Positions 1 to 64,000 of a stretch of DNA of 64,000 nucleotides are shown piece after piece (the first letter of the stretch is position 1; every line of letters begins with the position of its first letter). The DNA is from Verrucomicrobiota bacterium. Its GTDB lineage: Bacteria > Verrucomicrobiota > Verrucomicrobiia > JADLBR01. The notes under the pieces were generated by a model. That model worked only from the letters and a program-made list of their open reading frames with translations. It had not been told where the DNA came from and ran no database searches. A program made the position numbers and the translations under genes. The DNA lies in assembly GCA_029560585.1 (NCBI GenBank), contig JAKQKQ010000270.1:1-64000 (forward strand), written 5' to 3'.

Positions 1-10
1 CCACCGATCC

Positions 11-141
11 GCGAAACACACTCTGCAACCACGAAAAATCCCAGTCTTTGCCAGACCTTTCCCAATAAATGGCTCTCATGGCGCGGTTTTCCCAGAGCCC
101 GGAATTTCACAGCCCGCAAGGCTGTGAAATATCCGGGCTAG
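11..141 (+). repeat. Dispersed repeat family B, copy 1
   Basis: This 130-base non-coding stretch is closely repeated at 12852-12982. Both copies end in a long dyad: the arm starting GCCCGGAATTTCAC at 98 pairs with GTGAAATATCCGGGC ending at 139. A third copy of the dyad alone lies inverted at 53095-53133. No gene is visible between the left edge and the VWA gene whose stop lies at 234. The element is not long enough to encode a transposase. Confidence 0.75.
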
Positions 142-233
142 GCGGCCGGCAGGGAGAATAGAACGACTGCGCCCGAAAAGCTCCCACCGTCGGTCCGACC
201 GCTGTGGGCCAACGCGATCCTGGGGCCTCACCC

Positions 234-1307
234 TTATTTCAGAATCTGACCGCCGGTGGCGCGGCACAAGGCGACGAGAGAAACGTCAGGCGTTTGCTCC
301 AGCGTGTGCAGATAGACGCGCACCTTGGGCTCACACTCCGTCGCAATGAGGCGGAGATGGTCGACGGCCTCGGGAGAGACGGTATCCTGAAAATCGCTGA
401 AGAAGTAGATGGCGTCGGCGAACGCGAAGCGCCTCATGGCGGCGCTCATGGCGTAGGCCGCATCCAGCGGTGATTGCGGGTCAGCACCGGGTTCGGCTAT
501 CCGATGGAACTCGCAGTTGGGCACTTCGATCTCCGCCATCACGCGGATGCCGACACCCTTGGCCAACTCGCGGATCTTCTCCCGGGCCCGCTCCAGTTTT
601 CGGTTCTCTTGCATGGATCCAGAGGCATCGAGCAATACGATGATCGCGTTCGCCCGCACGGTGCCACCCCCCAGAGAGAAACTGCGGGCGCCCGTGCCAC
701 CCCCCACAAGGCCTTTGCCAACACCGCCCAACCCGAGCATCCTGGACTTGAGATCTTCGCCGCCGGAAGGAACGCCTGCCATCGCGGTGGGAGCCGTCGT
801 GGCCAACACGTTGATCGGTTTGCCAGCCGGCGGTTCAAATTTTGACATGGCCGGCTCCGACAGAGGCCTGAGCTGGGGCAACCGCACCGGGGGGGCCACG
901 GGTTTCAGCGGCGGCCCCACGTCGATAAGGATTTCGCGGCTGACCAAATGGGCCTTCCGCGGCGCGTTGCCGCTCACCAGCCGGATGCCCCAAAACAGAC
1001 CCAGGGCGACCACGTGCAGCAGAACCGAGCCGACCAGCATGACCATCAGGACGTCATTCTTTGCGATGGCCCGAGCGATCGGCGAATACGCACGGCGAAA
1101 AACCGCAGCGAGAATACCCGACCGAGCACCGGATCTCTTTCGGGCCCTGCGGCGCCTGGGGCCATTTGCCCTGATCACCGGCGGAGAAGCTTTGTCGTCC
1201 CGTCCTGTTGTGCGCCTTTTCCTCTTGGCCCATCGCCTTGCGCGCGGCGCCTCCACCTCCCGCGCGTCGCCCTTGGTGGAAAGTCGGGCGCCCACGCCGC
1301 TTCTCAC
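234..1307 (-). CDS. Membrane-anchored von Willebrand factor A (VWA) domain protein
   Basis: The 357-residue product has a very basic N-terminus (residues 25-70, rich in Arg and Lys), one transmembrane helix at about 83-108 and a proline/glycine-rich linker. A VWA domain runs from about 220 to the end. The MIDAS motif DASGS is at 227-231, so metal-dependent protein binding outside the membrane is likely. The layout recalls batA/batB-type or TonB-like anchored proteins, but no partner gene is next to it. The start used is GTG and there is no strong ribosome site, so the basic N-terminus could be shorter. Domain call is firm; function is unknown. Confidence 0.7.
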   Translation of the reverse strand: MRSGVGARLSTKGDAREVEAPRARRWAKRKRRTTGRDDKASPPVIRANGPRRRRARKRSGARSGILAAVFRRAYSPIARAIAKNDVLMVMLVGSVLLHVVALGLFWGIRLVSGNAPRKAHLVSREILIDVGPPLKPVAPPVRLPQLRPLSEPAMSKFEPPAGKPINVLATTAPTAMAGVPSGGEDLKSRMLGLGGVGKGLVGGGTGARSFSLGGGTVRANAIIVLLDASGSMQENRKLERAREKIRELAKGVGIRVMAEIEVPNCEFHRIAEPGADPQSPLDAAYAMSAAMRRFAFADAIYFFSDFQDTVSPEAVDHLRLIATECEPKVRVYLHTLEQTPDVSLVALCRATGGQILK

Positions 1308-1530
1308 AGGGCGTGACGCCTCGGCCTGGAGTTTGTCGGACTTGGGCCGACGAACTCTTCTGGCAAAACCGCCTTCTGGTTTGGGTTTCAGAGAGTCACA
1401 ATACCTTTAGCAGCCTTTTGAAAAACATCACCGGATGCAATGCTGGCGCCCCTCCCCCGAATCGCGCCGGGAGGGACCGCGCCATCGCGGGTCACACGTC
1501 ACGACATATCGATGGGGATCCGGCGGGCGA

Positions 1531-2493
1531 CTAAACGGCCTCTATCGTGGAAGGCGGCTTGGGCGCAATGTTGTACGTGACGCTGACGATGCCGGGCACG
1601 TCGCGGATGATTTCGCGCGCCAGTGTCTCGAGCGTCTCGAACGGGAGTCTCGTGGGAGTCGCCTTCCGGGCGTCCACGCTATCCCAACAGCGCACCTCGA
1701 TCTGCTGGCCGAAGTCACGTTTGCCGTCGCGCATGCCGGTCACGCGGTCCGCGTGAAGGATCGCCATGTATTGGAAGGCCCCCGCCCCCTTGAGCAGACG
1801 CTCCACCACGCGCGTCGCCTTGCGAACGGTCTCGATGCGCTCCGGCGTCGCCTCGCCAATCACGCGCGCCGCCAGCGCAGGGCCCGGGAACGGAATGCGA
1901 TCGAAAAGCTCACCCGGCAGGCCGAGGGCCTTGCCGACTTTCCGGACGGCATCCTTGCGGAGCTGGATCAGAGGTTCAATGATCTGGTAACCGAAAGCCT
2001 CCTGCGGGTCGATCCCGAGCTGCTCGAAGACATTGTGCTGGCGCTTGATGCCCGCGACGGTCTCATCCACGTCGGTCAGGATCGTGCCCTGGAGCAGATG
2101 TTTCGCCCCGCTCTCCTTCACGATGCGGCCAAAAACGTGCCGGTAGAAGGTCTGCGTGATGGCCTCGCGCTTTTGCTCCGGGTCGGTGATCCCCTTCAGC
2201 GCGCCAGAAAACTCCTTCCGCGCATCGACGATGTCGACCTTGACCCCGAGCCTCGCGAAGAACCCCCCAACCTCCTGAGGTTCGCCCTCGCGCATGAGGC
2301 CGTTGTCGATGAAGACCGTCTTGAGCCTCTGGCCCAGGGCACGATGGCCCAGCATCGTGACGGCCGATGAATCGACGCCCCCCGAAAGGGCGTTGATCGC
2401 CATCCCCCCGCCGACCGCTTCGCTGATGGCGCTGACTTTCTCGCGAATAAAACCTTCGACGTCCAACTCCCGCACCGTGATTTCTTTTTTCAT
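1531..2493 (-). CDS. guaA: GMP synthase ATP-pyrophosphatase subunit (stand-alone, no glutaminase domain)
   Basis: The 320-residue product matches the C-terminal two thirds of GMP synthase, which converts XMP to GMP using ATP. The PP-loop SGGVDSS lies near residue 37, and the family ending SVTYNIAPKPPSTIEAV is intact, so the dimerisation domain is complete. Bacterial GuaA is normally about 510-525 residues with an N-terminal glutamine amidotransferase; that domain is absent here and in the neighbouring genes. I chose the ATG at 2493 because AAAGGAG sits 7 bases upstream; a longer frame to 2676 has no comparable support. It could instead be the related ExsB-like GMP-synthase family, or depend on ammonia or a distant GATase subunit as in archaea. 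Confidence 0.85.
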   Translation of the reverse strand: MKKEITVRELDVEGFIREKVSAISEAVGGGMAINALSGGVDSSAVTMLGHRALGQRLKTVFIDNGLMREGEPQEVGGFFARLGVKVDIVDARKEFSGALKGITDPEQKREAITQTFYRHVFGRIVKESGAKHLLQGTILTDVDETVAGIKRQHNVFEQLGIDPQEAFGYQIIEPLIQLRKDAVRKVGKALGLPGELFDRIPFPGPALAARVIGEATPERIETVRKATRVVERLLKGAGAFQYMAILHADRVTGMRDGKRDFGQQIEVRCWDSVDARKATPTRLPFETLETLAREIIRDVPGIVSVTYNIAPKPPSTIEAV

Positions 2494-2681
2494 CCGCCAC
2501 TCCTTTCGCTTCAAACCCCCTTCGCCAAGACTTGGGACAACTCTAATTGCCGCACCCCGAGTCAGCAATCCTCTATCGGCGGGTGATGGGATCGTCACCA
2601 CACAAGGCCCGCAAGGCGCGCCCTCGCACCGCTCCGCTCTTTTCTGCTTTCCACCGGTCCCGCCCCAAGGAAACATGCCCC

Positions 2682-4799
2682 ATGATCCGCCGTCTCGCGC
2701 CCGCCCTGCCGTTCCTCGCGATCTTGGCCCTGTCCGCCCCCGCCATCGATGTCAAGGATGTCTCAACCGAGTTCGAATTGCCCTTCCGCCAGGTGCACCT
2801 CGACTTCCACACGAGCGAGGACATCCCCGACGTGGGCAAGGACTTTGATCCCGACGACTTCGCCACGACCCTCCATGAGGCGCACGTGAATTCCGTGACC
2901 GTGTTCGGACGGTGCCACCACGGCTGGATCTACTACGACACGAAGCTGTTCCCCGAGCGCAAGCATCCGAACCTCAAGCGCCCCAACCTCCTCAAGGAGC
3001 AGATCGAGGCCTGCCATAAACGCGGGATCCGCGCCCCGGTGTATGTGACCGTCCAGTGGGACCGGTTCACGACGACCGCCCACCCCGAGTGGGTCATGCG
3101 CAACGAAAAGGGCGAGTTCGTCGGTGACACGCCCGGGCCCATCGACGGTGGCTTCTACCGCCGCCTCTGCCTCAATTCCCCCTACGTCGATTTCCTCAAA
3201 AAACATCTCGCCGAGCTTTTCCAACTCGTGCCCGTCGATGGCCTTTTCCTCGACATCGTCGACGACCAACCCTGCCACTGCGATTTCTGCAAGAAGGGCA
3301 TGGCCGCGGAAGGTTTCGATGTCGCCAAGCGAGAGGACGTCGCCCGATACGCGAGGCAGGCCCTCGACCGTTTCCGGATCGAGCTGACCCATCACATCCG
3401 GTCGCTGGACGAGCGGTGCACCATTTTCTACAACGCCGGCCACATCGGCCCAAAGGTTCGTCCCACGATCGATTGCTACACCCACTTCGAGATGGAATCC
3501 CTGCCCAGCGGCGGCTGGGGCTACACCCATTTCCCGCTCAGCGTTCGCTACGTCCGCACGCTCGGCAAGGACTCGCTCGGGATGACGGGGAAATTCCACA
3601 CCTCCTGGGGCGATTTCCATTCTTACAAGAACCCAGCGGCGCTCCAGTTTGAGTGCTTCCAGATGTTGGCCCTGGGCGCGAAGTGCTCGATCGGGGACCA
3701 GCTCCACCCCTCCGGCCGCCTCGATGCGGCCACCTACAAGCTCATCGGCTCGGTCTATGCCGAGGTGGAGAAAAAGGAGTCATGGTGCCGCAAGGCCAAG
3801 GGCCTAGCCGACGTCGCCGTGCTGTCTCCCGAGGAATTCGTCAACGAACGGGTCCCCGAACCGTCCGCCGGTGTGGTCCGCATGCTCCAGGAGGGCCGCC
3901 AACAATTCGATATCCTCGACTCCAAGGGCGACTTCTCCCCCTACAAGGTACTGATCCTCCCCGACGCAATCGCGATCGACGAGGCACTCGCCACGAAAAT
4001 CACGGATTACCTCGAAAAGGGCGGCTCGCTTATCGCCTCGTACGAGTCCGGTCTCGATGCCGAAAAGGTCCGCTTCCTCCTCCCGCAGCTCGGCGTCACC
4101 AAGATGGATGATTCCCCACTCGACGGCTCGGGCAAACCCGCGCGAGGGCGCAGCTATCCGAGAAACAACTACGCCGACTACATCAAACCGCAGGGGCGCA
4201 TCGGCCGCGGCCTCGAGCCCACGGAGCACGTCATGTACATCCGGGGTCTCCGCATCGCCGCAAACGACGGAGCCCAGACCCTGGCGCCGGCCATCCGCTC
4301 CTATTTCGACCGCACCCCCGAGCACTTCAGCTCCCACAAACAGACACCCTCCTCCGGAGAAGTCGAGCAGCCAGCCATCGTCAGGAAGGGGCGCTGCATC
4401 TATTTTGCCCACCCCATCTTCACGCAGTATTGCCGCAACGCCCCCCGCTGGTGCCGCGTCCTCTTCCTCAACGCCCTCGACCTCCTGCTCCCTGAACCCC
4501 TCCTGCGCATCGACGCGCCCACCACCGCCCTCGCCACCATCAACGTCCAGGCCGCCGAAAATCGCTGGGTCCTCCACCTCCTCCACTATATCCCGGAGCG
4601 CCGCGGCAAGGACTTTGATGTCATCGAGGACATCATCCCTCTCGCCGACATCAAGGTCTCCGTCCACGTCCCCTCCAGACCCTCCAAGATCACGGCTGTC
4701 CCGCAGGGCGAGGACGTTCCCTTCACACTCAAGGGTGATCGCGCCGCCTTCACGGTGCCCAAGTTCGTCGGCCACCAGATGATCGCCATCCAGTTCTAG
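2682..4799 (+). CDS. Secreted glycoside-hydrolase-like protein (GHL6-type barrel plus trimerisation-like domain)
   Basis: The 705-residue product starts with a signal peptide (MIRRLAPALPFLAILALSAPA). A TIM-barrel-like region follows at about 30-370, with motifs typical of hypothetical glycosyl hydrolase 6 and alpha-fucosidase-like proteins: VYVTVQWDRF, DGLFLDIVDDQPCHCDFC and a TGKFHTSWGDFHS loop. Residues about 380-480 resemble the beta-galactosidase trimerisation (GATase-like) domain, with VLILPDAIAIDE. The aspartates in DGLFLDIVDD are candidate nucleophiles. The ATG at 2682 follows AAGGAA by 9 bases. The substrate cannot be read from sequence. The gene diverges from the GMP synthase gene, and its TAG stop coincides with the first triplet of a REP-like repeat. 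Confidence 0.75.
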   Translation: MIRRLAPALPFLAILALSAPAIDVKDVSTEFELPFRQVHLDFHTSEDIPDVGKDFDPDDFATTLHEAHVNSVTVFGRCHHGWIYYDTKLFPERKHPNLKRPNLLKEQIEACHKRGIRAPVYVTVQWDRFTTTAHPEWVMRNEKGEFVGDTPGPIDGGFYRRLCLNSPYVDFLKKHLAELFQLVPVDGLFLDIVDDQPCHCDFCKKGMAAEGFDVAKREDVARYARQALDRFRIELTHHIRSLDERCTIFYNAGHIGPKVRPTIDCYTHFEMESLPSGGWGYTHFPLSVRYVRTLGKDSLGMTGKFHTSWGDFHSYKNPAALQFECFQMLALGAKCSIGDQLHPSGRLDAATYKLIGSVYAEVEKKESWCRKAKGLADVAVLSPEEFVNERVPEPSAGVVRMLQEGRQQFDILDSKGDFSPYKVLILPDAIAIDEALATKITDYLEKGGSLIASYESGLDAEKVRFLLPQLGVTKMDDSPLDGSGKPARGRSYPRNNYADYIKPQGRIGRGLEPTEHVMYIRGLRIAANDGAQTLAPAIRSYFDRTPEHFSSHKQTPSSGEVEQPAIVRKGRCIYFAHPIFTQYCRNAPRWCRVLFLNALDLLLPEPLLRIDAPTTALATINVQAAENRWVLHLLHYIPERRGKDFDVIEDIIPLADIKVSVHVPSRPSKITAVPQGEDVPFTLKGDRAAFTVPKFVGHQMIAIQF

Positions 4800-4920
4800 C
4801 TCGAGAATTCAGATGCCGGGCGGTAGGAGCCTGCCTGCAGGCGATCCCATGCGCGAATCGCGCGCAAGCGCCCTCCTACGTCTCATTTTCACCCTCGGTG
4901 GTCCGGCGGCCGCCGGATGG
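4797..4920 (+). repeat. REP-like repeat family A, copy 1
   Basis: This is a copy of a roughly 125-base element with outer arms GTAGGAGC and (C)CTCCTACG enclosing two small hairpins, then a GC-rich hairpin (CCGGCGGCCGCCGG). Its first triplet TAG is the stop codon of the preceding gene. The rest of the gap to 5075 shows nothing recognisable. Confidence 0.8.
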
Positions 4921-5075
4921 AACCTGGCCAAACGATCCCAGTTTCCCAAATCGGCAGCATCCTGACCCCCCCCGATAATACGACCCACCAACGGGATGCA
5001 CCGTGAGGTTCTTCGGCTCCCACCCCCCACACCTGTCCTTGTCTCTTCCCGCCGATCCGACAACATCACACCCCG

Positions 5076-8000
5076 ATGAAATCGTGTCTTCCCGCGTCGC
5101 TCACCCTGTGGACCACGCGGATTCGTCGGCTCGGTCTGATCGGCCTATTGCTTCCATCCGCAGGCTCCAACCTCCAGGCCGGTGGTGGTCCCCAGAACGT
5201 CCTGCTCGTGGTCAATGGCCAGAGCCAGAGTTCCCTTGCCATCGCAAATGCCTATCAGCAGTTGCGGGCCATTCCGGAAGGTAACATCCTGTACCTGCCC
5301 TCCAGCAACACCGCACCGCTGTACACGACCGGGGCCAGTGCGGATCTGCGGCGCAATCTCAATTCGGGACTGTTCCGCACGAACGTTCTCTGGCCGACGC
5401 TCAATTATATCCGGTCTCGCGGGCTGACGAATCAGATCGACTACATCGTCTACTCCTCCGACATCCCGACCATCATCAATGCCACGTCCGAATCCAACGC
5501 GACTTTAGGCGTCTCGGGAGCCGCCTACTTCTCGCTGACCGCGATGACCGCCTACTCGGATCTCATCGAGCCAATGAATACGGCCTCGAACATGTCATCG
5601 TCCATGCTGTGTTTCCGCGGCACTTCCCGCACCGCCAGCCCCGACACATGGACCACGAATCTCACCCATGCCGCGAACTGGGGCGCCGCAGGACGGAGTT
5701 ATTACATGTCGGCCGTCCTCGGCTGGACCGACGCCATGGGCTCCACGATCGAGGACGCGACGAACATGCTGGCCAGATCCCTTTCGGCGGACGGCACGCG
5801 GCCCACCGGGACAGTTTACATGGACGCCAACAAAGACATCCGCGGCACGACTCGCTCTTGGCAGTTCAGTTCCACGGCCACCGAGTTGACGGGCCTCGGC
5901 ATCACCTCCGAGATTCTGACCACCAATCCGTCGCCGTACTCGATCAGCAACAAGACGAACGTGCTGGGCGCGATGATGGGCGCCGCGCTGCCCTATGTGC
6001 CGGCGGGGTCCTACTATCTCCCGGGCAGCATCGCCGAATCGCTGACCAGCTGGAGCGGGATCATGGACTATTCGGGCATCGGTCAGTTCCGCCTAACGCA
6101 GCACAGCGCCGTGGGCGTGGCCGGCACGTCGGGCACCGTGACCGAACCCTTCGCCATCTCGAGCAAGTTTCCCGCGGCGCGCATGCATGCCCATTACGCG
6201 CGCGGCTGCACCATGGGCGAGGCATTCTATCAATCCGTCCAGCAACCCTACCACTTGCTGATCATGGGCGATCCCCTCTGCCGTCCTCATGCGATCATCC
6301 CGCAGGTCACGGTGACGGGCCTCTTGGATGGCAGCGTGATCAGTGGCACGTTCAACGTCACGCCCGAGGCGACCACCGCCCACACGAACGGGATCGCCTC
6401 GCTGGCCCTCTTCCTGGACGGACTGCCGTTTCAAGAGGCGCCGGTCGGCGGGCCATTCACGATCGACACCACCCAGCTGGCCGACGGCTGGCACACCGCG
6501 CTGTTCGTGGCCTACGAGAATTCCGTGATCCGCACGCAGGGCGATCTGCTCAGGCACTTCCACGTGAACAATCTCGGCGAACAGATCCTCGTCACACCCG
6601 AATCCCAGTCCGTGCTGGCCGGAGGCACAGCCAGCCTGACCGTCACGCCCGGCGGCGGCACCGCCACATCCGTCGAGATCTGGAAGGGTCCACAACGGTT
6701 GGCGACATTGGGTGCCGCGGGCGGCACCACGAACCTCTCGGCCAGCCTGCTCGGACCGGGGCGCAGCATCTTGCGCGCCGTCGCCAACATGGACAGTGGC
6801 GAGGTCCGCAGCGCCCCCGTGACCATCGATGTCGCATCGCCTCCAGACACCAGCCCCCCGACCGTGGAACGATTCTATGTGCTGACTGGCACCAACAGCG
6901 ACATCGCCAGCATGCTCACCAACAAGCCGGCCAACAAGGCGGGCGACTGGATATTCCTTCACATGGTGCCTTCGGAACCCGTCAGCCTGGTCGATCAGGA
7001 GTTCATCATAACGGGCCGGAGCAATCTCTGCCTGCCCTTGAAATGGAACGGCCTCTCCTCGACCAACAAGATCCCGAGTCTCATGACCAGCACCAATCCC
7101 GCGATCTGGCGATATCAGGTGAATGAATCCTTCGATCCCGAGGGGCAGATGCCGATCGTCATTCGCCTGACCGATGGGGTCGGCAACAGGTCCGTCGTGA
7201 CGAACTTCGTCGCCACGGACTACACGCCGCCCGCGGTCACCCAACTGTGGGCGTCGTCCCACATCGTGCTGCCGAACCAGGGCCTGAGATTGCATTTCTG
7301 GGCCAGCGAGAATCTGATGGCAAATCCCACCGTCAGCGTCGCCGCCGGAGGCAACGCGGTTTTCCAATCCCTGACGGATAACCGCTACGCGTACAGCTAC
7401 GTCGTCCCATCAGGCGCGGCCAGCGGCTGGGCGAGCGTTTCGTTCACGAACGTGCTCGATTCGGCCGGCAATCCCTATTCGACGATGATAGAGCCCTGCG
7501 ATTTTGAAACCATGGCCCTCGGCCAGAATCTGACGAACGACTCGCGCTGGAGTGGCCCGACCGGCTCAACCTACAAACCAACAGCCTTCGTCACCAATTC
7601 GCCGACGCCGGGGGGCTCGACGAAGAGCGTCATCTTCCGGGATGAGGCCGCCAGCATGAGCCAAATCTATGGCTTCAAACTTCCAACGCGGCGGCGGTTC
7701 GGCACGGTGGCGTTCGACGCTTCCCTGGCCGACCGCAATCCGAGCGGCACCGCGGAACTGCGCGTCTTCCTTTCGCAGGGGACGACCAGCCGGAGCGAGG
7801 TGCAACTCGCGCTGTCACAGACCGACTCGTCGACGTGGCGCGTGGGCATCAGGGGACCGAGCGGGACGACCTACTACACCAACAATCTGCCGCTCCAGTC
7901 GTGGCACCGCATCCAATTCATGCAGGATATGGGCCTGAACATCTGCTCGCTGTCCGTCGATGGCGTCGCGCTGGCGACCGCTGTTCCCTACACGTCCACA

Positions 8001-8489
8001 TACACCAACCTGCCCTGGGCAGACACGTTCAACTTCACGAACTCCGGCAATGACGAGGACTCGCTTATCGACAACGTCCTCGTCTCCGATGTCCTCGATT
8101 ACATTCGCGTCTCGCCCGACACCGACGCGGACGGCATCCCCGATCTGTGGGAGGAACAGGTCTTCGGCGGTCTGGGGGCCGCGGATGCGGGGAGTGACGC
8201 GGATCACGATGGTCTCTCGGATTGCGATGAATGGCGGACCGGAAGCGATCCCCTCGACGCCCGATCGAGGCTGCGGGGCATCGTCGTCAGCGGACCGTCC
8301 GCAGGCAATGGCCCGACCTTCCGGTTCCAGACGTCGCCCGGCCAAACCTACCTCTTGCAGAAAAGCGCCAACCTTCGCGATCCGTGGACCGATGTGGGCG
8401 AGTATTTCTCGCCCTCGGAAGAATTGACGATCACCGTCCCCCCATCGGCGGATGCCGCCGCATTCTGGCGCCTGCGATGGGTGCCGTAG
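5076..8489 (+). CDS. TIGR03790-family secreted multidomain protein
   Basis: The 1137-residue product is exported. Residues about 45-430 match the TIGR03790 family (NVLLVVNGQSQSSLAIANAY, YSSDIPT, MGDPLCRPH), whose function is not known. Ig-like beta domains follow at about 430-590 and 600-800, and a concanavalin-like (LamG-type) domain at about 810-1000. Two thrombospondin type 3-like calcium motifs lie at about 1014-1062 (DTDADGIPDLWEE and DADHDGLSDCDEW). The C-terminal beta segment ends in FWRLRWVP, as in many Verrucomicrobiota surface proteins. It is probably a cell-surface or secreted adhesion or binding protein. No clear ribosome site precedes the ATG. Confidence 0.75.
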   Translation: MKSCLPASLTLWTTRIRRLGLIGLLLPSAGSNLQAGGGPQNVLLVVNGQSQSSLAIANAYQQLRAIPEGNILYLPSSNTAPLYTTGASADLRRNLNSGLFRTNVLWPTLNYIRSRGLTNQIDYIVYSSDIPTIINATSESNATLGVSGAAYFSLTAMTAYSDLIEPMNTASNMSSSMLCFRGTSRTASPDTWTTNLTHAANWGAAGRSYYMSAVLGWTDAMGSTIEDATNMLARSLSADGTRPTGTVYMDANKDIRGTTRSWQFSSTATELTGLGITSEILTTNPSPYSISNKTNVLGAMMGAALPYVPAGSYYLPGSIAESLTSWSGIMDYSGIGQFRLTQHSAVGVAGTSGTVTEPFAISSKFPAARMHAHYARGCTMGEAFYQSVQQPYHLLIMGDPLCRPHAIIPQVTVTGLLDGSVISGTFNVTPEATTAHTNGIASLALFLDGLPFQEAPVGGPFTIDTTQLADGWHTALFVAYENSVIRTQGDLLRHFHVNNLGEQILVTPESQSVLAGGTASLTVTPGGGTATSVEIWKGPQRLATLGAAGGTTNLSASLLGPGRSILRAVANMDSGEVRSAPVTIDVASPPDTSPPTVERFYVLTGTNSDIASMLTNKPANKAGDWIFLHMVPSEPVSLVDQEFIITGRSNLCLPLKWNGLSSTNKIPSLMTSTNPAIWRYQVNESFDPEGQMPIVIRLTDGVGNRSVVTNFVATDYTPPAVTQLWASSHIVLPNQGLRLHFWASENLMANPTVSVAAGGNAVFQSLTDNRYAYSYVVPSGAASGWASVSFTNVLDSAGNPYSTMIEPCDFETMALGQNLTNDSRWSGPTGSTYKPTAFVTNSPTPGGSTKSVIFRDEAASMSQIYGFKLPTRRRFGTVAFDASLADRNPSGTAELRVFLSQGTTSRSEVQLALSQTDSSTWRVGIRGPSGTTYYTNNLPLQSWHRIQFMQDMGLNICSLSVDGVALATAVPYTSTYTNLPWADTFNFTNSGNDEDSLIDNVLVSDVLDYIRVSPDTDADGIPDLWEEQVFGGLGAADAGSDADHDGLSDCDEWRTGSDPLDARSRLRGIVVSGPSAGNGPTFRFQTSPGQTYLLQKSANLRDPWTDVGEYFSPSEELTITVPPSADAAAFWRLRWVP

Positions 8490-8641
8490 GCACGCGCGCC
8501 CGCGTTGGGCGACCAACGTCTCTCGGCCTCGACCACGCAGTCTACCCCAGTCAAGACCGCCCCCGGACGCCGCGGCCAGCCCCCTTCCCCATCCCCATAG
8601 CGCTTGTCGCCGCCGCCGAGACGACGTAAGATTCTTTACAA

Positions 8642-10003
8642 ATGGCCGCCATGAAGACCCCCACCCGCCGACAGTTCCTGAAGACTGCAGCCGCCGCGAT
8701 CGGCATGCCCGTGATCGTGCCCGCGCGCGTGCTCGGCAAGAACGCACCCTCCAATCGCGTCACGATGGGTTGCATCGGCGTCGGAGGCATGGGCATGCGC
8801 GACCTCCGCGCCGCGATGGCCAACGAGGACGTGCAGATCATCGCCGCCTGCGACCCCGTTAGCGCGTGCGATCAGTATGGCCACTGGTTCAAGGACGGCT
8901 GGCAGGGGCCGTGGTTTGGTCGCATCTCCGCCAAGAACGTCGTCGAAGATCACTACGCGAAGCAGGCCGGACGGGACGACTTCAAGTGCTGCGACGCATA
9001 CGTGGATTACCGCGAACTGTTGGCCCGCGACGATATCGATGCGGTCACGGTCGTCACGCCCGACCACTGGCATGCGCCGATCACCATCGCGGCGGCCCGC
9101 GCGGGCAAGGACATCTACTGCGAGAAACCTCTTTCCCTGACGATCGCCGAGGGCCGCGCGATGATCCGGGCCGTCCGCCATCACGGGCGGATCCTGCAGA
9201 CCGGCACCCATCGCCGGTCGTTCCCCTCCGCCCGATTCCTCTGCGAGCTGATCCGCAACGGGCGCATCGGCAAGCTCAAGAAGATCTACGTCGAGATCGG
9301 CAAGAATCACCGCGTCGGCCCGAGGGACGGTTGGAAGCCCCAGCCCATCCCCGAGTGGCTCAACTACGACATGTGGCTCGGGCCCGCCCCATGGGCGCTC
9401 TATCACAAGGACCGCTGCCTCTATTCCTTCCGCTTCATCAGCGATTACTCGGGGGGCAACGTCACCAACCTCGGCGCCCACATGATCGATCTCGTCCAGT
9501 GGGCCACCGGCCACGATGGCTCGGGACCCGTCGAGGTCGAGGATCTCGGCGGCGTCTTCCCGACGCACGCCCTATTCGATGTGGCCGATCCCGCCCACTT
9601 CCGCTGCCGCTACTCGGATGGCACGGCCTTCGAATGCCACACCGGCGAGCGATTCGCCTACGTGCGATTCGATGGCACCGATGGATGGCTGGCGTTCGAT
9701 GATCGCATCTACGCCTCCGACGAAAGAATCCTCAAGGAAAAGATCGGCCCGGGAGAGATCCACCTCTACGAGTCCGATGACCACATGCGCAACTTCATCG
9801 ACTGCGTGAAAAGCCGTCGCGAGCCCGCCGCGCCCGTCGAGACCGGCCACAGCTCCACGGCCGTCTGCCACCTCGGAAATATCGCGATGACCCTCAAGGC
9901 GAAGCTCGCCTGGGATCCCGCCGCCGAGCGGTTCAGCGGCCCGGCCGCGGATGCCGCCAACCGGATGCTCGAACGCACCTACAGAAATCCCTGGGTGCTG
10001 TAG
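8642..10003 (+). CDS. Tat-exported Gfo/Idh/MocA family oxidoreductase
   Basis: The 453-residue product has a twin-arginine leader (TRRQFLKTAAAAIG). A Rossmann NAD(P)-binding fold follows, with GCIGVGGMGMRDL near 41-53 and the family motif CEKPLSLTIAEG near 160-172. The C-terminal half is the usual GFO_IDH_MocA alpha/beta domain. Such proteins oxidise or rearrange sugars and cyclitols outside the cytoplasm in PVC bacteria; the substrate is unknown. A second in-frame ATG nine bases downstream could be the real start. A second, distant paralogue is at 49065-50387. Confidence 0.85.
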   Translation: MAAMKTPTRRQFLKTAAAAIGMPVIVPARVLGKNAPSNRVTMGCIGVGGMGMRDLRAAMANEDVQIIAACDPVSACDQYGHWFKDGWQGPWFGRISAKNVVEDHYAKQAGRDDFKCCDAYVDYRELLARDDIDAVTVVTPDHWHAPITIAAARAGKDIYCEKPLSLTIAEGRAMIRAVRHHGRILQTGTHRRSFPSARFLCELIRNGRIGKLKKIYVEIGKNHRVGPRDGWKPQPIPEWLNYDMWLGPAPWALYHKDRCLYSFRFISDYSGGNVTNLGAHMIDLVQWATGHDGSGPVEVEDLGGVFPTHALFDVADPAHFRCRYSDGTAFECHTGERFAYVRFDGTDGWLAFDDRIYASDERILKEKIGPGEIHLYESDDHMRNFIDCVKSRREPAAPVETGHSSTAVCHLGNIAMTLKAKLAWDPAAERFSGPAADAANRMLERTYRNPWVL

Positions 10004-10019
10004 GTCTGGAGTGCGTGCC

Positions 10020-10168
10020 GTGGCGAAGGGCTTGCGCCCTTCGGCGGTGGCCATGGGCAAGATGCCCATGCCACGGTCCTGTGGCACGGGCGTCCCGCCC
10101 GTGGCGACCGAGCGAACGCCGAAGCCGGAATGTTGGTAAAGTCGCCTCTGGCGATCGGCTTCGCTACC
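10020..10168 (+). repeat. Compound palindromic repeat family F, copy 1
   Basis: The element is a chain of short palindromes: GAAGGGCTTGCGCCCTTC, then GGGCAAGATGCCC, then GGGCGTCCCGCCC, then TCGCCTCTGGCGA and a closing CGGCTTCGCTAC. A near-identical copy is at 61339-61486. The rest of the 310-base gap to 10313 holds further GC-rich dyads (for example around 10195-10260) but no gene. Confidence 0.75.
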
Positions 10169-10313
10169 GCGTTCAGGGTAGCGCCGACGCCGCTTTCGCG
10201 TACCGCCGGAGGCGGGAACCCGCGCTCCGCGCGGCTTCAGGACGGTGGCGCCGCCACCCCAGCAAGTCCAAAGGCCTTCACAACGCACGGCACGGCGATA
10301 GGATGACGTGGTT

Positions 10314-11243
10314 ATGAATCGCCATGCCTCGCTCCTCCTCGCTCTATCCGTGGCCGCTTCCGCCGGTGCCGCCGACCCCCCAAAACCCCCCGCGTCTCCC
10401 TCGGAAAAGCCCAAGTGGGCGAAGGTCCTTCCAAAGACTCCCCCCGACTTTAAACTCGTCACCGAGACCATCGCGACGTACGGCACAAACAAGGTCGAAC
10501 TCTCGGTCTACGTGCCGAAGGCCGACGGGACATTCCCCTGCATCCTCGATATCCATGGCGGCGGATGGGAGGCGCGACAGGTCGAGGCCGACAAGCCCAT
10601 GATGGAGCGTCTCGCGCAGCGCGGGTTCGTCACCGCCCTGATCGCGTACCGGCTCTCAAGCCAAGCCCCCTATCCCGCCGCACTGTACGACTGCAAGGCC
10701 GCTGTACGCTACCTTCGCGCCAACGCGCGTCGCTTCAAGGTCGACCCCAAGCGCATCGGCGTGATGGGCGGCTCGGCCGGAGGCCATCTCTCGGGGTTGC
10801 TCGCGATGACGAGCGGCAAGCGAGAGTTCGACGGCCCCGGCCCGAACCCGACCTACCCGAGCGATGTGAAAGCCTGCATCGTCATGGCCGCGACCCAAGA
10901 CCTCGAGACCGCCAATCGCGAGAAGACATCGCCCAAGACCATCGCCTTCTTCGGCGCGAGCTGCGCCGAAAAACCCGAGATCTATCGTCAGGCCTCGCCC
11001 ATCACCCACGTGCGCGCCGGCGTCCCGCCAGTCCTCTTCATCGAAGGTGAAAAAGATTCCGCCAAGATCGGCCGCCCCGAGATGCAGGAGAAACTCCGCG
11101 CGCTGGGCATAGAGACCGACGTCCACACCCTGCCAGGCGCACCGCACCCGTTCTGGATGAGCCAGCCGTGGCTCGACCAAACCGTGGATCTCGCGGCGGC
11201 GTTCTTCAAGAAGCACCTTGGCGAACCGACCGGCATGCGCTGA
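10314..11243 (+). CDS. Secreted alpha/beta hydrolase (BD-FAE / esterase-lipase type)
   Basis: The 309-residue product has a signal peptide (MNRHASLLLALSVAASAGAA). It shows the oxyanion-hole motif HGGGW near residue 82, the nucleophile elbow GGSAGG near 154, an acid in EGEKDSAKIG and the histidine in GAPHPFW. These complete a Ser-Asp-His triad, so it is probably an active carboxylesterase or acetyl-xylan-esterase-like enzyme acting on plant or algal polymers. The ATG at 10314 with an upstream AGGA is preferred over the in-frame GTG at 10308. The next gene, at 11315, is on the same strand. Confidence 0.8.
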   Translation: MNRHASLLLALSVAASAGAADPPKPPASPSEKPKWAKVLPKTPPDFKLVTETIATYGTNKVELSVYVPKADGTFPCILDIHGGGWEARQVEADKPMMERLAQRGFVTALIAYRLSSQAPYPAALYDCKAAVRYLRANARRFKVDPKRIGVMGGSAGGHLSGLLAMTSGKREFDGPGPNPTYPSDVKACIVMAATQDLETANREKTSPKTIAFFGASCAEKPEIYRQASPITHVRAGVPPVLFIEGEKDSAKIGRPEMQEKLRALGIETDVHTLPGAPHPFWMSQPWLDQTVDLAAAFFKKHLGEPTGMR

Positions 11244-11314
11244 AGGCAGTGCCGCGGATGATCGAGAGCGAAAATCTCGACCGGAACGCCCACGACCGCT
11301 ACATGATCTTGTAT

Positions 11315-12595
11315 ATGAGCACCGCATCCCTCCCGCTCTTAACCCGCCGCCAGTTCAACCGACGCCTTCTGGTCGCCGCCGCGCCATTCGCCATCATCCG
11401 CCGAAGTCGCGCGGAATCCGCGAGCCCCGCGCCCATCCGCACGATCACGCGCGGGCCGAAGTTCCACTGGTTCGCGTATTATGACAAACTCCAGTTCGAT
11501 CCCACGGGCAGTCTGGCCCTGAGCAATGAAGTCGATTTCGAGCACCGCTCCCCGACGGGCGACGACCGCATCCGCGTCGGCATGGTCGATACGGGCGACG
11601 GCGACAAATGGATCGAGCTGGGCGAGAGTCGCGCGTGGAACTGGCAGCAGGGCTGCATGCTCCAGTGGCTGCCCGGCTCATCGAGCGAAATCATCTGGAA
11701 CGACCGCGACGGCGATCACTTCGTCTGCCACATCCTCGACGTGAAGTCTGGAAAGCGGCGCACGCTCCCCAACCCGATCTATGCGGTGAGCCCCTGCGGC
11801 ACATGGGCCATCGCCCCCGACTTCCGACGCCTCAACGACACGCGCCCCGGCTACGGCTACGCCGGCATCCCCGACCCCAATCGCGACGTCCTCTCCCCAG
11901 AAGATGCCGGCATCTGGAAGATTGACCTGAAGACGGGCCAGCAAAACCTTCTCCTTTCATTCGCCGACCTCGCGAAGGTCCCGCAGCCCGGCGGTTTCTC
12001 CCCCAACGCCAAACACTGGTTCAACCATCTCCTCGTCGCGCCCGATGGCAAGCGGTTCACCTTCCTGCACCGCTGGAGGGGCGAGGCCGAGGGCAAGAGC
12101 TGGAAGACGCGCATGCTCACCGCCGACGCCGATGGCAAGAACCTCCACCTGCTCATCCCCTCCGGCAAGGTCTCCCACTTCGTCTGGCGCGACGCATCCC
12201 ACATCCTCGCCTACGCGGGCTACGGGCCCGACGCCAAGGAATGGCGATTCCAGGTTTTCGAGGATCTCACGGGAAAATCCGAGGTCATCGAGGGCATGCT
12301 CCCCAAAGACGGGCATTGCACCTATGTGCCCAAGACCAACGACCAGTGGATCCTGTGCGACTCCTATCCCGACAACGCCAAGGAGCGCAACCAACACCTC
12401 TACCTCCTGCACATCCCGGATCGCCGATTCGTGGAATTGGGCCGATTCCATCTGCCCAAGGAGTACTCGGGCGAGTGGCGCTGCGACCTCCACCCGCGCT
12501 CCAGCCCCGATGGCCGCTCGGCCACGATCGATTCCCCCCACTCCGGCCAGGGCCGCCAGATCCACCTGGTCGATATTTCCGGCATCGTCGCCTGA
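11315..12595 (+). CDS. Tat-exported beta-propeller-like protein (TolB / oligogalacturonate-lyase-like)
   Basis: The 426-residue product has a twin-arginine-like leader (LTRRQFNRRLLVAAAPFAI). Repeated WD/PD40-like segments follow (FDPTGSLAL, WNWQQGCMLQWLPG, FVCHILDVKSGK, FSPNAKHWFNHLLVAPDGK, GHCTYVPKT, WRCDLHPRSSPDGRSA). This pattern recurs in Planctomycetota-type proteins of unknown function and resembles the fold of PL22 oligogalacturonate lyases, though catalysis is not shown. ATGs at 11258 and 11303 are alternatives; 11315 leaves the most normal leader. The TGA stop is also the first triplet of a family A repeat. Confidence 0.65.
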   Translation: MSTASLPLLTRRQFNRRLLVAAAPFAIIRRSRAESASPAPIRTITRGPKFHWFAYYDKLQFDPTGSLALSNEVDFEHRSPTGDDRIRVGMVDTGDGDKWIELGESRAWNWQQGCMLQWLPGSSSEIIWNDRDGDHFVCHILDVKSGKRRTLPNPIYAVSPCGTWAIAPDFRRLNDTRPGYGYAGIPDPNRDVLSPEDAGIWKIDLKTGQQNLLLSFADLAKVPQPGGFSPNAKHWFNHLLVAPDGKRFTFLHRWRGEAEGKSWKTRMLTADADGKNLHLLIPSGKVSHFVWRDASHILAYAGYGPDAKEWRFQVFEDLTGKSEVIEGMLPKDGHCTYVPKTNDQWILCDSYPDNAKERNQHLYLLHIPDRRFVELGRFHLPKEYSGEWRCDLHPRSSPDGRSATIDSPHSGQGRQIHLVDISGIVA

Positions 12596-12740
12596 CCCGA
12601 AAATTCAGACACCGAATCGTAGGAGCCTGCTTGCGGGCGATTCCACGCGCGAATCGCGCGCAAGCGCGCTCCTACGGCTCATTGTCATCTCCCGTGGTGC
12701 CCCGAATGCCCGACGTCGGGCGGGCGGCCGGGCATGATGT
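12593..12740 (+). repeat. REP-like repeat family A, copy 2
   Basis: The core is at 12593-12680, with outer arms GTAGGAGC and GCTCCTACG and inner hairpins around TTGC and GCGCAAGCGC. The opening TGA is the stop codon of the preceding gene. A variable tail rich in CCCG/CGGG dyads extends to about 12740. Confidence 0.8.
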
Positions 12741-12754
12741 CTGACCCGAACTCT

Positions 12755-12794
12755 AGCCTGCATATTTCACGCCTTCGCGTGGAATATGCAGGCT
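12755..12794. repeat. Dyad repeat family C, copy 1
   Basis: A 40-base inverted repeat: AGCCTGCATATTTCACGC pairs with GCGTGGAATATGCAGGCT around a short loop. A second copy is at 45993-46032, and a partial arm is visible near 50940-50953. No gene is visible in the 526-base gap 12596-13121, which is filled by repeat families A, C and B. Confidence 0.7.
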
Positions 12795-12851
12795 CACCGG
12801 AAAACCGCGCTCCGGCGAATGGCCCTCTTGGAGTGCCGTGGGCCATCGGGT

Positions 12852-12982
12852 CGCGAAACACACTTTGCGTCTGCGAAAAGGCAACGGACCTTTCATTTCG
12901 GTTCCCGGAAATCATTTTCATGACGCGGTTTTCCCAGAGCCCGGAATTTCACGGCCTGACGGCTGTGAAACATCCGGGCTAG
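12852..12982 (+). repeat. Dispersed repeat family B, copy 2
   Basis: A close copy of 11-141. It shares GCGAAACACACT at the left and the block GCGGTTTTCCCAGAGCCCGG before the terminal dyad (GAATTTCACGGCC pairing with the GGCTGTGAAACATCCGGGC arm). Confidence 0.75.
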
Positions 12983-13121
12983 ATCGTGGATAGCGCGGGA
13001 AAGCGGCAGAGAAGTGCCGCTAGACACGAGGCGCGATCCATGGCCCTGGGAGGGGACGCCGGCCGATGTGCCGCGGACGTCTGCCGCCAGACGTGGGGTT
13101 CGCACTGACGCGGGGCGTTGG

Positions 13122-14219
13122 TCATCCCCCCGCGAGATCTGGAAAGACCCCGGCCACAGCGGGATTCACGATGCGGCCATCCTGCAGATTGACCGCGGCC
13201 GCGCGTCCTTTGGAAAGCGCGGCAAAGCCTTCCACGCCGTACTCCGCCAGTTCGCGCGCGTACGGCAGCGTCGCATTGCACAGCGCGTGGCTGCTGGTGC
13301 GACCGACTGCGCCCGGCATGTTCGCCACGCAATAGTGCACCACGCCATCGGTGATGTACGTCGGCTCGTGGTGGGTGGTCGGGTGACTTGTCTCGAAGCA
13401 GCCTCCCTGGTCGATGCAGACGTCCACGACCACCGCGCCATTCTTCATCCGGCCGAGGTGGGCCCGCGTCACAAGCTTCGGTGCCAGCCCACCGGGGATC
13501 AGCACCGCTCCAATCACCAGGTCCGCCCATGCCAGATACCGCTCCACCGCATGCGGGTCACAATACACCGTGGTCACGTTCGCCGGCATCACGTCCACGA
13601 GATACCGCAACCGATCGAGGTTGACATCCATGACCACGACATTTGCGCCCAGGCCCGCCGCCACGCGCGCCGCGTTGGTCCCCACCACGCCCGCGCCCAG
13701 CACCAGTACGTTGGCGCGCTCCACGCCCGCGACCCCGCCCAGCAATATGCCGCGCCCCATCATCGGCCTTTCGAGGAACTTGGCGCCCTCCTGCACGGCC
13801 ATCTTTCCCGCGACCTCGCTCATGGGCGTGAGCAGCGGCAGATGGCCCCCGGCATCCGCCAGCGTCTCATAGGCCACCGCCGATATGCCCGCCGCGAGGC
13901 AACCCTCCGTCAGTGCCCGAGATGCGGCAAAATGAAAATAGCAGAATACCATCTGCCCCCGCCGCAACATTGCTATCTCCCGGGGCTGGGGTTCCTTCAC
14001 CTTCACGATCAGATCGGCTGGGCCATACACCTCGCGCGCCGAGCCCACCACCTCGGCGCCCGCCCCCTGATATTCCGCGTCGGAGAAACCACTGCCCAAT
14101 CCGGCGCCCGTCTCGACCAGCACGCGGTGGCCATCCTGCACCAGGAGCTGCGCACCCACGGGCAGCACCGCCACCCGGTATTCGTCCGCCTTGATTTCCT
14201 TGGGAACCCCGACTGTCAT
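13122..14219 (-). CDS. ald: Alanine dehydrogenase
   Basis: The 365-residue product catalyses reversible NAD-dependent deamination of L-alanine to pyruvate and ammonia. The N-terminus MTVGVPKEIKADEYRVA is typical of the family. The catalytic lysine lies in VKVKEPQ and the histidine in YFHFAA. The NAD site is LGAGVVGTNAARVAAGLGA followed by VMDVN, and the C-terminal DVCIDQGGCFETSHPTTH is intact. Length equals the usual 360-375. I chose the ATG at 14219 because GGGAGG lies 6 bases upstream. Confidence 0.93.
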   Translation of the reverse strand: MTVGVPKEIKADEYRVAVLPVGAQLLVQDGHRVLVETGAGLGSGFSDAEYQGAGAEVVGSAREVYGPADLIVKVKEPQPREIAMLRRGQMVFCYFHFAASRALTEGCLAAGISAVAYETLADAGGHLPLLTPMSEVAGKMAVQEGAKFLERPMMGRGILLGGVAGVERANVLVLGAGVVGTNAARVAAGLGANVVVMDVNLDRLRYLVDVMPANVTTVYCDPHAVERYLAWADLVIGAVLIPGGLAPKLVTRAHLGRMKNGAVVVDVCIDQGGCFETSHPTTHHEPTYITDGVVHYCVANMPGAVGRTSSHALCNATLPYARELAEYGVEGFAALSKGRAAAVNLQDGRIVNPAVAGVFPDLAGG

Positions 14220-14378
14220 TTGATGCCTCCCCACAAATCACGTCAGCCCCGCCCCCGAATGTCAAGGGCGATGGTGTCCCGCACGGCCTCGCGCTGCCGC
14301 CGGGCCGCCACCGACCCGTTGACCTACCGCTCACGGCGTCGCATCTTGAATCAACCACAGAACCCAGGGGGCATCACC

Positions 14379-16076
14379 ATGGAAATGACTCGGCGTGGCT
14401 TTCTTCAGTTTGCGGGAGGCGCGGCAGGATGCCTGGCTTCCTCCCCCCGGTCATGGGCCGCCGAACGCCCGCCCGCGGAATTGATCCTGACCAACGGCGC
14501 CATCACCACCATGGATGACGCGAGGCCCTTCGCGACCGCGCTCGCGATACAGAATGGCAAGGTGACCGCCGTGGGCAGCGACGCCGAAGTCGCGCCCCTC
14601 GCCGGACCCGCCACCCGCCGCATCGACCTCGCGGGCAAAGGCGTCAGCCCCGGGCTGATCGACGCGCACAGCCACCTGATGGGATTCGGCCAGATGCAAC
14701 TGACATACGTCATCATCCGGCCACCGCAGGTCCAATCCTTCGACACGCTCCGTCGCGCGCTCCGCGCGGCAGCCGCCGAGAGGGCCCCGGGGCAATGGAT
14801 CGTCGCCCGCGGTTTCCAGGAATTCAAAGAGGGCCGCTGGCCCCGCCGCGAGGATATCGACGAGATGGTGCCGAAACACCCCACGCTCCTCATCCACTGG
14901 GGCGGGCAGTTCGGCATCGCAAATTCGCTCGCTCTCCAGAAGGCCAATCTGCTCAACCGCGACGCCAAGGATCCCTACGGCGGGGTATACCTCCGGGACA
15001 AGCGCTCCGGCATCCCCAACGGCATCCTCTCCCACTACCCGGCGATCTATTCCGTGCACCGCGAGGAGCTCGATGAGGAACAGCAGGCCCGCTGCACCCG
15101 CTGGGCCATCGGCCAATTCCTCAAGGAGGGCGTCACCTGCGTCCACGACAATTTTGTTCCCCCGCGCTACGCGAAGACATTCGTGACGCTGGAACGAGCA
15201 AGCGAGCTGATCCTCCGCCTGCGCGTCTATCCCTACGTGTCAAACCTCGAACAGGCCCGCGCCGTCGCCGAGAAGATGGTCCGCTACTCGGGACCGCTGG
15301 CCCGGATGCAGGGCATCAAGCTGGCCGTCGATGGCTACGCGCTGATGTACGACATTCCCGCCGAGCACAAGGAATTCGCCATCCCCATGCACCCGCAACC
15401 CATCTTGGAACAGATGGTGGCGACCATCCACGACGCCGGCCTCCAGGCCGACGTCCACGCGGCCGGCGACCGCGGGGTCGACTGGGTTCTCGATGCCTAC
15501 GCCAAGGCCGCCGGGGGGCCGGAAGGCGTCCGCCAGCGCCGCCACCGCATCGAGCATTTCCCATTCTACAAGGCCGACTCCATCCGCCGCGCGTCCGCCA
15601 TGGGCGTGCCAGTCTGCGAACAGCCCTACGCCATCGATTTCCGCGTCGATGATTTCACGAAAAAACTGACGTTCCTCTCGAAAAAGCAGATCGACTCGAT
15701 GGTCCCGCTCAAGTCCATGCTCCGGGAAGGCGTGCGCCTCGCATTTGGCGCCGACGTCCCGGCCTTCCCATCGCACAGGCCCCTCGATTCCATCCGCAGT
15801 GCCATGTCGCGCACCACGGGCGAGGGACGCAAACTCGATGCGACCGAACGCCTCACGTTCATGGAGGCCCTCCGAATCCACACCCTGGGCAGCGCCTACG
15901 CCGCCTTCGATGAAAACGAACTCGGTTCTCTCCGGCCGGGAAAATGGGCCGACTTCGTCATCTGGAACAAGGACCTGCGCACCATCGATTCACATCGCGA
16001 CATCGATGGGCTAAAGGTCGAATCCACGCACATCGCCGGCCGCAAAGTCTTCGAAACCGAACCGTCCAAGGCCTAG
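14379..16076 (+). CDS. Tat-exported amidohydrolase (YtcJ-like, amidohydrolase 3 family)
   Basis: The 565-residue product starts with a twin-arginine leader (MTRRGFLQFAGGAAGCLA). The metal-binding DAHSHL motif lies near residue 95, and further ligands are likely in DVHAAGDRGVDW and RHRIEHF. The C-terminal FGADVPAF and LRPGKWADFVIWN complete the amidohydrolase 3 fold. It probably hydrolyses an amide or related bond in the periplasm; the substrate is unknown. The ATG at 14379 follows AGGGGG closely, and the much longer upstream frame is not needed. The TAG stop is shared with repeat A copy 3. Confidence 0.8.
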   Translation: MEMTRRGFLQFAGGAAGCLASSPRSWAAERPPAELILTNGAITTMDDARPFATALAIQNGKVTAVGSDAEVAPLAGPATRRIDLAGKGVSPGLIDAHSHLMGFGQMQLTYVIIRPPQVQSFDTLRRALRAAAAERAPGQWIVARGFQEFKEGRWPRREDIDEMVPKHPTLLIHWGGQFGIANSLALQKANLLNRDAKDPYGGVYLRDKRSGIPNGILSHYPAIYSVHREELDEEQQARCTRWAIGQFLKEGVTCVHDNFVPPRYAKTFVTLERASELILRLRVYPYVSNLEQARAVAEKMVRYSGPLARMQGIKLAVDGYALMYDIPAEHKEFAIPMHPQPILEQMVATIHDAGLQADVHAAGDRGVDWVLDAYAKAAGGPEGVRQRRHRIEHFPFYKADSIRRASAMGVPVCEQPYAIDFRVDDFTKKLTFLSKKQIDSMVPLKSMLREGVRLAFGADVPAFPSHRPLDSIRSAMSRTTGEGRKLDATERLTFMEALRIHTLGSAYAAFDENELGSLRPGKWADFVIWNKDLRTIDSHRDIDGLKVESTHIAGRKVFETEPSKA

Positions 16077-16200
16077 CTCGGAAAATCGGACACCGAATTG
16101 TAGGAGCCTGCTTGCAGGCGATTCGAATCGCGCGCAAGCGCGCTCCTACGTCCCATTTTCTTCCCCGGTGGTCCGGCGGCCGCCGGATGGGATCTGACTC
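16074..16200 (+). repeat. REP-like repeat family A, copy 3
   Basis: Same structure as copy 1, including the CCGGCGGCCGCCGG tail hairpin. Its first triplet TAG is the amidohydrolase stop codon. A second partial start of the element (TGACTCGAGAATTC) follows at about 16196. Confidence 0.8.
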
Positions 16201-16351
16201 GAGAATTCCCCTAGCCGTGAGGCAGGCAATTCTGCCTGCCGCCGCGCGCCTTGGCCGTCATCCAAAATCAACCTTCACCTCCCGTCCGGGCCGCGCCGGG
16301 CGGGCCCCCGATCTGGCGCGAGGGACGCTATCCTACCCCCGAGAATCTTCC

Positions 16352-17062
16352 TCAGCCCGCATCGCGTGCGCGCATCCGCCGCAATTCCCGCGCCTGACGC
16401 TGCCTCGCCCACCAACACACGGCCGTGACACCACCCACACCCGCCGCAACCCCCACCGCCGCCGGCACCATCCAGCGCGAAGGAGCCCGCGGCCCCACGC
16501 TTCCCAGAGGCACACCCATCCCCGCCCACATGGCGCCCACATCCGCAAACTCCAGCAACTCCATGTTGCTGATCTCCACCTTCCCCTTGCCGGGCAGCAC
16601 GAGATTGACCTCGAGCGCCGTCGGCAGGCCCGGTGCCCCAGTGCCATTGAATGGCAAATAGAACGCCCGCCATGGCGAGGTCCCGCTCACCGTCCTCATC
16701 GGACCCTGTTGCCCCATGGTCCGCGTGAAGAACCGGTTCTCGGCGCCAAATTCATTCCACATCTCCAGATAGCCGGTCCCTTCCACGCCCTCGTATCGCA
16801 CCTGGCCGCGCACCGCGTAGAATGCGGTCTTCAGACCGGGAGATTTCCAATTCGCCAGTCGCGCGGTCTGTGGCACCGCTTCCGTTCGCTCAACGAGCAA
16901 CACCTTCCCCAACCGGGCATCGTCCACCACTTTCCCTGGGAGATCCGCGGCCGCTTGAGCCGACCACTTCCACTCCCCAACGCGCTTGCCCCCGGCCGGA
17001 TCGGCCGCCATGACCAACCCGCCCACGCCAACCCACACCACGCACAAACACATCGCTCTCAT
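16352..17062 (-). CDS. Exported single-pass membrane protein, partner of DUF2089 regulator
   Basis: The 236-residue product has a signal peptide (to about residue 19), an extracytoplasmic domain at about 25-185 of predicted beta character, and a transmembrane helix at about 196-219 (WMVPAAVGVAAGVGGVTAVCWW). A short basic cytoplasmic tail (RQRQARELRRMRARDAG) ends the protein. I do not recognise a catalytic motif. It overlaps the end of the DUF2089 gene by four bases (ATGA), so the two are translationally coupled. A sensor, anti-regulator or envelope role controlled by the regulator is an inference. Confidence 0.6.
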   Translation of the reverse strand: MRAMCLCVVWVGVGGLVMAADPAGGKRVGEWKWSAQAAADLPGKVVDDARLGKVLLVERTEAVPQTARLANWKSPGLKTAFYAVRGQVRYEGVEGTGYLEMWNEFGAENRFFTRTMGQQGPMRTVSGTSPWRAFYLPFNGTGAPGLPTALEVNLVLPGKGKVEISNMELLEFADVGAMWAGMGVPLGSVGPRAPSRWMVPAAVGVAAGVGGVTAVCWWARQRQARELRRMRARDAG

Positions 17063-17361
17063 TTGCTTGCCTCCTTATCCTTCTGACAGGCGCCCAGCAA
17101 CGAACGGAATACGTCCTCAGGCACCCGCCCCTCGGCGTAGTAACCACGGAGCTTCCGCTCCATCTCGCCAGCCGCATTGAACTCCTCAAACACCTCGATC
17201 TTCTGAATGAGCCGGTCCAGCCGGAGCCTCACCGTCGGATAGCTCACCCCATACATCCGCGCCAATTCCTTCAGCGACCCAGAGGCTACGATAAATCGCC
17301 GCACAAACGCCAGATCCTCCTCTTCCAGAAGATCAATCCAACGCTTTCCCGTAGCCTCCAT
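17059..17361 (-). CDS. DUF2089-family helix-turn-helix regulator
   Basis: The 100-residue product shows the DUF2089 pattern: WIDLLEEEDLAFVRRFI, then a helix-turn-helix (GSLKELARMYGVSYPTVRLRLDRLI) and a C-terminal helical segment. It is probably a small DNA-binding transcription regulator. No zinc-ribbon cysteines are seen at the N-terminus, unlike longer members. It is the first gene of a two-gene unit with the membrane protein at 16352-17062. The ATG at 17361 is preceded by very AT-rich DNA and has no clear ribosome site, so the message may be nearly leaderless. Confidence 0.75.
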   Translation of the reverse strand: MEATGKRWIDLLEEEDLAFVRRFIVASGSLKELARMYGVSYPTVRLRLDRLIQKIEVFEEFNAAGEMERKLRGYYAEGRVPEDVFRSLLGACQKDKEASK

Positions 17362-17450
17362 CGTTAAATATTATTTATCTACTTGATGTAAAATGCAAGT
17401 TAAAAGTGTGAATTATGTTATTTTTTTGCTTCGAATGTTGATTCTCCCCA
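17362..17450 (-). promoter_or_regulatory. AT-rich promoter island of the DUF2089 operon
   Basis: About 90 bases here are strikingly AT-rich against GC-rich surroundings. Read on the minus strand they contain TTGCATTTTACATC and AATAATATTTAACG just before the ATG, giving several possible -35/-10 pairs. The exact promoter cannot be fixed by eye. Confidence 0.45.
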
Positions 17451-17456
17451 CAGATC

Positions 17457-17580
17457 CCACCCGGCGGCTGCCGGACCACCGGGGGTGAAAACGAGACGTA
17501 GGAGCGCGCTTGCGCGCGACTCGCCCATGGAATCGCCTGCAAGCAGGCTCCTACGATTCGGTGTCTGAATTCTCGAGTCA
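17457..17580 (-). repeat. REP-like repeat family A, copy 4 (inverted)
   Basis: The element lies in reverse orientation: on the minus strand it begins TGACTCGAGAATTCAG and keeps both GTAGGAGC and GCTCCTACG arms and the proline-codon-like CCGGC tail hairpin. It sits between two divergent genes, so here its first triplet is not a stop codon. Confidence 0.8.
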
Positions 17581-17640
17581 GTCTAAGACGCTCCCCGATA
17601 TCCTTGAGAGAATTCTCCGTATCCCCACCATACTGAAATC

Positions 17641-18297
17641 GTGGCACGGCAGACCAATACCCTGTCCCAGTCAGAGGCCCGGATCATCAGACGGCTCAAG
17701 ACGCCTCGAAGGATTCAGGATTTCATCAATGGCCTGGAGATGAACTTCAATCGCGACAGGGACACCTGCCAGTCGCCACGGCACGTGCTCAAGAGCGGCA
17801 AGGCCCACTGCGTCGAGGGCGCGATCTTGGCGGCCGCCATCCTGCGCCATCACGGGCACCGCCCGCTGCTTCTGGATCTGGAGGCCACCGACAATGACTA
17901 CGACCACGTCGTGGCGCTCTTCCGACAACATGGCTGCTGGGGCGCGATCTCCAAGACCAACCATGCGGTCCTGCGCTACCGCGAGCCGGTCTACAGGTCC
18001 GTGAGGGAACTCGCGCTCTCCTATTTCCACGAATACTTCCTGCACTGTGGCAGGAAGACCCTGCGCCGATTCTCCCGCCCCCTCGATCTCCGGGTGTTCG
18101 ACGCGCGCAACTGGATGACCAGCGATGAGGAAGTCTGGTTCATACCCGAAAGGCTCACCGAGATCCGGCACTACCCCATCATGAACAGGCGACAAATCGC
18201 CACGCTCAGGAGGGCCGACCCGGTCGAGATCGAGGCCGGCCGCCTCACGGAATTCCCCGATCCGCCCGCGCGAGCAAGGCGAGGTTCGCACCATTGA
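17641..18297 (+). CDS. Transglutaminase-like protein of unknown role
   Basis: The 218-residue product uses a GTG start. Cys57 in GKAHCVEGAILAAAIL and His89 in DNDYDHVVALF fit the Cys-His pair of the transglutaminase-like fold, followed by KTNHAVLRYREP. Such cytoplasmic proteins are usually uncharacterised cysteine hydrolases or peptidase-like proteins. No signal peptide or membrane helix is seen. Its last 53 bases overlap the 3' end of the convergent CPBP gene. Confidence 0.6.
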   Translation: MARQTNTLSQSEARIIRRLKTPRRIQDFINGLEMNFNRDRDTCQSPRHVLKSGKAHCVEGAILAAAILRHHGHRPLLLDLEATDNDYDHVVALFRQHGCWGAISKTNHAVLRYREPVYRSVRELALSYFHEYFLHCGRKTLRRFSRPLDLRVFDARNWMTSDEEVWFIPERLTEIRHYPIMNRRQIATLRRADPVEIEAGRLTEFPDPPARARRGSHH

Positions 18298-18787
18298 TGC
18301 CCGCGTGCGCGAGGATCGCGAACACCAGCGTGCCGCTCCCGAGACACAGTCCGCCAAAGGCGAACCCCACCGCCGCAGCAAATATCGGCCACGCAAACCA
18401 GTGCCGGGCCGGCGGCACGTGGACGATGCCGAAAATCACCGAGGACACCACCAGACCCACCTCGTTCAACAACCACCCGCGAAAAACCAATTCCTCCACC
18501 GTGCCGCTCAGCGCCGCGAGCGCCCATAGCCGACTTGGCCCCAGTTCTCCGAACCGCTCCCGCACGTCATCGGCCGCTCGCCGCAGCGCCGCCGAGTACC
18601 TCAAACCAACACGGGTCATGACGTGCACCACCAATACCAGCGCCAAGGCAACCCCCGCCCACCATGCCCAGTCCGCCCCCGGCAATGCGGCGGGGTCGAA
18701 CAGATGGAGCTCCCCCCGGCGCCACGCCACCAGGCCCAGCCCAACGATCCCCATCACTCCATAGAACAACAGCCCCACGCGCATCAT
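18245..18787 (-). CDS. CPBP-family intramembrane protease
   Basis: The 180-residue product has about six hydrophobic helices. It carries the type II CAAX prenyl endopeptidase-like motifs: TVEELVFRG (glutamate pair and arginine), FGIVHVP (histidine) and HAGINGAN. All the residues expected for catalysis are present, so it is probably an active intramembrane protease or bacteriocin-immunity-like protein. I used the first of two adjacent ATGs (18787 and 18784); an upstream TTG at 18826 is less likely. The 3' end overlaps the convergent gene by 53 bases. Confidence 0.75.
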   Translation of the reverse strand: MMRVGLLFYGVMGIVGLGLVAWRRGELHLFDPAALPGADWAWWAGVALALVLVVHVMTRVGLRYSAALRRAADDVRERFGELGPSRLWALAALSGTVEELVFRGWLLNEVGLVVSSVIFGIVHVPPARHWFAWPIFAAAVGFAFGGLCLGSGTLVFAILAHAGINGANLALLARADRGIP

Positions 18788-18949
18788 GACAGCCACCGAC
18801 AGCTTACACCAAAAGCGCGACTCCAATAATCGGGCATCCCGGCCCGCGAATGAGAGGTGCCTTTCGCTACCCGGTGGAACGCGGACGCCGTGGCCGGCGT
18901 CCCTCCCATACCCAGCGCGGCCGTTGTGTGGGTTTTTTTAACGGGCTGC

Positions 18950-19047
18950 TGACTCGAAAATTCAGACACCGAATCGTAGGAGCCTGCTTGCAGGCGATTC
19001 GAATCGCGCGCAAGCGCGCTCCTACGTCCCATTTTCTTCCCCGGTGG
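18950..19047 (+). repeat. REP-like repeat family A, copy 5
   Basis: The element starts TGACTCGAAAATTCAG and keeps the full core with both arms. It is cut short after CCCCGGTGG, exactly where the glgC stop codon (on the other strand) begins at 19048-19050. Confidence 0.8.
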
Positions 19048-20349
19048 CTACAGCGTGGTCCCGTCCGGAATCACCGCGCCCTTCGGGATCACGATGATGC
19101 CATCGCGCACGCAATACAGCGCGTGGTCCGCGTGCGATTCCTTGCCCTCTGGTGAGATCACGCAGTTCCGCCCGATCCGCACGTTCTTGTCGATGATCGC
19201 GCGCTTCACGCGCGTCCCGTCTCCCACCCCGAGCGGGGGCGCCTCGGGGAAAGGTCGCATCTGCTGGTCGTCGTAGTGGTCCGCGCCCATCATCACGACA
19301 TCCTCCATGACAACGCCAGAGCCAATGACCGACCGGATCCCCAGCAGCGCGCGGCTCAGCGCCGCATCGCCGATGATGCAGCCGTCGGCCAGCACCGCGT
19401 CCTTGAGCCGCCCGCCATGGCACTTGCTCGCCGGCAGATACCTGGGCCTCGTGTAGATCGGGCGGATCCGGTCGAAGAGATTGAATTTCGGCATCGGGGC
19501 GCACAGGTCCAGGTTCGCGTTGAAGAACGCCTTGATCGTCCCGATGTCCTCCCAGTATCCCTCGAACACGTATCCGAACACCGCGCGGTTCTGGATCGAC
19601 CACGGTATGATGTCCTTGCCAAAGTCGATCCGCTCGTTGTCCAGCGCCGCCTTCAGCGCATCCCTGTTGAAAACGTAGATGCCCATCGAGGCGAGGAACA
19701 CATCCTCATCGGCCTGGATACCCAGCCGCTCGCGCATCGTCGCATCGAGCCGCAGCCCATCCAGCACCGGGTCCTCCTTGGGCTTCTCGACGAAACGCAC
19801 GATCCGGGTGTCGGGCCCGATCTGCATAATCCCAAACCCCTTCGCCTCGGAGCGCCGCACCGGCAGAGTCGCGACGGTGATGTCCGCCTGCCGCGCGATG
19901 TGGTGCGCCAGGATCTCGCGATAATCCATCCGATAGAGCTGGTCGCCGGACAGGATGAGGACGAGGTCGTGCGCCTCGTTGTCGAGGTGCCGAAGGTTGC
20001 GCCTCACCGCATCCGCCGTGCCCTGATACCAGCCCGCCGTCTTGTCCGGCGTCTGCTGCGCCGCCATGATCTCGACGTAGCCATCCGAGAATTCGTCAAA
20101 CTTGTACGTCCTCTGGATGTGCCGGTGCAACGATGAGCTATTGAATTGCGTCAGCAGATAGATCTTCCGCAGGCCCGAGTTCAGGCAGTTGCTGATCGGG
20201 ATGTCCACCAGCCGGTACTTGCCCGCCAGAGGCACCGCCGGCTTGGCGCGGTCCATCGTCAGCGGATGCAGGCGCGTCCCCGCGCCACCACCCATGATCA
20301 CGGCCACCGTCCGAGTCGAGCGGAGCGCCTCTAGCATGTCCGGGGCCAT
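19048..20349 (-). CDS. glgC: Glucose-1-phosphate adenylyltransferase
   Basis: The 433-residue product makes ADP-glucose from glucose-1-phosphate and ATP, the committed step of glycogen synthesis. The nucleotide-binding N-terminus GGGAGTRLHPLTMDRAKPAVP is split only by family-normal variation. YQGTADAVRRN and LSGDQLYRMDY line the active site, and the C-terminal half is the left-handed beta-helix allosteric domain. Length matches bacterial GlgC. ATGs at 20349 and 20337 are both possible starts; neither has a strong ribosome site. No other glycogen gene is adjacent. Confidence 0.93.
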   Translation of the reverse strand: MAPDMLEALRSTRTVAVIMGGGAGTRLHPLTMDRAKPAVPLAGKYRLVDIPISNCLNSGLRKIYLLTQFNSSSLHRHIQRTYKFDEFSDGYVEIMAAQQTPDKTAGWYQGTADAVRRNLRHLDNEAHDLVLILSGDQLYRMDYREILAHHIARQADITVATLPVRRSEAKGFGIMQIGPDTRIVRFVEKPKEDPVLDGLRLDATMRERLGIQADEDVFLASMGIYVFNRDALKAALDNERIDFGKDIIPWSIQNRAVFGYVFEGYWEDIGTIKAFFNANLDLCAPMPKFNLFDRIRPIYTRPRYLPASKCHGGRLKDAVLADGCIIGDAALSRALLGIRSVIGSGVVMEDVVMMGADHYDDQQMRPFPEAPPLGVGDGTRVKRAIIDKNVRIGRNCVISPEGKESHADHALYCVRDGIIVIPKGAVIPDGTTL

Positions 20350-20467
20350 TAGGTAAACATATCCGGCTGCCCGACCAAGACAAGGCTTTCACATGCCCCC
20401 AATGCGCCTGGAAATGGCGGCCAGGACGCCCCGCAGGTTGCCAACCCATCCCATCGTCATGTCGATG

Positions 20468-21745
20468 TCATGGTGCCCCCAGGCAGATCATCGCGACGAG
20501 CGTGGGCACCAGCGCGGTGAGAAACAGGCGGAGCGGATGGATGCCGTCTGGGCCGAAGCGATCTTGCAGGATTGAGAACGCCGCCGGGTTGGGGGCGTTG
20601 GCGATCACGGTGAGACCGCCCCCGGCTAGTGCGCCCGCGACGAGGGCATATTTGTACGAGTCCGTCGGGTTGTCGAAGAAAGATCCCAGGTACGTCAGCG
20701 CGGCGTTATCGGTGATGGCGGTCAGGCCCGTCGCCCCCAGGAAGACCGTGGCATCGTCCAGGCCCTTCAATATGGGGTTCAGCCACCATGCCTGCAGCCC
20801 GCCGAGCACCACCAGGCCGCCGAGGAAACAGGCCACCAGGAGGCTCTGGCGCAAGGCGAGTTCGCTCTGGTACTCGCGGGTCACCAGCGTGACAGCCATG
20901 AAACAAAGCAGCACGCCCACGAAGACCTTCGGGTGGTGGGCGGTCAAGACGATCAGGGCAAGGGCCAGCAGATGGAGTGCGACGAGCCAGAATGGCGCCG
21001 GGCGCGCGGCGTCCTGCTGGCCGGACTGTTCCGCCGGGGCGAGCGCGCGGAGTTCCGCCGCGTTCACGGCGGACGCAAGCGCCGCGTTGACGGCGCAGGC
21101 CAGCGCGCACCTCCATCCGAAGGTCTCCAACATGAAGGACGTCGTCCAGCCCCATTTGCCGGCGACCATCAGGATCGGTGGGGCCGCGAAGGGCGTGAGC
21201 GCGCCGCCGATCGAGATGTTGACCAAGAGGGCGGCGAGGGTGGTGTACATCATCCGCGGAGAGACGCCCCGCTCGTAATAGCGCCGCTTGAGGAGGAGCG
21301 CGACGATAGTCATGGCGGCGGGCTCGGTGATGAAGCTGCCGAGCAGGGATCCCAGCGAAAGGCAACAGAAGTATATCGCGATCTCGCGCGGCAGCGGCAG
21401 GGCGCGCGCAACCAGCGGAAGGGCGCGGGTGGCGAAATCGATGATCGGCCGCGTGGCGGCGACGGTCATGATCGCGAAGACAAAGAGAGGTTCCGTGAAG
21501 TTCCGCTCCTCGACGTAGCCGATGGCGGCGTGCGCGCCCCCCTGGAGCGCGATGAGGCCGAAAAGGATCACCGCCCAGAAGCCGAAGACGACCTCGACCT
21601 CGCCCAGGAGGTGCAGGAGGTTCGCGGCGACGGATCCCGAAGGGAGACGGTGCGCCAGGCGGAGGAGCCGGCTGCACGAGAAGGTGTGCAGCACCGCCAA
21701 CCCAAAGAGGATGCTGGCGCCGAGTTCGATCGGTGAGGGACTCAT
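20468..21745 (-). CDS. Putative Na+/H+ antiporter (Na_H_antiport_3 family)
   Basis: The 425-residue product has about 11 hydrophobic segments. It matches the putative Na+/H+ antiporter family PF07399, with motifs SFITEPAAMTIVALLL, NISIGGALTPFAAPPILM, LTAITDNAALTYLGS and VIANAPNPAAFSIL. It probably exchanges cations across the inner membrane. It is the last gene of a minus-strand group with the OadG-like and small membrane proteins (gap 61 bases), which suggests a sodium-linked function for all three. Confidence 0.8.
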   Translation of the reverse strand: MSPSPIELGASILFGLAVLHTFSCSRLLRLAHRLPSGSVAANLLHLLGEVEVVFGFWAVILFGLIALQGGAHAAIGYVEERNFTEPLFVFAIMTVAATRPIIDFATRALPLVARALPLPREIAIYFCCLSLGSLLGSFITEPAAMTIVALLLKRRYYERGVSPRMMYTTLAALLVNISIGGALTPFAAPPILMVAGKWGWTTSFMLETFGWRCALACAVNAALASAVNAAELRALAPAEQSGQQDAARPAPFWLVALHLLALALIVLTAHHPKVFVGVLLCFMAVTLVTREYQSELALRQSLLVACFLGGLVVLGGLQAWWLNPILKGLDDATVFLGATGLTAITDNAALTYLGSFFDNPTDSYKYALVAGALAGGGLTVIANAPNPAAFSILQDRFGPDGIHPLRLFLTALVPTLVAMICLGAP

Positions 21746-21806
21746 GGGCCTCCCGGGGGCCTCCCCGTTCCGAATGTGGGTTTCACGGCCGCCGTGCCTC
21801 CTCCGG

Positions 21807-22295
21807 CTATCTCAGCTTGTGCGACTGAAAATGTTCTCTCCGTCCCTCGCTGGACCACGCCGACCTCGACGCATCATGGCTCAGCCGGACCGACACCACC
21901 CGGTGGCCGGGCCCCAGAGCCACATGCACCGCGGCGATGATGGCCGCCCTCGCGGCGATCGCATCCTCGTTCGCCCCTGCCGGGGTTGCCGCTACCGGCG
22001 CCGCCGATACGATCCGGTGTCCCGGCCCCAGGGTCTCGTGCACCGCCGCCATGATCGCCGCGTGGACCGCCGACTGCTCCGGCTCGTCTTCCGGCGCATC
22101 GTGGCCGTCCGGCGGGGTTTCCTCGCGAATCCTCGTGGCCCGGAACGCCATGCCGACCAATTCGCAAATCAGCCACAGCGCCGCCAGCGTCGCCAGGACG
22201 GTGACCAGGCCCACCACCTGGTACTGAAGGCATTCAGTCAGTCCCGGGTGGGCGGGAATCAATGCTGCGGCACTATCGAACGGGAAGGTATCCAT
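21807..22295 (-). CDS. OadG-family (Na+-pumping decarboxylase gamma subunit-like) protein
   Basis: The 162-residue product has one N-terminal transmembrane helix (residues about 22-45, VVGLVTVLATLAALWLICELVGM). An acidic linker and two repeated cytoplasmic segments follow, IMAAVHETLGPGHRIVS and IIAAVHVALGPGHRVVS, and the end is the OadG-like WSSEGRREHFQSHKLR. In oxaloacetate or methylmalonyl-CoA decarboxylases this subunit anchors the complex; no alpha or beta subunit is in the window. The ATG at 22295 is internal to a longer open frame, whose upstream part is not conserved-looking. Confidence 0.7.
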   Translation of the reverse strand: MDTFPFDSAAALIPAHPGLTECLQYQVVGLVTVLATLAALWLICELVGMAFRATRIREETPPDGHDAPEDEPEQSAVHAAIMAAVHETLGPGHRIVSAAPVAATPAGANEDAIAARAAIIAAVHVALGPGHRVVSVRLSHDASRSAWSSEGRREHFQSHKLR

Positions 22296-22333
22296 CGGGT
22301 GGGCGCTCGGGTTCTTTGCTTTGCGGATGGAGT

Positions 22334-22675
22334 CTACAGGCACGCCGCCAGGAGATGCGCGGCGCCGAGAGCCGCCCCTCCGATGAGCGAGACCCGGAGC
22401 GCGTACCGACGCAGATCGGCCATCGTGGCGGGACGGCCGTCGTCGGTCGTCCCGTTGAAGAACCGGATCTCGATGTACCTCACGGCGATGGAACCGGCCA
22501 GAAATGCGGCGAACAGGGCGTCGGCGACGGACGGGCGCACACTGTGGTTGAGCACGATATGGATGGCGCAAAATGCCAGCGCCAAGCTGCCGCCGAACAA
22601 CCAGAGCATGTGAAGGATGCAGCCCGCGGGGGACTGGGCGGGCTGACGTCTGTCGGGTTGAGGCTGGTCACTCAC
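22334..22675 (-). CDS. Small conserved membrane protein
   Basis: The 113-residue product starts at a GTG with a strong GGAGG seven bases upstream. It has a short Pro/Gln-rich N-terminus and three hydrophobic stretches (about 19-37, 44-62 and 88-108) around the RYIEIRFFNG motif. I recognise the pattern from PVC-type genomes but know of no function. It heads the group that continues with the OadG-like protein and the Na+/H+ antiporter, and diverges from the fluoride-switched operon. Confidence 0.6.
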   Translation of the reverse strand: MSDQPQPDRRQPAQSPAGCILHMLWLFGGSLALAFCAIHIVLNHSVRPSVADALFAAFLAGSIAVRYIEIRFFNGTTDDGRPATMADLRRYALRVSLIGGAALGAAHLLAACL

Positions 22676-22930
22676 GATGGACCTCCGGATGGATCTTCCA
22701 CACCGGATGGCGGCCCGACCATCCCACTGCCTGCGGCGCACGCGCCTGCGCCGCACCCGTGATTCGCTCCCACGTATGCCACAAACGTCTGGCCGACGCA
22801 AGCCGGTGCATTGGACTTATCTGTGCCTGGGGCGGGGTGCGTTCGGGCTGCGCAAGCGGAACGGCGATCCCCCAGAGGTTCGTGAGACGCCGGGAATCGT
22901 CCATCGGATCCGGCGTGCGACCGATTCCGG

Positions 22931-22958
22931 TTGACTTCGATCATCTCGCGGCTAGTCG
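22931..22958 (+). promoter_or_regulatory. Possible promoter of the first fluoride-switched operon
   Basis: TTGACT (22931-22936) and TAGTCG (22953-22958) are 16 bases apart. The octamer GCGGCTAG at 22948-22955 recurs at 30929-30936 before the second aptamer, at nearly the same distance from the aptamer loop (24 versus 22 bases to ATGG). The remaining part of the 378-base gap (22676-22930) shows nothing recognisable. Confidence 0.45.
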
Positions 22959-22960
22959 TC

Positions 22961-23043
22961 CGGTGTCGGCAATGGTGTCTGCCGTCCCCATCGGGGAGAA
23001 CCGCACTGACGGAAGTCAGCGCTGATGGCACCTGCATAAGGTG
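22961..23043 (+). promoter_or_regulatory. Fluoride riboswitch (crcB motif), copy 1
   Basis: The sequence fits the crcB motif. Stem CGGC/GCCG (22967-22970 with 22981-22984) closes a loop with AATGGTGTCT. A variable hairpin (CCCC/GGGG) and the conserved GAACCGC follow, then an extended stem (CTGAC 23006-23010 with GTCAG 23015-23019) and the GCTGATGGCACCTGC terminus. The pseudoknot is GGTGTC (22974-22979) with GGCACC (23027-23032). Downstream, AGGTG (23039-23043) can pair with CACCT (23029-23033), which would hide the ribosome site AAGGTGAGG used by the gene at 23054. Fluoride binding would therefore turn translation on. Motif and platform are seen; binding is inferred. Confidence 0.85.
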
Positions 23044-23053
23044 AGGCATATTT

Positions 23054-24499
23054 ATGCGGGTGCTGAAAGGAAAGCGGACCGGTGGACTGCAGGGTTCCCA
23101 AAAACCCATCCTGATCTCCTGCTGGTTTCTATTCTTGGCCGGATGCGCCCATTTCGTGCCGCAACCCATCGCACCCTCGGATAACCTGCGGCGTTTCGAG
23201 GCGCGGTCGCTCTCGGACCCCGGGCTGCGGCAGTACGCGGTGAGGGCCCTCAAGGGCGAATTTCCCGCATGGCCGCCGGTCGCGTGGGATCTGCGAATGC
23301 TGACGCTGGCCGCCCTCTATTTCCATCCGGACATGGAGGCGGCGCGCGCGCGGCTGGCGCTGGCCGAGGCGGGCAAGATCACGGCGGGGCAACGACCCAA
23401 CCCGACGCTGTCGGTCGGGCCCTCGCTGAATAGCACCACCATTTTGCCGAGCCCTTGGCTCGTGACCGCGAGCCTCGATGTCCCGATCGAGACGGCGGGC
23501 AAGCGGGGGCATCGGCTGGCGCAGGCGCGGCACCTGTCGGAGGCCGCGGCGCACGGCGTCGCCACCGCGGCGTGGGGCGTGAGGTCGCGGCTCCGGTCGG
23601 CACTGCTGGAGGCGTGGGCCGCCGAGGAATCAGGGCGATTGCTGGAACAGCAGCTCGCCGCGCAGGACGAGATCGTCAGGCTGATTGAGGGGCGACTGAC
23701 CGCGGGAGCCGCTGCACCCATGGACCTGAGCCGCGAGCGCGTGGCACTGGAAAGAACGCGGATGGATGCCCTGGACGCCCGAAACCGCCGGGCGCAGTCA
23801 ACGGTGCGGCTGGCGGCCGCGCTGGGCGTGCCGACCAAGAAGATGGAGGGCGTGCCCATGTCCTTCGACGCATTCACCCGTCCGCCGCGCGCACTGTCCC
23901 CCGCCGAGGCGCGCCGCCGGGCGCTGCTCAGCCGGGCCGACATCCGGGCCGCGCTGGCAGAGTACGCCGCGACCGAATCGGCGCTGCAGCTTGAGATCGC
24001 CAAGCAGTATCCGGACGTGCACCTGGGTCCCGCGTACGAGTTCGACCAGGGGGACCACAAGTGGGGACTTGGCCTGAACCTCGAGTTGCCGCTGCTCAAC
24101 CGGAACAGGGGCCCGATCGCCGAGGCCGAGGCGCGGAGGCGCGAGGCGGCGGCTAAGTTCAACGGGCTGCAGGCATCGGTGCTCGGCGAAATCGAGGGGT
24201 CCCTGGCCGAGCAGGAAGCGGCACGGCAGAAGGTCGCCGCGGCGGAGAAGCTGGTGTCAGAGCTCGCCAGACAGGAACATTTGGCCAAGGGCAGTTTCGA
24301 GGCGGGCGAGATCTCTCGCGAGGCGGTCGCCGCCGCTGCGGTCGAGCGCACCAGCGCGGCGCTGGCGCAGTTCGAGGCGCGGGTACGGTGGGCGGAGGCG
24401 CAGGGGCGGCTGGAGGCGGCGCTCCAGAGCCCGCTGGACATGCCGCCGCCCGCGGCGCCGCCCTGGCAAGGCAATCAACCGAAAGTCCCATCCCCATGA
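23054..24499 (+). CDS. TolC-like outer-membrane efflux lipoprotein
   Basis: The 481-residue product has a lipoprotein signal with lipobox FLAGC (Cys31). Two outer-membrane efflux protein (OEP) repeats of long amphipathic helices with strong coiled-coil character follow, at about 90-270 and 285-460. It forms the outer-membrane duct of a tripartite exporter with the next two genes. The start is 10 bases after the riboswitch platform, with AAGGTGAGG as ribosome site. The end overlaps the adaptor gene by four bases (ATGA). It resembles CusC/CzcC-type proteins more than drug-efflux TolC, but specificity cannot be read. Confidence 0.87.
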   Translation: MRVLKGKRTGGLQGSQKPILISCWFLFLAGCAHFVPQPIAPSDNLRRFEARSLSDPGLRQYAVRALKGEFPAWPPVAWDLRMLTLAALYFHPDMEAARARLALAEAGKITAGQRPNPTLSVGPSLNSTTILPSPWLVTASLDVPIETAGKRGHRLAQARHLSEAAAHGVATAAWGVRSRLRSALLEAWAAEESGRLLEQQLAAQDEIVRLIEGRLTAGAAAPMDLSRERVALERTRMDALDARNRRAQSTVRLAAALGVPTKKMEGVPMSFDAFTRPPRALSPAEARRRALLSRADIRAALAEYAATESALQLEIAKQYPDVHLGPAYEFDQGDHKWGLGLNLELPLLNRNRGPIAEAEARRREAAAKFNGLQASVLGEIEGSLAEQEAARQKVAAAEKLVSELARQEHLAKGSFEAGEISREAVAAAAVERTSAALAQFEARVRWAEAQGRLEAALQSPLDMPPPAAPPWQGNQPKVPSP

Positions 24500-25488
24500 G
24501 AATCCCAATCGCCATCGCGCTCGCGGCGGCCGGGCTGGCACCGGCCCTTGCCGAGAACGAGATCCAAACCGAGGTCGCCGTCCAAGTCGCCAAGGTCCAG
24601 AGGGCCACGCTGCGCTCCTATGTCATCGCCTACGGCGTGGTCGAGGGCGAGCCGGCCCGCTCGGGGCGACCGGGCGCGGCCGCTCGGTTGGCCCCGCCCG
24701 TGACCGGGCTCGTCACCGAGGTGCTGTGCTCCGAGGGCCAGCGCGCCGAAAAGGGCGCGACGCTATTCCGCCTCGATAGCCGGGTCGTCGAAGTGGCCGT
24801 CGCGGCCGCGAATGTGAACCTGGATCGCCAGCGCCAGCTAATGAAAGTGGAGGGCACGTCGCAGAAGGCGCTGCAAGAGGCCGAACAACAGATGGCTGCC
24901 GCCGAGGCACAGCTGGCGCTGCTCCGGATCGAGGCGCCGTTTTCGGGAACGGTGACCCGGGTGAACGTCCGCCCCGGCGAGGCCGTCGACCCCGGCAAGG
25001 TCTTGGGAGAACTGGTGGACATGGACCGGCTGGTCGTCACCTGCAGCGTGCCCGCGGCAGAGGCGACCGCGGTCGCCGCAGGCCAGAGCGCGGAGATCGG
25101 GATCGCGGGCCACACACCGATCTCGGGCAGCGTCCTATGGGTCACGCCCGGGGTGGACCCGCAGGCGGGCACCGTGCCGGTGCGCGTGGGAATGCCCGCC
25201 GGAGCGGGACTGCAGCCCGGGCAGTTCGCTAGGGTTAGGATCGTGACCGGGCAGCGCGAGGGCGTGCTCGCCGTGCCTCGCGAGTCGGTCTACACGGATC
25301 ACGACGGGCAGAGCACGGTCTCCCTCGTCGAAGGCGACGTGGCGAAACGGCGCGCCGTCAAGGTGGGTTTCCGGGACGGGGATCTGGTCGAGGTCGCTGG
25401 CGAGGGCATCGCCGAGGGCGCGACGGTGGTCACACTGGGGTCCTATGCCCTGCCGAAGGAGACTAGGGTGCGCGTCGGCGGCCGATAA
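24496..25488 (+). CDS. RND efflux periplasmic adaptor (membrane fusion protein)
   Basis: The 330-residue product has a signal peptide (MRIPIAIALAAAGLAPALA). A lipoyl-like half (APPVTGLVTEVLCSEGQRAEKG), a very short helical hairpin at about 100-135, the second lipoyl half (IEAPFSGTVTRVNVRPGEAV) and beta-barrel and membrane-proximal domains follow. This is the HlyD/AcrA architecture that joins RND pump and outer-membrane duct. The ATG overlaps the TolC-like stop. There is no lipobox and no histidine- or methionine-rich metal-binding tail. Confidence 0.88.
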   Translation: MRIPIAIALAAAGLAPALAENEIQTEVAVQVAKVQRATLRSYVIAYGVVEGEPARSGRPGAAARLAPPVTGLVTEVLCSEGQRAEKGATLFRLDSRVVEVAVAAANVNLDRQRQLMKVEGTSQKALQEAEQQMAAAEAQLALLRIEAPFSGTVTRVNVRPGEAVDPGKVLGELVDMDRLVVTCSVPAAEATAVAAGQSAEIGIAGHTPISGSVLWVTPGVDPQAGTVPVRVGMPAGAGLQPGQFARVRIVTGQREGVLAVPRESVYTDHDGQSTVSLVEGDVAKRRAVKVGFRDGDLVEVAGEGIAEGATVVTLGSYALPKETRVRVGGR

Positions 25489-25500
25489 GGGCGGGAATAG

Positions 25501-28500
25501 GTGCCAACAGCAGTCTCCAGTATGAAGGCCGAAGAGTTGACCGGGGAAGGTGGATCGGTGATCGGCGGCTTCGCCATCCGGCACCGCCTCGCCATCATCT
25601 TCATCACCCTCGCGGTATGCGCGGGCGGGGTGTACTCCGCGCTCCGCATGCCGTCGTCGGTGTTCCCCGAGACGGAGTTTCCCCGGTGCGTGATCCTGAT
25701 CGACAGCGGCGTGATTCCCGCCGACGAGATGATGGCGACCATCACCCGGCCCATCGAGGAGGCGATGAAGGACATCCCCGGCGTGGTGCAGGTCCGCTCC
25801 GCCACGGGCCGGGGAAGCGCGGAAGTCAACGTGTTCTTCAACTGGCGGGTGGACATGGTCCAGAGCGAGCTCTACGTGCTCAACCGCGTGGCCCAGATCA
25901 AGGCCAGCCTGCCGTCGGAAACCAAGACCACCGTGTGGCGGCTCACCTTCAACGCGTTCCCCATCCTCGGCGTGAGCCTGACCAGCCCGGGGCGCGAGCT
26001 CACCGAACTCTGGGAGACCGCCCGATACGACCTCAAGCCGCGCTTCCTGCGCATCCCCGGCGTTGCGCGAGTGGATCTCGTCGGGGGGCGCGCGCCCGAA
26101 TACCACGTCGTGGTGGACCCGATGAAACTCGCTGCCGCCAACCTCGCGCTGGCCGACGTCACCTCGGCGCTGAACAAGAACAACCTGGTGGCCCCGGCCG
26201 GTTTCCGCACCGAGAACTATACGATCTATCTGGGGCTCGTTGACGGCCGGGTGAAGGGCCGGGAGGACATCGAGGATTTCGTGGTGGCCGTGCGCGACAA
26301 CCACCCCGTGCGCGTCCGGGATTTCGCGCGCGTCGAGCGTGGGCCGGAGCCGGTCTTCAACGTGGTCAACGCCCAGGGCCGCCGCGCGGTGCTGATGAAC
26401 ATCCGCGCGCAGCCGACGGGCAGCAGCATCCTGCAGATCGCCCGCGACCTCAAGGCGCAGCTCGCCGAATTGCGCCGCACGCTGCCCCCGGACATGGAGC
26501 TGTCCTTTTACTATGACCAGTCCCTGCTGGTGAGGGAATCCGTCCGCAGCGTCTGGGAATCCATCATCGTGGGCCTGCTGTTCGCGGTGGTGATCCTCTA
26601 CCTGTTTCTGAAGAACTGGGGCAGCGTGCTGACGGCCGTCGTGGTCATCCCCGTGTGCGTGCTGGCGACCATGGTCGCCATGCTTGCCGCGAAACTCACA
26701 TTCAACCTCATGACGCTCGGCGGGATCGCCGCCGCCATCGGCCTCATCATCGACGACGCCATCGTCGTGGTGGAGGCGATCTACGCCAAGGTGGCCCACG
26801 GCGAGTCTCGCCTTCGGGCAATCCGGTCCGGCCTGGACGAGATCCTGCATCCGCTGGTCGGTTCGACCCTGACGCCAGTGGTGGTCTTCATCCCGCTCGC
26901 GTTCCTGGACGGCCTGCCGGGCGTCTTTTTCCGCTCGCTGGCGCTGACGATGGTGGTGGCACTGCTCACGTCGCTCGTGCTCGCCGTGACGCTCACGCCG
27001 GCCCTGGCGTCGCTGTTCCTGCGCGACCGGGCACACCTAGAGCACGGGCACGAGCCAAAGGCGGAAGAGGGGGGCTTCTTGATGCGCCCTCTGGTCGGGG
27101 CGTTCGAGTCGGTGCTGCGGCGCCTGCTGCGCCGACGCTGGGGCACGCTGCTCGCATGCCTCGCCATCGGCTACGGCGGCTGGTGGCTCTACGGTCGCCT
27201 GGCGACCGGCTTCATGCCCGACATGGACGAGGGCGGATTCGTTATCGACTGCCTCACCCCTTGGGGCACGAGCCTGGAAGAGACCGACCGCATGATGCGG
27301 CAGGGCGAGGCCATCCTGCTCGCGACGCCGGAGGTCGAGGGCTACTCCCGCCGCACGGGCGCACGGCTCGCGCTGGCGGTTGCCGAGCCAAACAAGAGCG
27401 ACTTTCTGGTAAAGCTCCGGCCCAACCGCAGACGCGGCACCGAGGAGGTGAAGCAGGAATTGCGCCGCAAATTCAACGCGGCCCTGCCGGCCGGAGAATG
27501 GGAGTTTCCCGGCATCCTCGGCGACCTGATCGGCGACCTCCTGTGGTCGCCCAAGCCGATCGAGATCAAATTGTTCTCCACCGACACGGCATGGCTGATG
27601 AAGAAAGCGCCGGAGGTCAAGGACGCCCTCGCGAAGGTGGGGGGCGTGGTGGACACGTTCGACGGCCTGAAAATGACCGGCCCGACCATCAGCTTCCGTA
27701 TCCGCCCAATCGACGCGCGGCGCCTGGGGCTCAGCGCCGACGACATAGCTGCCGCAGTCAACACCGCCATGCTGGGCCGCACCGCGTCGTCCGTGCTCGA
27801 GGGAGACCGCGTCGTGGAGATCCGCGTCGTCGCCGAACCGGCCAGCATCGCCCGCCTGGACGCGCTGCGCGAGCTGCCCCTCCGGACAACGTCAGGCGGC
27901 ATCGTGAAGCTCTCGCAGGTTGCTGACATCACGGAGGAGGCCGGACAGCTCGAACTGGCGCGCGAGGACCTGCGGCAGCTGGTCGCCGTCACCGCCAACC
28001 TGGAGAATCGTGACATGGGCAGCGGCATCGCCGAAATCAAGCGGGTCCTAGCCGCGGACAATGGCATCCCGTCGGGCGTGATCGAATTCGGCGGCCTGTT
28101 CCAGCAGCAGCAGGAGAGCTTCCGCAATCTGCTGGCCGTGCTTTTCCTCGGCATCGCCCTGGTCTTCACGGTCCTTCTGCTGGAGTTCCGCTCCTTTCGC
28201 GAGCCGTTCGCCATCCTGTTCGGCAGCGTCCTGGCGCTCACCGGCACGATAGGAGCGCTGTGGCTGACGGGCGTGACGTTGAACATCGTGAGCTTCCTCG
28301 GCGCCATCATCGGCGTGGGCATCGTGGCCAAGAACGGCATCCTCATGCTCGATCTCGTGGACCACCACCTGGCCGAGGGCGCGGGCATCGAGGAGGCTCT
28401 CGTGCGCTCGGGGCGCCGCCGACTCCGGCCCATCCTGATGACCTCGCTGAGCACGGCGCTGGCGATGCTGCCCCTGGCGTGGGGGATCGGGCACGGTGCG

Positions 28501-28647
28501 GACATGCTCCGCCCGCTGGCCATCGGCATCATCGGCGCGCTCTGCATCTCCATGCTGTTCTCCCTGATCGCCACGCCCGTCGTGTACTGCCTGATCATGC
28601 GCCTGCGTGAAAAACCAGCGGTCCGGAGGCTCGCCCCACATGAATGA
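25501..28647 (+). CDS. RND efflux permease (AcrB-like)
   Basis: The 1048-residue product is a full-length inner-membrane RND pump. It has twelve predicted helices, with TM1 at about 25-45 and two large periplasmic loops. The proton-relay aspartates are in GLIIDDAIVVVEA near residue 417, and IGVGIVAKNGILMLDLVDHH lies in TM10-11. The family is the multidrug/HAE-like group rather than a clear heavy-metal CusA type. A GTG at 25501 is used; the ATG at 25522 is also possible. It is 12 bases after the adaptor and 30 bases before crcB, in the same direction under the fluoride switch. Confidence 0.9.
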   Translation: MPTAVSSMKAEELTGEGGSVIGGFAIRHRLAIIFITLAVCAGGVYSALRMPSSVFPETEFPRCVILIDSGVIPADEMMATITRPIEEAMKDIPGVVQVRSATGRGSAEVNVFFNWRVDMVQSELYVLNRVAQIKASLPSETKTTVWRLTFNAFPILGVSLTSPGRELTELWETARYDLKPRFLRIPGVARVDLVGGRAPEYHVVVDPMKLAAANLALADVTSALNKNNLVAPAGFRTENYTIYLGLVDGRVKGREDIEDFVVAVRDNHPVRVRDFARVERGPEPVFNVVNAQGRRAVLMNIRAQPTGSSILQIARDLKAQLAELRRTLPPDMELSFYYDQSLLVRESVRSVWESIIVGLLFAVVILYLFLKNWGSVLTAVVVIPVCVLATMVAMLAAKLTFNLMTLGGIAAAIGLIIDDAIVVVEAIYAKVAHGESRLRAIRSGLDEILHPLVGSTLTPVVVFIPLAFLDGLPGVFFRSLALTMVVALLTSLVLAVTLTPALASLFLRDRAHLEHGHEPKAEEGGFLMRPLVGAFESVLRRLLRRRWGTLLACLAIGYGGWWLYGRLATGFMPDMDEGGFVIDCLTPWGTSLEETDRMMRQGEAILLATPEVEGYSRRTGARLALAVAEPNKSDFLVKLRPNRRRGTEEVKQELRRKFNAALPAGEWEFPGILGDLIGDLLWSPKPIEIKLFSTDTAWLMKKAPEVKDALAKVGGVVDTFDGLKMTGPTISFRIRPIDARRLGLSADDIAAAVNTAMLGRTASSVLEGDRVVEIRVVAEPASIARLDALRELPLRTTSGGIVKLSQVADITEEAGQLELAREDLRQLVAVTANLENRDMGSGIAEIKRVLAADNGIPSGVIEFGGLFQQQQESFRNLLAVLFLGIALVFTVLLLEFRSFREPFAILFGSVLALTGTIGALWLTGVTLNIVSFLGAIIGVGIVAKNGILMLDLVDHHLAEGAGIEEALVRSGRRRLRPILMTSLSTALAMLPLAWGIGHGADMLRPLAIGIIGALCISMLFSLIATPVVYCLIMRLREKPAVRRLAPHE

Positions 28648-28677
28648 GGTTGTAATGTGTCCGATGGAGAAGCACAC

Positions 28678-29106
28678 ATGGGCAGGTTGATGTTAGTCGC
28701 GATCGGGGGCGCCATCGGCACACTCGCCCGGTACGGGGTGAACGGCCTCGTGTCCGAGCATCAGGGAAGACACTTCCCGTGGGCCGTGGTATTCCCACTC
28801 GGCACAGTGATCGTCAATGTCACGGGCTGCTTCGCCATCGGTTTCATCGCCGCGGTCTCCGGCCCCGCGATGGGCCGCGCCTGGCTCAAGCCCGAGTGGC
28901 GGGATTTCCTGATGGTCGGTTTCTGCGGGGGCTACACCACGTTCTCGAGCTACGGGCTGCAGACGCTCAACCTCGCCCGCGACACGGAGTGGCTCTGGGC
29001 CGGGCTCAACATCATCGGATCCAACGTCGTTGGGCTCTTCGCCGTTTATCTTGGCCGCGCTTTCGGCCTCTGGCTACAATCGCAATCCCACGGAGGTTCC
29101 CCATGA
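28678..29106 (+). CDS. crcB: Fluoride-specific ion channel CrcB/FluC
   Basis: The 142-residue product has four transmembrane helices. The Fluc signatures are present: GGAIGTLARYGVNG, GTVIVNVTGCFAIGF with the pore asparagine, and GFCGGYTTFSSYGLQ with the phenylalanine track. Dual-topology dimers of this protein let fluoride leave the cell. The ATG at 28678 follows a GGAGAA ribosome site; a GTG 21 bases earlier is weaker. Its stop overlaps the DUF190 start (ATGA). A single crcB gene in the operon implies a homodimer. Confidence 0.95.
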   Translation: MGRLMLVAIGGAIGTLARYGVNGLVSEHQGRHFPWAVVFPLGTVIVNVTGCFAIGFIAAVSGPAMGRAWLKPEWRDFLMVGFCGGYTTFSSYGLQTLNLARDTEWLWAGLNIIGSNVVGLFAVYLGRAFGLWLQSQSHGGSP

Positions 29107-29447
29107 GACTGGACGGCGAAGGCACGCTGTTGCGCATCTTTATCGGCGAGCTGGACAAGTGGCACCACATGCCCCTCTACGAAGCGATCGTGCTGAGGGC
29201 GCGCGAGCTGGGGCTGGCGGGGGCAACCGTGCTGCGAGGCCCGATGGGCTATGGCGCGCACTCGCGACTGCACACCGCCAAGATCCTTCGGCTCAGCGAG
29301 GACCTGCCGGTGATCATCGAGATCGTGGACAAGGAGGAGAAGATTCAGGCGTTCCTACCGGAGCTGGACAAGATGATCCCCGACGGCATGGTGACGTTGG
29401 AGAAGGTGCGCGTGATGATGTACCGGGGGGGAGAACCCAAGCCGTGA
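29103..29447 (+). CDS. DUF190 family PII-like protein
   Basis: The 114-residue product matches DUF190, a small PII-like ferredoxin-fold family often found next to crcB. Motifs are RIFIGELDKWHHMPLYEAIV, GLAGATVLRGPMGYG and LPVIIEIVDKEEKI. It probably regulates or assists the channel, by analogy with other PII-like proteins and membrane transporters. The four-base overlap with crcB implies coupled translation. No membrane helix is present. Confidence 0.88.
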   Translation: MRLDGEGTLLRIFIGELDKWHHMPLYEAIVLRARELGLAGATVLRGPMGYGAHSRLHTAKILRLSEDLPVIIEIVDKEEKIQAFLPELDKMIPDGMVTLEKVRVMMYRGGEPKP

Positions 29448-29506
29448 GGAGGGGCTACCGGATAAGCGACCACGCGCACTGCAGCGTGCTCATCGTGAAG
29501 GCATGA

Positions 29507-30871
<1,365 letters not shown>

Positions 30872-30911
30872 GATGATTCGCCGCGGGCGACCACCAATTC
30901 CGCGCGTCTCC

Positions 30912-30939
30912 CGTTGCGTTCGACGAACCAGCGGCTAGA
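30912..30939 (+). promoter_or_regulatory. Possible promoter of the second fluoride-switched unit
   Basis: TTGCGT (30912-30917) and TAGATT (30934-30939) are 16 bases apart, a plausible -35/-10 pair. It shares GCGGCTAG (30929-30936) with the sequence before riboswitch copy 1. Confidence 0.5.
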
Positions 30940-30942
30940 TTA

Positions 30943-31012
30943 ACGGGGGGCAATGGAGTTTGCCCGGCCGCGTTTGCGGCGAACCGCCGTCGGGCTGATG
31001 ACTCCTACCGAG
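30943..31012 (+). promoter_or_regulatory. Fluoride riboswitch (crcB motif), copy 2
   Basis: Stem GGGC/GCCC (30946-30949 with 30960-30963) closes the loop AATGGAGTTT. A variable hairpin GCCGC/GCGGC follows, then GAACCGCC and the conserved GGGCTGATGACTCCTAC terminus. The pseudoknot is GGAGT (30953-30957) with ACTCC (30999-31003), a compensated change from copy 1. GAGTC (31008-31012) can form a competing hairpin with GACTC (30998-31002) that breaks the pseudoknot. The downstream ATG at 31036 is 24 bases after this platform. The match to the motif is very good; ligand binding is inferred. Confidence 0.9.
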
Positions 31013-31035
31013 TCAGGTAATACCGGTAGTGAGCC

Positions 31036-31761
31036 ATGAGATCCGATGTTCGGACCAGTGTGCGAGGGGCGGCGTTTCCGTTCGTCTCCCGGGCAAGTCA
31101 GCTTGCGCAATTGCGGCGCCTGCACGCGGGACAGAAGCACGTTCTGATCCTGGGACCGGCGGGCGTCGGCAAGACCGCGTTGGTCTGGCATGTCGCCGCG
31201 TTCTTGCCGCTGATAGTCTGCCCAGAATCAATGAGGCTGACCGAGATATGTGCCTCTCTGGAAAGACAACTCGGCCTCGACACGGAGGACCAGCGATTGC
31301 CCCAGCGCAAGAGGCGGGTGCTTCGCGCCATGGCCGAGCGCAGCCAGGCGGTGGTATTCGATGGGGTCAGCCGGACGACGCCCAGACTGAGTTCGTTTCT
31401 CGAGGCGGCGAGCGAGCGGGTGCCGGTGTGGCTGTGCGCGCGCTCTGACCAGCGCCGCGATATAGGGCACGTCTGGCCCCTCCTGTTCCGATTCGAGCGC
31501 GTCGGTCTCCACCCTTTTCACCTTGCCGACACGCGGGCCCTCATCGATGCCGCCGTCGGGGCGGGCGCCGTGCCGGTTTCATTTCGGGCGGCCGCCGAGC
31601 AATTGCACCACATCTCCGGGGGTATCCCCAGCGCGCTATGCGGGCTGCTGCGCGAACTGGCCACCGGCCACTATGATCCGGGCCGGGCCTTTGAACTCAA
31701 ATTGGCCGACTTGGACCGCCGCATCCACGCGGTCTCCCCAGCGGCTGCGCCGCCGTCATGA
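31036..31761 (+). CDS. AAA/STAND-type ATPase behind a fluoride riboswitch
   Basis: The 241-residue product has a Walker A motif GPAGVGKTALVW near residue 42, and AVVFDGVSRTTP is a likely Walker B (aspartate, but no usual glutamate). The C-terminal part has HHISGGIPSALCGLLREL, which resembles the sensor or winged region of AAA_16/Orc1-like ATPases. It has no membrane helix. The start is at 31036, just after the riboswitch, and the stop overlaps the next gene (ATGA). The family is real but its cellular role is unknown. The position suggests a fluoride-response ATPase, which would be new to me. Confidence 0.75.
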   Translation: MRSDVRTSVRGAAFPFVSRASQLAQLRRLHAGQKHVLILGPAGVGKTALVWHVAAFLPLIVCPESMRLTEICASLERQLGLDTEDQRLPQRKRRVLRAMAERSQAVVFDGVSRTTPRLSSFLEAASERVPVWLCARSDQRRDIGHVWPLLFRFERVGLHPFHLADTRALIDAAVGAGAVPVSFRAAAEQLHHISGGIPSALCGLLRELATGHYDPGRAFELKLADLDRRIHAVSPAAAPPS

Positions 31762-32165
31762 ACGAGAACCACCGGCACCATATTCTGATCACGTTCCGGT
31801 ACATCGACGATCTCCTCGCGGAGGCGCAACGGCTTGTCTCCGCCGCGGATGACGGGTCTTTATTCGAAACATACCTGCGGGATGCGCAGGATGCGGATCG
31901 TCGCACTATCCTGGAACAGATCCGGCGCACGAGAGAGACCATGGGACGCATCCTGAGGGATCTGAAGATCGTGCCGGATCGCCCGGCCTCGGGCTCGCTT
32001 TGGGCGGCCCAGGGATGCCTCACCTTTGCGGCTATCGCGGTGGCGGAACTGGAGCCGGGCCGCATGCGGGGTTACGGATCGTTGTCCGATGAGGACGCGC
32101 GCGTCTTCGAGGTGATCGTGTCAGAATTAGGTAGCGCCCTTCGGCCCACATCGGACCCGACGTGA
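31758..32165 (+). CDS. Small helical protein coupled to the fluoride-switched ATPase
   Basis: The 135-residue product appears mostly helical. Its N-terminus HHILITFRYIDDLLAEAQRL, the middle ILEQIRRTRETMGRILRDL and the end LSDEDARVFEVIVSELGSAL are amphipathic, around a conserved-looking SLWAAQGCLTFAAIAVAELEP. I recognise no catalytic motif. The ATG overlaps the ATPase stop by four bases, so the two are translated together and probably form one complex or pathway. Both are under riboswitch copy 2. Confidence 0.7.
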   Translation: MNENHRHHILITFRYIDDLLAEAQRLVSAADDGSLFETYLRDAQDADRRTILEQIRRTRETMGRILRDLKIVPDRPASGSLWAAQGCLTFAAIAVAELEPGRMRGYGSLSDEDARVFEVIVSELGSALRPTSDPT

Positions 32166-32181
32166 GCCAGTTGCGCGACGT

Positions 32182-32321
32182 GGGGTCACGTCTTTTGATT
32201 TGAGCATTTGGCCTGATCTTCCGATAGGTTCGATATCAGCCATCCGGAACGCGAAGACATGAGCAAGTTCCATGCTGTCGCCGACCCAAACCCATTTGCT
32301 CAGATCAAAAGACGTGACCCC
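32182..32321. mobile_element. MITE-like element with 25-base terminal inverted repeats
   Basis: The left end (32182-32206, starting GGGGTCACGTCTTTTGATTT) and the right end (32297-32321) are inverted copies with one mismatch in 25. The whole unit is 140 bases and encodes nothing. The ends resemble the GGGGTCA(C/G)GTCTT ends associated with REP-associated tyrosine transposases (RAYT, IS200-like). No transposase is in the window. It lies between the ATPase-linked gene and the foreign-looking DUF4838 gene. Confidence 0.7.
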
Positions 32322-32413
32322 GATGGCTTGGGGAAGGCACCGGGCCGGAGGGCGGAGGAGGGCGGCTGTGCACACAGGGTTGGCGAACGCAAATTCCTAT
32401 CCGTCCCATCACG

Positions 32414-34657
32414 CTACGGCGATTCGATGAGAACGACGCGGTCCACGAAGATCGCGTCCAGTTCGGGACTGTGCCCGTGAGCGAACCAAAAGTAGGCACC
32501 GGAACCGAAGTCGACAACACCCAGATCAGTCCATCGGAACTTCTTGTCGAATGTGCCGTCCTCGGTCGTGAAATATTTCGGTTGGAGAACCATGCTCTTC
32601 AGCGATTTCTTGCCCCAGGCGTCGTAAACGCCCCACGAGCCAAGCTTGCCCTGTTTGATTGTTCCTTCACAACGTAGTGACGCGAGAAGGCGGTACTTCC
32701 CGCGAACTGGCGGAGTATAGCTGGTATTCCAGTCAACTTTCGTCCCCATGCGAACGCTCTTGCCGTTCCAGCCTGCGGGATCATTCACAACCGTCGCCAC
32801 GTCGCGGATGTTGTTGAATGAAAGGGCGTCGAAAACCACCCACTTGTCCTCTGTGATACCCTTGCAGATTTCCGGCGGATTCTTCTGCGCAACGAATCCT
32901 GCCTTCAGGCCTTCCAAGTACGGTTCGATGCCCTTCTTCTGCGAGATCACCGCTGCCTTCGTCTTGAACCGTTTGCAGAGCTGCGCGAATTCCTCCGCCG
33001 CCTTGAGCGGATCTTTCGGCCCGAGGAACGGCAGCTTCTTCTCTCTCGCGTCGCAGCGGAGCTGATAGTAACGGATCAGCCAAACGTGGTCCACGCCCAT
33101 CTTCGATTTCCGCAGCCGGCGCAACTCGTTGGAACCGGGTCCGTAAACTTTCGTCGCTGTCTCGACCGCCTTGTTCATGATTTCGGTGACTTGATTGAGA
33201 GTCGCCAAGTCAATCCATTTGTCCGAGGTGACGCGGAAACACCCCAGATAAATCTTCTCGTTCTCTGCCCGAGAGATGAGGACATCCCAATACTGTTTCA
33301 GGAGCGGGGCGACCGCTGCGCCGTAATAGCCGCGCAGGAACTCGTCAATCAATCTGTCGGCGTCGAGGTTCGGCTCCCACATGACGCGCATCAGCAGCCA
33401 GTTCTTGAGCTCGCAGAAGTCGTCGCCCTCGCCTTCTTCAAACAGGCCGATGGCGCCGTGCTTGATGAAATAGCGAACGTTCGGGACGAGAACGCGCAGG
33501 TTCGGATGCGGCCCGAGGTAGTCGCTGTAGTTGGTGGTGTAGTCCCAGACGAAGAGGTGCTTGGCCAGTTTGCTCCAGCCTTCCATGTCGGCAGCGAACT
33601 TCTGGTTCTGTTCCCCATCGAGTGGCTGGATGTAGGAGCATTCAATCGTGCAAAGACGAATCAGAACGTTTTCGCGCGGCTTGATTGTTTTGGGCGGCTT
33701 GCGTGTGTACTGATACGCGAGCGATTCGACCAGAACATCCGGAAACTCCTTCTCAACCGCCTCCGCGACCTTGTTGAGCATCGCAATGAGCGTGCCGGCG
33801 TGGCTTTCTTCCGCGTCGTCAATCGCCTTGCACTTTGCGCAGGTACAGAACCCGTGCCAATCGTTCTGGGAAACGTCAATCATCTTTGTGCCGGGATTCT
33901 TGTGCAAAGTTTCCAAAACGTTCTTGGTGAACTCGCGAGTCATCTCTTCGTTGGTCAGGCAAAGTTGTGCGCGTTCGTGTTTGCGTTTGCCGTCAATTTC
34001 CGAATACCAGTCGGGATGAGCGTCAAAATATTTGTCCGGCGGGAGATACTTGTAGAACGAATGGACGAAATTTATGATCCGCACCGCACCGCCGTATTCG
34101 GGGGTTATGGACCCGTTGCCCTTCATACGGGCGGAAAAGACGCACGGCTTGGCGTTCCGATGATACATTTCGCGCGATATCATCCGCGGCGCGTAGGAGA
34201 CGTTCAGGTCGTCGGCGACGACAAGCGTCGGTTTCTTGGGAATGAATGTGTCATCGGGCGCCCACCAGCGGACGCCCACCACGTCCTGCAGGAACGAGTA
34301 GACCGCGTATAGGCAGCCTCGCCTTTCATGTCCGGCGAGAATCAGGTTTCCCCCATCCATCTTGATGATGATCTCGTCGAACTTGTAGTCTTTCTTCGGG
34401 GCCTGCGCCGTATTGCCGACGAAAATCAGCGACCTCCCGCCGGCGGCCGCGTCCCCTTCGGAAATCGTCGGGAAGTCTGCGCCGGTAACCAGCTTCAGGT
34501 GTTCAGCTAGTTCGCGTGCCGCAGTCTTCTCGACCACCGCTGCCTCGGCGGGGACGACAATTCGCCAGCCGGTCGCGCCATCCTTTGCCAACTCGGCAGA
34601 ACACAACCATGTCCGTAAAAGCATCAGGCACAGCACTGGCAGGAGCATCCTCTTCAT
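32414..34657 (-). CDS. Secreted DUF4838 protein (GH67/GH20b-like N-domain), compositionally foreign
   Basis: The 747-residue product has a signal peptide (MKRMLLPVLCLMLLRTWLCS). An N-terminal alpha-glucuronidase/GH20b-like domain follows (ARELAEHLKLVTGADFP, AVYSFLQDVVGVRWW). The DUF4838 domain carries the DVSQNDWHGFCTCAKCKA region, with CxCxxC that may bind metal. The C-terminus is a carbohydrate-binding-like beta domain. It probably acts on an extracellular glycan. Its base composition is far lower in GC than its neighbours: the line 33901-33960 has 29 G/C of 60, against 45 of 60 at 35161-35220. With the MITE alongside, this suggests recent acquisition. Confidence 0.75.
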   Translation of the reverse strand: MKRMLLPVLCLMLLRTWLCSAELAKDGATGWRIVVPAEAAVVEKTAARELAEHLKLVTGADFPTISEGDAAAGGRSLIFVGNTAQAPKKDYKFDEIIIKMDGGNLILAGHERRGCLYAVYSFLQDVVGVRWWAPDDTFIPKKPTLVVADDLNVSYAPRMISREMYHRNAKPCVFSARMKGNGSITPEYGGAVRIINFVHSFYKYLPPDKYFDAHPDWYSEIDGKRKHERAQLCLTNEEMTREFTKNVLETLHKNPGTKMIDVSQNDWHGFCTCAKCKAIDDAEESHAGTLIAMLNKVAEAVEKEFPDVLVESLAYQYTRKPPKTIKPRENVLIRLCTIECSYIQPLDGEQNQKFAADMEGWSKLAKHLFVWDYTTNYSDYLGPHPNLRVLVPNVRYFIKHGAIGLFEEGEGDDFCELKNWLLMRVMWEPNLDADRLIDEFLRGYYGAAVAPLLKQYWDVLISRAENEKIYLGCFRVTSDKWIDLATLNQVTEIMNKAVETATKVYGPGSNELRRLRKSKMGVDHVWLIRYYQLRCDAREKKLPFLGPKDPLKAAEEFAQLCKRFKTKAAVISQKKGIEPYLEGLKAGFVAQKNPPEICKGITEDKWVVFDALSFNNIRDVATVVNDPAGWNGKSVRMGTKVDWNTSYTPPVRGKYRLLASLRCEGTIKQGKLGSWGVYDAWGKKSLKSMVLQPKYFTTEDGTFDKKFRWTDLGVVDFGSGAYFWFAHGHSPELDAIFVDRVVLIESP

Positions 34658-34835
34658 GGTTTCTTTCTATCGCACAACGGCAGGACGCCTCATTTCAAGG
34701 AAAAAGTCGCCCTCCGGTATCTCCGATTATCGCGCGGCACCCGTGCGCGCGAATCGCGTGCGCGATTTACGAGTGTGATGCCCTACTCGACGGGATCGCT
34801 CACCGGGATGTATCCTCGACCGCATTGGCACCGAC

Positions 34836-36056
34836 ATGAGGCAGAGGGTTCCCGCGCGGTGGCTGAACCGCACCGTGGTCGGAATCGGACTGGCGTCTCT
34901 GTTCAGCGACTGGTCGCACGAGATCGCCACGGTCGCAATGCCCGCGTTCCTGGCCACGATGGGCGTGGCGGCGGCATGGCTCGGCCTGATCGAGGGCGTG
35001 TCCGACGGGCTGTCGAGCTTTGCCAAGATGGCCTCGGGTTATTACACGGACCGATTCCGCCGCCGGAAACCCATCGCCGTGGCGGGCTACGTGGTGACGG
35101 CGCTGGGGACGGCGGCATTCGGGCTTGCGTCAGCGGCGTGGCACGTCCTGCTGGCGCGGTCCGTGGCATGGCTTGGGCGCGGCGTGCGAACACCCGTGCG
35201 CAAGGCCCTGCTGGCCGCTGCCGTAACGCCGGACACTTATGGGCGCGCGTTCGGCTTCGAGCGGATGATGGACACGCTGGGCGCCATCCTCGGGCCGGCG
35301 TCGGCCATGTTTCTGCTTGCCGCATTCGATCACCATTACCCGACCCTGTTCGCATGGACGCTCGTACCCGGCCTGCTCGCCGCCGCGCTCATCGCCCTCG
35401 CCGTTGTGGAGAAAGAGCGGCGGCCGGTGGAGCATATCTCCTTCGGCGACAGCCTGCGGGCGCTGCCGCCGCCGTTCAGAAAATTCCTGCTGGCGGTGGG
35501 ATTATTCGGCGCGGGTGATTTCTCGCACACCTTGCTGATCCTACTCGCCGCGCAGCGGCTCGCCCCGGCACTGGGCGCCGCCGGGGCGGCGAGCATGGCC
35601 GCGGCATTGTACCTGCTGCACAATGCCCTCTATTCCGCGTTTGCCTTCGTCGCGGGATGGCTGGCCGACCGGTTCGATAAGCGCCGCCTGCTGGCGGGAG
35701 GCTATGCGCTCGCAGCCGTCATGGCCCTGGCCATCATCGCGCTGCCGCCGGGCGCGTGGGCGCTGGTGGTCGTGTTCGCGCTGGGAGGAATCTACGTGGC
35801 CATCGAGGAAACGCTGGAGGATTCGCTCTGCGCCGAACTCGTCGACGAGGCGCACCACGGTATGGCATTCGGCGCGCTGGCGACGGTCAACGGTGCGGGC
35901 GATTTCCTGTCGAGCGCAGTGGTCGGACTCCTCTGGACGGTCTCGGGAACCACGGCGGCGTTCGGCTATAGCGCCATCCTGTTTGTGGCTGGCGCGTATC
36001 TGGTCCTGCTCACCAAACCACGATCGGTTTTACAAGTCCCCGCCGATTTGACCTGA
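34836..36056 (+). CDS. Major facilitator superfamily transporter
   Basis: The 406-residue product has twelve predicted helices and MFS signatures: GLIEGVSDGLSSFAKMASGYYTDRFRRRKP after helix 2-3, and a related WLADRFDKRRLLAGG loop after helix 7-8. Such transporters move small solutes using proton gradients; no substrate can be named. GTG/ATG choices exist, and the ATG at 34836 is used. It lies downstream of, but not obviously linked to, the fluoride region. Confidence 0.82.
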   Translation: MRQRVPARWLNRTVVGIGLASLFSDWSHEIATVAMPAFLATMGVAAAWLGLIEGVSDGLSSFAKMASGYYTDRFRRRKPIAVAGYVVTALGTAAFGLASAAWHVLLARSVAWLGRGVRTPVRKALLAAAVTPDTYGRAFGFERMMDTLGAILGPASAMFLLAAFDHHYPTLFAWTLVPGLLAAALIALAVVEKERRPVEHISFGDSLRALPPPFRKFLLAVGLFGAGDFSHTLLILLAAQRLAPALGAAGAASMAAALYLLHNALYSAFAFVAGWLADRFDKRRLLAGGYALAAVMALAIIALPPGAWALVVVFALGGIYVAIEETLEDSLCAELVDEAHHGMAFGALATVNGAGDFLSSAVVGLLWTVSGTTAAFGYSAILFVAGAYLVLLTKPRSVLQVPADLT

Positions 36057-36120
36057 GAGGACGCTGGCGTGCCGCGAATTCTCGCTGGAGCGGCGCCCGA
36101 CCACGGCTATCGTTCCCCCG

Positions 36121-37965
36121 ATGTGTGGCATCCTGGGATACGCGGGTGGGCGCGAGGCCGCCGAACTTCTCCTCGAGGGGCTCCGGCGCCTCGAATATCG
36201 CGGGTACGATTCGGCCGGGCTCTGTCTGGTGGATGGCTCCGGTCTCCAGATACGCAAGTGTGCCGGCCGGATCGATAACCTCGCCGCGCTCGTGGGCCGC
36301 GAGCCGGTCCACGGCACCACCGGCATCAGTCACACCCGATGGGCGACCCACGGCGAACCCACCGACGCCAATGCCCATCCCCACCTCGACCGATCCGGCA
36401 AACTCGCACTCGTCCACAACGGCGTCATCGAGAACTACCTCGAGCTCAAGCGCCGCCTCTCGGACACGGGCCACACGTTCTCCTCGCAGACCGATACCGA
36501 GGTTCTCGCCCATCTCATCGGCGATCACTATGACCGGCTGCCGGCCACCCGCGATCGTCTGCTGACCGCGGTCCGCAACGCCCTGGTCGAGGTCACCGGC
36601 ACCTATGGCATCGCCGTGGTCCACGCCGACCACCCCGGTGAAATCGTTGGCGCCCGCCGCGGCAGCCCGCTCGTCATCGGCATCGGCGACGGCGAATTTC
36701 TACTCAGCAGCGATGTCACGGCGCTGGTGGCCCACACCCGCGACGTGATCTATCTGAACGACCACGATCTCGTCTGGATCGAGGGGGGGTCCTATCAGCT
36801 CACGTCCCTCACCCAGCCCCAGATCGATCGCGAGGTGCGCAAGATCGAATGGGACTCGTCGGCCGCCCAGCGCGGTGAGTTTGCGCACTTCATGCTCAAG
36901 GAGATCTTCGAGCAGCCGGCCTCTCTGGAGAACGTCATGCGCGGGCGCCTCGATTGGGAGAACTGCTCCGCCAAGCTCGGCGGCCTCAACATGACGCCCC
37001 GGGAACTCCGCGAGATCGACCGCATCCTGATCGTCGCGTGCGGCACCGCGCTCCACGCGGCCATGGCCGCCGAATATGTCATCGAGGAACTCGCGCATAT
37101 CCCCGTCGAGGTCGATTTCGCCTCGGAGGCCCGTTACCGCAACTCGCCGCTGGACGCGCGCACCCTCGTGCTCGTCGTCAGCCAGTCCGGCGAAACCGCC
37201 GACACGCTGGCCGCCATGCGCGAGGCCCAGCGCAAGGGCCTCCGGGCCCTGGCCATCTGCAATGTGGTCGGCAGCACTATCGCCCGCGAGAGCGACGGTG
37301 GGGTCTACATGCACGCCGGGCCGGAAATCGGCGTCGCCGCCACCAAGTCCTTCACCTCCCAGCTGGCCATCTTCGTGCTCCTGGGCCTGCTCCTCGGCCG
37401 CCTCCGCCATCTCGCCTGCCCAGCCGGACGAGATATCCTCGATGCGCTCAAGCGCCTGCCCGGACATGTCGGCGAGATCCTCGACCACAGCGACGCCATC
37501 CGGGCCACCGCCAACCGATACGCGGGCGCCCGCGACATGCTGTTCCTCGGCCGCCAGGCCAATTATCCCATCGCGCTCGAGGGCGCGCTGAAGCTCAAAG
37601 AGATCTCCTACATCCACGCCGAGGCCTACCCCTCCGCCGAGATCAAACACGGGGTCATCGCACTCATCTCGCCGGAATTCCCGACCGTCATCATCTGCCC
37701 CCGCGACGGCGTCTATGAGAAAAACCTCTCCAACCTCCAAGAGATCAAGGCCCGGAAAGGACCCGTCATCGCCATCGCCCATCCCGATGACACGACCGCC
37801 GCCTCCATGGCCGACGACGTGCTCCCCGTCCCAGAGACCCACCCCATCGTCCAACCCATCCTGAACGTCGTCCCCCTCCAGCTCTTCGCCTATCACACGG
37901 CTGTCGCGCTGGGCCGCGATGTCGACAAGCCCAGGAATCTCGCCAAGAGCGTGACCGTCGAGTGA
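36121..37965 (+). CDS. glmS: Glutamine-fructose-6-phosphate aminotransferase (isomerizing)
   Basis: The 614-residue product makes glucosamine-6-phosphate for peptidoglycan precursors. The N-terminal nucleophile cysteine follows the initiator Met (MCGILGY), the glutaminase domain has THGEPTDANAHPH, and two SIS sugar-isomerase domains follow with SQSGETADT and the C-terminal AKSVTVE. It is complete and of the usual length. The next gene, mtnP, starts 28 bases downstream, so the two may be co-transcribed. Confidence 0.96.
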   Translation: MCGILGYAGGREAAELLLEGLRRLEYRGYDSAGLCLVDGSGLQIRKCAGRIDNLAALVGREPVHGTTGISHTRWATHGEPTDANAHPHLDRSGKLALVHNGVIENYLELKRRLSDTGHTFSSQTDTEVLAHLIGDHYDRLPATRDRLLTAVRNALVEVTGTYGIAVVHADHPGEIVGARRGSPLVIGIGDGEFLLSSDVTALVAHTRDVIYLNDHDLVWIEGGSYQLTSLTQPQIDREVRKIEWDSSAAQRGEFAHFMLKEIFEQPASLENVMRGRLDWENCSAKLGGLNMTPRELREIDRILIVACGTALHAAMAAEYVIEELAHIPVEVDFASEARYRNSPLDARTLVLVVSQSGETADTLAAMREAQRKGLRALAICNVVGSTIARESDGGVYMHAGPEIGVAATKSFTSQLAIFVLLGLLLGRLRHLACPAGRDILDALKRLPGHVGEILDHSDAIRATANRYAGARDMLFLGRQANYPIALEGALKLKEISYIHAEAYPSAEIKHGVIALISPEFPTVIICPRDGVYEKNLSNLQEIKARKGPVIAIAHPDDTTAASMADDVLPVPETHPIVQPILNVVPLQLFAYHTAVALGRDVDKPRNLAKSVTVE

Positions 37966-37993
37966 GCGCGCAGCGAACCCCAGGAGACAAACC

Positions 37994-38860
37994 ATGAGCG
38001 ACGGAGATATTCAGATCGGTATCATTGGCGGCAGCGGGCTCTACGAGATGCCCGGACTCGAAAAGCCCCGATGGCAAAAAATCGCAACCCCCTGGGGCGA
38101 ACCCTCCGACGAAATCATGATCGCGCGGCTCGGGGACCGCAACGTCGCCTTCCTGCCCCGCCATGGCCGCGGCCACCGAATCCTTCCCTCCGAATTGAAT
38201 CACCGCGCCAATATCTATGCGCTCAAGAGCCTCGGTGTCCGTTGGATCGTCAGCCTCAGCGCCGTCGGATCACTGAGGGAGCATCTCGAGCCGGGAGCCT
38301 TCCTGATCCCCTCCCAGTTCTATGACCGCACCAAGCGCGCCGCCGACCACACCTTCTTCGGCGGCGGCATCGTCGCCCACATCGGTTTCGCTCATCCGGT
38401 GTGCGGGACACTCCAGCGCCTGCTCTTCGAGATCGCCCAGGCGTCCGGCCCCGCGTCCCTCGGCGGCACCTACGTCAACATGGAGGGCCCCGCCTTCTCC
38501 ACCCTCGCGGAGGCCGAAGAGAACCGCCGCGCCGGCTTCGACGTCATCGGGATGACCAACCTCGGCGAGGCCAAGTGCGCCCGCGAGGCGGAGATCGCCT
38601 ATGCCACAGTCGCCATGGTCACGGACTACGATTGCTGGCACCCCGAGCATGACCACGTCTCCGTCAGCCTCGTGCTGGAGTGCCTCCACAAGAACTCCCT
38701 GCGCGCCCAACGCCTCGTGTCCGAGGTGATTCCCCGCATCCCCCTCGAGGAAACCTGCGACTGCCATCGGGCGCTCAAGAGCGCCATCATGACCCCCCGC
38801 CACCTCTGGCCCGAGAATCGCGTCGAAAAACTCCGGGCCATCCTGGCGCCATATCTCTGA
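37994..38860 (+). CDS. mtnP: S-methyl-5'-thioadenosine phosphorylase
   Basis: The 288-residue product cleaves methylthioadenosine with phosphate to adenine and methylthioribose-1-phosphate in methionine salvage. Motifs: GIIGGSGLYEMPGL, the phosphate-binding HGRGHRILPSELNHRANI and NMEGPAFSTLAEAE with the catalytic region. Length matches the family of about 270-290. It follows glmS by 28 bases. It could be a related purine nucleoside phosphorylase, but the SxxGxxEDH-like ends favour MtnP. Confidence 0.9.
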   Translation: MSDGDIQIGIIGGSGLYEMPGLEKPRWQKIATPWGEPSDEIMIARLGDRNVAFLPRHGRGHRILPSELNHRANIYALKSLGVRWIVSLSAVGSLREHLEPGAFLIPSQFYDRTKRAADHTFFGGGIVAHIGFAHPVCGTLQRLLFEIAQASGPASLGGTYVNMEGPAFSTLAEAEENRRAGFDVIGMTNLGEAKCAREAEIAYATVAMVTDYDCWHPEHDHVSVSLVLECLHKNSLRAQRLVSEVIPRIPLEETCDCHRALKSAIMTPRHLWPENRVEKLRAILAPYL

Positions 38861-38861
38861 G

Positions 38862-38893
38862 GCGACGGCCGACGCCCGGCCCACGGCCGTCGC
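38862..38893. terminator. Perfect ten-base-pair hairpin between convergent genes
   Basis: GCGACGGCCG (38862-38871) pairs perfectly with CGGCCGTCGC (38884-38893) around a 12-base loop. It lies between the convergent ends of mtnP and the histidine kinase, so it could stop transcription from both sides. There is no U-tract, so a classical intrinsic terminator is not certain. Confidence 0.5.
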
Positions 38894-38911
38894 GGACGCT
38901 TCACATTCCGG

Positions 38912-39973
38912 CTACCCGCGCGCCAGCGGCATGCGGACGACGACCGTCGTTTCCCCATCGGGCACCGAAGAAAAACGTATGGTCCCGTTGTGCGCCTGAA
39001 CGATCCATCGCGCGATCGACAGGCCCAACCCGGACCCTTCCACGCCTCGCCTGCGTGCGTTGTCACCCCGCACAAACTGATCGAACACCCGCGCCCCTAT
39101 CTCCGACGGAACCCCCTGGCCGGTGTTCGCGATCTCGAAAAGCGCCGCGCCATCGACCTCCCGCAGGGACATCGTCACGGTGCCACCGGGCAAATTGTAC
39201 TTGATCGCGTTGTCCGTGAGGTTGAGCAACAATTGCCGCAATCGATGCGGATCACCCATGACCGCAAGGTTCTCGCATTCCCGCAACGTCACCCGAAGCC
39301 GGTGCGGCTCCGCCAGAATGAGCGCATCCTCGTAATTCTCCCTCACCAGATTGCCGAACCGGACGGGCCGCAGCGTGAGATTCGCGTGGCCGGCGTCCCC
39401 CTTCGCCAGCAGCGTGAGCGCGTCCACGATCTTGGTGAGCCTCTGCACTTCGTCGAGCAATCCGTGGATCCAGTCGCGCCTGCCGGACGTCAGCGACGGG
39501 CTGTCCCTCAGGACCGTCTCCAGTTCCGCCCGCATGACCGTCAGCGGTGTCTTCAACTCATGGGACGCGTGCAGGGTGAAGTCTTGGACCTGCCGGAACG
39601 ACTGGTCGAGCCGGGCGGTCATCGCGTTGAAAACCTCGGCCAACCTGTCCACCTCCTCGATCTCGCCCGTGATCGGCAGCGGCGTGTGAAGGTTGCGCGC
39701 GTGGATATGCTCGATCCTCTTGGCGAGCGCATCGATGGGAACGAGCGTCTTGCGCATCAGCCACCAGCCGACGCCCAAGACCACCGGCATCATCGCATAG
39801 AGAAGAACCTCCGCTATCTCTCCCCACAGCATCCAGCCCGATGCCTTGGGACAACTGGCGCAGTGGAGTCGCGGCTCCACAAAGAACTCGTGGTGGATGA
39901 GGCCCAGGATGAGCAGCCCGCACACCCCGGCCACCCCCGCGTACCTGACGTCGATCTGCCGCCGCAGCGTCAC
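38912..39973 (-). CDS. Membrane sensor histidine kinase
   Basis: The 353-residue product has two transmembrane helices (about 11-28 and 48-71) bracketing a small periplasmic loop with HCASCP. A HAMP-like segment, the H-box FTLHASHELKTPLTV, the N-box LTDNAIKYN and the G boxes TGQGVP and GSGLGLS follow. It autophosphorylates and passes phosphate to the response regulator gene that overlaps its start by four bases. The cysteine/histidine loop may bind metal or redox ligands, but this is a guess. Confidence 0.88.
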   Translation of the reverse strand: MTLRRQIDVRYAGVAGVCGLLILGLIHHEFFVEPRLHCASCPKASGWMLWGEIAEVLLYAMMPVVLGVGWWLMRKTLVPIDALAKRIEHIHARNLHTPLPITGEIEEVDRLAEVFNAMTARLDQSFRQVQDFTLHASHELKTPLTVMRAELETVLRDSPSLTSGRRDWIHGLLDEVQRLTKIVDALTLLAKGDAGHANLTLRPVRFGNLVRENYEDALILAEPHRLRVTLRECENLAVMGDPHRLRQLLLNLTDNAIKYNLPGGTVTMSLREVDGAALFEIANTGQGVPSEIGARVFDQFVRGDNARRRGVEGSGLGLSIARWIVQAHNGTIRFSSVPDGETTVVVRMPLARG

Positions 39974-40644
39974 GCCCCCTCCCTCATCACGTAGCCCACG
40001 CCGCGGGCACTGTGCAACAGTTTCACGTCGAATCCGGCATCGATCTTGTCGCGGAGCCGACGGACGTACACGTCCACTATGTTGGAACCGGGATCAAAAT
40101 CATAATCCCACACCTTCTCGAGAATCATCATCCTGCCGCAGATCCGGCCCGCCGAGCGCATCAGCAATTCCAAGAGAGAGTACTCCCGGGCCGTCAACTC
40201 GATCTCCCGATCGCCCCGGCGCGCCTTGCGCGTTGTGGTGTCGAGCGTGAGGTCGCCCACGCGCAAGACGGGCGTCGCCCGCTCACCGCCCCGGCGGATG
40301 AGCGCCCTCACCCGGGCTATCAGTTCCTCGAGGGCGAAAGGCTTGGCGATATAATCGTCCGCGCCGGCGTCAAGGCCCTCCACCCGCTCGTTTACCTCCC
40401 CTCGCGCAGAAACCAGCAATACGGGCGTCCGGTTCCCACGCGCACGCATTTGTCGAAGCACCGACAGGCCATCGCGGCCCGGCAACATGATGTCGAGCAA
40501 TACAACGTCAAAACCATTGACAGCCAACAGACCCAGTGCCTCGTCTCCATCCCGCAGCACGCTCACGGCAAGCCCCTCGGCCTTGAGCGCCCTGGCGATA
40601 AACGCGGCGGTCTTTCGGTTGTCTTCGACAACCAGAATGCGCAT
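39970..40644 (-). CDS. OmpR/PhoB-type response regulator
   Basis: The 224-residue product has an N-terminal receiver domain (VLVVEDN start; phospho-acceptor aspartate in DVVLLDIMLPGRDGL). A C-terminal winged-helix domain follows, with ELTAREYSLLELLMRSAGR and VDVYVRRLRDKID. The ATG at 40644 follows GAGGAACCTG. The gene is the first of a regulator-kinase pair and lies after a terminator that ends the transcript of the large repeat protein gene. Confidence 0.92.
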   Translation of the reverse strand: MRILVVEDNRKTAAFIARALKAEGLAVSVLRDGDEALGLLAVNGFDVVLLDIMLPGRDGLSVLRQMRARGNRTPVLLVSARGEVNERVEGLDAGADDYIAKPFALEELIARVRALIRRGGERATPVLRVGDLTLDTTTRKARRGDREIELTAREYSLLELLMRSAGRICGRMMILEKVWDYDFDPGSNIVDVYVRRLRDKIDAGFDVKLLHSARGVGYVMREGA

Positions 40645-40688
40645 CAGGTTCCTCTTACAGCAGTCGAACGCATTCGCAATCCCCTCCC

Positions 40689-40727
40689 TAAAAAGGGGCG
40701 GAGGCAGGTTTTCGCCCGCCTCCGCCC
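40689..40727 (-). terminator. Rho-independent terminator
   Basis: On the minus strand, GGGCGGAGGC (40727-40718) pairs perfectly with GCCTCCGCCC (40705-40696) around a 12-base loop, followed by a run of T. It ends the transcript of the large repeat protein gene (40797-43781) before the response regulator. Confidence 0.85.
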
Positions 40728-40796
40728 GGCCGCCATTCCGCGTGGCCTCGACCACCACCTTAAGGGATTGGTTGGTCTCGCGCCTGGCGCACGATC

Positions 40797-43781
40797 CTAG
40801 TCATCAGAATCATCATCATCGTCATCGTCGTCCGACGACTTCCTGGTCACCGATGTGGTCGCCGTGGCCACGTCGAGATCCGGGTCATCGTCGAGGACCG
40901 TCGCCGTCCACTGGATTTGCCCGGGGGCTTTCGGCACGTAGGACGGGAACAGGGTTCCGTTCTTGCCGCCGTTCGCGCGCACGGCCAACGTCGCCCGGTA
41001 CACCTCGGCGCCAGCCTGCATGCCCACGACGGTGGCCGGCCGTGTGGCATTGGTCCTGTCGCGGCTCGCGAGCTTGAGCTGGATCTGGATGGGTCTGCTG
41101 CTGTTGCCCACCTCGTACCGTTCGCTGACCTTAAACTCAGAGATATCCAAATCCACGACCACCGCCGTCACAGCGGTGATCGCCGTCGCCACGTCGGAAT
41201 CGGGATCATCGTCCTCGATCGTCGCCGTCCAGTCGATTTGACCTGCCGCCGACGGGACGTAGCTCGGGAACGTGAGATTGGCCGCCCTGCCCCGCGGTTT
41301 CGGGGCCGCGTTCACGGTGGACCGATAGACCTCGACCCCGTTCTGAAGACCAATCACCGTGGCCATTCGCGACCCGTTGACCGAGCCCCGGTTCAGGACG
41401 ACGAGCTGGATCTGGATCGACCTGCTCCTGCTATTGCCGACCTCGTACCGGTCGCTGACCTTGAACTGCGCGATGTCCAGATCCACCGCCTGGGTGGTCA
41501 GTATCCCAGCACCACCCAACGCCACGGTCAGGTGGGGTTTGACCGGATCGTCGCTGCTCACATCCAGCGTGCCGGCATCAGCGCCGACGTCCGCGGGCCG
41601 GTAGCTCACCGGCACGTCCACACTCGCGCCCGCCGCAACGGTGAATGGCACCGTCGGCGCCGTGGCACCGAGCGCGAACTCCGCGCTCCCGGCGATGGTG
41701 AGCGCACTGACCGCCGCGTCGGCGCTCCCGCCATTTGCGATGGTGACGATGCGCGTCACAATCCCATTCGTCACGACCTGGCCAAAGGCCACCGATGCCG
41801 GCGTCACCGAAAGGGCCGGCTGCACGCCGCGGCCCGCCAGCGCAACACTGATCGACGGGTTGACCGGATCGTCGCTCGTGAGGGACAGGCTTCCGGTGTC
41901 GCTGCCTTCTCCAGCCGGTGTGTAGGTGACGGTCACCTCGGTTGACCCGCCAACCGGAATGTCGAAGGCCGACGAGGCAGTCGTGAACTCGGAACTGCCA
42001 CTGACCGCCGGCGCCCCGACATGGGCGATGGCACCGCCGCTGTTGCTCACGATCACCTTCATCGCCTTGGCCTGGCCGACCCTCACATCCTCGAATCCAA
42101 GCGCGGATGGCGTGGCCTGCACGTGGGGCACCGGCGCGGGGACCTGACCGATCGCATTGAGGGCGACGGTCACGTTCGGCGCACTCGGATCGTCGCTGCC
42201 AATGGCCAGCGCACCGCTATCGGGGCCCTCGTTCGCCGGCGCGTAGACCAGCGCTATGTTCGTCGCTCGACCGGCCTCGATGATGAACGGCGGGAACGGC
42301 GCCGAGGCCCCATAGTCAAACTCGGCGCTCGCGGTCAGAACCAGCGAGGTCACGGACAATGCCGCGCCGCCCGAGTTCGTGACAACGACCGAACGCGACA
42401 CGGAACCACCTATGATGGCCGTGCCAAAGTCCACCGTCGCCAGCGTCACGCCGATCTGGGGCAGGGCTCCGACGCCCGATAGCCCGACGTTGATGAGAGG
42501 CTTGTTGGGATCGGTGCTGGTGACGGCCAGTGTCCCGATGCCATTGCCAATGCTCGACGGGGCGTACACGACCGGAACCGCGATCTGGGCGCCGGGCGCG
42601 ACATTGAACGGCGCCGCCGCACCAAGGACGAAATTGGAACCGCTGATGCCAAGAGCCGTGACCGAGCAGGACGCGCCCCCGGCATTACCGATCACGACAT
42701 TCAGCGCGTTAGACTGTCCAACGCGCACCGTCCCAAATGTGAGCGACGCGGGGTTGACCGTGATGCTCGAGGAGGCGGGGATCGGATCACCCGTGCCGGT
42801 GAGCGTCACCGTCACGGAAGGATTGGCGAGATCGTCGCTGGCGACCTGCACGCTCCCAGTGTCCGCACCCACGTTCGAGGGGGTGTAGGCGATGGGCACG
42901 ATAATCGAGGACCCAGGTGTGATCGTGAACGGCGCCACAGGCGCATCTTGCCCAAATGCAAAATCGGCGCTGCCGGATTTCGTCAGACCGCCGATCAGGC
43001 AATTGGCGCTGCCCGCATTCCCGAGCGTGAGCGTCAGATTCGTGGTCCGGCCCTGCTGCAATGCACCGAAGGCCAATGCGACCGGATTCACGGTGAGGGC
43101 CGGGGCAACGCCCGTTCCAGAAAGTGCGACCGCAACGCTCGGATGTGCCGAATCATTGCCCTTGATCGTGAGTGTTCCGCTGTCGGGACCCGTGTTGGCC
43201 GGGAGGTAGCGCACGGTGACCTTGGCTGAACCAGCCGCCGCAACCGTGAGCGGCAGCACCGGCGCGTTGGTCAGGCCGAACTCCACGCTTCCACTGGTGA
43301 CCAGCCCGGTCACGCTCAACGCGGCGGACCCGGTGTTCGTGATGGTTGCTGTCAGCACCGCCCCGGAACCCTGCCGCACATTTCCAAAAGGCAACGTCGT
43401 CGGCGTAACGCCCATGACGGGCGCGCCGGCGGCCGGCTTATCCAACGCATCGCCGGGGAACGTGCGCGCCTGGATCTCCGCCAAGTTCAACGCGCCATCA
43501 CCGTCAGAATCGATGCCTTCGATGTTGGCCAATGCCGTGGTGATCGTTCGGCCAAGACTCTGCTCGGTCAACACGTCGCTGCCGTAGAAATTTACGGCCG
43601 GAGGCGACCCATCGTGGCACACCGAACAGCTATCAAGCCGCGTCCCCGCCGTGCCATAGCGTGTGTTAAAGGCCGTCATCCTCGAACTCGTGGCATGGCC
43701 ACTCGGTGGCGCGATGCACGCAACCACCATGGCAAACACCATCAGAGTCCACTTCACTCGTCCCTCGATATTCCTCTGCAT
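40797..43781 (-). CDS. Secreted choice-of-anchor D repeat protein with N-terminal CxxCH motif
   Basis: The 994-residue product has a signal peptide. The haem-type motif CSVCH follows at about 58-62, and an EF-hand-like DSDGDGALNLAE. Six repeats of about 105 residues come next, typical of the choice-of-anchor D (ASPM/SPD-2/Hydin-like) family (LPFGNVRQGSGAVL, LAFGALQQG, LTFGTVRVG and so on). Two more repeats of another type start VDLDIAQFKVSDRYEVGN and VDLDISEFKVSERYEVGN. The end is an aspartate-rich tail. The ATG at 43781 gives a normal leader; a GTG at 43757 is also possible. It is probably a surface or extracellular protein, with a single c-haem if the motif is used. Confidence 0.75.
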   Translation of the reverse strand: MQRNIEGRVKWTLMVFAMVVACIAPPSGHATSSRMTAFNTRYGTAGTRLDSCSVCHDGSPPAVNFYGSDVLTEQSLGRTITTALANIEGIDSDGDGALNLAEIQARTFPGDALDKPAAGAPVMGVTPTTLPFGNVRQGSGAVLTATITNTGSAALSVTGLVTSGSVEFGLTNAPVLPLTVAAAGSAKVTVRYLPANTGPDSGTLTIKGNDSAHPSVAVALSGTGVAPALTVNPVALAFGALQQGRTTNLTLTLGNAGSANCLIGGLTKSGSADFAFGQDAPVAPFTITPGSSIIVPIAYTPSNVGADTGSVQVASDDLANPSVTVTLTGTGDPIPASSSITVNPASLTFGTVRVGQSNALNVVIGNAGGASCSVTALGISGSNFVLGAAAPFNVAPGAQIAVPVVYAPSSIGNGIGTLAVTSTDPNKPLINVGLSGVGALPQIGVTLATVDFGTAIIGGSVSRSVVVTNSGGAALSVTSLVLTASAEFDYGASAPFPPFIIEAGRATNIALVYAPANEGPDSGALAIGSDDPSAPNVTVALNAIGQVPAPVPHVQATPSALGFEDVRVGQAKAMKVIVSNSGGAIAHVGAPAVSGSSEFTTASSAFDIPVGGSTEVTVTYTPAGEGSDTGSLSLTSDDPVNPSISVALAGRGVQPALSVTPASVAFGQVVTNGIVTRIVTIANGGSADAAVSALTIAGSAEFALGATAPTVPFTVAAGASVDVPVSYRPADVGADAGTLDVSSDDPVKPHLTVALGGAGILTTQAVDLDIAQFKVSDRYEVGNSRSRSIQIQLVVLNRGSVNGSRMATVIGLQNGVEVYRSTVNAAPKPRGRAANLTFPSYVPSAAGQIDWTATIEDDDPDSDVATAITAVTAVVVDLDISEFKVSERYEVGNSSRPIQIQLKLASRDRTNATRPATVVGMQAGAEVYRATLAVRANGGKNGTLFPSYVPKAPGQIQWTATVLDDDPDLDVATATTSVTRKSSDDDDDDDDSDD

Positions 43782-43982
43782 GCCCACATGGATAACCAAA
43801 CAACATGAAAGGCGCGTGAATGGTTGATGAAAATTTATTCATATTTGACCGGAAACGGACGGCGTCATAGCCAAACTCGGACGCCCGGGGGCGCGAGCGC
43901 GCCCCGTCCGTAGCCTGCCGAAGTCCACAAACCACCGCTTAAGCGTTGAATCCAACACCAGTCTCGGGCATAGACTATCCCC

Positions 43983-45755
43983 ATGCGCTCAAGGGCCCTC
44001 CCGCTGTTGCTCACCGGTGCACTGCTGGTGGCACGAGGAGCCGCAGTGCAGCCCAACGTCATCCTCGTCATGACCGATGACCAAGGGTACGGCGACCTGT
44101 CTTGTCACGGCAATCCCATCCTGAAAACCCCGCACATAGACCTCCTCCACAGCCAGTCGGTCCGCATGACAGACTACCACGTGAGCCCCACCTGCGCGCC
44201 GACGCGGGGCGCCCTCCTCACGGGCCGATACTCGAATCGCATCGGTGTCTGGCACACCATCAACGGTCGCTCCATCCTGAGAGAGGGCGAGGTCGTCATC
44301 GCGGAACCCTTCGCCAAAGCCGGCTACGCGACGGCCATGTTTGGCAAGTGGCACCTCGGCGATAATTTTCCCTCCCGCGCCGAAGACCACGGTTTCCAAG
44401 AGGTCCTCCGCCACGGGGGCGGCGGCGTCGGCCAAACCCCCGACTTCTGGGACAACGCTTACTTCGATGGCACCTATATCCACAACGGGAAACCCGAGCC
44501 CGCCAAGGGCTTCTGCACCGATGTCTTCTTCGACGCCGCCATGGCATTCATCAGGACTCAGGCCAAGGCAAAAAAGCCATTTCTCGTCTATCTCGCGACG
44601 AACGCCCCCCACGGCCCTATGCACGCGCCCGAAGAGTTTGCCGCACCGTACGCCGGCCTCGGCAAACACGTCGCCAACTTCTTCGGCATGATCGCCAACA
44701 TCGACGCCAACATGGGCCGCCTGATGAGACTCGTCGACGCCGAGGGACTCGCGAACGAGACGATCCTCATCTTCACCACCGATAATGGGACATCGAGCGG
44801 CAATCGAGTCTTCAATGCGGGCATGCGGGGCATGAAGGGTTCCGAGTATGAGGGGGGACACCGCGTGCCATTCTTCATCCGTTGGCCGGGGGGCAACATC
44901 GGCGGCGGCAGGGACGTTTCCCAGTTGGCCGCCCACGTGGATGTCTTTCCCACCCTCCTGCAATTGTGCGGCATCCCCGCACCAGCCAAAGTGACGTTCG
45001 ACGGCGCCAGCGTCGCGCCGCTCCTGCGCGGCGGCGAGGGCGGTCCCGCACCGGGGCGCATCCTCATCACGGACTCCCAACGCGTCCACACCCCCATCAA
45101 GTGGAAGCAATCCTCCGTGATGTCCGGACACTGGCGCCTCATCAACGGCCAGGCGCTCTACGACATTCGATCAGACCCCGGACAACAGAAGGATATCGCG
45201 GCAGAGAACGCGGTGATGGTGGAGCGACTGAAAGCGGCCTATGAGCTCCAGTGGGCCGGCCTGCAGCCCACGTTCGCCAACGCCCAGCCGATCGTCTTGG
45301 GCAACGACGCCGACAACCCATGCCGCCTGACCTGCCATGACTGGTTGCTCAAGGATGCGGAAGGCAATGCCCCATGGAATCAGGCTTCGATCCGAGCGAT
45401 GCGGGATGCCCCCGTCGGCGAATGGCACGTCCGTACCGATCGCCCGGGCCGATACCGCATCACCCTCCGACGCTGGCCTGGCGAAATCAATATTCCCATC
45501 GCCGCGGACCTGCCGCCCGGTTCACCCGTCCCCGGCGAGAAGGCATTCCGCTGCACCGCTGGCAAGGGGTTCCCGGCCACCAGGGCGCGCATCGACATCC
45601 TCGATCAGATCCGTGAGCAGGACGTCCCCGCCAACGCATCCGCCGTGACCTTCGAGTTGCCCCTCGAAACCCACGAGGGGACCCTCCGCGCGATCTTCAC
45701 CGATGCCACAGGCAAGACCCTCGGCGCCTACTACGTCGAGGTCCAGAGGCTCTGA
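43983..45755 (+). CDS. Secreted sulfatase (arylsulfatase A type)
   Basis: The 590-residue product has a signal peptide and the N-terminal metal site NVILVMTDDQGYGDLSCHG. The formylglycine motif CAPTR follows (Cys71), with FGKWHLGD, NAPHGPMHAPE and a C-terminal TTDNGTSSGNR. The cysteine needs conversion to formylglycine by an FGE or anSME enzyme, which is not in the window. It probably removes sulfate from an algal or animal glycan. The C-terminal 180 residues form a further beta domain. Confidence 0.92.
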   Translation: MRSRALPLLLTGALLVARGAAVQPNVILVMTDDQGYGDLSCHGNPILKTPHIDLLHSQSVRMTDYHVSPTCAPTRGALLTGRYSNRIGVWHTINGRSILREGEVVIAEPFAKAGYATAMFGKWHLGDNFPSRAEDHGFQEVLRHGGGGVGQTPDFWDNAYFDGTYIHNGKPEPAKGFCTDVFFDAAMAFIRTQAKAKKPFLVYLATNAPHGPMHAPEEFAAPYAGLGKHVANFFGMIANIDANMGRLMRLVDAEGLANETILIFTTDNGTSSGNRVFNAGMRGMKGSEYEGGHRVPFFIRWPGGNIGGGRDVSQLAAHVDVFPTLLQLCGIPAPAKVTFDGASVAPLLRGGEGGPAPGRILITDSQRVHTPIKWKQSSVMSGHWRLINGQALYDIRSDPGQQKDIAAENAVMVERLKAAYELQWAGLQPTFANAQPIVLGNDADNPCRLTCHDWLLKDAEGNAPWNQASIRAMRDAPVGEWHVRTDRPGRYRITLRRWPGEINIPIAADLPPGSPVPGEKAFRCTAGKGFPATRARIDILDQIREQDVPANASAVTFELPLETHEGTLRAIFTDATGKTLGAYYVEVQRL

Positions 45756-45830
45756 CGAAAAACTTCAGGCGGTGTTCACGGGCGCAGGACGGGTACTTCC
45801 GCCCGTAAGTCTGGCCTGCGGCAAGATCTG

Positions 45831-45962
45831 CTGCGGTGGCAGAGCCCCGGATTGGGACGGCATCACCGCTTTGGCATGGCGCGAAGCGCGAGCCGGGGCC
45901 ACCGGCCTCGGCCCCGGCTGAGGCTAAAGCGGTGCCGTCGCTTCGCTCTTCCACCGCAGTCC
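45831..45962. repeat. Dyad repeat family E, copy 1
   Basis: It begins CTGCGGTGGCAGAGCC and ends in the inverted CTCTTCCACCGCAG, enclosing CCGCTTTGGC and GGCTAAAGCGG arms. A shorter copy with the same left part is at 53045-53090. No gene is visible in the 347 bases between the sulfatase and the GH99-like gene. Confidence 0.65.
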
Positions 45963-45992
45963 AACACGCCCAGAAACAATTTTCATCCTTTG

Positions 45993-46032
45993 AGCCTGCA
46001 TGTTTCACGCGGAAGAGTGAGATATGCAGGCT
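45993..46032. repeat. Dyad repeat family C, copy 2
   Basis: AGCCTGCATGTTTCACGC at the left faces GTGAGATATGCAGGCT at the right. It matches copy 1 at 12755-12794 with changes in the loop and a few arm bases. Confidence 0.7.
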
Positions 46033-46102
46033 TGTGCCCGCCGCATTCGTGCTTTGAACTCGCCGAACACATCACCGCTGCCCACGATTGCCCACTAAGC
46101 AT

Positions 46103-48877
46103 ATGAGCAATTCTCCCAAGAAGATTCTTTCTTGCGCGCTTTTCGCGGCCACGTTCCTGTCCGCCGGCGAGTGCGCCGCGGCCACTGCCGAACCCACCGT
46201 CTTGCGAGAATGGCGATTCGACTCGCCCGAGGCCGTCGCCCAATGGAAACCCAACGAGCACCTGAAATCCGAAGGCATCGTCGGCGGGACATGGCACCTG
46301 CGCGCCAAAGGCAGTGATCCCATGATCATCCTGGCCGCACCGCTCGACATACCCGCCGCCGCCCGCCAGCGCGTCGAGATTCGCATCAAGGCCGACCAGC
46401 CGGGTACCGGAGACCTCTTCTGGAGCAATACCACCCAGGGCAAGTACGGCGGTTTCTCCCAGGAAAAGACGACCCACTTCGCCGTCGCCGCCGGGACAGA
46501 TTTGCAGACGTGCCAGCTCTATCCCTTCTGGCAACAGGAGAGGAAGATTATCCGCCTGCGTCTCGACCTCTACGATGGCGCGACCTACGAGCTGGCCTCC
46601 ATTCGGATCGTCGCGCTGCCCGAGCCGCCCGTCGCGGCAAAGCCCGAGTTTGACATGGCGGGCGACGCGAGCGGATGGCTGGGCATTGCCGGTGCAACCG
46701 CAACCGCGCGCGACGGCGGCCTCGAGATCCGTTCCGCCGGCCCAGGGTCCTTTGCCCTATCCCCTCCCATCGATACCCTATCCGATGATGGACCCTACAT
46801 TTGCGTCCGCGCCGCGTCGGCCGAGGCTGGGCGCGCCGCCGTCGCCTTCGCCACCACCTCGGCACCGGGCATCCAGAAGATCGAATTCGACGTCCCCGGC
46901 GATGGCCGTGACCACACTTACAACCTGGACGCGATCGGGAACCCAAAGTGGGTCGGCCGCGTGGTTGCCCTCGGCATCCAGCCGCCGCCGGGCGCCATGA
47001 TCCGCGTCCGGCGACTCGCCGCGGCATCCTCGCCCCAAGGTCCACCTGAACTCTGCATCGCGCATCTCGCGCTCGAAGATCCGCTGCCTCGCGCCGGCCG
47101 CCCTGCCACGCTTCGCGCCATCATCCAGAACTTCGGGGGCGAACCCGCCACCAACGTCGTGCCGCAGCTCCAGCTCCCCGATGGCATCCGCCTCCCCGAT
47201 AAGGCCACCCCCCCCGCCCCGATCCCAGCCTTGCGATATGGCGAGCGCGCCAACATCCGATGGCAGATCGAGGCACCGGCGCCCGCCTCCGGCCAAGCCC
47301 ACCTGACCATCACCAGCGACAACGCAATGGCCGAGGCCAGCGCCCCACTGGCGTTCACCGCAAAGCCCGATGTGCCCGCGACAGGATACGTCCCCGAACC
47401 AAAGCCGGTCCGCGGCGACACCGAAGTCGGCGTCTATTACTTCCCGGGATGGCATACCCGCGCCCGCTGGACACCCATCGAGGACTACCCCGAGCGCAAA
47501 CCCGTCCTGGGCTGGTATCGCGAGGGCGACCCCGAGGTCGCCGACTGGCAGATAAAGTGGGCCGTCGAACACGGCATCACTTTCTTTATCTACGACTGGT
47601 ATTGGTCGCGCGGCAATCGCCACCTCGAGCACGGCATCCACGATGCCTATTTCAAGGCGAGGTACCGGAACATGCTCAAGTTCTGCCTGCTCTGGGCGAA
47701 TCACAACCCAAAGGGATCATCCTCTGTCGAGGATTGCGCCGACGTGGCCCGATACTGGATCGAGAACTACTTCCGGCGCCCCGAGTATTTCAAGGTCGGC
47801 GGTCGCCCGCTGATGGTCATCTTCAGCCCGGACCGCATACGCGAAGACATCAAGGGCAATGCCCGCGCGGGCCTCGATGCCATGCGCGAGGAATGCCGCA
47901 AGGCCGGCCTCCCGCCCGTCCACCTCGCCGCATGCATCCCCGACGCCGCGCGCGCGAAACGCGCCGCCGAAGACGGCTACGACTCGGTCACGGCATACAA
48001 CTGGCCTCGGCTCGGCATGGCCCCCGGGGGCGATCTCCGCGCGCCCTTCGCCACGCTGCCGGATGCCTACCGCGCAAACTGGGAGGATATCCTCAAGACG
48101 CCCAACATCCCCATCCTCCTGCCCCTCTGCGGAGGCTGGGATAGCCGTCCGTGGCACGGCGATGCGAACGTCGTGCGCTTTGGCCGGACGCCCGATCTCT
48201 TCGCCCGTCACCTTCGCGACGCGCGCGCCCTGCTCACCGCCCGCGCCGGCGACCCCCGCGTGCCCAACATCGCCATCATCGAGGCTTGGAATGAGTGGGG
48301 CGAGGGCTCCTACATCGAACCCCATCAGGAATTCGGTTTTGGTTACCTCGACGCCATCCGCGACGTCTTCGCCGGCGGCGGCCCGCATGTCGATATCGGT
48401 CCCACCGACGTCGGCCTCGGACCCTACGACCTGCCGGCCACCAACCTCTCGGCAAGCGCCTGGAACTTCGACAACGGAGACGACGGCTGGAGCGAGGGCG
48501 CCCAGATCAAGGGCCTCCGGGCCGCCGATGGCGCGCTCTCCGGCGAATCCACCGGTCCCGATCCCGCGCTCTCCGGCCCCGCAATCGACCTACCTGCCGA
48601 CGGATTCCGCTCCGCCCTCATTCGCTTGCGCTTGGAAGCAACCGATGGCAAGGCAAAAGTCTGCCGTCCCCAGTTGTTCTGGCGGACCGATCGGCTCAAG
48701 GAAAGCGGGACCACGCAGGTTTCCTTCGATGCGCCCATCGACGGTCAGTGGCATGATTATCGTCTCGAGGTGTCGAAAAGCCTCAGGTGGCGCGGCCGCA
48801 TCCGGAGGCTCCGGTTCGATCCCGCCGATCGGCCCGGCATCCGTTTCGCCATCGACCATATCCGGCTGGAACCCTGA
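46103..48877 (+). CDS. Secreted GH99-like (WbsX) domain protein
   Basis: The 924-residue product has a signal peptide and two beta-sandwich, carbohydrate-binding-like modules at about 30-330. A CARDB-like segment (LRAIIQNFGGEPATNVV) follows. The catalytic-type domain runs at about 440-760, with the WbsX/GH99-like motifs VGVYYFPGWH, WWYWSRG-like YDWYWSRGNRHLEHG, LLWANHNP and EAWNEWGEGSYIEP. A C-terminal beta module is present. It probably cleaves or binds a mannose-like or related polysaccharide; the substrate is inferred only from the family. The ATG at 46103 is preferred over an upstream TTG. Confidence 0.82.
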   Translation: MSNSPKKILSCALFAATFLSAGECAAATAEPTVLREWRFDSPEAVAQWKPNEHLKSEGIVGGTWHLRAKGSDPMIILAAPLDIPAAARQRVEIRIKADQPGTGDLFWSNTTQGKYGGFSQEKTTHFAVAAGTDLQTCQLYPFWQQERKIIRLRLDLYDGATYELASIRIVALPEPPVAAKPEFDMAGDASGWLGIAGATATARDGGLEIRSAGPGSFALSPPIDTLSDDGPYICVRAASAEAGRAAVAFATTSAPGIQKIEFDVPGDGRDHTYNLDAIGNPKWVGRVVALGIQPPPGAMIRVRRLAAASSPQGPPELCIAHLALEDPLPRAGRPATLRAIIQNFGGEPATNVVPQLQLPDGIRLPDKATPPAPIPALRYGERANIRWQIEAPAPASGQAHLTITSDNAMAEASAPLAFTAKPDVPATGYVPEPKPVRGDTEVGVYYFPGWHTRARWTPIEDYPERKPVLGWYREGDPEVADWQIKWAVEHGITFFIYDWYWSRGNRHLEHGIHDAYFKARYRNMLKFCLLWANHNPKGSSSVEDCADVARYWIENYFRRPEYFKVGGRPLMVIFSPDRIREDIKGNARAGLDAMREECRKAGLPPVHLAACIPDAARAKRAAEDGYDSVTAYNWPRLGMAPGGDLRAPFATLPDAYRANWEDILKTPNIPILLPLCGGWDSRPWHGDANVVRFGRTPDLFARHLRDARALLTARAGDPRVPNIAIIEAWNEWGEGSYIEPHQEFGFGYLDAIRDVFAGGGPHVDIGPTDVGLGPYDLPATNLSASAWNFDNGDDGWSEGAQIKGLRAADGALSGESTGPDPALSGPAIDLPADGFRSALIRLRLEATDGKAKVCRPQLFWRTDRLKESGTTQVSFDAPIDGQWHDYRLEVSKSLRWRGRIRRLRFDPADRPGIRFAIDHIRLEP

Positions 48878-49064
48878 TCCGAGACAATAACAGCCCGCGA
48901 GGCCGCGGACCCTCCTGAATGCCGCGTGACGGGCGCTCGCCCGCAACCCGAAATCTGGCGTTGTGGCACCGCGTTCACCCGGTCCGGTTCCCCGTCACCG
49001 CCGGCACTCGCCCCCGGCAAATTCGCCGCGTGAAATCCCGGGGCGATCGCATATCGTATCTATC

Positions 49065-50387
49065 ATGAAGCCACCTGTTGCCCCGTTCGCTTCGCCGATC
49101 GCTCGGCGCGCGTTCCTGAGAACCACCGCCGCCGCAACCGCGTCCGTCCTCGCCGCCCCACACATCGTACGCGCCCAGGAGGAAAAGAGGTTCAACGTGG
49201 CCCTCCTCGGCTCCGGTTGGTGGGGCAAGAACATCGCGCGCGTGGCGGCGGCTTCCGGCCAGTGCCGGCTCACCGCCTTCTGCGATGCCGACAGAAACCA
49301 GCTCGATCCGGCCCTCGCCGAATTCGAGTCGCTCACCGGATCGCGGCCGAAAGGCTATAGAGATTTCAGGGAACTCCTCGAGAAGGAGAAACCCCAGATC
49401 GCCATCGTCGCCACCCCGGACCACTGGCACCCCCTCATCGGGATCGCCGCCATGAGGGCCGGGGCCGACGTCTATGTCGAGAAACCCATCGGCCACACCG
49501 TCCTCGAGGGTCGCGCCATGGTCAGGGCCGCCCGCGATTGCGAGCGCATCGTCCAGGTCGGCACCCACCGCCGCGTCTCCCCGCACAATATCTCCGCCCA
49601 CAACTTCCTCAGGGAGGGCAAACTCGGGAAGATCGGGATGGTCCGCGCCTTCGTCCACTATGGCGGCGGCCCCGGCAAGGTCACCCCAGATTCCGATCCA
49701 CCCGAGGGCCTCGACTGGGACCTTTGGTGCGGGCCCGCGCCGCTCGTCCCATTCAACAAGGCCATTCACCCAAGGGGATTTCGCCGCTTCCTGAACTACG
49801 CCAACGGACAACTTGGCGACTGGGGCATCCACTGGCTGGATCAGATCCTCTGGTGGACGGAAGAAAAATGGCCGAGGTCCGTTCACTCCCTCACCGCGCG
49901 CCACATCAACCGCGATAACTCCGACGCGCCCGACACCCAGGTCGTGAATTACGAGTTCGAGTCTTTCACCTGCGTCTGGGAGCACCGCCAATACGCAGCG
50001 AATAATGCCGAGAAACACAACGTCGGCTGCTACTTCTATGGCACCGAGGGCACTCTCCACCTCGGATGGCTCGATGGCTGGACTTTCTATCCCACCGACC
50101 CCAAGAAACCCACGATCCACGAGGAACCCACGCTCCACGAACCCGACAAACAGAACATCGCTGAACTGTGGGCCGATTTCATGCAGTCTGCGCGTTCGAG
50201 GAAGCTCCCTGCCTGCGACATCGAGATCGGACACCGCTCCACCAGCATGAGCCTCCTCGGCATGCTCTCTGCCAAACTCGGCCGATCCGTGCGCTGGGAT
50301 GGCGATAAACACGAGATCCCCGGTGACCCCGATGCCAACAGGCTCCTCCAGCGCGAATACCGCAAGCCCTGGACCTATCCCACCTGA
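49065..50387 (+). CDS. Tat-exported Gfo/Idh/MocA family oxidoreductase
   Basis: The 440-residue product has a twin-arginine leader (ARRAFLRTTAAATASVLAA). The NAD(P)-binding GSGWWGKNIARVAAAS and the family motif VEKPIGHTVLEGRAMV follow. The C-terminal domain keeps the family histidine in DWGIHWLDQIL. It is a distant paralogue of the protein at 8642-10003 and probably oxidises another sugar-like substrate in the periplasm. The TGA stop is the first triplet of a family A repeat. Confidence 0.87.
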   Translation: MKPPVAPFASPIARRAFLRTTAAATASVLAAPHIVRAQEEKRFNVALLGSGWWGKNIARVAAASGQCRLTAFCDADRNQLDPALAEFESLTGSRPKGYRDFRELLEKEKPQIAIVATPDHWHPLIGIAAMRAGADVYVEKPIGHTVLEGRAMVRAARDCERIVQVGTHRRVSPHNISAHNFLREGKLGKIGMVRAFVHYGGGPGKVTPDSDPPEGLDWDLWCGPAPLVPFNKAIHPRGFRRFLNYANGQLGDWGIHWLDQILWWTEEKWPRSVHSLTARHINRDNSDAPDTQVVNYEFESFTCVWEHRQYAANNAEKHNVGCYFYGTEGTLHLGWLDGWTFYPTDPKKPTIHEEPTLHEPDKQNIAELWADFMQSARSRKLPACDIEIGHRSTSMSLLGMLSAKLGRSVRWDGDKHEIPGDPDANRLLQREYRKPWTYPT

Positions 50388-50520
50388 TTCGAAAATTCAG
50401 ACACCGAATCGTAGGAGCCTGCTTGCAGGCGATCCCGTGCGCGAATCGCGCGCAAGCGCGCTCCTACGTCCCATTTTCTTTCCCGGTGGTGCCCCGTATG
50501 CACTCCGACAGGCGGGCGCG
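50385..50520 (+). repeat. REP-like repeat family A, copy 6
   Basis: It starts with the TGA stop codon of the preceding gene, then TTCGAAAATTCAGACACCG and the complete core. The tail differs from copies 1 and 3, with dyads of the GGGCGCGCG type. Confidence 0.8.
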
Positions 50521-50591
50521 CGAAACTGGCGCCAGCCCGGCCGCGGACAGGTCCGTTGACACCGCCGCCCCTGAAGCAATATTTCCACGCG

Positions 50592-50927
50592 ATGGAAGAT
50601 ACGATTTTGGACGGTGTCACCCTGACCACCGAGGCGGCGACCCAGATCCTCTTGCTCATGAGCGAACAACGGGAGCGCGGATTGCGCATATTCGTCGAAG
50701 ACGGGGGATGTTCAGGCAAGCAATATGGCATGAGCATCGATTCCCCAAAGGATGACGACCGGATCTTCGAACTGGAGGGCGCCAAGGTGTTTATCGACCC
50801 CGTGAGCCTCGAATTCCTACGAGGTTCCGTCGTCGATTATGAGGGGGGCCTCACCGGTGCGGGTTTCCGCGTCCGCAACCCCAATGCGAAACGTTCGTGC
50901 GGTTGCGGCACCTCGTTCGAGAAATAA
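50592..50927 (+). CDS. IscA/ErpA-like iron-sulfur carrier
   Basis: The 111-residue product matches the HesB/IscA family, which carries and transfers Fe-S clusters. The three conserved cysteines are Cys40 (DGGCSGKQYG), Cys103 and Cys105 (SCGCGTSF). The fold is otherwise intact. The ATG at 50592 is chosen over the upstream TTG at 50556, whose extra residues look unlike the family. It could be IscA, ErpA or SufA; no other Fe-S assembly gene is nearby. Confidence 0.9.
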   Translation: MEDTILDGVTLTTEAATQILLLMSEQRERGLRIFVEDGGCSGKQYGMSIDSPKDDDRIFELEGAKVFIDPVSLEFLRGSVVDYEGGLTGAGFRVRNPNAKRSCGCGTSFEK

Positions 50928-50951
50928 TCGTCACGCCCCGAATATACAGGC

Positions 50952-51263
50952 TCAGATGTCGGCAACACACTCCCGGAGCACCCGGCCGCGACCATCAAAC
51001 CGGACTCCCTCTCCCTCCAGCAGGGCACGCTTCCGCCTCACCGTGGCCCCGGCCACTTGGCCCTGATAGCCCCCGAGCGCCAGGTCGGCCCGCACCACCC
51101 GATGGCACGGCACCCTGGGAGCAAAAGGATTCGCGCGAAGCGCCTGCCCGACCGCCCGTGGCGATCCACAGCCCAGGGCGCGCGCCAAAGCGCCATAGGT
51201 GGTCACCTGTCCGCGCGGTATCCGGAGAAGCAGGCCATGGACCCGCTTCTGGAAATCGGTCAC
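50952..51263 (-). CDS. Short MGMT-family DNA methyltransferase (catalytic domain only)
   Basis: The 103-residue product has the methylated-DNA-protein-cysteine methyltransferase C-terminal domain: a helix-turn-helix with QVTTYGALARALG, GSPRAVGQALRANPF and the active-site VPCHRVV (Cys53). The usual N-terminal domain is absent, as in the short Ogt/Atl-type proteins. The cysteine and the following HRV are present, so direct repair of O6-alkylguanine is possible. The start is uncertain: GTG 51263 or TTG 51287. It lies right after tsf on the same strand. Confidence 0.8.
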   Translation of the reverse strand: MTDFQKRVHGLLLRIPRGQVTTYGALARALGCGSPRAVGQALRANPFAPRVPCHRVVRADLALGGYQGQVAGATVRRKRALLEGEGVRFDGRGRVLRECVADI

Positions 51264-51291
51264 GGTTACAGCACCGGCCACGGCCAATCGC

Positions 51292-51921
51292 TCAGGAGGC
51301 GATCTCCTCGCCCACCTGGAACCGCACGAATCGGCGGATCACGATGTTCTCGCCGATCTCCGCAATCTTCGACGTCAGGAGATCCTTGATCGTCTGATCC
51401 GGATTCTTGACAAACGCCTGCTCCAGAAGACACGCGGTGCTGTAGAACTTGTCCAGTCGGCCGGTCACGATCTTCTCCATGATCTCGGCCGGTTTCTTCG
51501 CGTTCTTCGGATCGGCCTTCAGCTGGTCCATGAGGATTTCTTTCTCCTTGGCCAGGACCGACTGGGGCACCTCGTCGCGCGAAACGTACTGCGGGCTGCC
51601 CGCCGCGATCTGCAGCGTGATGTCCTTCACGAACTCGCGGAAGCTCTCGTTCTTCGCCACGAAATCCGTCTCGCAATTGACCTCGAGCAGCACCCCGACC
51701 TTTCCGCCGAGGTGAATGTAAGAGGCCACGATCCCCTCGCGAGCCTCGCGGGAGGCCTTCTTCGACGCGGTCGCCGCACCCTTCTTGCGAAGGATCTCGA
51801 CGGCCTTCTCCAGATTCCCGCCCGCCTCGGCGAGCGCCCTCTTGCAGTCCATCACGCCGACCTTGGTCTGCTCGCGCAGCGCCATGACCAGCTCCGGTGA
51901 AATCTCAACTGACGTGGACAT
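51292..51921 (-). CDS. tsf: Elongation factor Ts
   Basis: The 209-residue product is the GDP/GTP exchange factor for EF-Tu. The N-terminus has the UBA-like VMALREQTKVGVMDCKRALAEAGG and the core LEVNCETDFVAKNESFREFV, both typical. It is shorter than the E. coli protein (about 280 residues) but similar to the short forms found in several phyla. It lies 49 bases after rpsB in the same direction, as in most bacteria. Confidence 0.95.
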   Translation of the reverse strand: MSTSVEISPELVMALREQTKVGVMDCKRALAEAGGNLEKAVEILRKKGAATASKKASREAREGIVASYIHLGGKVGVLLEVNCETDFVAKNESFREFVKDITLQIAAGSPQYVSRDEVPQSVLAKEKEILMDQLKADPKNAKKPAEIMEKIVTGRLDKFYSTACLLEQAFVKNPDQTIKDLLTSKIAEIGENIVIRRFVRFQVGEEIAS

Positions 51922-51970
51922 GATCCGTGTTCTCCTGTTGTTTCGCTAAATGTGATCCCTGGCGTCTGGC

Positions 51971-52714
51971 TCAGCCCGCGACCGCATCCATCGACGTCAC
52001 GGGCTCCGATGCCGGCGCCGGGGCCAGCGATACGCCCTTGCCCCGCGCGATCGCCGCGCCCAGCGCGCCGAGCACCGCACGAATCGACCTGATCGCATCG
52101 TCGTTCGCCGCCACCGGATAGTCCGGCACCGTCGGATCGCCGTTGGTATCGACGATGCCCACGATCGGAATCCCAAGCCGCTTCGTCTCCGCCACCGCGT
52201 TGAGCTCCCGGGTAACATCGACGATGATCGCGCAGGAAGGCAGCTTCTCCATCTTGCGAATGCCCTGCAGGTTGCGCATCAGCTTCTGCTTCACCCGCCG
52301 CATCTTCGCGGCCTCCTGCTTGGGAAATTTCTCGATCGCGCCGGTCTTCTCCAGGTCATCGATATAATCGAGCTTGGCGACGCTCTTGCGGATCGTGGCC
52401 AGATTGGTGAGGGTTCCGCCCAGCCACCGGTCGGCCACATAGGGGCAGTCAAGCTGGACCGCGATCTCTTTGATGACCGCCTGTGCCGGTTTCTTGCAGC
52501 CGACGAAAAGTATTGTCTCGCCATCCGCGGCGAGCTTCTCGAGAAACTTCGCGGTGCGCTCGATCTGCCGCTGCGTCTCGTCGAGGTTGATCAGATAGAT
52601 GCCGTTCCTCGCCTCGAAGATGAAGGGCTTCATCTTCGGGTTCCAGCGCTGCGTCCGGTGACCGAAATGCACGCCGGCTTCGAATAGTTCCTTGACCGAA
52701 ATGGTCTCTGCCAT
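51971..52714 (-). CDS. rpsB: 30S ribosomal protein S2
   Basis: The 247-residue product has the S2 signatures VKELFEAGVHFGHRTQRWNPKMKPF, ILFVGCKKPAQ, DRWLGGTLTN and PIVGIVDTNGDPT. The ATG at 52714 follows AGGAGG. The C-terminus carries a short alanine/proline-rich extension. rpsB is followed by tsf, the usual order. Confidence 0.96.
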   Translation of the reverse strand: MAETISVKELFEAGVHFGHRTQRWNPKMKPFIFEARNGIYLINLDETQRQIERTAKFLEKLAADGETILFVGCKKPAQAVIKEIAVQLDCPYVADRWLGGTLTNLATIRKSVAKLDYIDDLEKTGAIEKFPKQEAAKMRRVKQKLMRNLQGIRKMEKLPSCAIIVDVTRELNAVAETKRLGIPIVGIVDTNGDPTVPDYPVAANDDAIRSIRAVLGALGAAIARGKGVSLAPAPASEPVTSMDAVAG

Positions 52715-52927
52715 ATGCCTCCTGCTCATCATCCCGCCCGAGGTCTCGCGGCCCCGCCGGGACTTCCGTTTCTACGGAATACGGTTTCTGTTGCGATGCC
52801 GCCAAGGGCGGCGTTCACCCGACCCCATCCGCGGGGCCAGAGCGAGGAAAGGTAGCCAACCGCCTCCCGCTGGCAAGTCCGAAATCTCCTTCGCCTGGGC
52901 TTTGGGTTATTCGACAGCAACCTGTTG

Positions 52928-52979
52928 AAGTTCAGCCTTTAGGCTGAATCCGGCACGAAACAGGCTAAAGCCTGAACTC
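52928..52979. repeat. Palindromic repeat (family D)
   Basis: AGTTCAGCCTTTAGGCTGAA (52928-52948 region) is followed by AGGCTAAAGCCTGAACT, so both small palindromes and a larger outer dyad can form. It is part of the 420-base gap between rpsB and the next gene, which holds repeats of families D, E and B and no visible gene. The rpsB promoter should lie near its left side. Confidence 0.65.
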
Positions 52980-53044
52980 CAACCGCTTCGGTCGAGCGAA
53001 CCAAAAGCCCAGGGGTCGCCGCCAGCGAGCCGGGAGGGTTTTGG

Positions 53045-53090
53045 ACTGCGGTGGCAGAGTCCGGCAACCGCCGGACGGCGCCACCGCTTT
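53045..53090. repeat. Dyad repeat family E, copy 2
   Basis: CTGCGGTGGCAGAGTCCGG is followed by an inner CCGG/CCGG hairpin and CGCCACCGCTTT, giving a compact palindrome related to 45831-45962. Confidence 0.65.
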
Positions 53091-53094
53091 GAAT

Positions 53095-53133
53095 CTAGCC
53101 CGGACATCTCACAGCAGGTCTGTGGAATTCCGG
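53095..53133 (-). repeat. Dispersed repeat family B terminal dyad, copy 3 (inverted)
   Basis: CTAGCCCGGACATCTCACAG pairs with CTGTGGAATTCCGG; this is the inverted end of family B. It begins one base from the TAG stop codon of the gene at 53135-53836. Confidence 0.65.
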
Positions 53134-53134
53134 T

Positions 53135-53836
53135 CTAAGGCAAGGGTTGTTCGGTGACGCGAATGAGGCGGCCTTCCTCGAAGGTCAGCAGTTTTTCGCC
53201 AACCACGGCTTTCTCGGTTGTCTCCTGTCGCACCTGAAAGGACTCCCCGTAGAATCCGGGGTAGAACACGGGCGGTTCCCGGACAACGTAGTCGGTGCCG
53301 TGGTGACCGCGGATCATCCGGTAGCCGCCCGGGATTATCTGCGGCCCCGTGTCCGGAGTGCCGCGCTCGATGGTCATCGTGTTTGTCCGGGGCACTTCCC
53401 CGACGACTGGATACCACCAGCGCATGGTGGCGCCGGCCTTTTCCTGACGTTGCGGCGGCCCAATGGCTCGCATGACTTGACCGGGCGTCATGCCGACCAA
53501 CGCGAACCCGTGCTTGAGCGCATCGCGCAGATCCCGTCGCGTCGGCCCCGCCAAGTCGGCCTTTTTCAATCGCTCGGGCAGATCCGTGGCGTCCCGCGGC
53601 ACGGGAGAAACCGCCCCCATGGCCTCGACCAACACCGAATCACCCGCGATGTCCACCACCTCAAGTGTCTTGCCCACATCGAGTTTCGCGCTCCCCGCTT
53701 GCCGGTCGCCGACGATCACCGGCAGCGTGACGGGCCTGGTCAGGGTCACTTCCATGACATAGTCCTCGGCGCGTTTGTCCCCCGCCCATGAGGCGCACGC
53801 CAAACCCCAAACCACCCAGGCGATGCAAGCCCTCAT
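53135..53836 (-). CDS. Exported protein with BamE/SmpA-like segment
   Basis: The 233-residue product has a signal peptide (MRACIAWVVWGLACASWA). A small beta-rich SH3-like region follows (VIVGDRQAGSAKLDVGKTLEVVDIAGDSVLVEAMG). A helix-strand segment GMTPGQVMRAIGPPQRQEKAG resembles the BamE/SmpA fold. The C-terminus is rich in aromatic residues (PVFYPGFYGESFQVRQE). No lipobox is present. It could be an envelope-assembly or sensing protein; the function is unknown. The ATG at 53836 leaves the most normal leader. Confidence 0.55.
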   Translation of the reverse strand: MRACIAWVVWGLACASWAGDKRAEDYVMEVTLTRPVTLPVIVGDRQAGSAKLDVGKTLEVVDIAGDSVLVEAMGAVSPVPRDATDLPERLKKADLAGPTRRDLRDALKHGFALVGMTPGQVMRAIGPPQRQEKAGATMRWWYPVVGEVPRTNTMTIERGTPDTGPQIIPGGYRMIRGHHGTDYVVREPPVFYPGFYGESFQVRQETTEKAVVGEKLLTFEEGRLIRVTEQPLP

Positions 53837-53897
53837 GACATTACACTGCCACAAAACGCCCCCGCCTTCCACCGGCCATGCCCCGTCGGCGAGGGGC

Positions 53898-54698
53898 TCA
53901 CTGCATGCCGAGCTTGGCGAGGTGACCCCGGTTGCGGGCCGAGCGGAACATGAACACGAAGAAGGCCGCACCCCCTGCGAGATATACCAGATTGAGCAGC
54001 GAGGCATGCACCAGCATCACGGTGGGGAAATCGCCCCCCTGCAAGACGTGCCGCATGCCCTCGAACACGTGCGTCGCCGGGATCGACAGCGCGATGGGCT
54101 GAAGCCACCCGGGCAACACGGCCACAGGATAAAACACGGCGGCCAGCGGCTGTAGGAAGAATGGGATCGCCCAGGCCAGCGCCTCCGCCCCGATACCAAA
54201 TCTCAAGATGATCGCCACCGTCACCATCCCCACGGCCCAGCCCATGACCACCAGGTTGATGAAGAATGGCACCAGCGCCGGACCCACGTCGAACAGGTTG
54301 AAGTGGTACATCCCCATCGCCATCGCGGCCAGCACGGTCCCGATCACCAGCACCTTGAATAGCCCCACGAGGAACGTCGCCGCCAAAAACTCCCGCAGCC
54401 GGATGGGCGATGCGAAGAGATTCAGGATGTTCCTCGACCAGAGATCCTCGAGAAAGGAGAGCGACAGCCCCTGCTGCGCCCGGTACATGATGTCCCAGAA
54501 GATCATCGCGCCCATCAGGAAGGTCACCAGCCCGGGGGCTCCGGGCCTGAGCTGCAGCAGGTAGGCGGTGACAAAGCCCCAGACGAGCAGGTCCATCACC
54601 GGCCAAAAGACCATCTCGATCAGGCGCGGCACGCTGCGCCGATAGAGATAAGTGTACCGAAGCACCAGCGCGAAAACCCTGCCCCAGTGCATGCTCAC
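53898..54698 (-). CDS. ABC-2 type transporter permease
   Basis: The 266-residue product has six predicted helices typical of the ABC-2 family (VFWPVMDLLVWGFVTAYLL, IFWDIMYRAQQGLSLSFLEDLWSRN, LPGWLQPIALSIPATHVFEGMR). With the ATPase that overlaps its start by four bases (ATGA) it forms an exporter of a polysaccharide, lipid or drug. The substrate is not evident. Confidence 0.85.
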   Translation of the reverse strand: MSMHWGRVFALVLRYTYLYRRSVPRLIEMVFWPVMDLLVWGFVTAYLLQLRPGAPGLVTFLMGAMIFWDIMYRAQQGLSLSFLEDLWSRNILNLFASPIRLREFLAATFLVGLFKVLVIGTVLAAMAMGMYHFNLFDVGPALVPFFINLVVMGWAVGMVTVAIILRFGIGAEALAWAIPFFLQPLAAVFYPVAVLPGWLQPIALSIPATHVFEGMRHVLQGGDFPTVMLVHASLLNLVYLAGGAAFFVFMFRSARNRGHLAKLGMQ

Positions 54699-55450
54699 GC
54701 CGCACCCCCCTCCGCGACCAGATCTCCGCCGCGCGCCACCTTGATGAATACCTGCTCGAGGGTCTGCTCTCCGAACTTCGCCTTGATCTCCGAAGGCGTG
54801 CCCTCGGCAATGAGCCGTCCCTTGTTCATGAAAAGCACGCGGTCGCAGACCTCCTCGACGTCGCGCATGTTGTGCGACGTGTAGAGCATGCTGATGCCCT
54901 TGTCGCGCTGAACGCCCCGCAGGATCCGCCGCACCTTGTCGGCCATGTCGGGATCCAGGCTCGCCGTCGGCTCATCGAGCAGGAGCAGCTCCGGCTCGTT
55001 GAGGAGCGCCTTGCAGAGGTTGACGCGCGTCGACTCGCCCGAGGACAGGGCGCCCGTCACGCGCGCCGCCAGGGGCGCGACCTCAAAGAGGTCCAGCAAT
55101 TCCGCGATGCGCTCCCGGTGCCGCTTCACCCCGTAGAGCTTCGCGAATACCGTCAGGTTCTCCCGCACGCGGAGATTCGATGGCAGGTTCACGTACGCCG
55201 ATGAGAAATTGCATCGCTCCAGGATCGCCACCCGGTCCTTCGGCATTTCCCGGCCCAGGATCCGGATCCGCCCTGCGGTCGGCGTGATCAGGCCCAGGAG
55301 CATCGAGATCGCCGTCGTTTTTCCTGCGCCATTCGGCCCCAGTAGGCCCAGGATCTCGCCACGGCCAAGGCGGAACGAGAGCTCGTCCACCGCGACGGTC
55401 TTGCCAAAGACCTTGCGCAGTCCGCTGGCCTCAATGACCTCATCCGACAT
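54695..55450 (-). CDS. ABC transporter ATP-binding protein
   Basis: The 251-residue product has Walker A GPNGAGKTTAIS, the signature ALSSGESTRVNL, Walker B LLLLDEPTASLD and the switch histidine in TSHNMRD. It couples ATP hydrolysis to the ABC-2 permease gene that overlaps its 3' end. The ATG at 55450 is internal to a longer open frame whose upstream part has no family similarity. Confidence 0.92.
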   Translation of the reverse strand: MSDEVIEASGLRKVFGKTVAVDELSFRLGRGEILGLLGPNGAGKTTAISMLLGLITPTAGRIRILGREMPKDRVAILERCNFSSAYVNLPSNLRVRENLTVFAKLYGVKRHRERIAELLDLFEVAPLAARVTGALSSGESTRVNLCKALLNEPELLLLDEPTASLDPDMADKVRRILRGVQRDKGISMLYTSHNMRDVEEVCDRVLFMNKGRLIAEGTPSEIKAKFGEQTLEQVFIKVARGGDLVAEGGAA

Positions 55451-55527
55451 GCCGGAAATTATGGGGCGCGAACCCCAAAGTTCAAAACCCAAACGGAGGA
55501 ATCTATCGGCGAACCCCCGGCGGATCC

Positions 55528-56970
55528 CTACGAGGGCCGCCATTCGTCCAGGGGCCGAAACCACCCCGGTTCGATCGCGGGCGCGAAACCGAATGGCGCA
55601 TCCACGACGCTGCCGACGGCCAGCGCGCCGTTGCGGACGTCGAATACCGGCGGGCCACCCACGCCATCCTCCCGAAAAAGATCCGCGTGCCCCCCAAGCG
55701 CCCCACGCCAAATCGGACTCGGATAGGCGCGCAGGTTGCCAAAATAATGATGACCGTTGCGCTCGGCGTGCTCGAGGCCCAGGGTCGCCACCACCGCCAT
55801 GTCCTGCAGCGGTGCCACGGGCCCGAAATTCGCGAGGTCCTCGCCCGTCAGCAGGAGCCGCATGCCCCCGCCCCGCCGCCTGCACTCCAGCAGGCAGGCG
55901 CTCGCGATCCCCTTGATCACCCCCTTGCAGTTCTTGTGCGAGGTGCCCGCATAACCACAATCCAGGGCGCGCGGCAGGCTGCCGATCTCCGCATCCGATT
56001 CATCGATTATGATCGGCGGACGATCCACCCACGCCAGCAGCCCGGCCCGGGCGCCATCGTCCAGCGCCGCATCCCGCCGCAGCGGCTGCTCGAGCGCCAC
56101 CAGCCCGCCGCGGACGAACTCCGCCACCCGCCCATCGCCCATCAGCGTCGACCAGAGCCCGCGCAAGGCGCCGACGTCGGCAAGGAATTCATTGCCGTCG
56201 AGCGTGAACGCGTACTCCCCGTGGTACTTTGCCACCAGCGCCGCGATGCGCCCCAGCCGATCGACCGCCGCCTGGGCATCGGCCGGGACCTTAATCTTGA
56301 AGTGCGTCAACCCGTACCGGAGGATGCACGCTTCCAGAGATTGCGGCAGGCCATCGTCGACTCGTTCCTCGGGAGCGATGTCCTCGTCGGTCAGCGGGTC
56401 CGCCAGCCCCACGGTGTGCCTGACCCGCAACCTCCGGGAGGGCACGGTCGGGAGCAGATCTGTCGGCCCAAGTCCGGCGAGTTCTGGATGCATGGCCCCG
56501 AGGTCAATCCCCAGCGCGTTCCCTCGCACGGCGGTCGCAAAAGAAATGTCCAGCGCGCGACAGATCGCATCGATCACGGCCCGCTCCACCAGTGACACGC
56601 CAAATCCCCACAGGAGCGGGGGGAAGCCCTTCCCCATGGCCCACTCCGCCTGGGCCGCCCACACCTCCCGCCACAGCGCGAATAGGCTCGCCCGCCGCCC
56701 GGACGCCACCGCGTGCCCACACGCCGCCCGGATCACCTCGATCATGTCCGCCGCCTCGCGGTCATACGGTGCCCCCGGATCCTTCGTGAACCATTTCGGC
56801 GGCAGCGCGTCCGCCGCCACGCCCCGCGACAGCCGCCCCCCCACTCCCACTTCGAGAAAGACAAGCACCTGCGGCACCGCGGTCAGCGTCGCAATCCCAT
56901 ATCGAAACGGGATCCGCGCCCGCAGCGACACAAACCGCAGGTCAAAATCGTGGACGGTGACACCCGTCAT
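55528..56970 (-). CDS. Enolase-superfamily enzyme (MLE/mandelate-racemase type)
   Basis: The 480-residue product is larger than most muconate-cycloisomerase-like enzymes (about 370-400). It keeps the barrel landmarks: the KxK pair in THFKIKV, metal ligands in FTLDGNEF, ALEQPL and IIDESDAE, and a lysine in SHKNCKGVIKG. This indicates abstraction of a proton alpha to a carboxylate. The substrate cannot be read. It is 64 bases after the MetE-like gene, so the two may form one pathway. The ATG at 56970 is chosen over a frame start at 57021. Confidence 0.78.
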   Translation of the reverse strand: MTGVTVHDFDLRFVSLRARIPFRYGIATLTAVPQVLVFLEVGVGGRLSRGVAADALPPKWFTKDPGAPYDREAADMIEVIRAACGHAVASGRRASLFALWREVWAAQAEWAMGKGFPPLLWGFGVSLVERAVIDAICRALDISFATAVRGNALGIDLGAMHPELAGLGPTDLLPTVPSRRLRVRHTVGLADPLTDEDIAPEERVDDGLPQSLEACILRYGLTHFKIKVPADAQAAVDRLGRIAALVAKYHGEYAFTLDGNEFLADVGALRGLWSTLMGDGRVAEFVRGGLVALEQPLRRDAALDDGARAGLLAWVDRPPIIIDESDAEIGSLPRALDCGYAGTSHKNCKGVIKGIASACLLECRRRGGGMRLLLTGEDLANFGPVAPLQDMAVVATLGLEHAERNGHHYFGNLRAYPSPIWRGALGGHADLFREDGVGGPPVFDVRNGALAVGSVVDAPFGFAPAIEPGWFRPLDEWRPS

Positions 56971-57034
56971 GGCACAGCATCTTCCGCCAACACCGGCGGA
57001 ACGCAATGGGGCACCGCGCAATCCGTTCGCCGCA

Positions 57035-58054
57035 CTATGACCCCGCAGCCAGATACAGATCGCGGCCCTTGACGAGCGCCACGATCTTCCGATCGGTCAC
57101 GGTTCGCCTGAGCATCCAAAAACCGCAGTCCGGATGCACCCATTTGATGCGATCCGCCCCGACGATCTTGACCCCCTGCTCGATCCGCCGCGCAACCAGT
57201 TCCGGTGTCTCCACCGTGTTGACCTTCACGTCGATGACCCCGAGCCCGATCCCAATCCGCGGATCGAGATCCCGCTTCAGATCCTCCAGCTCCTCGTACC
57301 CCCGGTAGGCGAACTCGAATACCACGTGGTCGCATTTCAGCCGGTTCATGAACTCGATTAACCGCTTCCAGTGGCCTTTCTGGATGGATTGCCCCCCGTA
57401 GTTGCCGAAACACAGATGCACGCCTTTCTCCTTCGCCTTGGTCGCCGCGTCGAGCACGAGGTTGATCGCGTCCGCCGCCCACTGCCCCTCCTCGGGATGA
57501 CCCGTGATGTTCGCCTCATCGATCTGGATCACGTCCGGATCAATCTCCGCCACCTGCGCCGCCAGCACCCGGCCCAGCACCCACGCCAGCTCCGTGACGC
57601 TCCCGTAGTGCCGGTCCACCAGCGTCTTCGATAGCATGTGCGGGCCCGTCAGCGTGAACTTCATCGGGCTGTGCGTGCAGGCGCGCGAGCGCCGATAGTC
57701 GCGCGGGATGTTCAGAGTCCCCTCGCCGATCGCCCCCTCCACCACGCCCGCCGGCTCGGCACGAAAATCCATGCCGGACCGCCGGTGGAAATCCTCGATC
57801 TCCGCCCGCGTCAGATTGGCCCGGATGCCAGCCATCGGCCTGACGAAATAATCGATCATCCCGTTGGTGTCGGGATGATTGACATCGAACCGGTACAGTT
57901 CGCCGTCCGCCACGACGTCAATGCCCGCCAACTCCTGTGTCTGGAATACCACTTTCGTGGCATCGAGCACCGCCTGCTGGGTGGGTGTGACGGCGAGCCA
58001 CTCGGGTATCGGATACGAACCAACGACGGTCGTTCGAAGGCGATGCGCGGACAT
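57035..58054 (-). CDS. MetE-like cobalamin-independent methyltransferase (C-terminal domain only)
   Basis: The 339-residue product matches the C-terminal catalytic half of cobalamin-independent methionine synthase. Motifs are TTVVGSYPIP at the N-terminus, DVIQIDEANITGH, VHLCFGNYGG with the first zinc cysteine, and WVHPDCGFW with the second. MetE is about 750 residues, so the N-terminal folate-binding half is missing. Short forms often transfer methyl groups from other donors. It heads the pair with the enolase-superfamily gene. Confidence 0.85.
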   Translation of the reverse strand: MSAHRLRTTVVGSYPIPEWLAVTPTQQAVLDATKVVFQTQELAGIDVVADGELYRFDVNHPDTNGMIDYFVRPMAGIRANLTRAEIEDFHRRSGMDFRAEPAGVVEGAIGEGTLNIPRDYRRSRACTHSPMKFTLTGPHMLSKTLVDRHYGSVTELAWVLGRVLAAQVAEIDPDVIQIDEANITGHPEEGQWAADAINLVLDAATKAKEKGVHLCFGNYGGQSIQKGHWKRLIEFMNRLKCDHVVFEFAYRGYEELEDLKRDLDPRIGIGLGVIDVKVNTVETPELVARRIEQGVKIVGADRIKWVHPDCGFWMLRRTVTDRKIVALVKGRDLYLAAGS

Positions 58055-58202
58055 GATAGTTACCTCCTACATCAATGTGCGCGAAAATACCTCTGTTGCC
58101 AATAGCGAGCAGCCCGTTGAAAGGCGTAATCGCAGCCCACGCTGGTCCGCGTCGCGAGTCTCCGCCGAATCCGTCAGAACCCAACAGGGCACCGCTCTCG
58201 TC

Positions 58203-60941
58203 TCAGGGTCCGACGCCAGGCATCTCGATCGGTTGGCCATCGAGGGTCGATCCCTCGACCGACGTCCGACAGCCCTGGATTTGCAGCAGGAGACCCCGAA
58301 GAACACAGCGCTCAAGACGGAGCGTGGCCGCCGTGGCAACGATGGGGCGCGGGGAATCGGCGCAACCCCGGATATCGCAACCGGTGAGGCGGCACTCGAC
58401 CGGCGTGCGCCGCTTCTCCTTGCCCACCACCCCAGGCGTGATGGATAGCGCCTTGGCCCCGGCGGCGCGGACCACGCAACCATCGAGCGCGTGAAGGCCG
58501 CCCTGGAAGAGGACATCCACGCTCACGCTATCGCGGAACTCGCAGCGCCTGTAATTCGTTTGGCTCTCGCCGACGTCGGCGACCGCATTGTCATTTCCCC
58601 AGAAACGGCCGACATCGATCCGGCATTGCGACGTCTCGTGCGCGCTGAATCCCTCGTCGAAATTCTCGTAGCCCGAGATGTTCTCGAAGCTGAGCCCCTG
58701 GCTATCGCCATGGATGTTGAAGCCGTCATTGAGCGCATGGCGGCAGTTGAGGTTCCGGATGACCAGGTCGCGGTTGCCGTTCTGAATGGCGAGGCCATAC
58801 AACCTCACGCTCCATTGGAGATGTTTGCGGGGCCCGCGCACATACAGCCATCCGCCCTTCTCATCGATCGGCACCCAAGCAAACTGACCGGCCACAAGTT
58901 CCTCGGGGGCGGGGAAAGCACGCCCCACCGTCGGCGAACGCCCCATCCGCTGCAGTTTTTCCGCCACGATCAGCAGGTGGCGGTCCATGGGCGTGCGGGG
59001 CAGCCGCCGCCGGGCAAGGTCACCACCAAGGTCCTCCCACCCCTCGCTCGGGAGCAGATCCGCCCCCGTGAGCGTGACGCCATTGCCCTCGATCGTGAGC
59101 CTCTCCTTGCCGCGCAAGACGATCGCCTGTCGGACCACCGCGCCCTTCGGGAAAAGATGGATCGTGTCCCCCGCTCCCGCCCGATCGACCGCACGCTGGG
59201 CGGTCCGCAGCGGCGCCTCCTTGGACCCCGGCGCAGTGTCCTCACCCCGCTCGGCATCCACGTAGATGTGCCGCCCCACCGCAGCCGAGGGGGTCGCCGC
59301 CACGCTTTGCGCCAGCGCAGGGGACCCCGCATCGAGCCTCCGATAGTTTAAGTCATATTCGTCCAGCCGCTTCAGGTGCGTTACGAGACGCCGGAGGAAG
59401 TCGCCAAAATCCCTCCCGGTGGCCGGCGACCACACTGCCTCGGCCAGGGCCGCGGCGCGCGGAAAGGCAAAATACTCCACGTCCCGCGGCGTTCGCATGT
59501 ACTCGGTCCAGATATTGCCCTGCCCACCGAGAATGTGCCCGCGCCGCGAGGGCGCGAGCCCCTGTGGCATCGGATCAAACTCGTACGCTTTTTGCAGCGG
59601 GAGAGAATTGCCGATGCACTCCGGTTCGCCCGGGCCCTTGGCCTGGGCATAATCAAAGTAACAGTATGCCGTTGGCGACATGACCACGTCATGGCCCGCC
59701 TCCGCCGCCGCCACGCCACCAGCCGTGCCGCGCCACGACATCACCGCGGCCTGCGGGGTGAGCCCACCTTCCAGGATCTCATCCCAGCCGATGAGCCTCC
59801 GCCCCTTGCTGGCGAGGAATTCTTCCAGCCGATGATTGAGCCATGTCTGAAGCCGCGCCTCGCCCTTCAGCCCCTCGGCCTTGAGGCGCGCCTGGCATCT
59901 CGGACATTCCTTCCACCGCTGCCGCGGGGCCTCGTCACCACCGATGTGGATGAAACGTCCGGGGAACAACTCGCACACCTCGGCGAGGACGTCCTTGGCG
60001 AACGCCACCGCCTCGTCGTTCCCGGGACAGAGGATATCCGGCTCGATGCCCCAGCGCGTTCGCACTTCGACCCGGCGCCCCAGGCAAGAGAACTGGGGAT
60101 ACGCCGCCACCGCGGCGAGGAAGTGCCCGGGTATCTCGATCTCGGGGACGAGCGTGACGTGGCGCGCCCCGGCGTATGCCACCAGTTCGCGGATCTGCTG
60201 CTGCGTGTAAAAAAACGGGCCATAGGGCGTCCCGTCACCACGGTTGCGATCACCGGGCGCCGGCGATTCCTTCCGGGCCGATCCGACCTGTGTCAGGCGC
60301 GGAAATTTCTTGATCTCGATGCGCCAGCCCTGGTCGTCGGTGAGGTGCAGCTGCAGCATGTTGAGTTTGTGCATCGCCATCACGTCCACGAGCCTCTCGA
60401 TGAACTCCGGTGGGAAGAAATGCCGCGCGGTGTCGAGCAGCAAACCACGCCAAGGAAAGCGCGGCGAATCCTCGATCTCGGTGCACGGCGCCTTCCATGC
60501 GACCTGCCCGGCCCGCGACGTCCCGAAGATCTGCGGGGGCAGCAACTGACGGAATGTGACCCCCCCGTAGAAAAGGCCCGCTTCAGACCCGGCGCGAATG
60601 ATCACGCGTTCGGGTGTTATCGAAAGGAGATACGCCTCGGGACCCTGGACGGTCGAAAGCTGCTCATCCAGCTCCAGCCGGATACCGCCTGCGCCGGGAT
60701 CATTCGTGACGACGGGCAACGCAAATCCGGTGGGTGCCCGAAGGTGCGCCGCAAGCTTGTTCGCCTCGCGCAATGTTCCCGGCCCGGCGACCACCGATGT
60801 TGCACGAGTCAATTCGAACGCGCCCGCCCCGGCCTCGATCTTTCTCGGCGCCGGAATGATGGATGAAACATCGGCCCGCCCGTTGACCGATAATGGCGAT
60901 AGTACCAACAGGACAAAAACCAGCGCGCCTCGCCGTGTCAC
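58203..60941 (-). CDS. GH20 beta-N-acetylhexosaminidase fused to beta-helix domain
   Basis: The 912-residue product has a signal peptide. The GH20b domain lies at about 28-150, and the GH20 barrel at about 150-510 carries WRGLLLDTARHFF, HLTDDQGWRIEI and the catalytic pair in HIGGDEAPRQRW. After a linker, a right-handed parallel beta-helix domain runs at about 580-912 (DTIHLFPKGAVVRQAIVL, LTIEGNGVTLTG, LVIRNLNCRHALNDGFNI). The enzyme releases N-acetylglucosamine or galactosamine from glycans. The extra C-terminal helix may bind or cut another polysaccharide. Confidence 0.88.
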   Translation of the reverse strand: MTRRGALVFVLLVLSPLSVNGRADVSSIIPAPRKIEAGAGAFELTRATSVVAGPGTLREANKLAAHLRAPTGFALPVVTNDPGAGGIRLELDEQLSTVQGPEAYLLSITPERVIIRAGSEAGLFYGGVTFRQLLPPQIFGTSRAGQVAWKAPCTEIEDSPRFPWRGLLLDTARHFFPPEFIERLVDVMAMHKLNMLQLHLTDDQGWRIEIKKFPRLTQVGSARKESPAPGDRNRGDGTPYGPFFYTQQQIRELVAYAGARHVTLVPEIEIPGHFLAAVAAYPQFSCLGRRVEVRTRWGIEPDILCPGNDEAVAFAKDVLAEVCELFPGRFIHIGGDEAPRQRWKECPRCQARLKAEGLKGEARLQTWLNHRLEEFLASKGRRLIGWDEILEGGLTPQAAVMSWRGTAGGVAAAEAGHDVVMSPTAYCYFDYAQAKGPGEPECIGNSLPLQKAYEFDPMPQGLAPSRRGHILGGQGNIWTEYMRTPRDVEYFAFPRAAALAEAVWSPATGRDFGDFLRRLVTHLKRLDEYDLNYRRLDAGSPALAQSVAATPSAAVGRHIYVDAERGEDTAPGSKEAPLRTAQRAVDRAGAGDTIHLFPKGAVVRQAIVLRGKERLTIEGNGVTLTGADLLPSEGWEDLGGDLARRRLPRTPMDRHLLIVAEKLQRMGRSPTVGRAFPAPEELVAGQFAWVPIDEKGGWLYVRGPRKHLQWSVRLYGLAIQNGNRDLVIRNLNCRHALNDGFNIHGDSQGLSFENISGYENFDEGFSAHETSQCRIDVGRFWGNDNAVADVGESQTNYRRCEFRDSVSVDVLFQGGLHALDGCVVRAAGAKALSITPGVVGKEKRRTPVECRLTGCDIRGCADSPRPIVATAATLRLERCVLRGLLLQIQGCRTSVEGSTLDGQPIEMPGVGP

Positions 60942-61072
60942 GACCCGAGGCTATTGAATCTGACGCGCAAGTCCAACCCGTCCGGCCTCCACGCACCAAT
61001 CGCCGCAGTCAATCGGCTTCGCCACGAATTCTCCCCTGCCGGTGGTGCCGCGTCCTGGGCGGCACGGGATCT

Positions 61073-61215
61073 AGCTCGAAAATTCAGATGCGGAATCGTA
61101 GGAGCCTGCTTTCAGGCGATCCCATGCGCGAATCGCGCGCGAGCGCGCTCCTACGCCTCGTTTTCACCCCCGGTGGTGCCCCGGAACGCCCGCCGACAAG
61201 CGGGCGGCCAGGGCC
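61073..61215 (+). repeat. REP-like repeat family A, copy 7
   Basis: It begins TAGCTCGAAAATTCAG with the full core; here no gene ends at the TAG. A degenerate tail fragment precedes it at about 61038-61070, and a lone start TAGCTCGAAAATTC lies at about 61312. The 736-base gap 60942-61677 is filled by these and by family F; no gene is seen. Confidence 0.8.
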
Positions 61216-61338
61216 TGGAGCTAGCCAAGAACTTCGCGCCGTGCCCAAGACCGTGGGGCGGACGTTTCCACATGAATGATGCGGCGCGTCCGCGCGCCGG
61301 CGGCGGGGCTTAGCTCGAAAATTCGACGGAAAAGGGGT

Positions 61339-61486
61339 GTGGCGAAGGGCTTGCGCCCTTCGGCGGGGGCCATGGGCAAGAGGCCCATGCCATGATCCTG
61401 TGGCACGGGCGTCCCGCCCGTGGCGGCCGAGCGATCGCCGAAGCCAGAATGTTGGTAAAATCGCCTCTGGCGATCGGCTTCGCTAC
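61339..61486 (+). repeat. Compound palindromic repeat family F, copy 2
   Basis: Near-identical to 10020-10168, with the same order of palindromes. It follows a TAGCTCGAAAATTC leader like that of family A. Confidence 0.75.
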
Positions 61487-61677
61487 GGGAGAGCGCACCC
61501 CACCCGGTGACGGATGGGACCGTGCAATTCTCCCTGCCTTCCTGAGTTCCATATGGAAACCACGTGAATCCGGCGCGCGCGACCAGTGCCTCGCGTTCCG
61601 AATCTGAGACTCAGAAATCTTCCCCACGGAAATTTTTGCCGCCATGGCGGTCTGGCGCGTTCGGGCACGCTCACCGC

Positions 61678-63534
61678 CTATCTCTTTTCCGGTGCAATGT
61701 GGATCGCCTGCCCGCCGCGCGCGGCCAACCCCGGCTTCAGGACCGTGGTGGCATCAACGGGCCGCCGCTCGACCCGAACATGGGTCCGGGTGTCCATCGA
61801 GGGATCGTCGGAGTAGATCGATGCGGTGTATCGCTTGCCCGACTCAAGGAAATCTAGTTTCAGGGACAACTCGCGCGCCTCGGGCCCGTTCATGCACCCG
61901 ACGAACCACGCCCCGCCGCTGCGCCGCGCAATGGCCGAAAATTCCCCGATCCTTCCGTCCAGCACCCGTGTCTCGTCCCATGTCGTCGGCATCCGGTCCC
62001 AGAACTCCAACTCCGGATCATCGCCAGCCGCGGCGGGCCGATCATACCAGAACAAAAACTGCCACGGGCTGTAGAGGCACACGGGTTTCGCCAACTGATA
62101 CGCGTGGCTCGACATCTTGTTCACTCGCCCATCGAAATAGCAGACCGTGTTGTCGGCCGGTCCAGCGATGAATCGCGCGAATTGCAGCGTGAGGGTCTGC
62201 TCGGGCTCCGGCGTGGTTTCGTCCCCGCCGATGCCCTCGACCGTCATCAGGTTCGGATAAGTCCGCTCATAACCCGTGGTCCGATACTCATCGTGGACAT
62301 CCACCATCAAGCGGTGCGCCGCCGCCTTGCGGATGGCCTCGTGCAACCAAGCGGTCCACTTCTGCGAGCCCACATTGACGAAACCGTACTTCACGCCCGC
62401 CACCCCCCAGCGCTGGTACAGGGGCAGGATCTCGTCGAGCTGCTTCTCCAGCGCGCGACGGTTGACGTACAGGATGACGCCGATGCCCTTCGATTTCGCG
62501 TGCGCGATCACCTCGGTCAAATCCAGCGGCCCCTTGGATCGCTTCGGGTCGAGGTTCACCGCCCGCGCGTCGGAGGCATCGTCGTATTCGTTCCCGTACC
62601 AGCCCGCGTCGAATTCGATGTACTGCAGGTTACGTTTCACCGCAAAATCCACGCAGGCCTTGCCGCCCGCCGTCGTCAGCGTCGCTTCGCGGATGACCTT
62701 CCCCGGCCTGATCCACGAGGTGTCACCTATCGCGCACGGCTCATTGAGGTTCAATATCAGAAAATTGTTTTCCAGCAGCGCGCCCGGCGTTTTCGCCGCC
62801 ATCACGAACCGCCACGGCGTCGCCAGCGGCACCTTCCCCTCCACCGGTCCATCCAAAGAGCTGACCAGCGCGTGCTGCGCACCGGCGAGGGAAGCGAACT
62901 TCATCCTCGCGTGATCCACCAGCGCCGCCTCGCCGAGCGCCGCATAGCAATCCTCCGACAGCCGCACCACCAGGGGTCGCTCGCAGCCCTTCTTGATCTC
63001 GCTCAGCTTGACCTTTGCGTACTTGCCCTGCGCCGAATACACCGCCCACGCCTCGTGGTCGCTCCCGAACCGGAACTCCGTCTGCTCCGCCCGGATCGCC
63101 ACGCCCTTCCCCTCGGACGCCTTCGGCAAGACGTAGCGCCACGCCACCCCCTCGTCATACGCCCGGACCTCGATCGAGAATTCGCGCACCGCGCCACCAC
63201 GCCCTTCGAACTCGATCACCAGCCCGTTGTACCGGTCGCGGATCCCGGACCGCTCGCCGCACACCGGCTCCCACGTCGAGTCGTGTTTGGACGTGACCTC
63301 GCGGACCTTCTCCAATCCCTCGCCCAATAACCCGTCCTCCAATTCCATGCCCAGCCGCGAGTCCGCGATGATCTCGCGCCCGCCCCATCTCACCCGATAC
63401 ACCGGACACCCCTTCCGCCCGTCGAAATCGCGGAGCCCCACCTCAATCTCCATCCTCCTATCAGGCGATCTCAGCGTCGCCGCCGATACCGGCATCACAA
63501 GGGCCAAGGTCAGCAGAGAAACACGAGCGATCAT
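61678..63534 (-). CDS. GH97-family glycoside hydrolase, atypical catalytic site
   Basis: The 618-residue product has a signal peptide, an N-terminal GH97 beta-sandwich, the barrel (SWIRPGKVIREATLTTAGGK, IEFDAGWYG, GIGVILYVNRRALEKQLDE) and the C-terminal domain. GH97 enzymes act on alpha-glucosides or alpha-galactosides. The retaining enzymes carry an aspartate where this protein reads GVKYGFVNVG, so that nucleophile is missing. The glutamate in TVEGIGGDE, expected in the inverting branch, is present. Activity may therefore be inverting or altered. Confidence 0.82.
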   Translation of the reverse strand: MIARVSLLTLALVMPVSAATLRSPDRRMEIEVGLRDFDGRKGCPVYRVRWGGREIIADSRLGMELEDGLLGEGLEKVREVTSKHDSTWEPVCGERSGIRDRYNGLVIEFEGRGGAVREFSIEVRAYDEGVAWRYVLPKASEGKGVAIRAEQTEFRFGSDHEAWAVYSAQGKYAKVKLSEIKKGCERPLVVRLSEDCYAALGEAALVDHARMKFASLAGAQHALVSSLDGPVEGKVPLATPWRFVMAAKTPGALLENNFLILNLNEPCAIGDTSWIRPGKVIREATLTTAGGKACVDFAVKRNLQYIEFDAGWYGNEYDDASDARAVNLDPKRSKGPLDLTEVIAHAKSKGIGVILYVNRRALEKQLDEILPLYQRWGVAGVKYGFVNVGSQKWTAWLHEAIRKAAAHRLMVDVHDEYRTTGYERTYPNLMTVEGIGGDETTPEPEQTLTLQFARFIAGPADNTVCYFDGRVNKMSSHAYQLAKPVCLYSPWQFLFWYDRPAAAGDDPELEFWDRMPTTWDETRVLDGRIGEFSAIARRSGGAWFVGCMNGPEARELSLKLDFLESGKRYTASIYSDDPSMDTRTHVRVERRPVDATTVLKPGLAARGGQAIHIAPEKR

Positions 63535-63706
63535 CCTTTTAGCATCTCAGCCCGCCGCACGATAACACGCGAAAAAGATCATCGGCCGAGGAACGGGAAC
63601 CGGTTTCCGCCCAGTCCTCGCGCGAGGATCGAGGAACCCTCATCGCCCTTGCCCCGCGCCCCACAACGGTGTTGTATCTACAAACCCAATGGCAATTCAT
63701 GATTCT

Positions 63707-64000
63707 ATGAAAATACGCCCAATGCCCATCGTCGCCGCGGTCCTCGCCCTAGCCGGCTGCGGCCCTAAAGCCAACCTCTACGTCGCTCCCAACGGCAACG
63801 ACGCGTGGTCCGGAAAACTGCCCTCGCCCAATGCCGCCAAGACCGACGGCCCATTCGCCTCGCTGGCACGAGCGCGCGATGCGGCCCGCGAACTCAAAAA
63901 GGCCGGCCCGGCCGCGAAGCCCATCACGATCGACATCCGCGGGGGTAACTATGCGCTCAAAGAACCACTCCGCCTCGGCCCGGCCGATTCCGGCGAGAAG
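63707..64000 (+). CDS. Right-handed beta-helix lipoprotein (5' end only)
   Basis: The first 98 codons are visible and the reading frame is still open at the window end. MKIRPMPIVAAVLALAGC is a lipoprotein signal with lipobox LAGC. YVAPNGNDAWSGKLPSP and GPFASLARARDAAREL are the usual start of parallel beta-helix (polysaccharide lyase or pectate-like) proteins. The full protein would lie beyond the window. Confidence 0.75.
   Translation, partial: MKIRPMPIVAAVLALAGCGPKANLYVAPNGNDAWSGKLPSPNAAKTDGPFASLARARDAARELKKAGPAAKPITIDIRGGNYALKEPLRLGPADSGEK

Follow-up and report, generated by a model that had tools for sequence, protein, structure and literature searches.

Bacteria withstand fluoride by exporting it, by keeping pH and ions in balance and by carrying extra copies of inhibited enzymes. 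In the literature consulted, the genes named as controlled by fluoride riboswitches encode exporters, antiporters, pyrophosphatase, enolase, haloacid dehalogenase-like phosphatases, formate hydrogenlyase, mutS, ion transporters and the universal stress protein (USP) (PMC11139923, PMC5533749). Most bacterial dynamins are encoded as pairs; membrane tethering is known for Cj-DLP1/2, and Bacillus subtilis DynA has been proposed to repair the inner membrane (PMC6104087, PMC8844932). In Escherichia coli, the dynamin-like GTPase RdcA together with RdcB switches the cyclase DgcE (PMC6510439).

The locus described here lies in a window of 64,000 nucleotides, by which we mean the whole stretch of DNA that was analysed. 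It resembles the fluoride-riboswitch regulon: an RF01734 aptamer stands on the locus, crcB, enolase and RND genes in the window match known fluoride operons, and so do the USP, Na+/H+ antiporter and pyrophosphatase genes of relatives (PMC11139923, PMC5533749). It differs in its Orc/STAND-type ATPase and in the dynamin-like GTPases of relatives, which are not among the genes named in the literature consulted. Like the bacterial dynamin pairs (Cj-DLP1/2, LeoABC, DynA, IniA, BDLP), the relatives' DynA and DynB belong to the Dynamin_N family and share a gene run, and the solved structures closest to them are Cj-DLP1/2, IniA and BDLP; unlike those pairs, the module adds an N-terminal helical domain, an ATPase neighbour and fluoride control, and in the window the GTPase is missing. 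The predicted fold of the window ATPase is that of the Orc/Cdc6-STAND ATPases (TnsC, MuB, Orc1, CED-4, NLRs), but the protein has 241 residues, lacks a winged-helix, DNA-binding or sensor domain and has no transposon or cell-death context. RdcA/RdcB is likewise a dynamin-like GTPase and its small partner (PMC6510439), but has no ATPase or fluoride link; the likeness drawn is one of function. A literature search, with most subscription papers outside its reach, returned no paper pairing 'fluoride riboswitch' with 'dynamin'; an ATPase/dynamin fluoride module is thus apparently undescribed, and its priority is not proved.

We read the window locus as a reduced copy of such a fluoride-induced module, with a probability of roughly 0.55. 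The best reading is of a rare, seemingly undescribed module that has decayed in the window genome, which appears from its sequence to keep only the ATPase and the first ~130 residues of DynA. The relevant features of the window are as follows.

22959-23041, + strand, first fluoride aptamer, heading TolC-MFP-RND-crcB-DUF190-enolase (Rfam, 35.0 bits; gene order)
28657-29106, + strand, CrcB/Fluc fluoride channel (PF02537, E 7e-30)
29130-29447, + strand, DUF190 protein (PF02641, E 1e-42)
29459-29503, + strand, C-terminal remnant of a USP gene, between DUF190 and enolase (tblastn, E 8e-6)
29561-30871, + strand, enolase, upstream neighbour of the ATPase as in loci L068 and L078 (PF00113, E 1e-120)
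30940-31014, + strand, fluoride riboswitch aptamer (crcB motif, RF01734; Rfam, 50.7 bits, E 4e-11)
30998-31037, + strand, predicted expression platform, a hairpin of the aptamer 3' strand (AUGACUCCUACCG) with CGGUAGUGAGCCAU covering the ATPase start codon (folding)
31036-31761, + strand, small P-loop ATPase with a predicted Orc/Cdc6-STAND type core and helical lid (AAA_16, AlphaFold2, Foldseek, alignment)
31758-32165, + strand, 135-residue open reading frame, the apparently truncated N-terminal helical domain of the dynamin-like GTPase DynA (homology to L078 DynA)
32182-32321, strand not assigned, short inverted-repeat element behind the truncated gene (arms 32182-32206 and 32297-32321, 96% complementary)
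32414-34657, - strand, DUF4838 gene at the place taken in relatives by the remainder of DynA, a phosphoesterase and DynB (PF16126, E 2.6e-100)
34836-36056, + strand, MFS transporter (PF07690)

RF01734 was scanned for at the Rfam gathering score of 34 bits. Two aptamers were found in the 7.06-Mb assembly, both in the window; that at 30940-31014 is the stronger and lies well above the cut-off. The original prediction had placed a strong crcB aptamer at 30943-31012, which is right to within a few bases. The aptamer 3' end is separated by 22 nt from the ATG of the ATPase gene. In the five directly coupled loci a downstream CGGUAGCGAGUC-AUG-like strand, which covers the start codon of the ATPase, could form a hairpin with AUGACUCCUACCG, with energies of -14.9 to -21.8 kcal/mol (five genomes, of which the window hairpin is the weakest); when the downstream part was shuffled 1000 times, 0 to 40 of the shuffled sequences were as stable. 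An expression platform is therefore predicted from a hairpin that overlaps the aptamer 3' strand and is conserved in five genomes. Since this pairing competes with the aptamer fold for GACUCC, translational activation by fluoride is predicted, and the folding suggests that the ATPase is under fluoride-dependent translational ON control.

The ATPase frame encodes 241 residues (AAA_16, E 4e-9) and is joined by a 4-nt overlap (ATGA) to the 135-residue frame, so the AAA-type ATPase at 31036 with an overlapping small protein had been described correctly. Searches of Pfam, NCBIfam and PADLOC gave generic AAA matches only; a PADLOC match to BrxF was weak (best E 0.0015) and this identity was rejected. 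The AlphaFold2 model, computed from 17 aligned rows, predicts the core and the helical lid with confidence (pLDDT 89.4, pTM 0.84), and its Foldseek neighbours are TnsC, MuB, Orc1, CED-4 and plant NLRs (E 3e-7 to MuB; TM 0.72 to TnsC). Residues G40, G43, G45, K46, D109 and R136 are invariant across the 17 rows; alignment and Foldseek thus place a P-loop, a Walker B motif and a sensor-like arginine in an Orc/STAND core. The model stops after the helical lid, with neither a winged helix nor a sensor/effector domain, so the protein is not a STAND ATPase proper; as modelled, it is of Orc/Cdc6-STAND type without these domains.

Relatives of the ATPase were sought by protein similarity, with the riboswitch disregarded. 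A contig search with the single sequence gave none and an alignment was required, which yielded 16 further loci in Verrucomicrobiota and Acidobacteriota (17 with the window); partial matches in genomes G120 and G315 were left out of this count. An aptamer on the same strand lies within 700 nt upstream in 12 of the 17, window included. In five it is 22-27 nt upstream (window, L047, L078, L080, L081), and in seven it is 585-681 nt upstream with one gene between, DUF6062-like in L069 (6249-6848) and L082 and a pyrophosphatase in L087, L088, L089, L093 and L094. It heads the gene run in three more, namely L067, L068 (9.9 kb upstream) and L092, where it was counted although its 31.3 bits fall under the cut-off, which brings the total to 15/17. 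The other two, L040 and L042, are near contig ends or rearranged and could not be judged; L040 has two aptamers on a 6.8-kb contig. Fluoride aptamers are rare in relatives (about 80 in 188 genomes), so the chance that a correctly oriented aptamer falls within 700 nt is estimated to be of the order of 1e-4 or less per locus.

The check proposed with the original prediction, whether an aptamer precedes homologues in other genomes, thus speaks for it. The prediction had also named two outcomes that would speak against it, an aptamer below threshold and homologous ATPase pairs never found with fluoride genes; the window aptamer scores above threshold, and the homologous ATPases do co-occur with such genes, since they sit behind fluoride aptamers, inside fluoride operons. 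The family is sparse: it was found in seven of 384 genomes of the class and, in a phylum sample of 388 genomes, in the window genome only.

The 135-residue protein had no family match in Pfam, NCBIfam or PADLOC, and no significant hit to the short domain came from a sequence search of the PDB. A single-sequence search gave a 30% match in G013, and a profile found homologues in seven genomes. The closest relationship is to the DynA N-terminus of L078 (47% identity, E 6e-42) and to L068 DynA (44%, E 9e-41), as against E 5e-14 or worse for standalone versions of the domain. In relatives, DynA is a dynamin-like GTPase of 670-711 residues with an extra helical N-terminal domain of ~130-150 residues; the short domain forms this N-terminus in L068, L069, L078 and L082 (Verrucomicrobiota) and in L087, L089 and L092 (Acidobacteriota), while in L080 the short domain and the GTPase are in different frames. 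The window frame has no Dynamin_N domain by Pfam and represents a piece of a dynamin gene rather than a dynamin. Its homology to DynA ends at residue 128-133 (~32150), 32 bp short of the inverted repeat, of which one 41-bp partial copy was found elsewhere on the contig. Behind it the expected remainder (the rest of DynA, the phosphoesterase and DynB, as in L078 and L068) is absent, and the fragment is the sole DynA match in the whole assembly (95.7% complete), with no dynamin remaining. Because the homology stops, the remainder is missing and no DynA occurs elsewhere in the assembly, truncation by insertion or replacement is the best reading of the sequence, and the DUF4838 gene would be the insertion or replacement. 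A tree of the short domain lets the window frame group with the fused forms as well as with the standalone ones (AU test p 0.17 and 0.18); by itself the tree is no proof that truncation occurred. The 'coupled small protein' of the original prediction is accurate as a description of the frame, but as a gene it is probably a truncated piece of a larger family. Likewise, the proposal of a new fluoride-response pair is supported for the ATPase, whose homologues stand in fluoride operons with no prior description found, but not for its partner, the DynA N-terminal domain; as a two-gene system the pair is not supported, the rest of the dynamin gene being missing.

The DynA and DynB proteins of relatives carry the GTPase domain (PF00350, E 1e-19 to 1e-25; Dynamin_N of L068 DynA, E 3e-25). 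In the DynA model, of moderate confidence only (pTM 0.52), the GTPase is followed by helices at 391-651 that form a long helical trunk, with Foldseek matches to IniA, BDLP and Cj-DLP. A DynA fusion or a standalone N-terminal domain adjoins the ATPase in ten of the 11 Verrucomicrobiota loci, window counted, and gene runs with DynA occur in the Acidobacteriota loci L087, L089 and L092. In other genomes the commonest partner of the ATPase is DynA, or its N-terminal domain alone, and in many cases a second dynamin joins them; the rest of the set is drawn from enolase, CrcB, DUF190, antiporter, USP and pyrophosphatase. The order in L078 (UBA7542) is USP-enolase-[aptamer]-ATPase-DynA-[aptamer]-phosphoesterase-DynB-...-MFS. 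That in L068 (G307), all on one strand, is [aptamer]-crcB-DUF190-respiratory/hydrogenase-like genes-enolase-ATPase-DynA-phosphoesterase-DynB-MFS, the respiratory/hydrogenase-like genes being named from sequence without a family search. L047 (G100) reads crcB-DUF190-antiporter-USP-[aptamer]-ATPase-short domain-DynB, and L087, with variants in other Acidobacteriota, [aptamer]-enolase-DynA-crcB-DUF190-dynamin-[aptamer]-pyrophosphatase-ATPase. In another genome, G041, a fluoride aptamer lies immediately before DynB (L058). Judged from gene order, the ATPase and dynamin genes constitute one fluoride-linked set.

The flanks of the window locus follow the same plan. The MFS gene closes the module in L068 and L078, where homologues occupy the same position (E 3e-184 and 4e-179), and the USP remnant, with 14/14 residues of RISDHAHCSVLIVK identical, is placed as in the USP-enolase arrangement of L078. 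At L051 (7002-7325) in G041 an aptamer is followed only by a C-terminal remnant of DynA; this second, independent case suggests decay of the module in more than one lineage. The window and L067 lack a dynamin gene nearby, and none is present within the available flank of L093/L094, so the ATPase can occur without a dynamin partner. In L041 and L067 the short domain stands alone, immediately downstream of a CPA2 antiporter.

In the proposed mechanism, fluoride binding would free the start codon and switch on translation of the ATPase, which may then act as a nucleotide-dependent switch or loader docking on the N-terminal domain of DynA. The docked ATPase would control assembly of the DynA/DynB pair, and the dynamins may tether, seal or remodel the inner membrane during HF entry and loss of the proton gradient. 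Membrane sealing during HF stress is our preferred guess because membrane tethering is an activity of bacterial dynamin pairs and membrane repair the proposed role of B. subtilis DynA. The window ATPase may either work through the domain that survives or be a leftover. We regard as possible rather than probable the bolder claim that bacteria from two or more phyla possess a dedicated dynamin machine induced by fluoride, in which an Orc/STAND-type ATPase under its own riboswitch loads or switches a dynamin pair and keeps the membrane sealed against HF. To our knowledge, the triggers of bacterial dynamins are mostly obscure. If the claim is true, they would gain a known inducer, membrane maintenance would join fluoride tolerance beyond export and enzyme replacement, and the locus would be one of the few at which the genome itself directly reveals the signal for an uncharacterised ATPase/GTPase pair.

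That the window ATPase and dynamin piece are functionless relics of a lost module seems somewhat unlikely. The dynamin is truncated with no second copy in the assembly, the USP gene is down to 14 residues and neither the ATPase nor the 135-residue gene was detected in the other genome of the same genus; however, neither frame is interrupted, the ATPase retains its motifs, the aptamer and the start-codon hairpin are preserved, and the short domain occurs standalone in other genomes. The main rival to membrane sealing is a cytosolic regulator, in which the ATPase and dynamin-like GTPase sense nucleotide or fluoride state and switch a partner enzyme or transporter. The RdcA/RdcB precedent, a dynamin-like GTPase and small partner acting on an enzyme (PMC6510439), the STAND-like fold and the short domain placed directly behind a CPA2 antiporter all fit such a regulator, but two full dynamins side by side at several loci fit membrane-tethering pairs better and no target gene is common to all loci, so we consider it unlikely.

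The original prediction had suggested repair, sensing or regulation of a target enzyme; the neighbouring genes speak rather for a dynamin module. A further reading, in which the ATPase would drive the bound fluoride complex out of inhibited metalloenzymes and so restore their activity, draws on the fluoride inhibition of both enolase and pyrophosphatase (PMC11139923), on enolase preceding the ATPase in the window, L068 and L078 and on pyrophosphatase preceding it in six of six Acidobacteriota loci. It is distinctly improbable: neither enzyme was detected beside the ATPase in L080, L081, L069, L082, L047 or L067, DynA or its domain is the more constant partner in Verrucomicrobiota, and the Orc/STAND-like fold carries no activase hallmark that we could see. 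Least probable is anti-phage cargo travelling with a fluoride island, despite the phage resistance conferred by B. subtilis DynA (PMC8844932) and the STAND-like fold; PADLOC gave only weak matches, none better than that to BrxF, and accidental linkage to fluoride is unlikely because the aptamer and start-codon hairpin stand directly on the ATPase.

A TolC-MFP-RND efflux set occupies 23054-28647 of the window (the MFP was named from position and sequence only). It is probably fluoride-controlled, because it is placed between the first fluoride aptamer and crcB. L045 (G015) likewise joins crcB, antiporter, USP, enolase and RND. An nhaA-I RNA (22705-22758, - strand, 55 bits) lies back to back with the first fluoride aptamer (+ strand), so that two ion-related RNA elements share one intergenic stretch, and a putative Na+/H+ antiporter gene (20468-21745; PF07399, E 8e-166) is downstream of the nhaA-I RNA. 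A small zinc-ribbon/HEAT-repeat protein recurs close to the fluoride-linked dynamin genes, in L069 (3953-4360), L082 (476-985), L042 (140-610), L080 (17165-17842) and L089 (8217-8636). In L116 (G307) two crcB-DUF190 pairs stand in tandem beside one fluoride aptamer.
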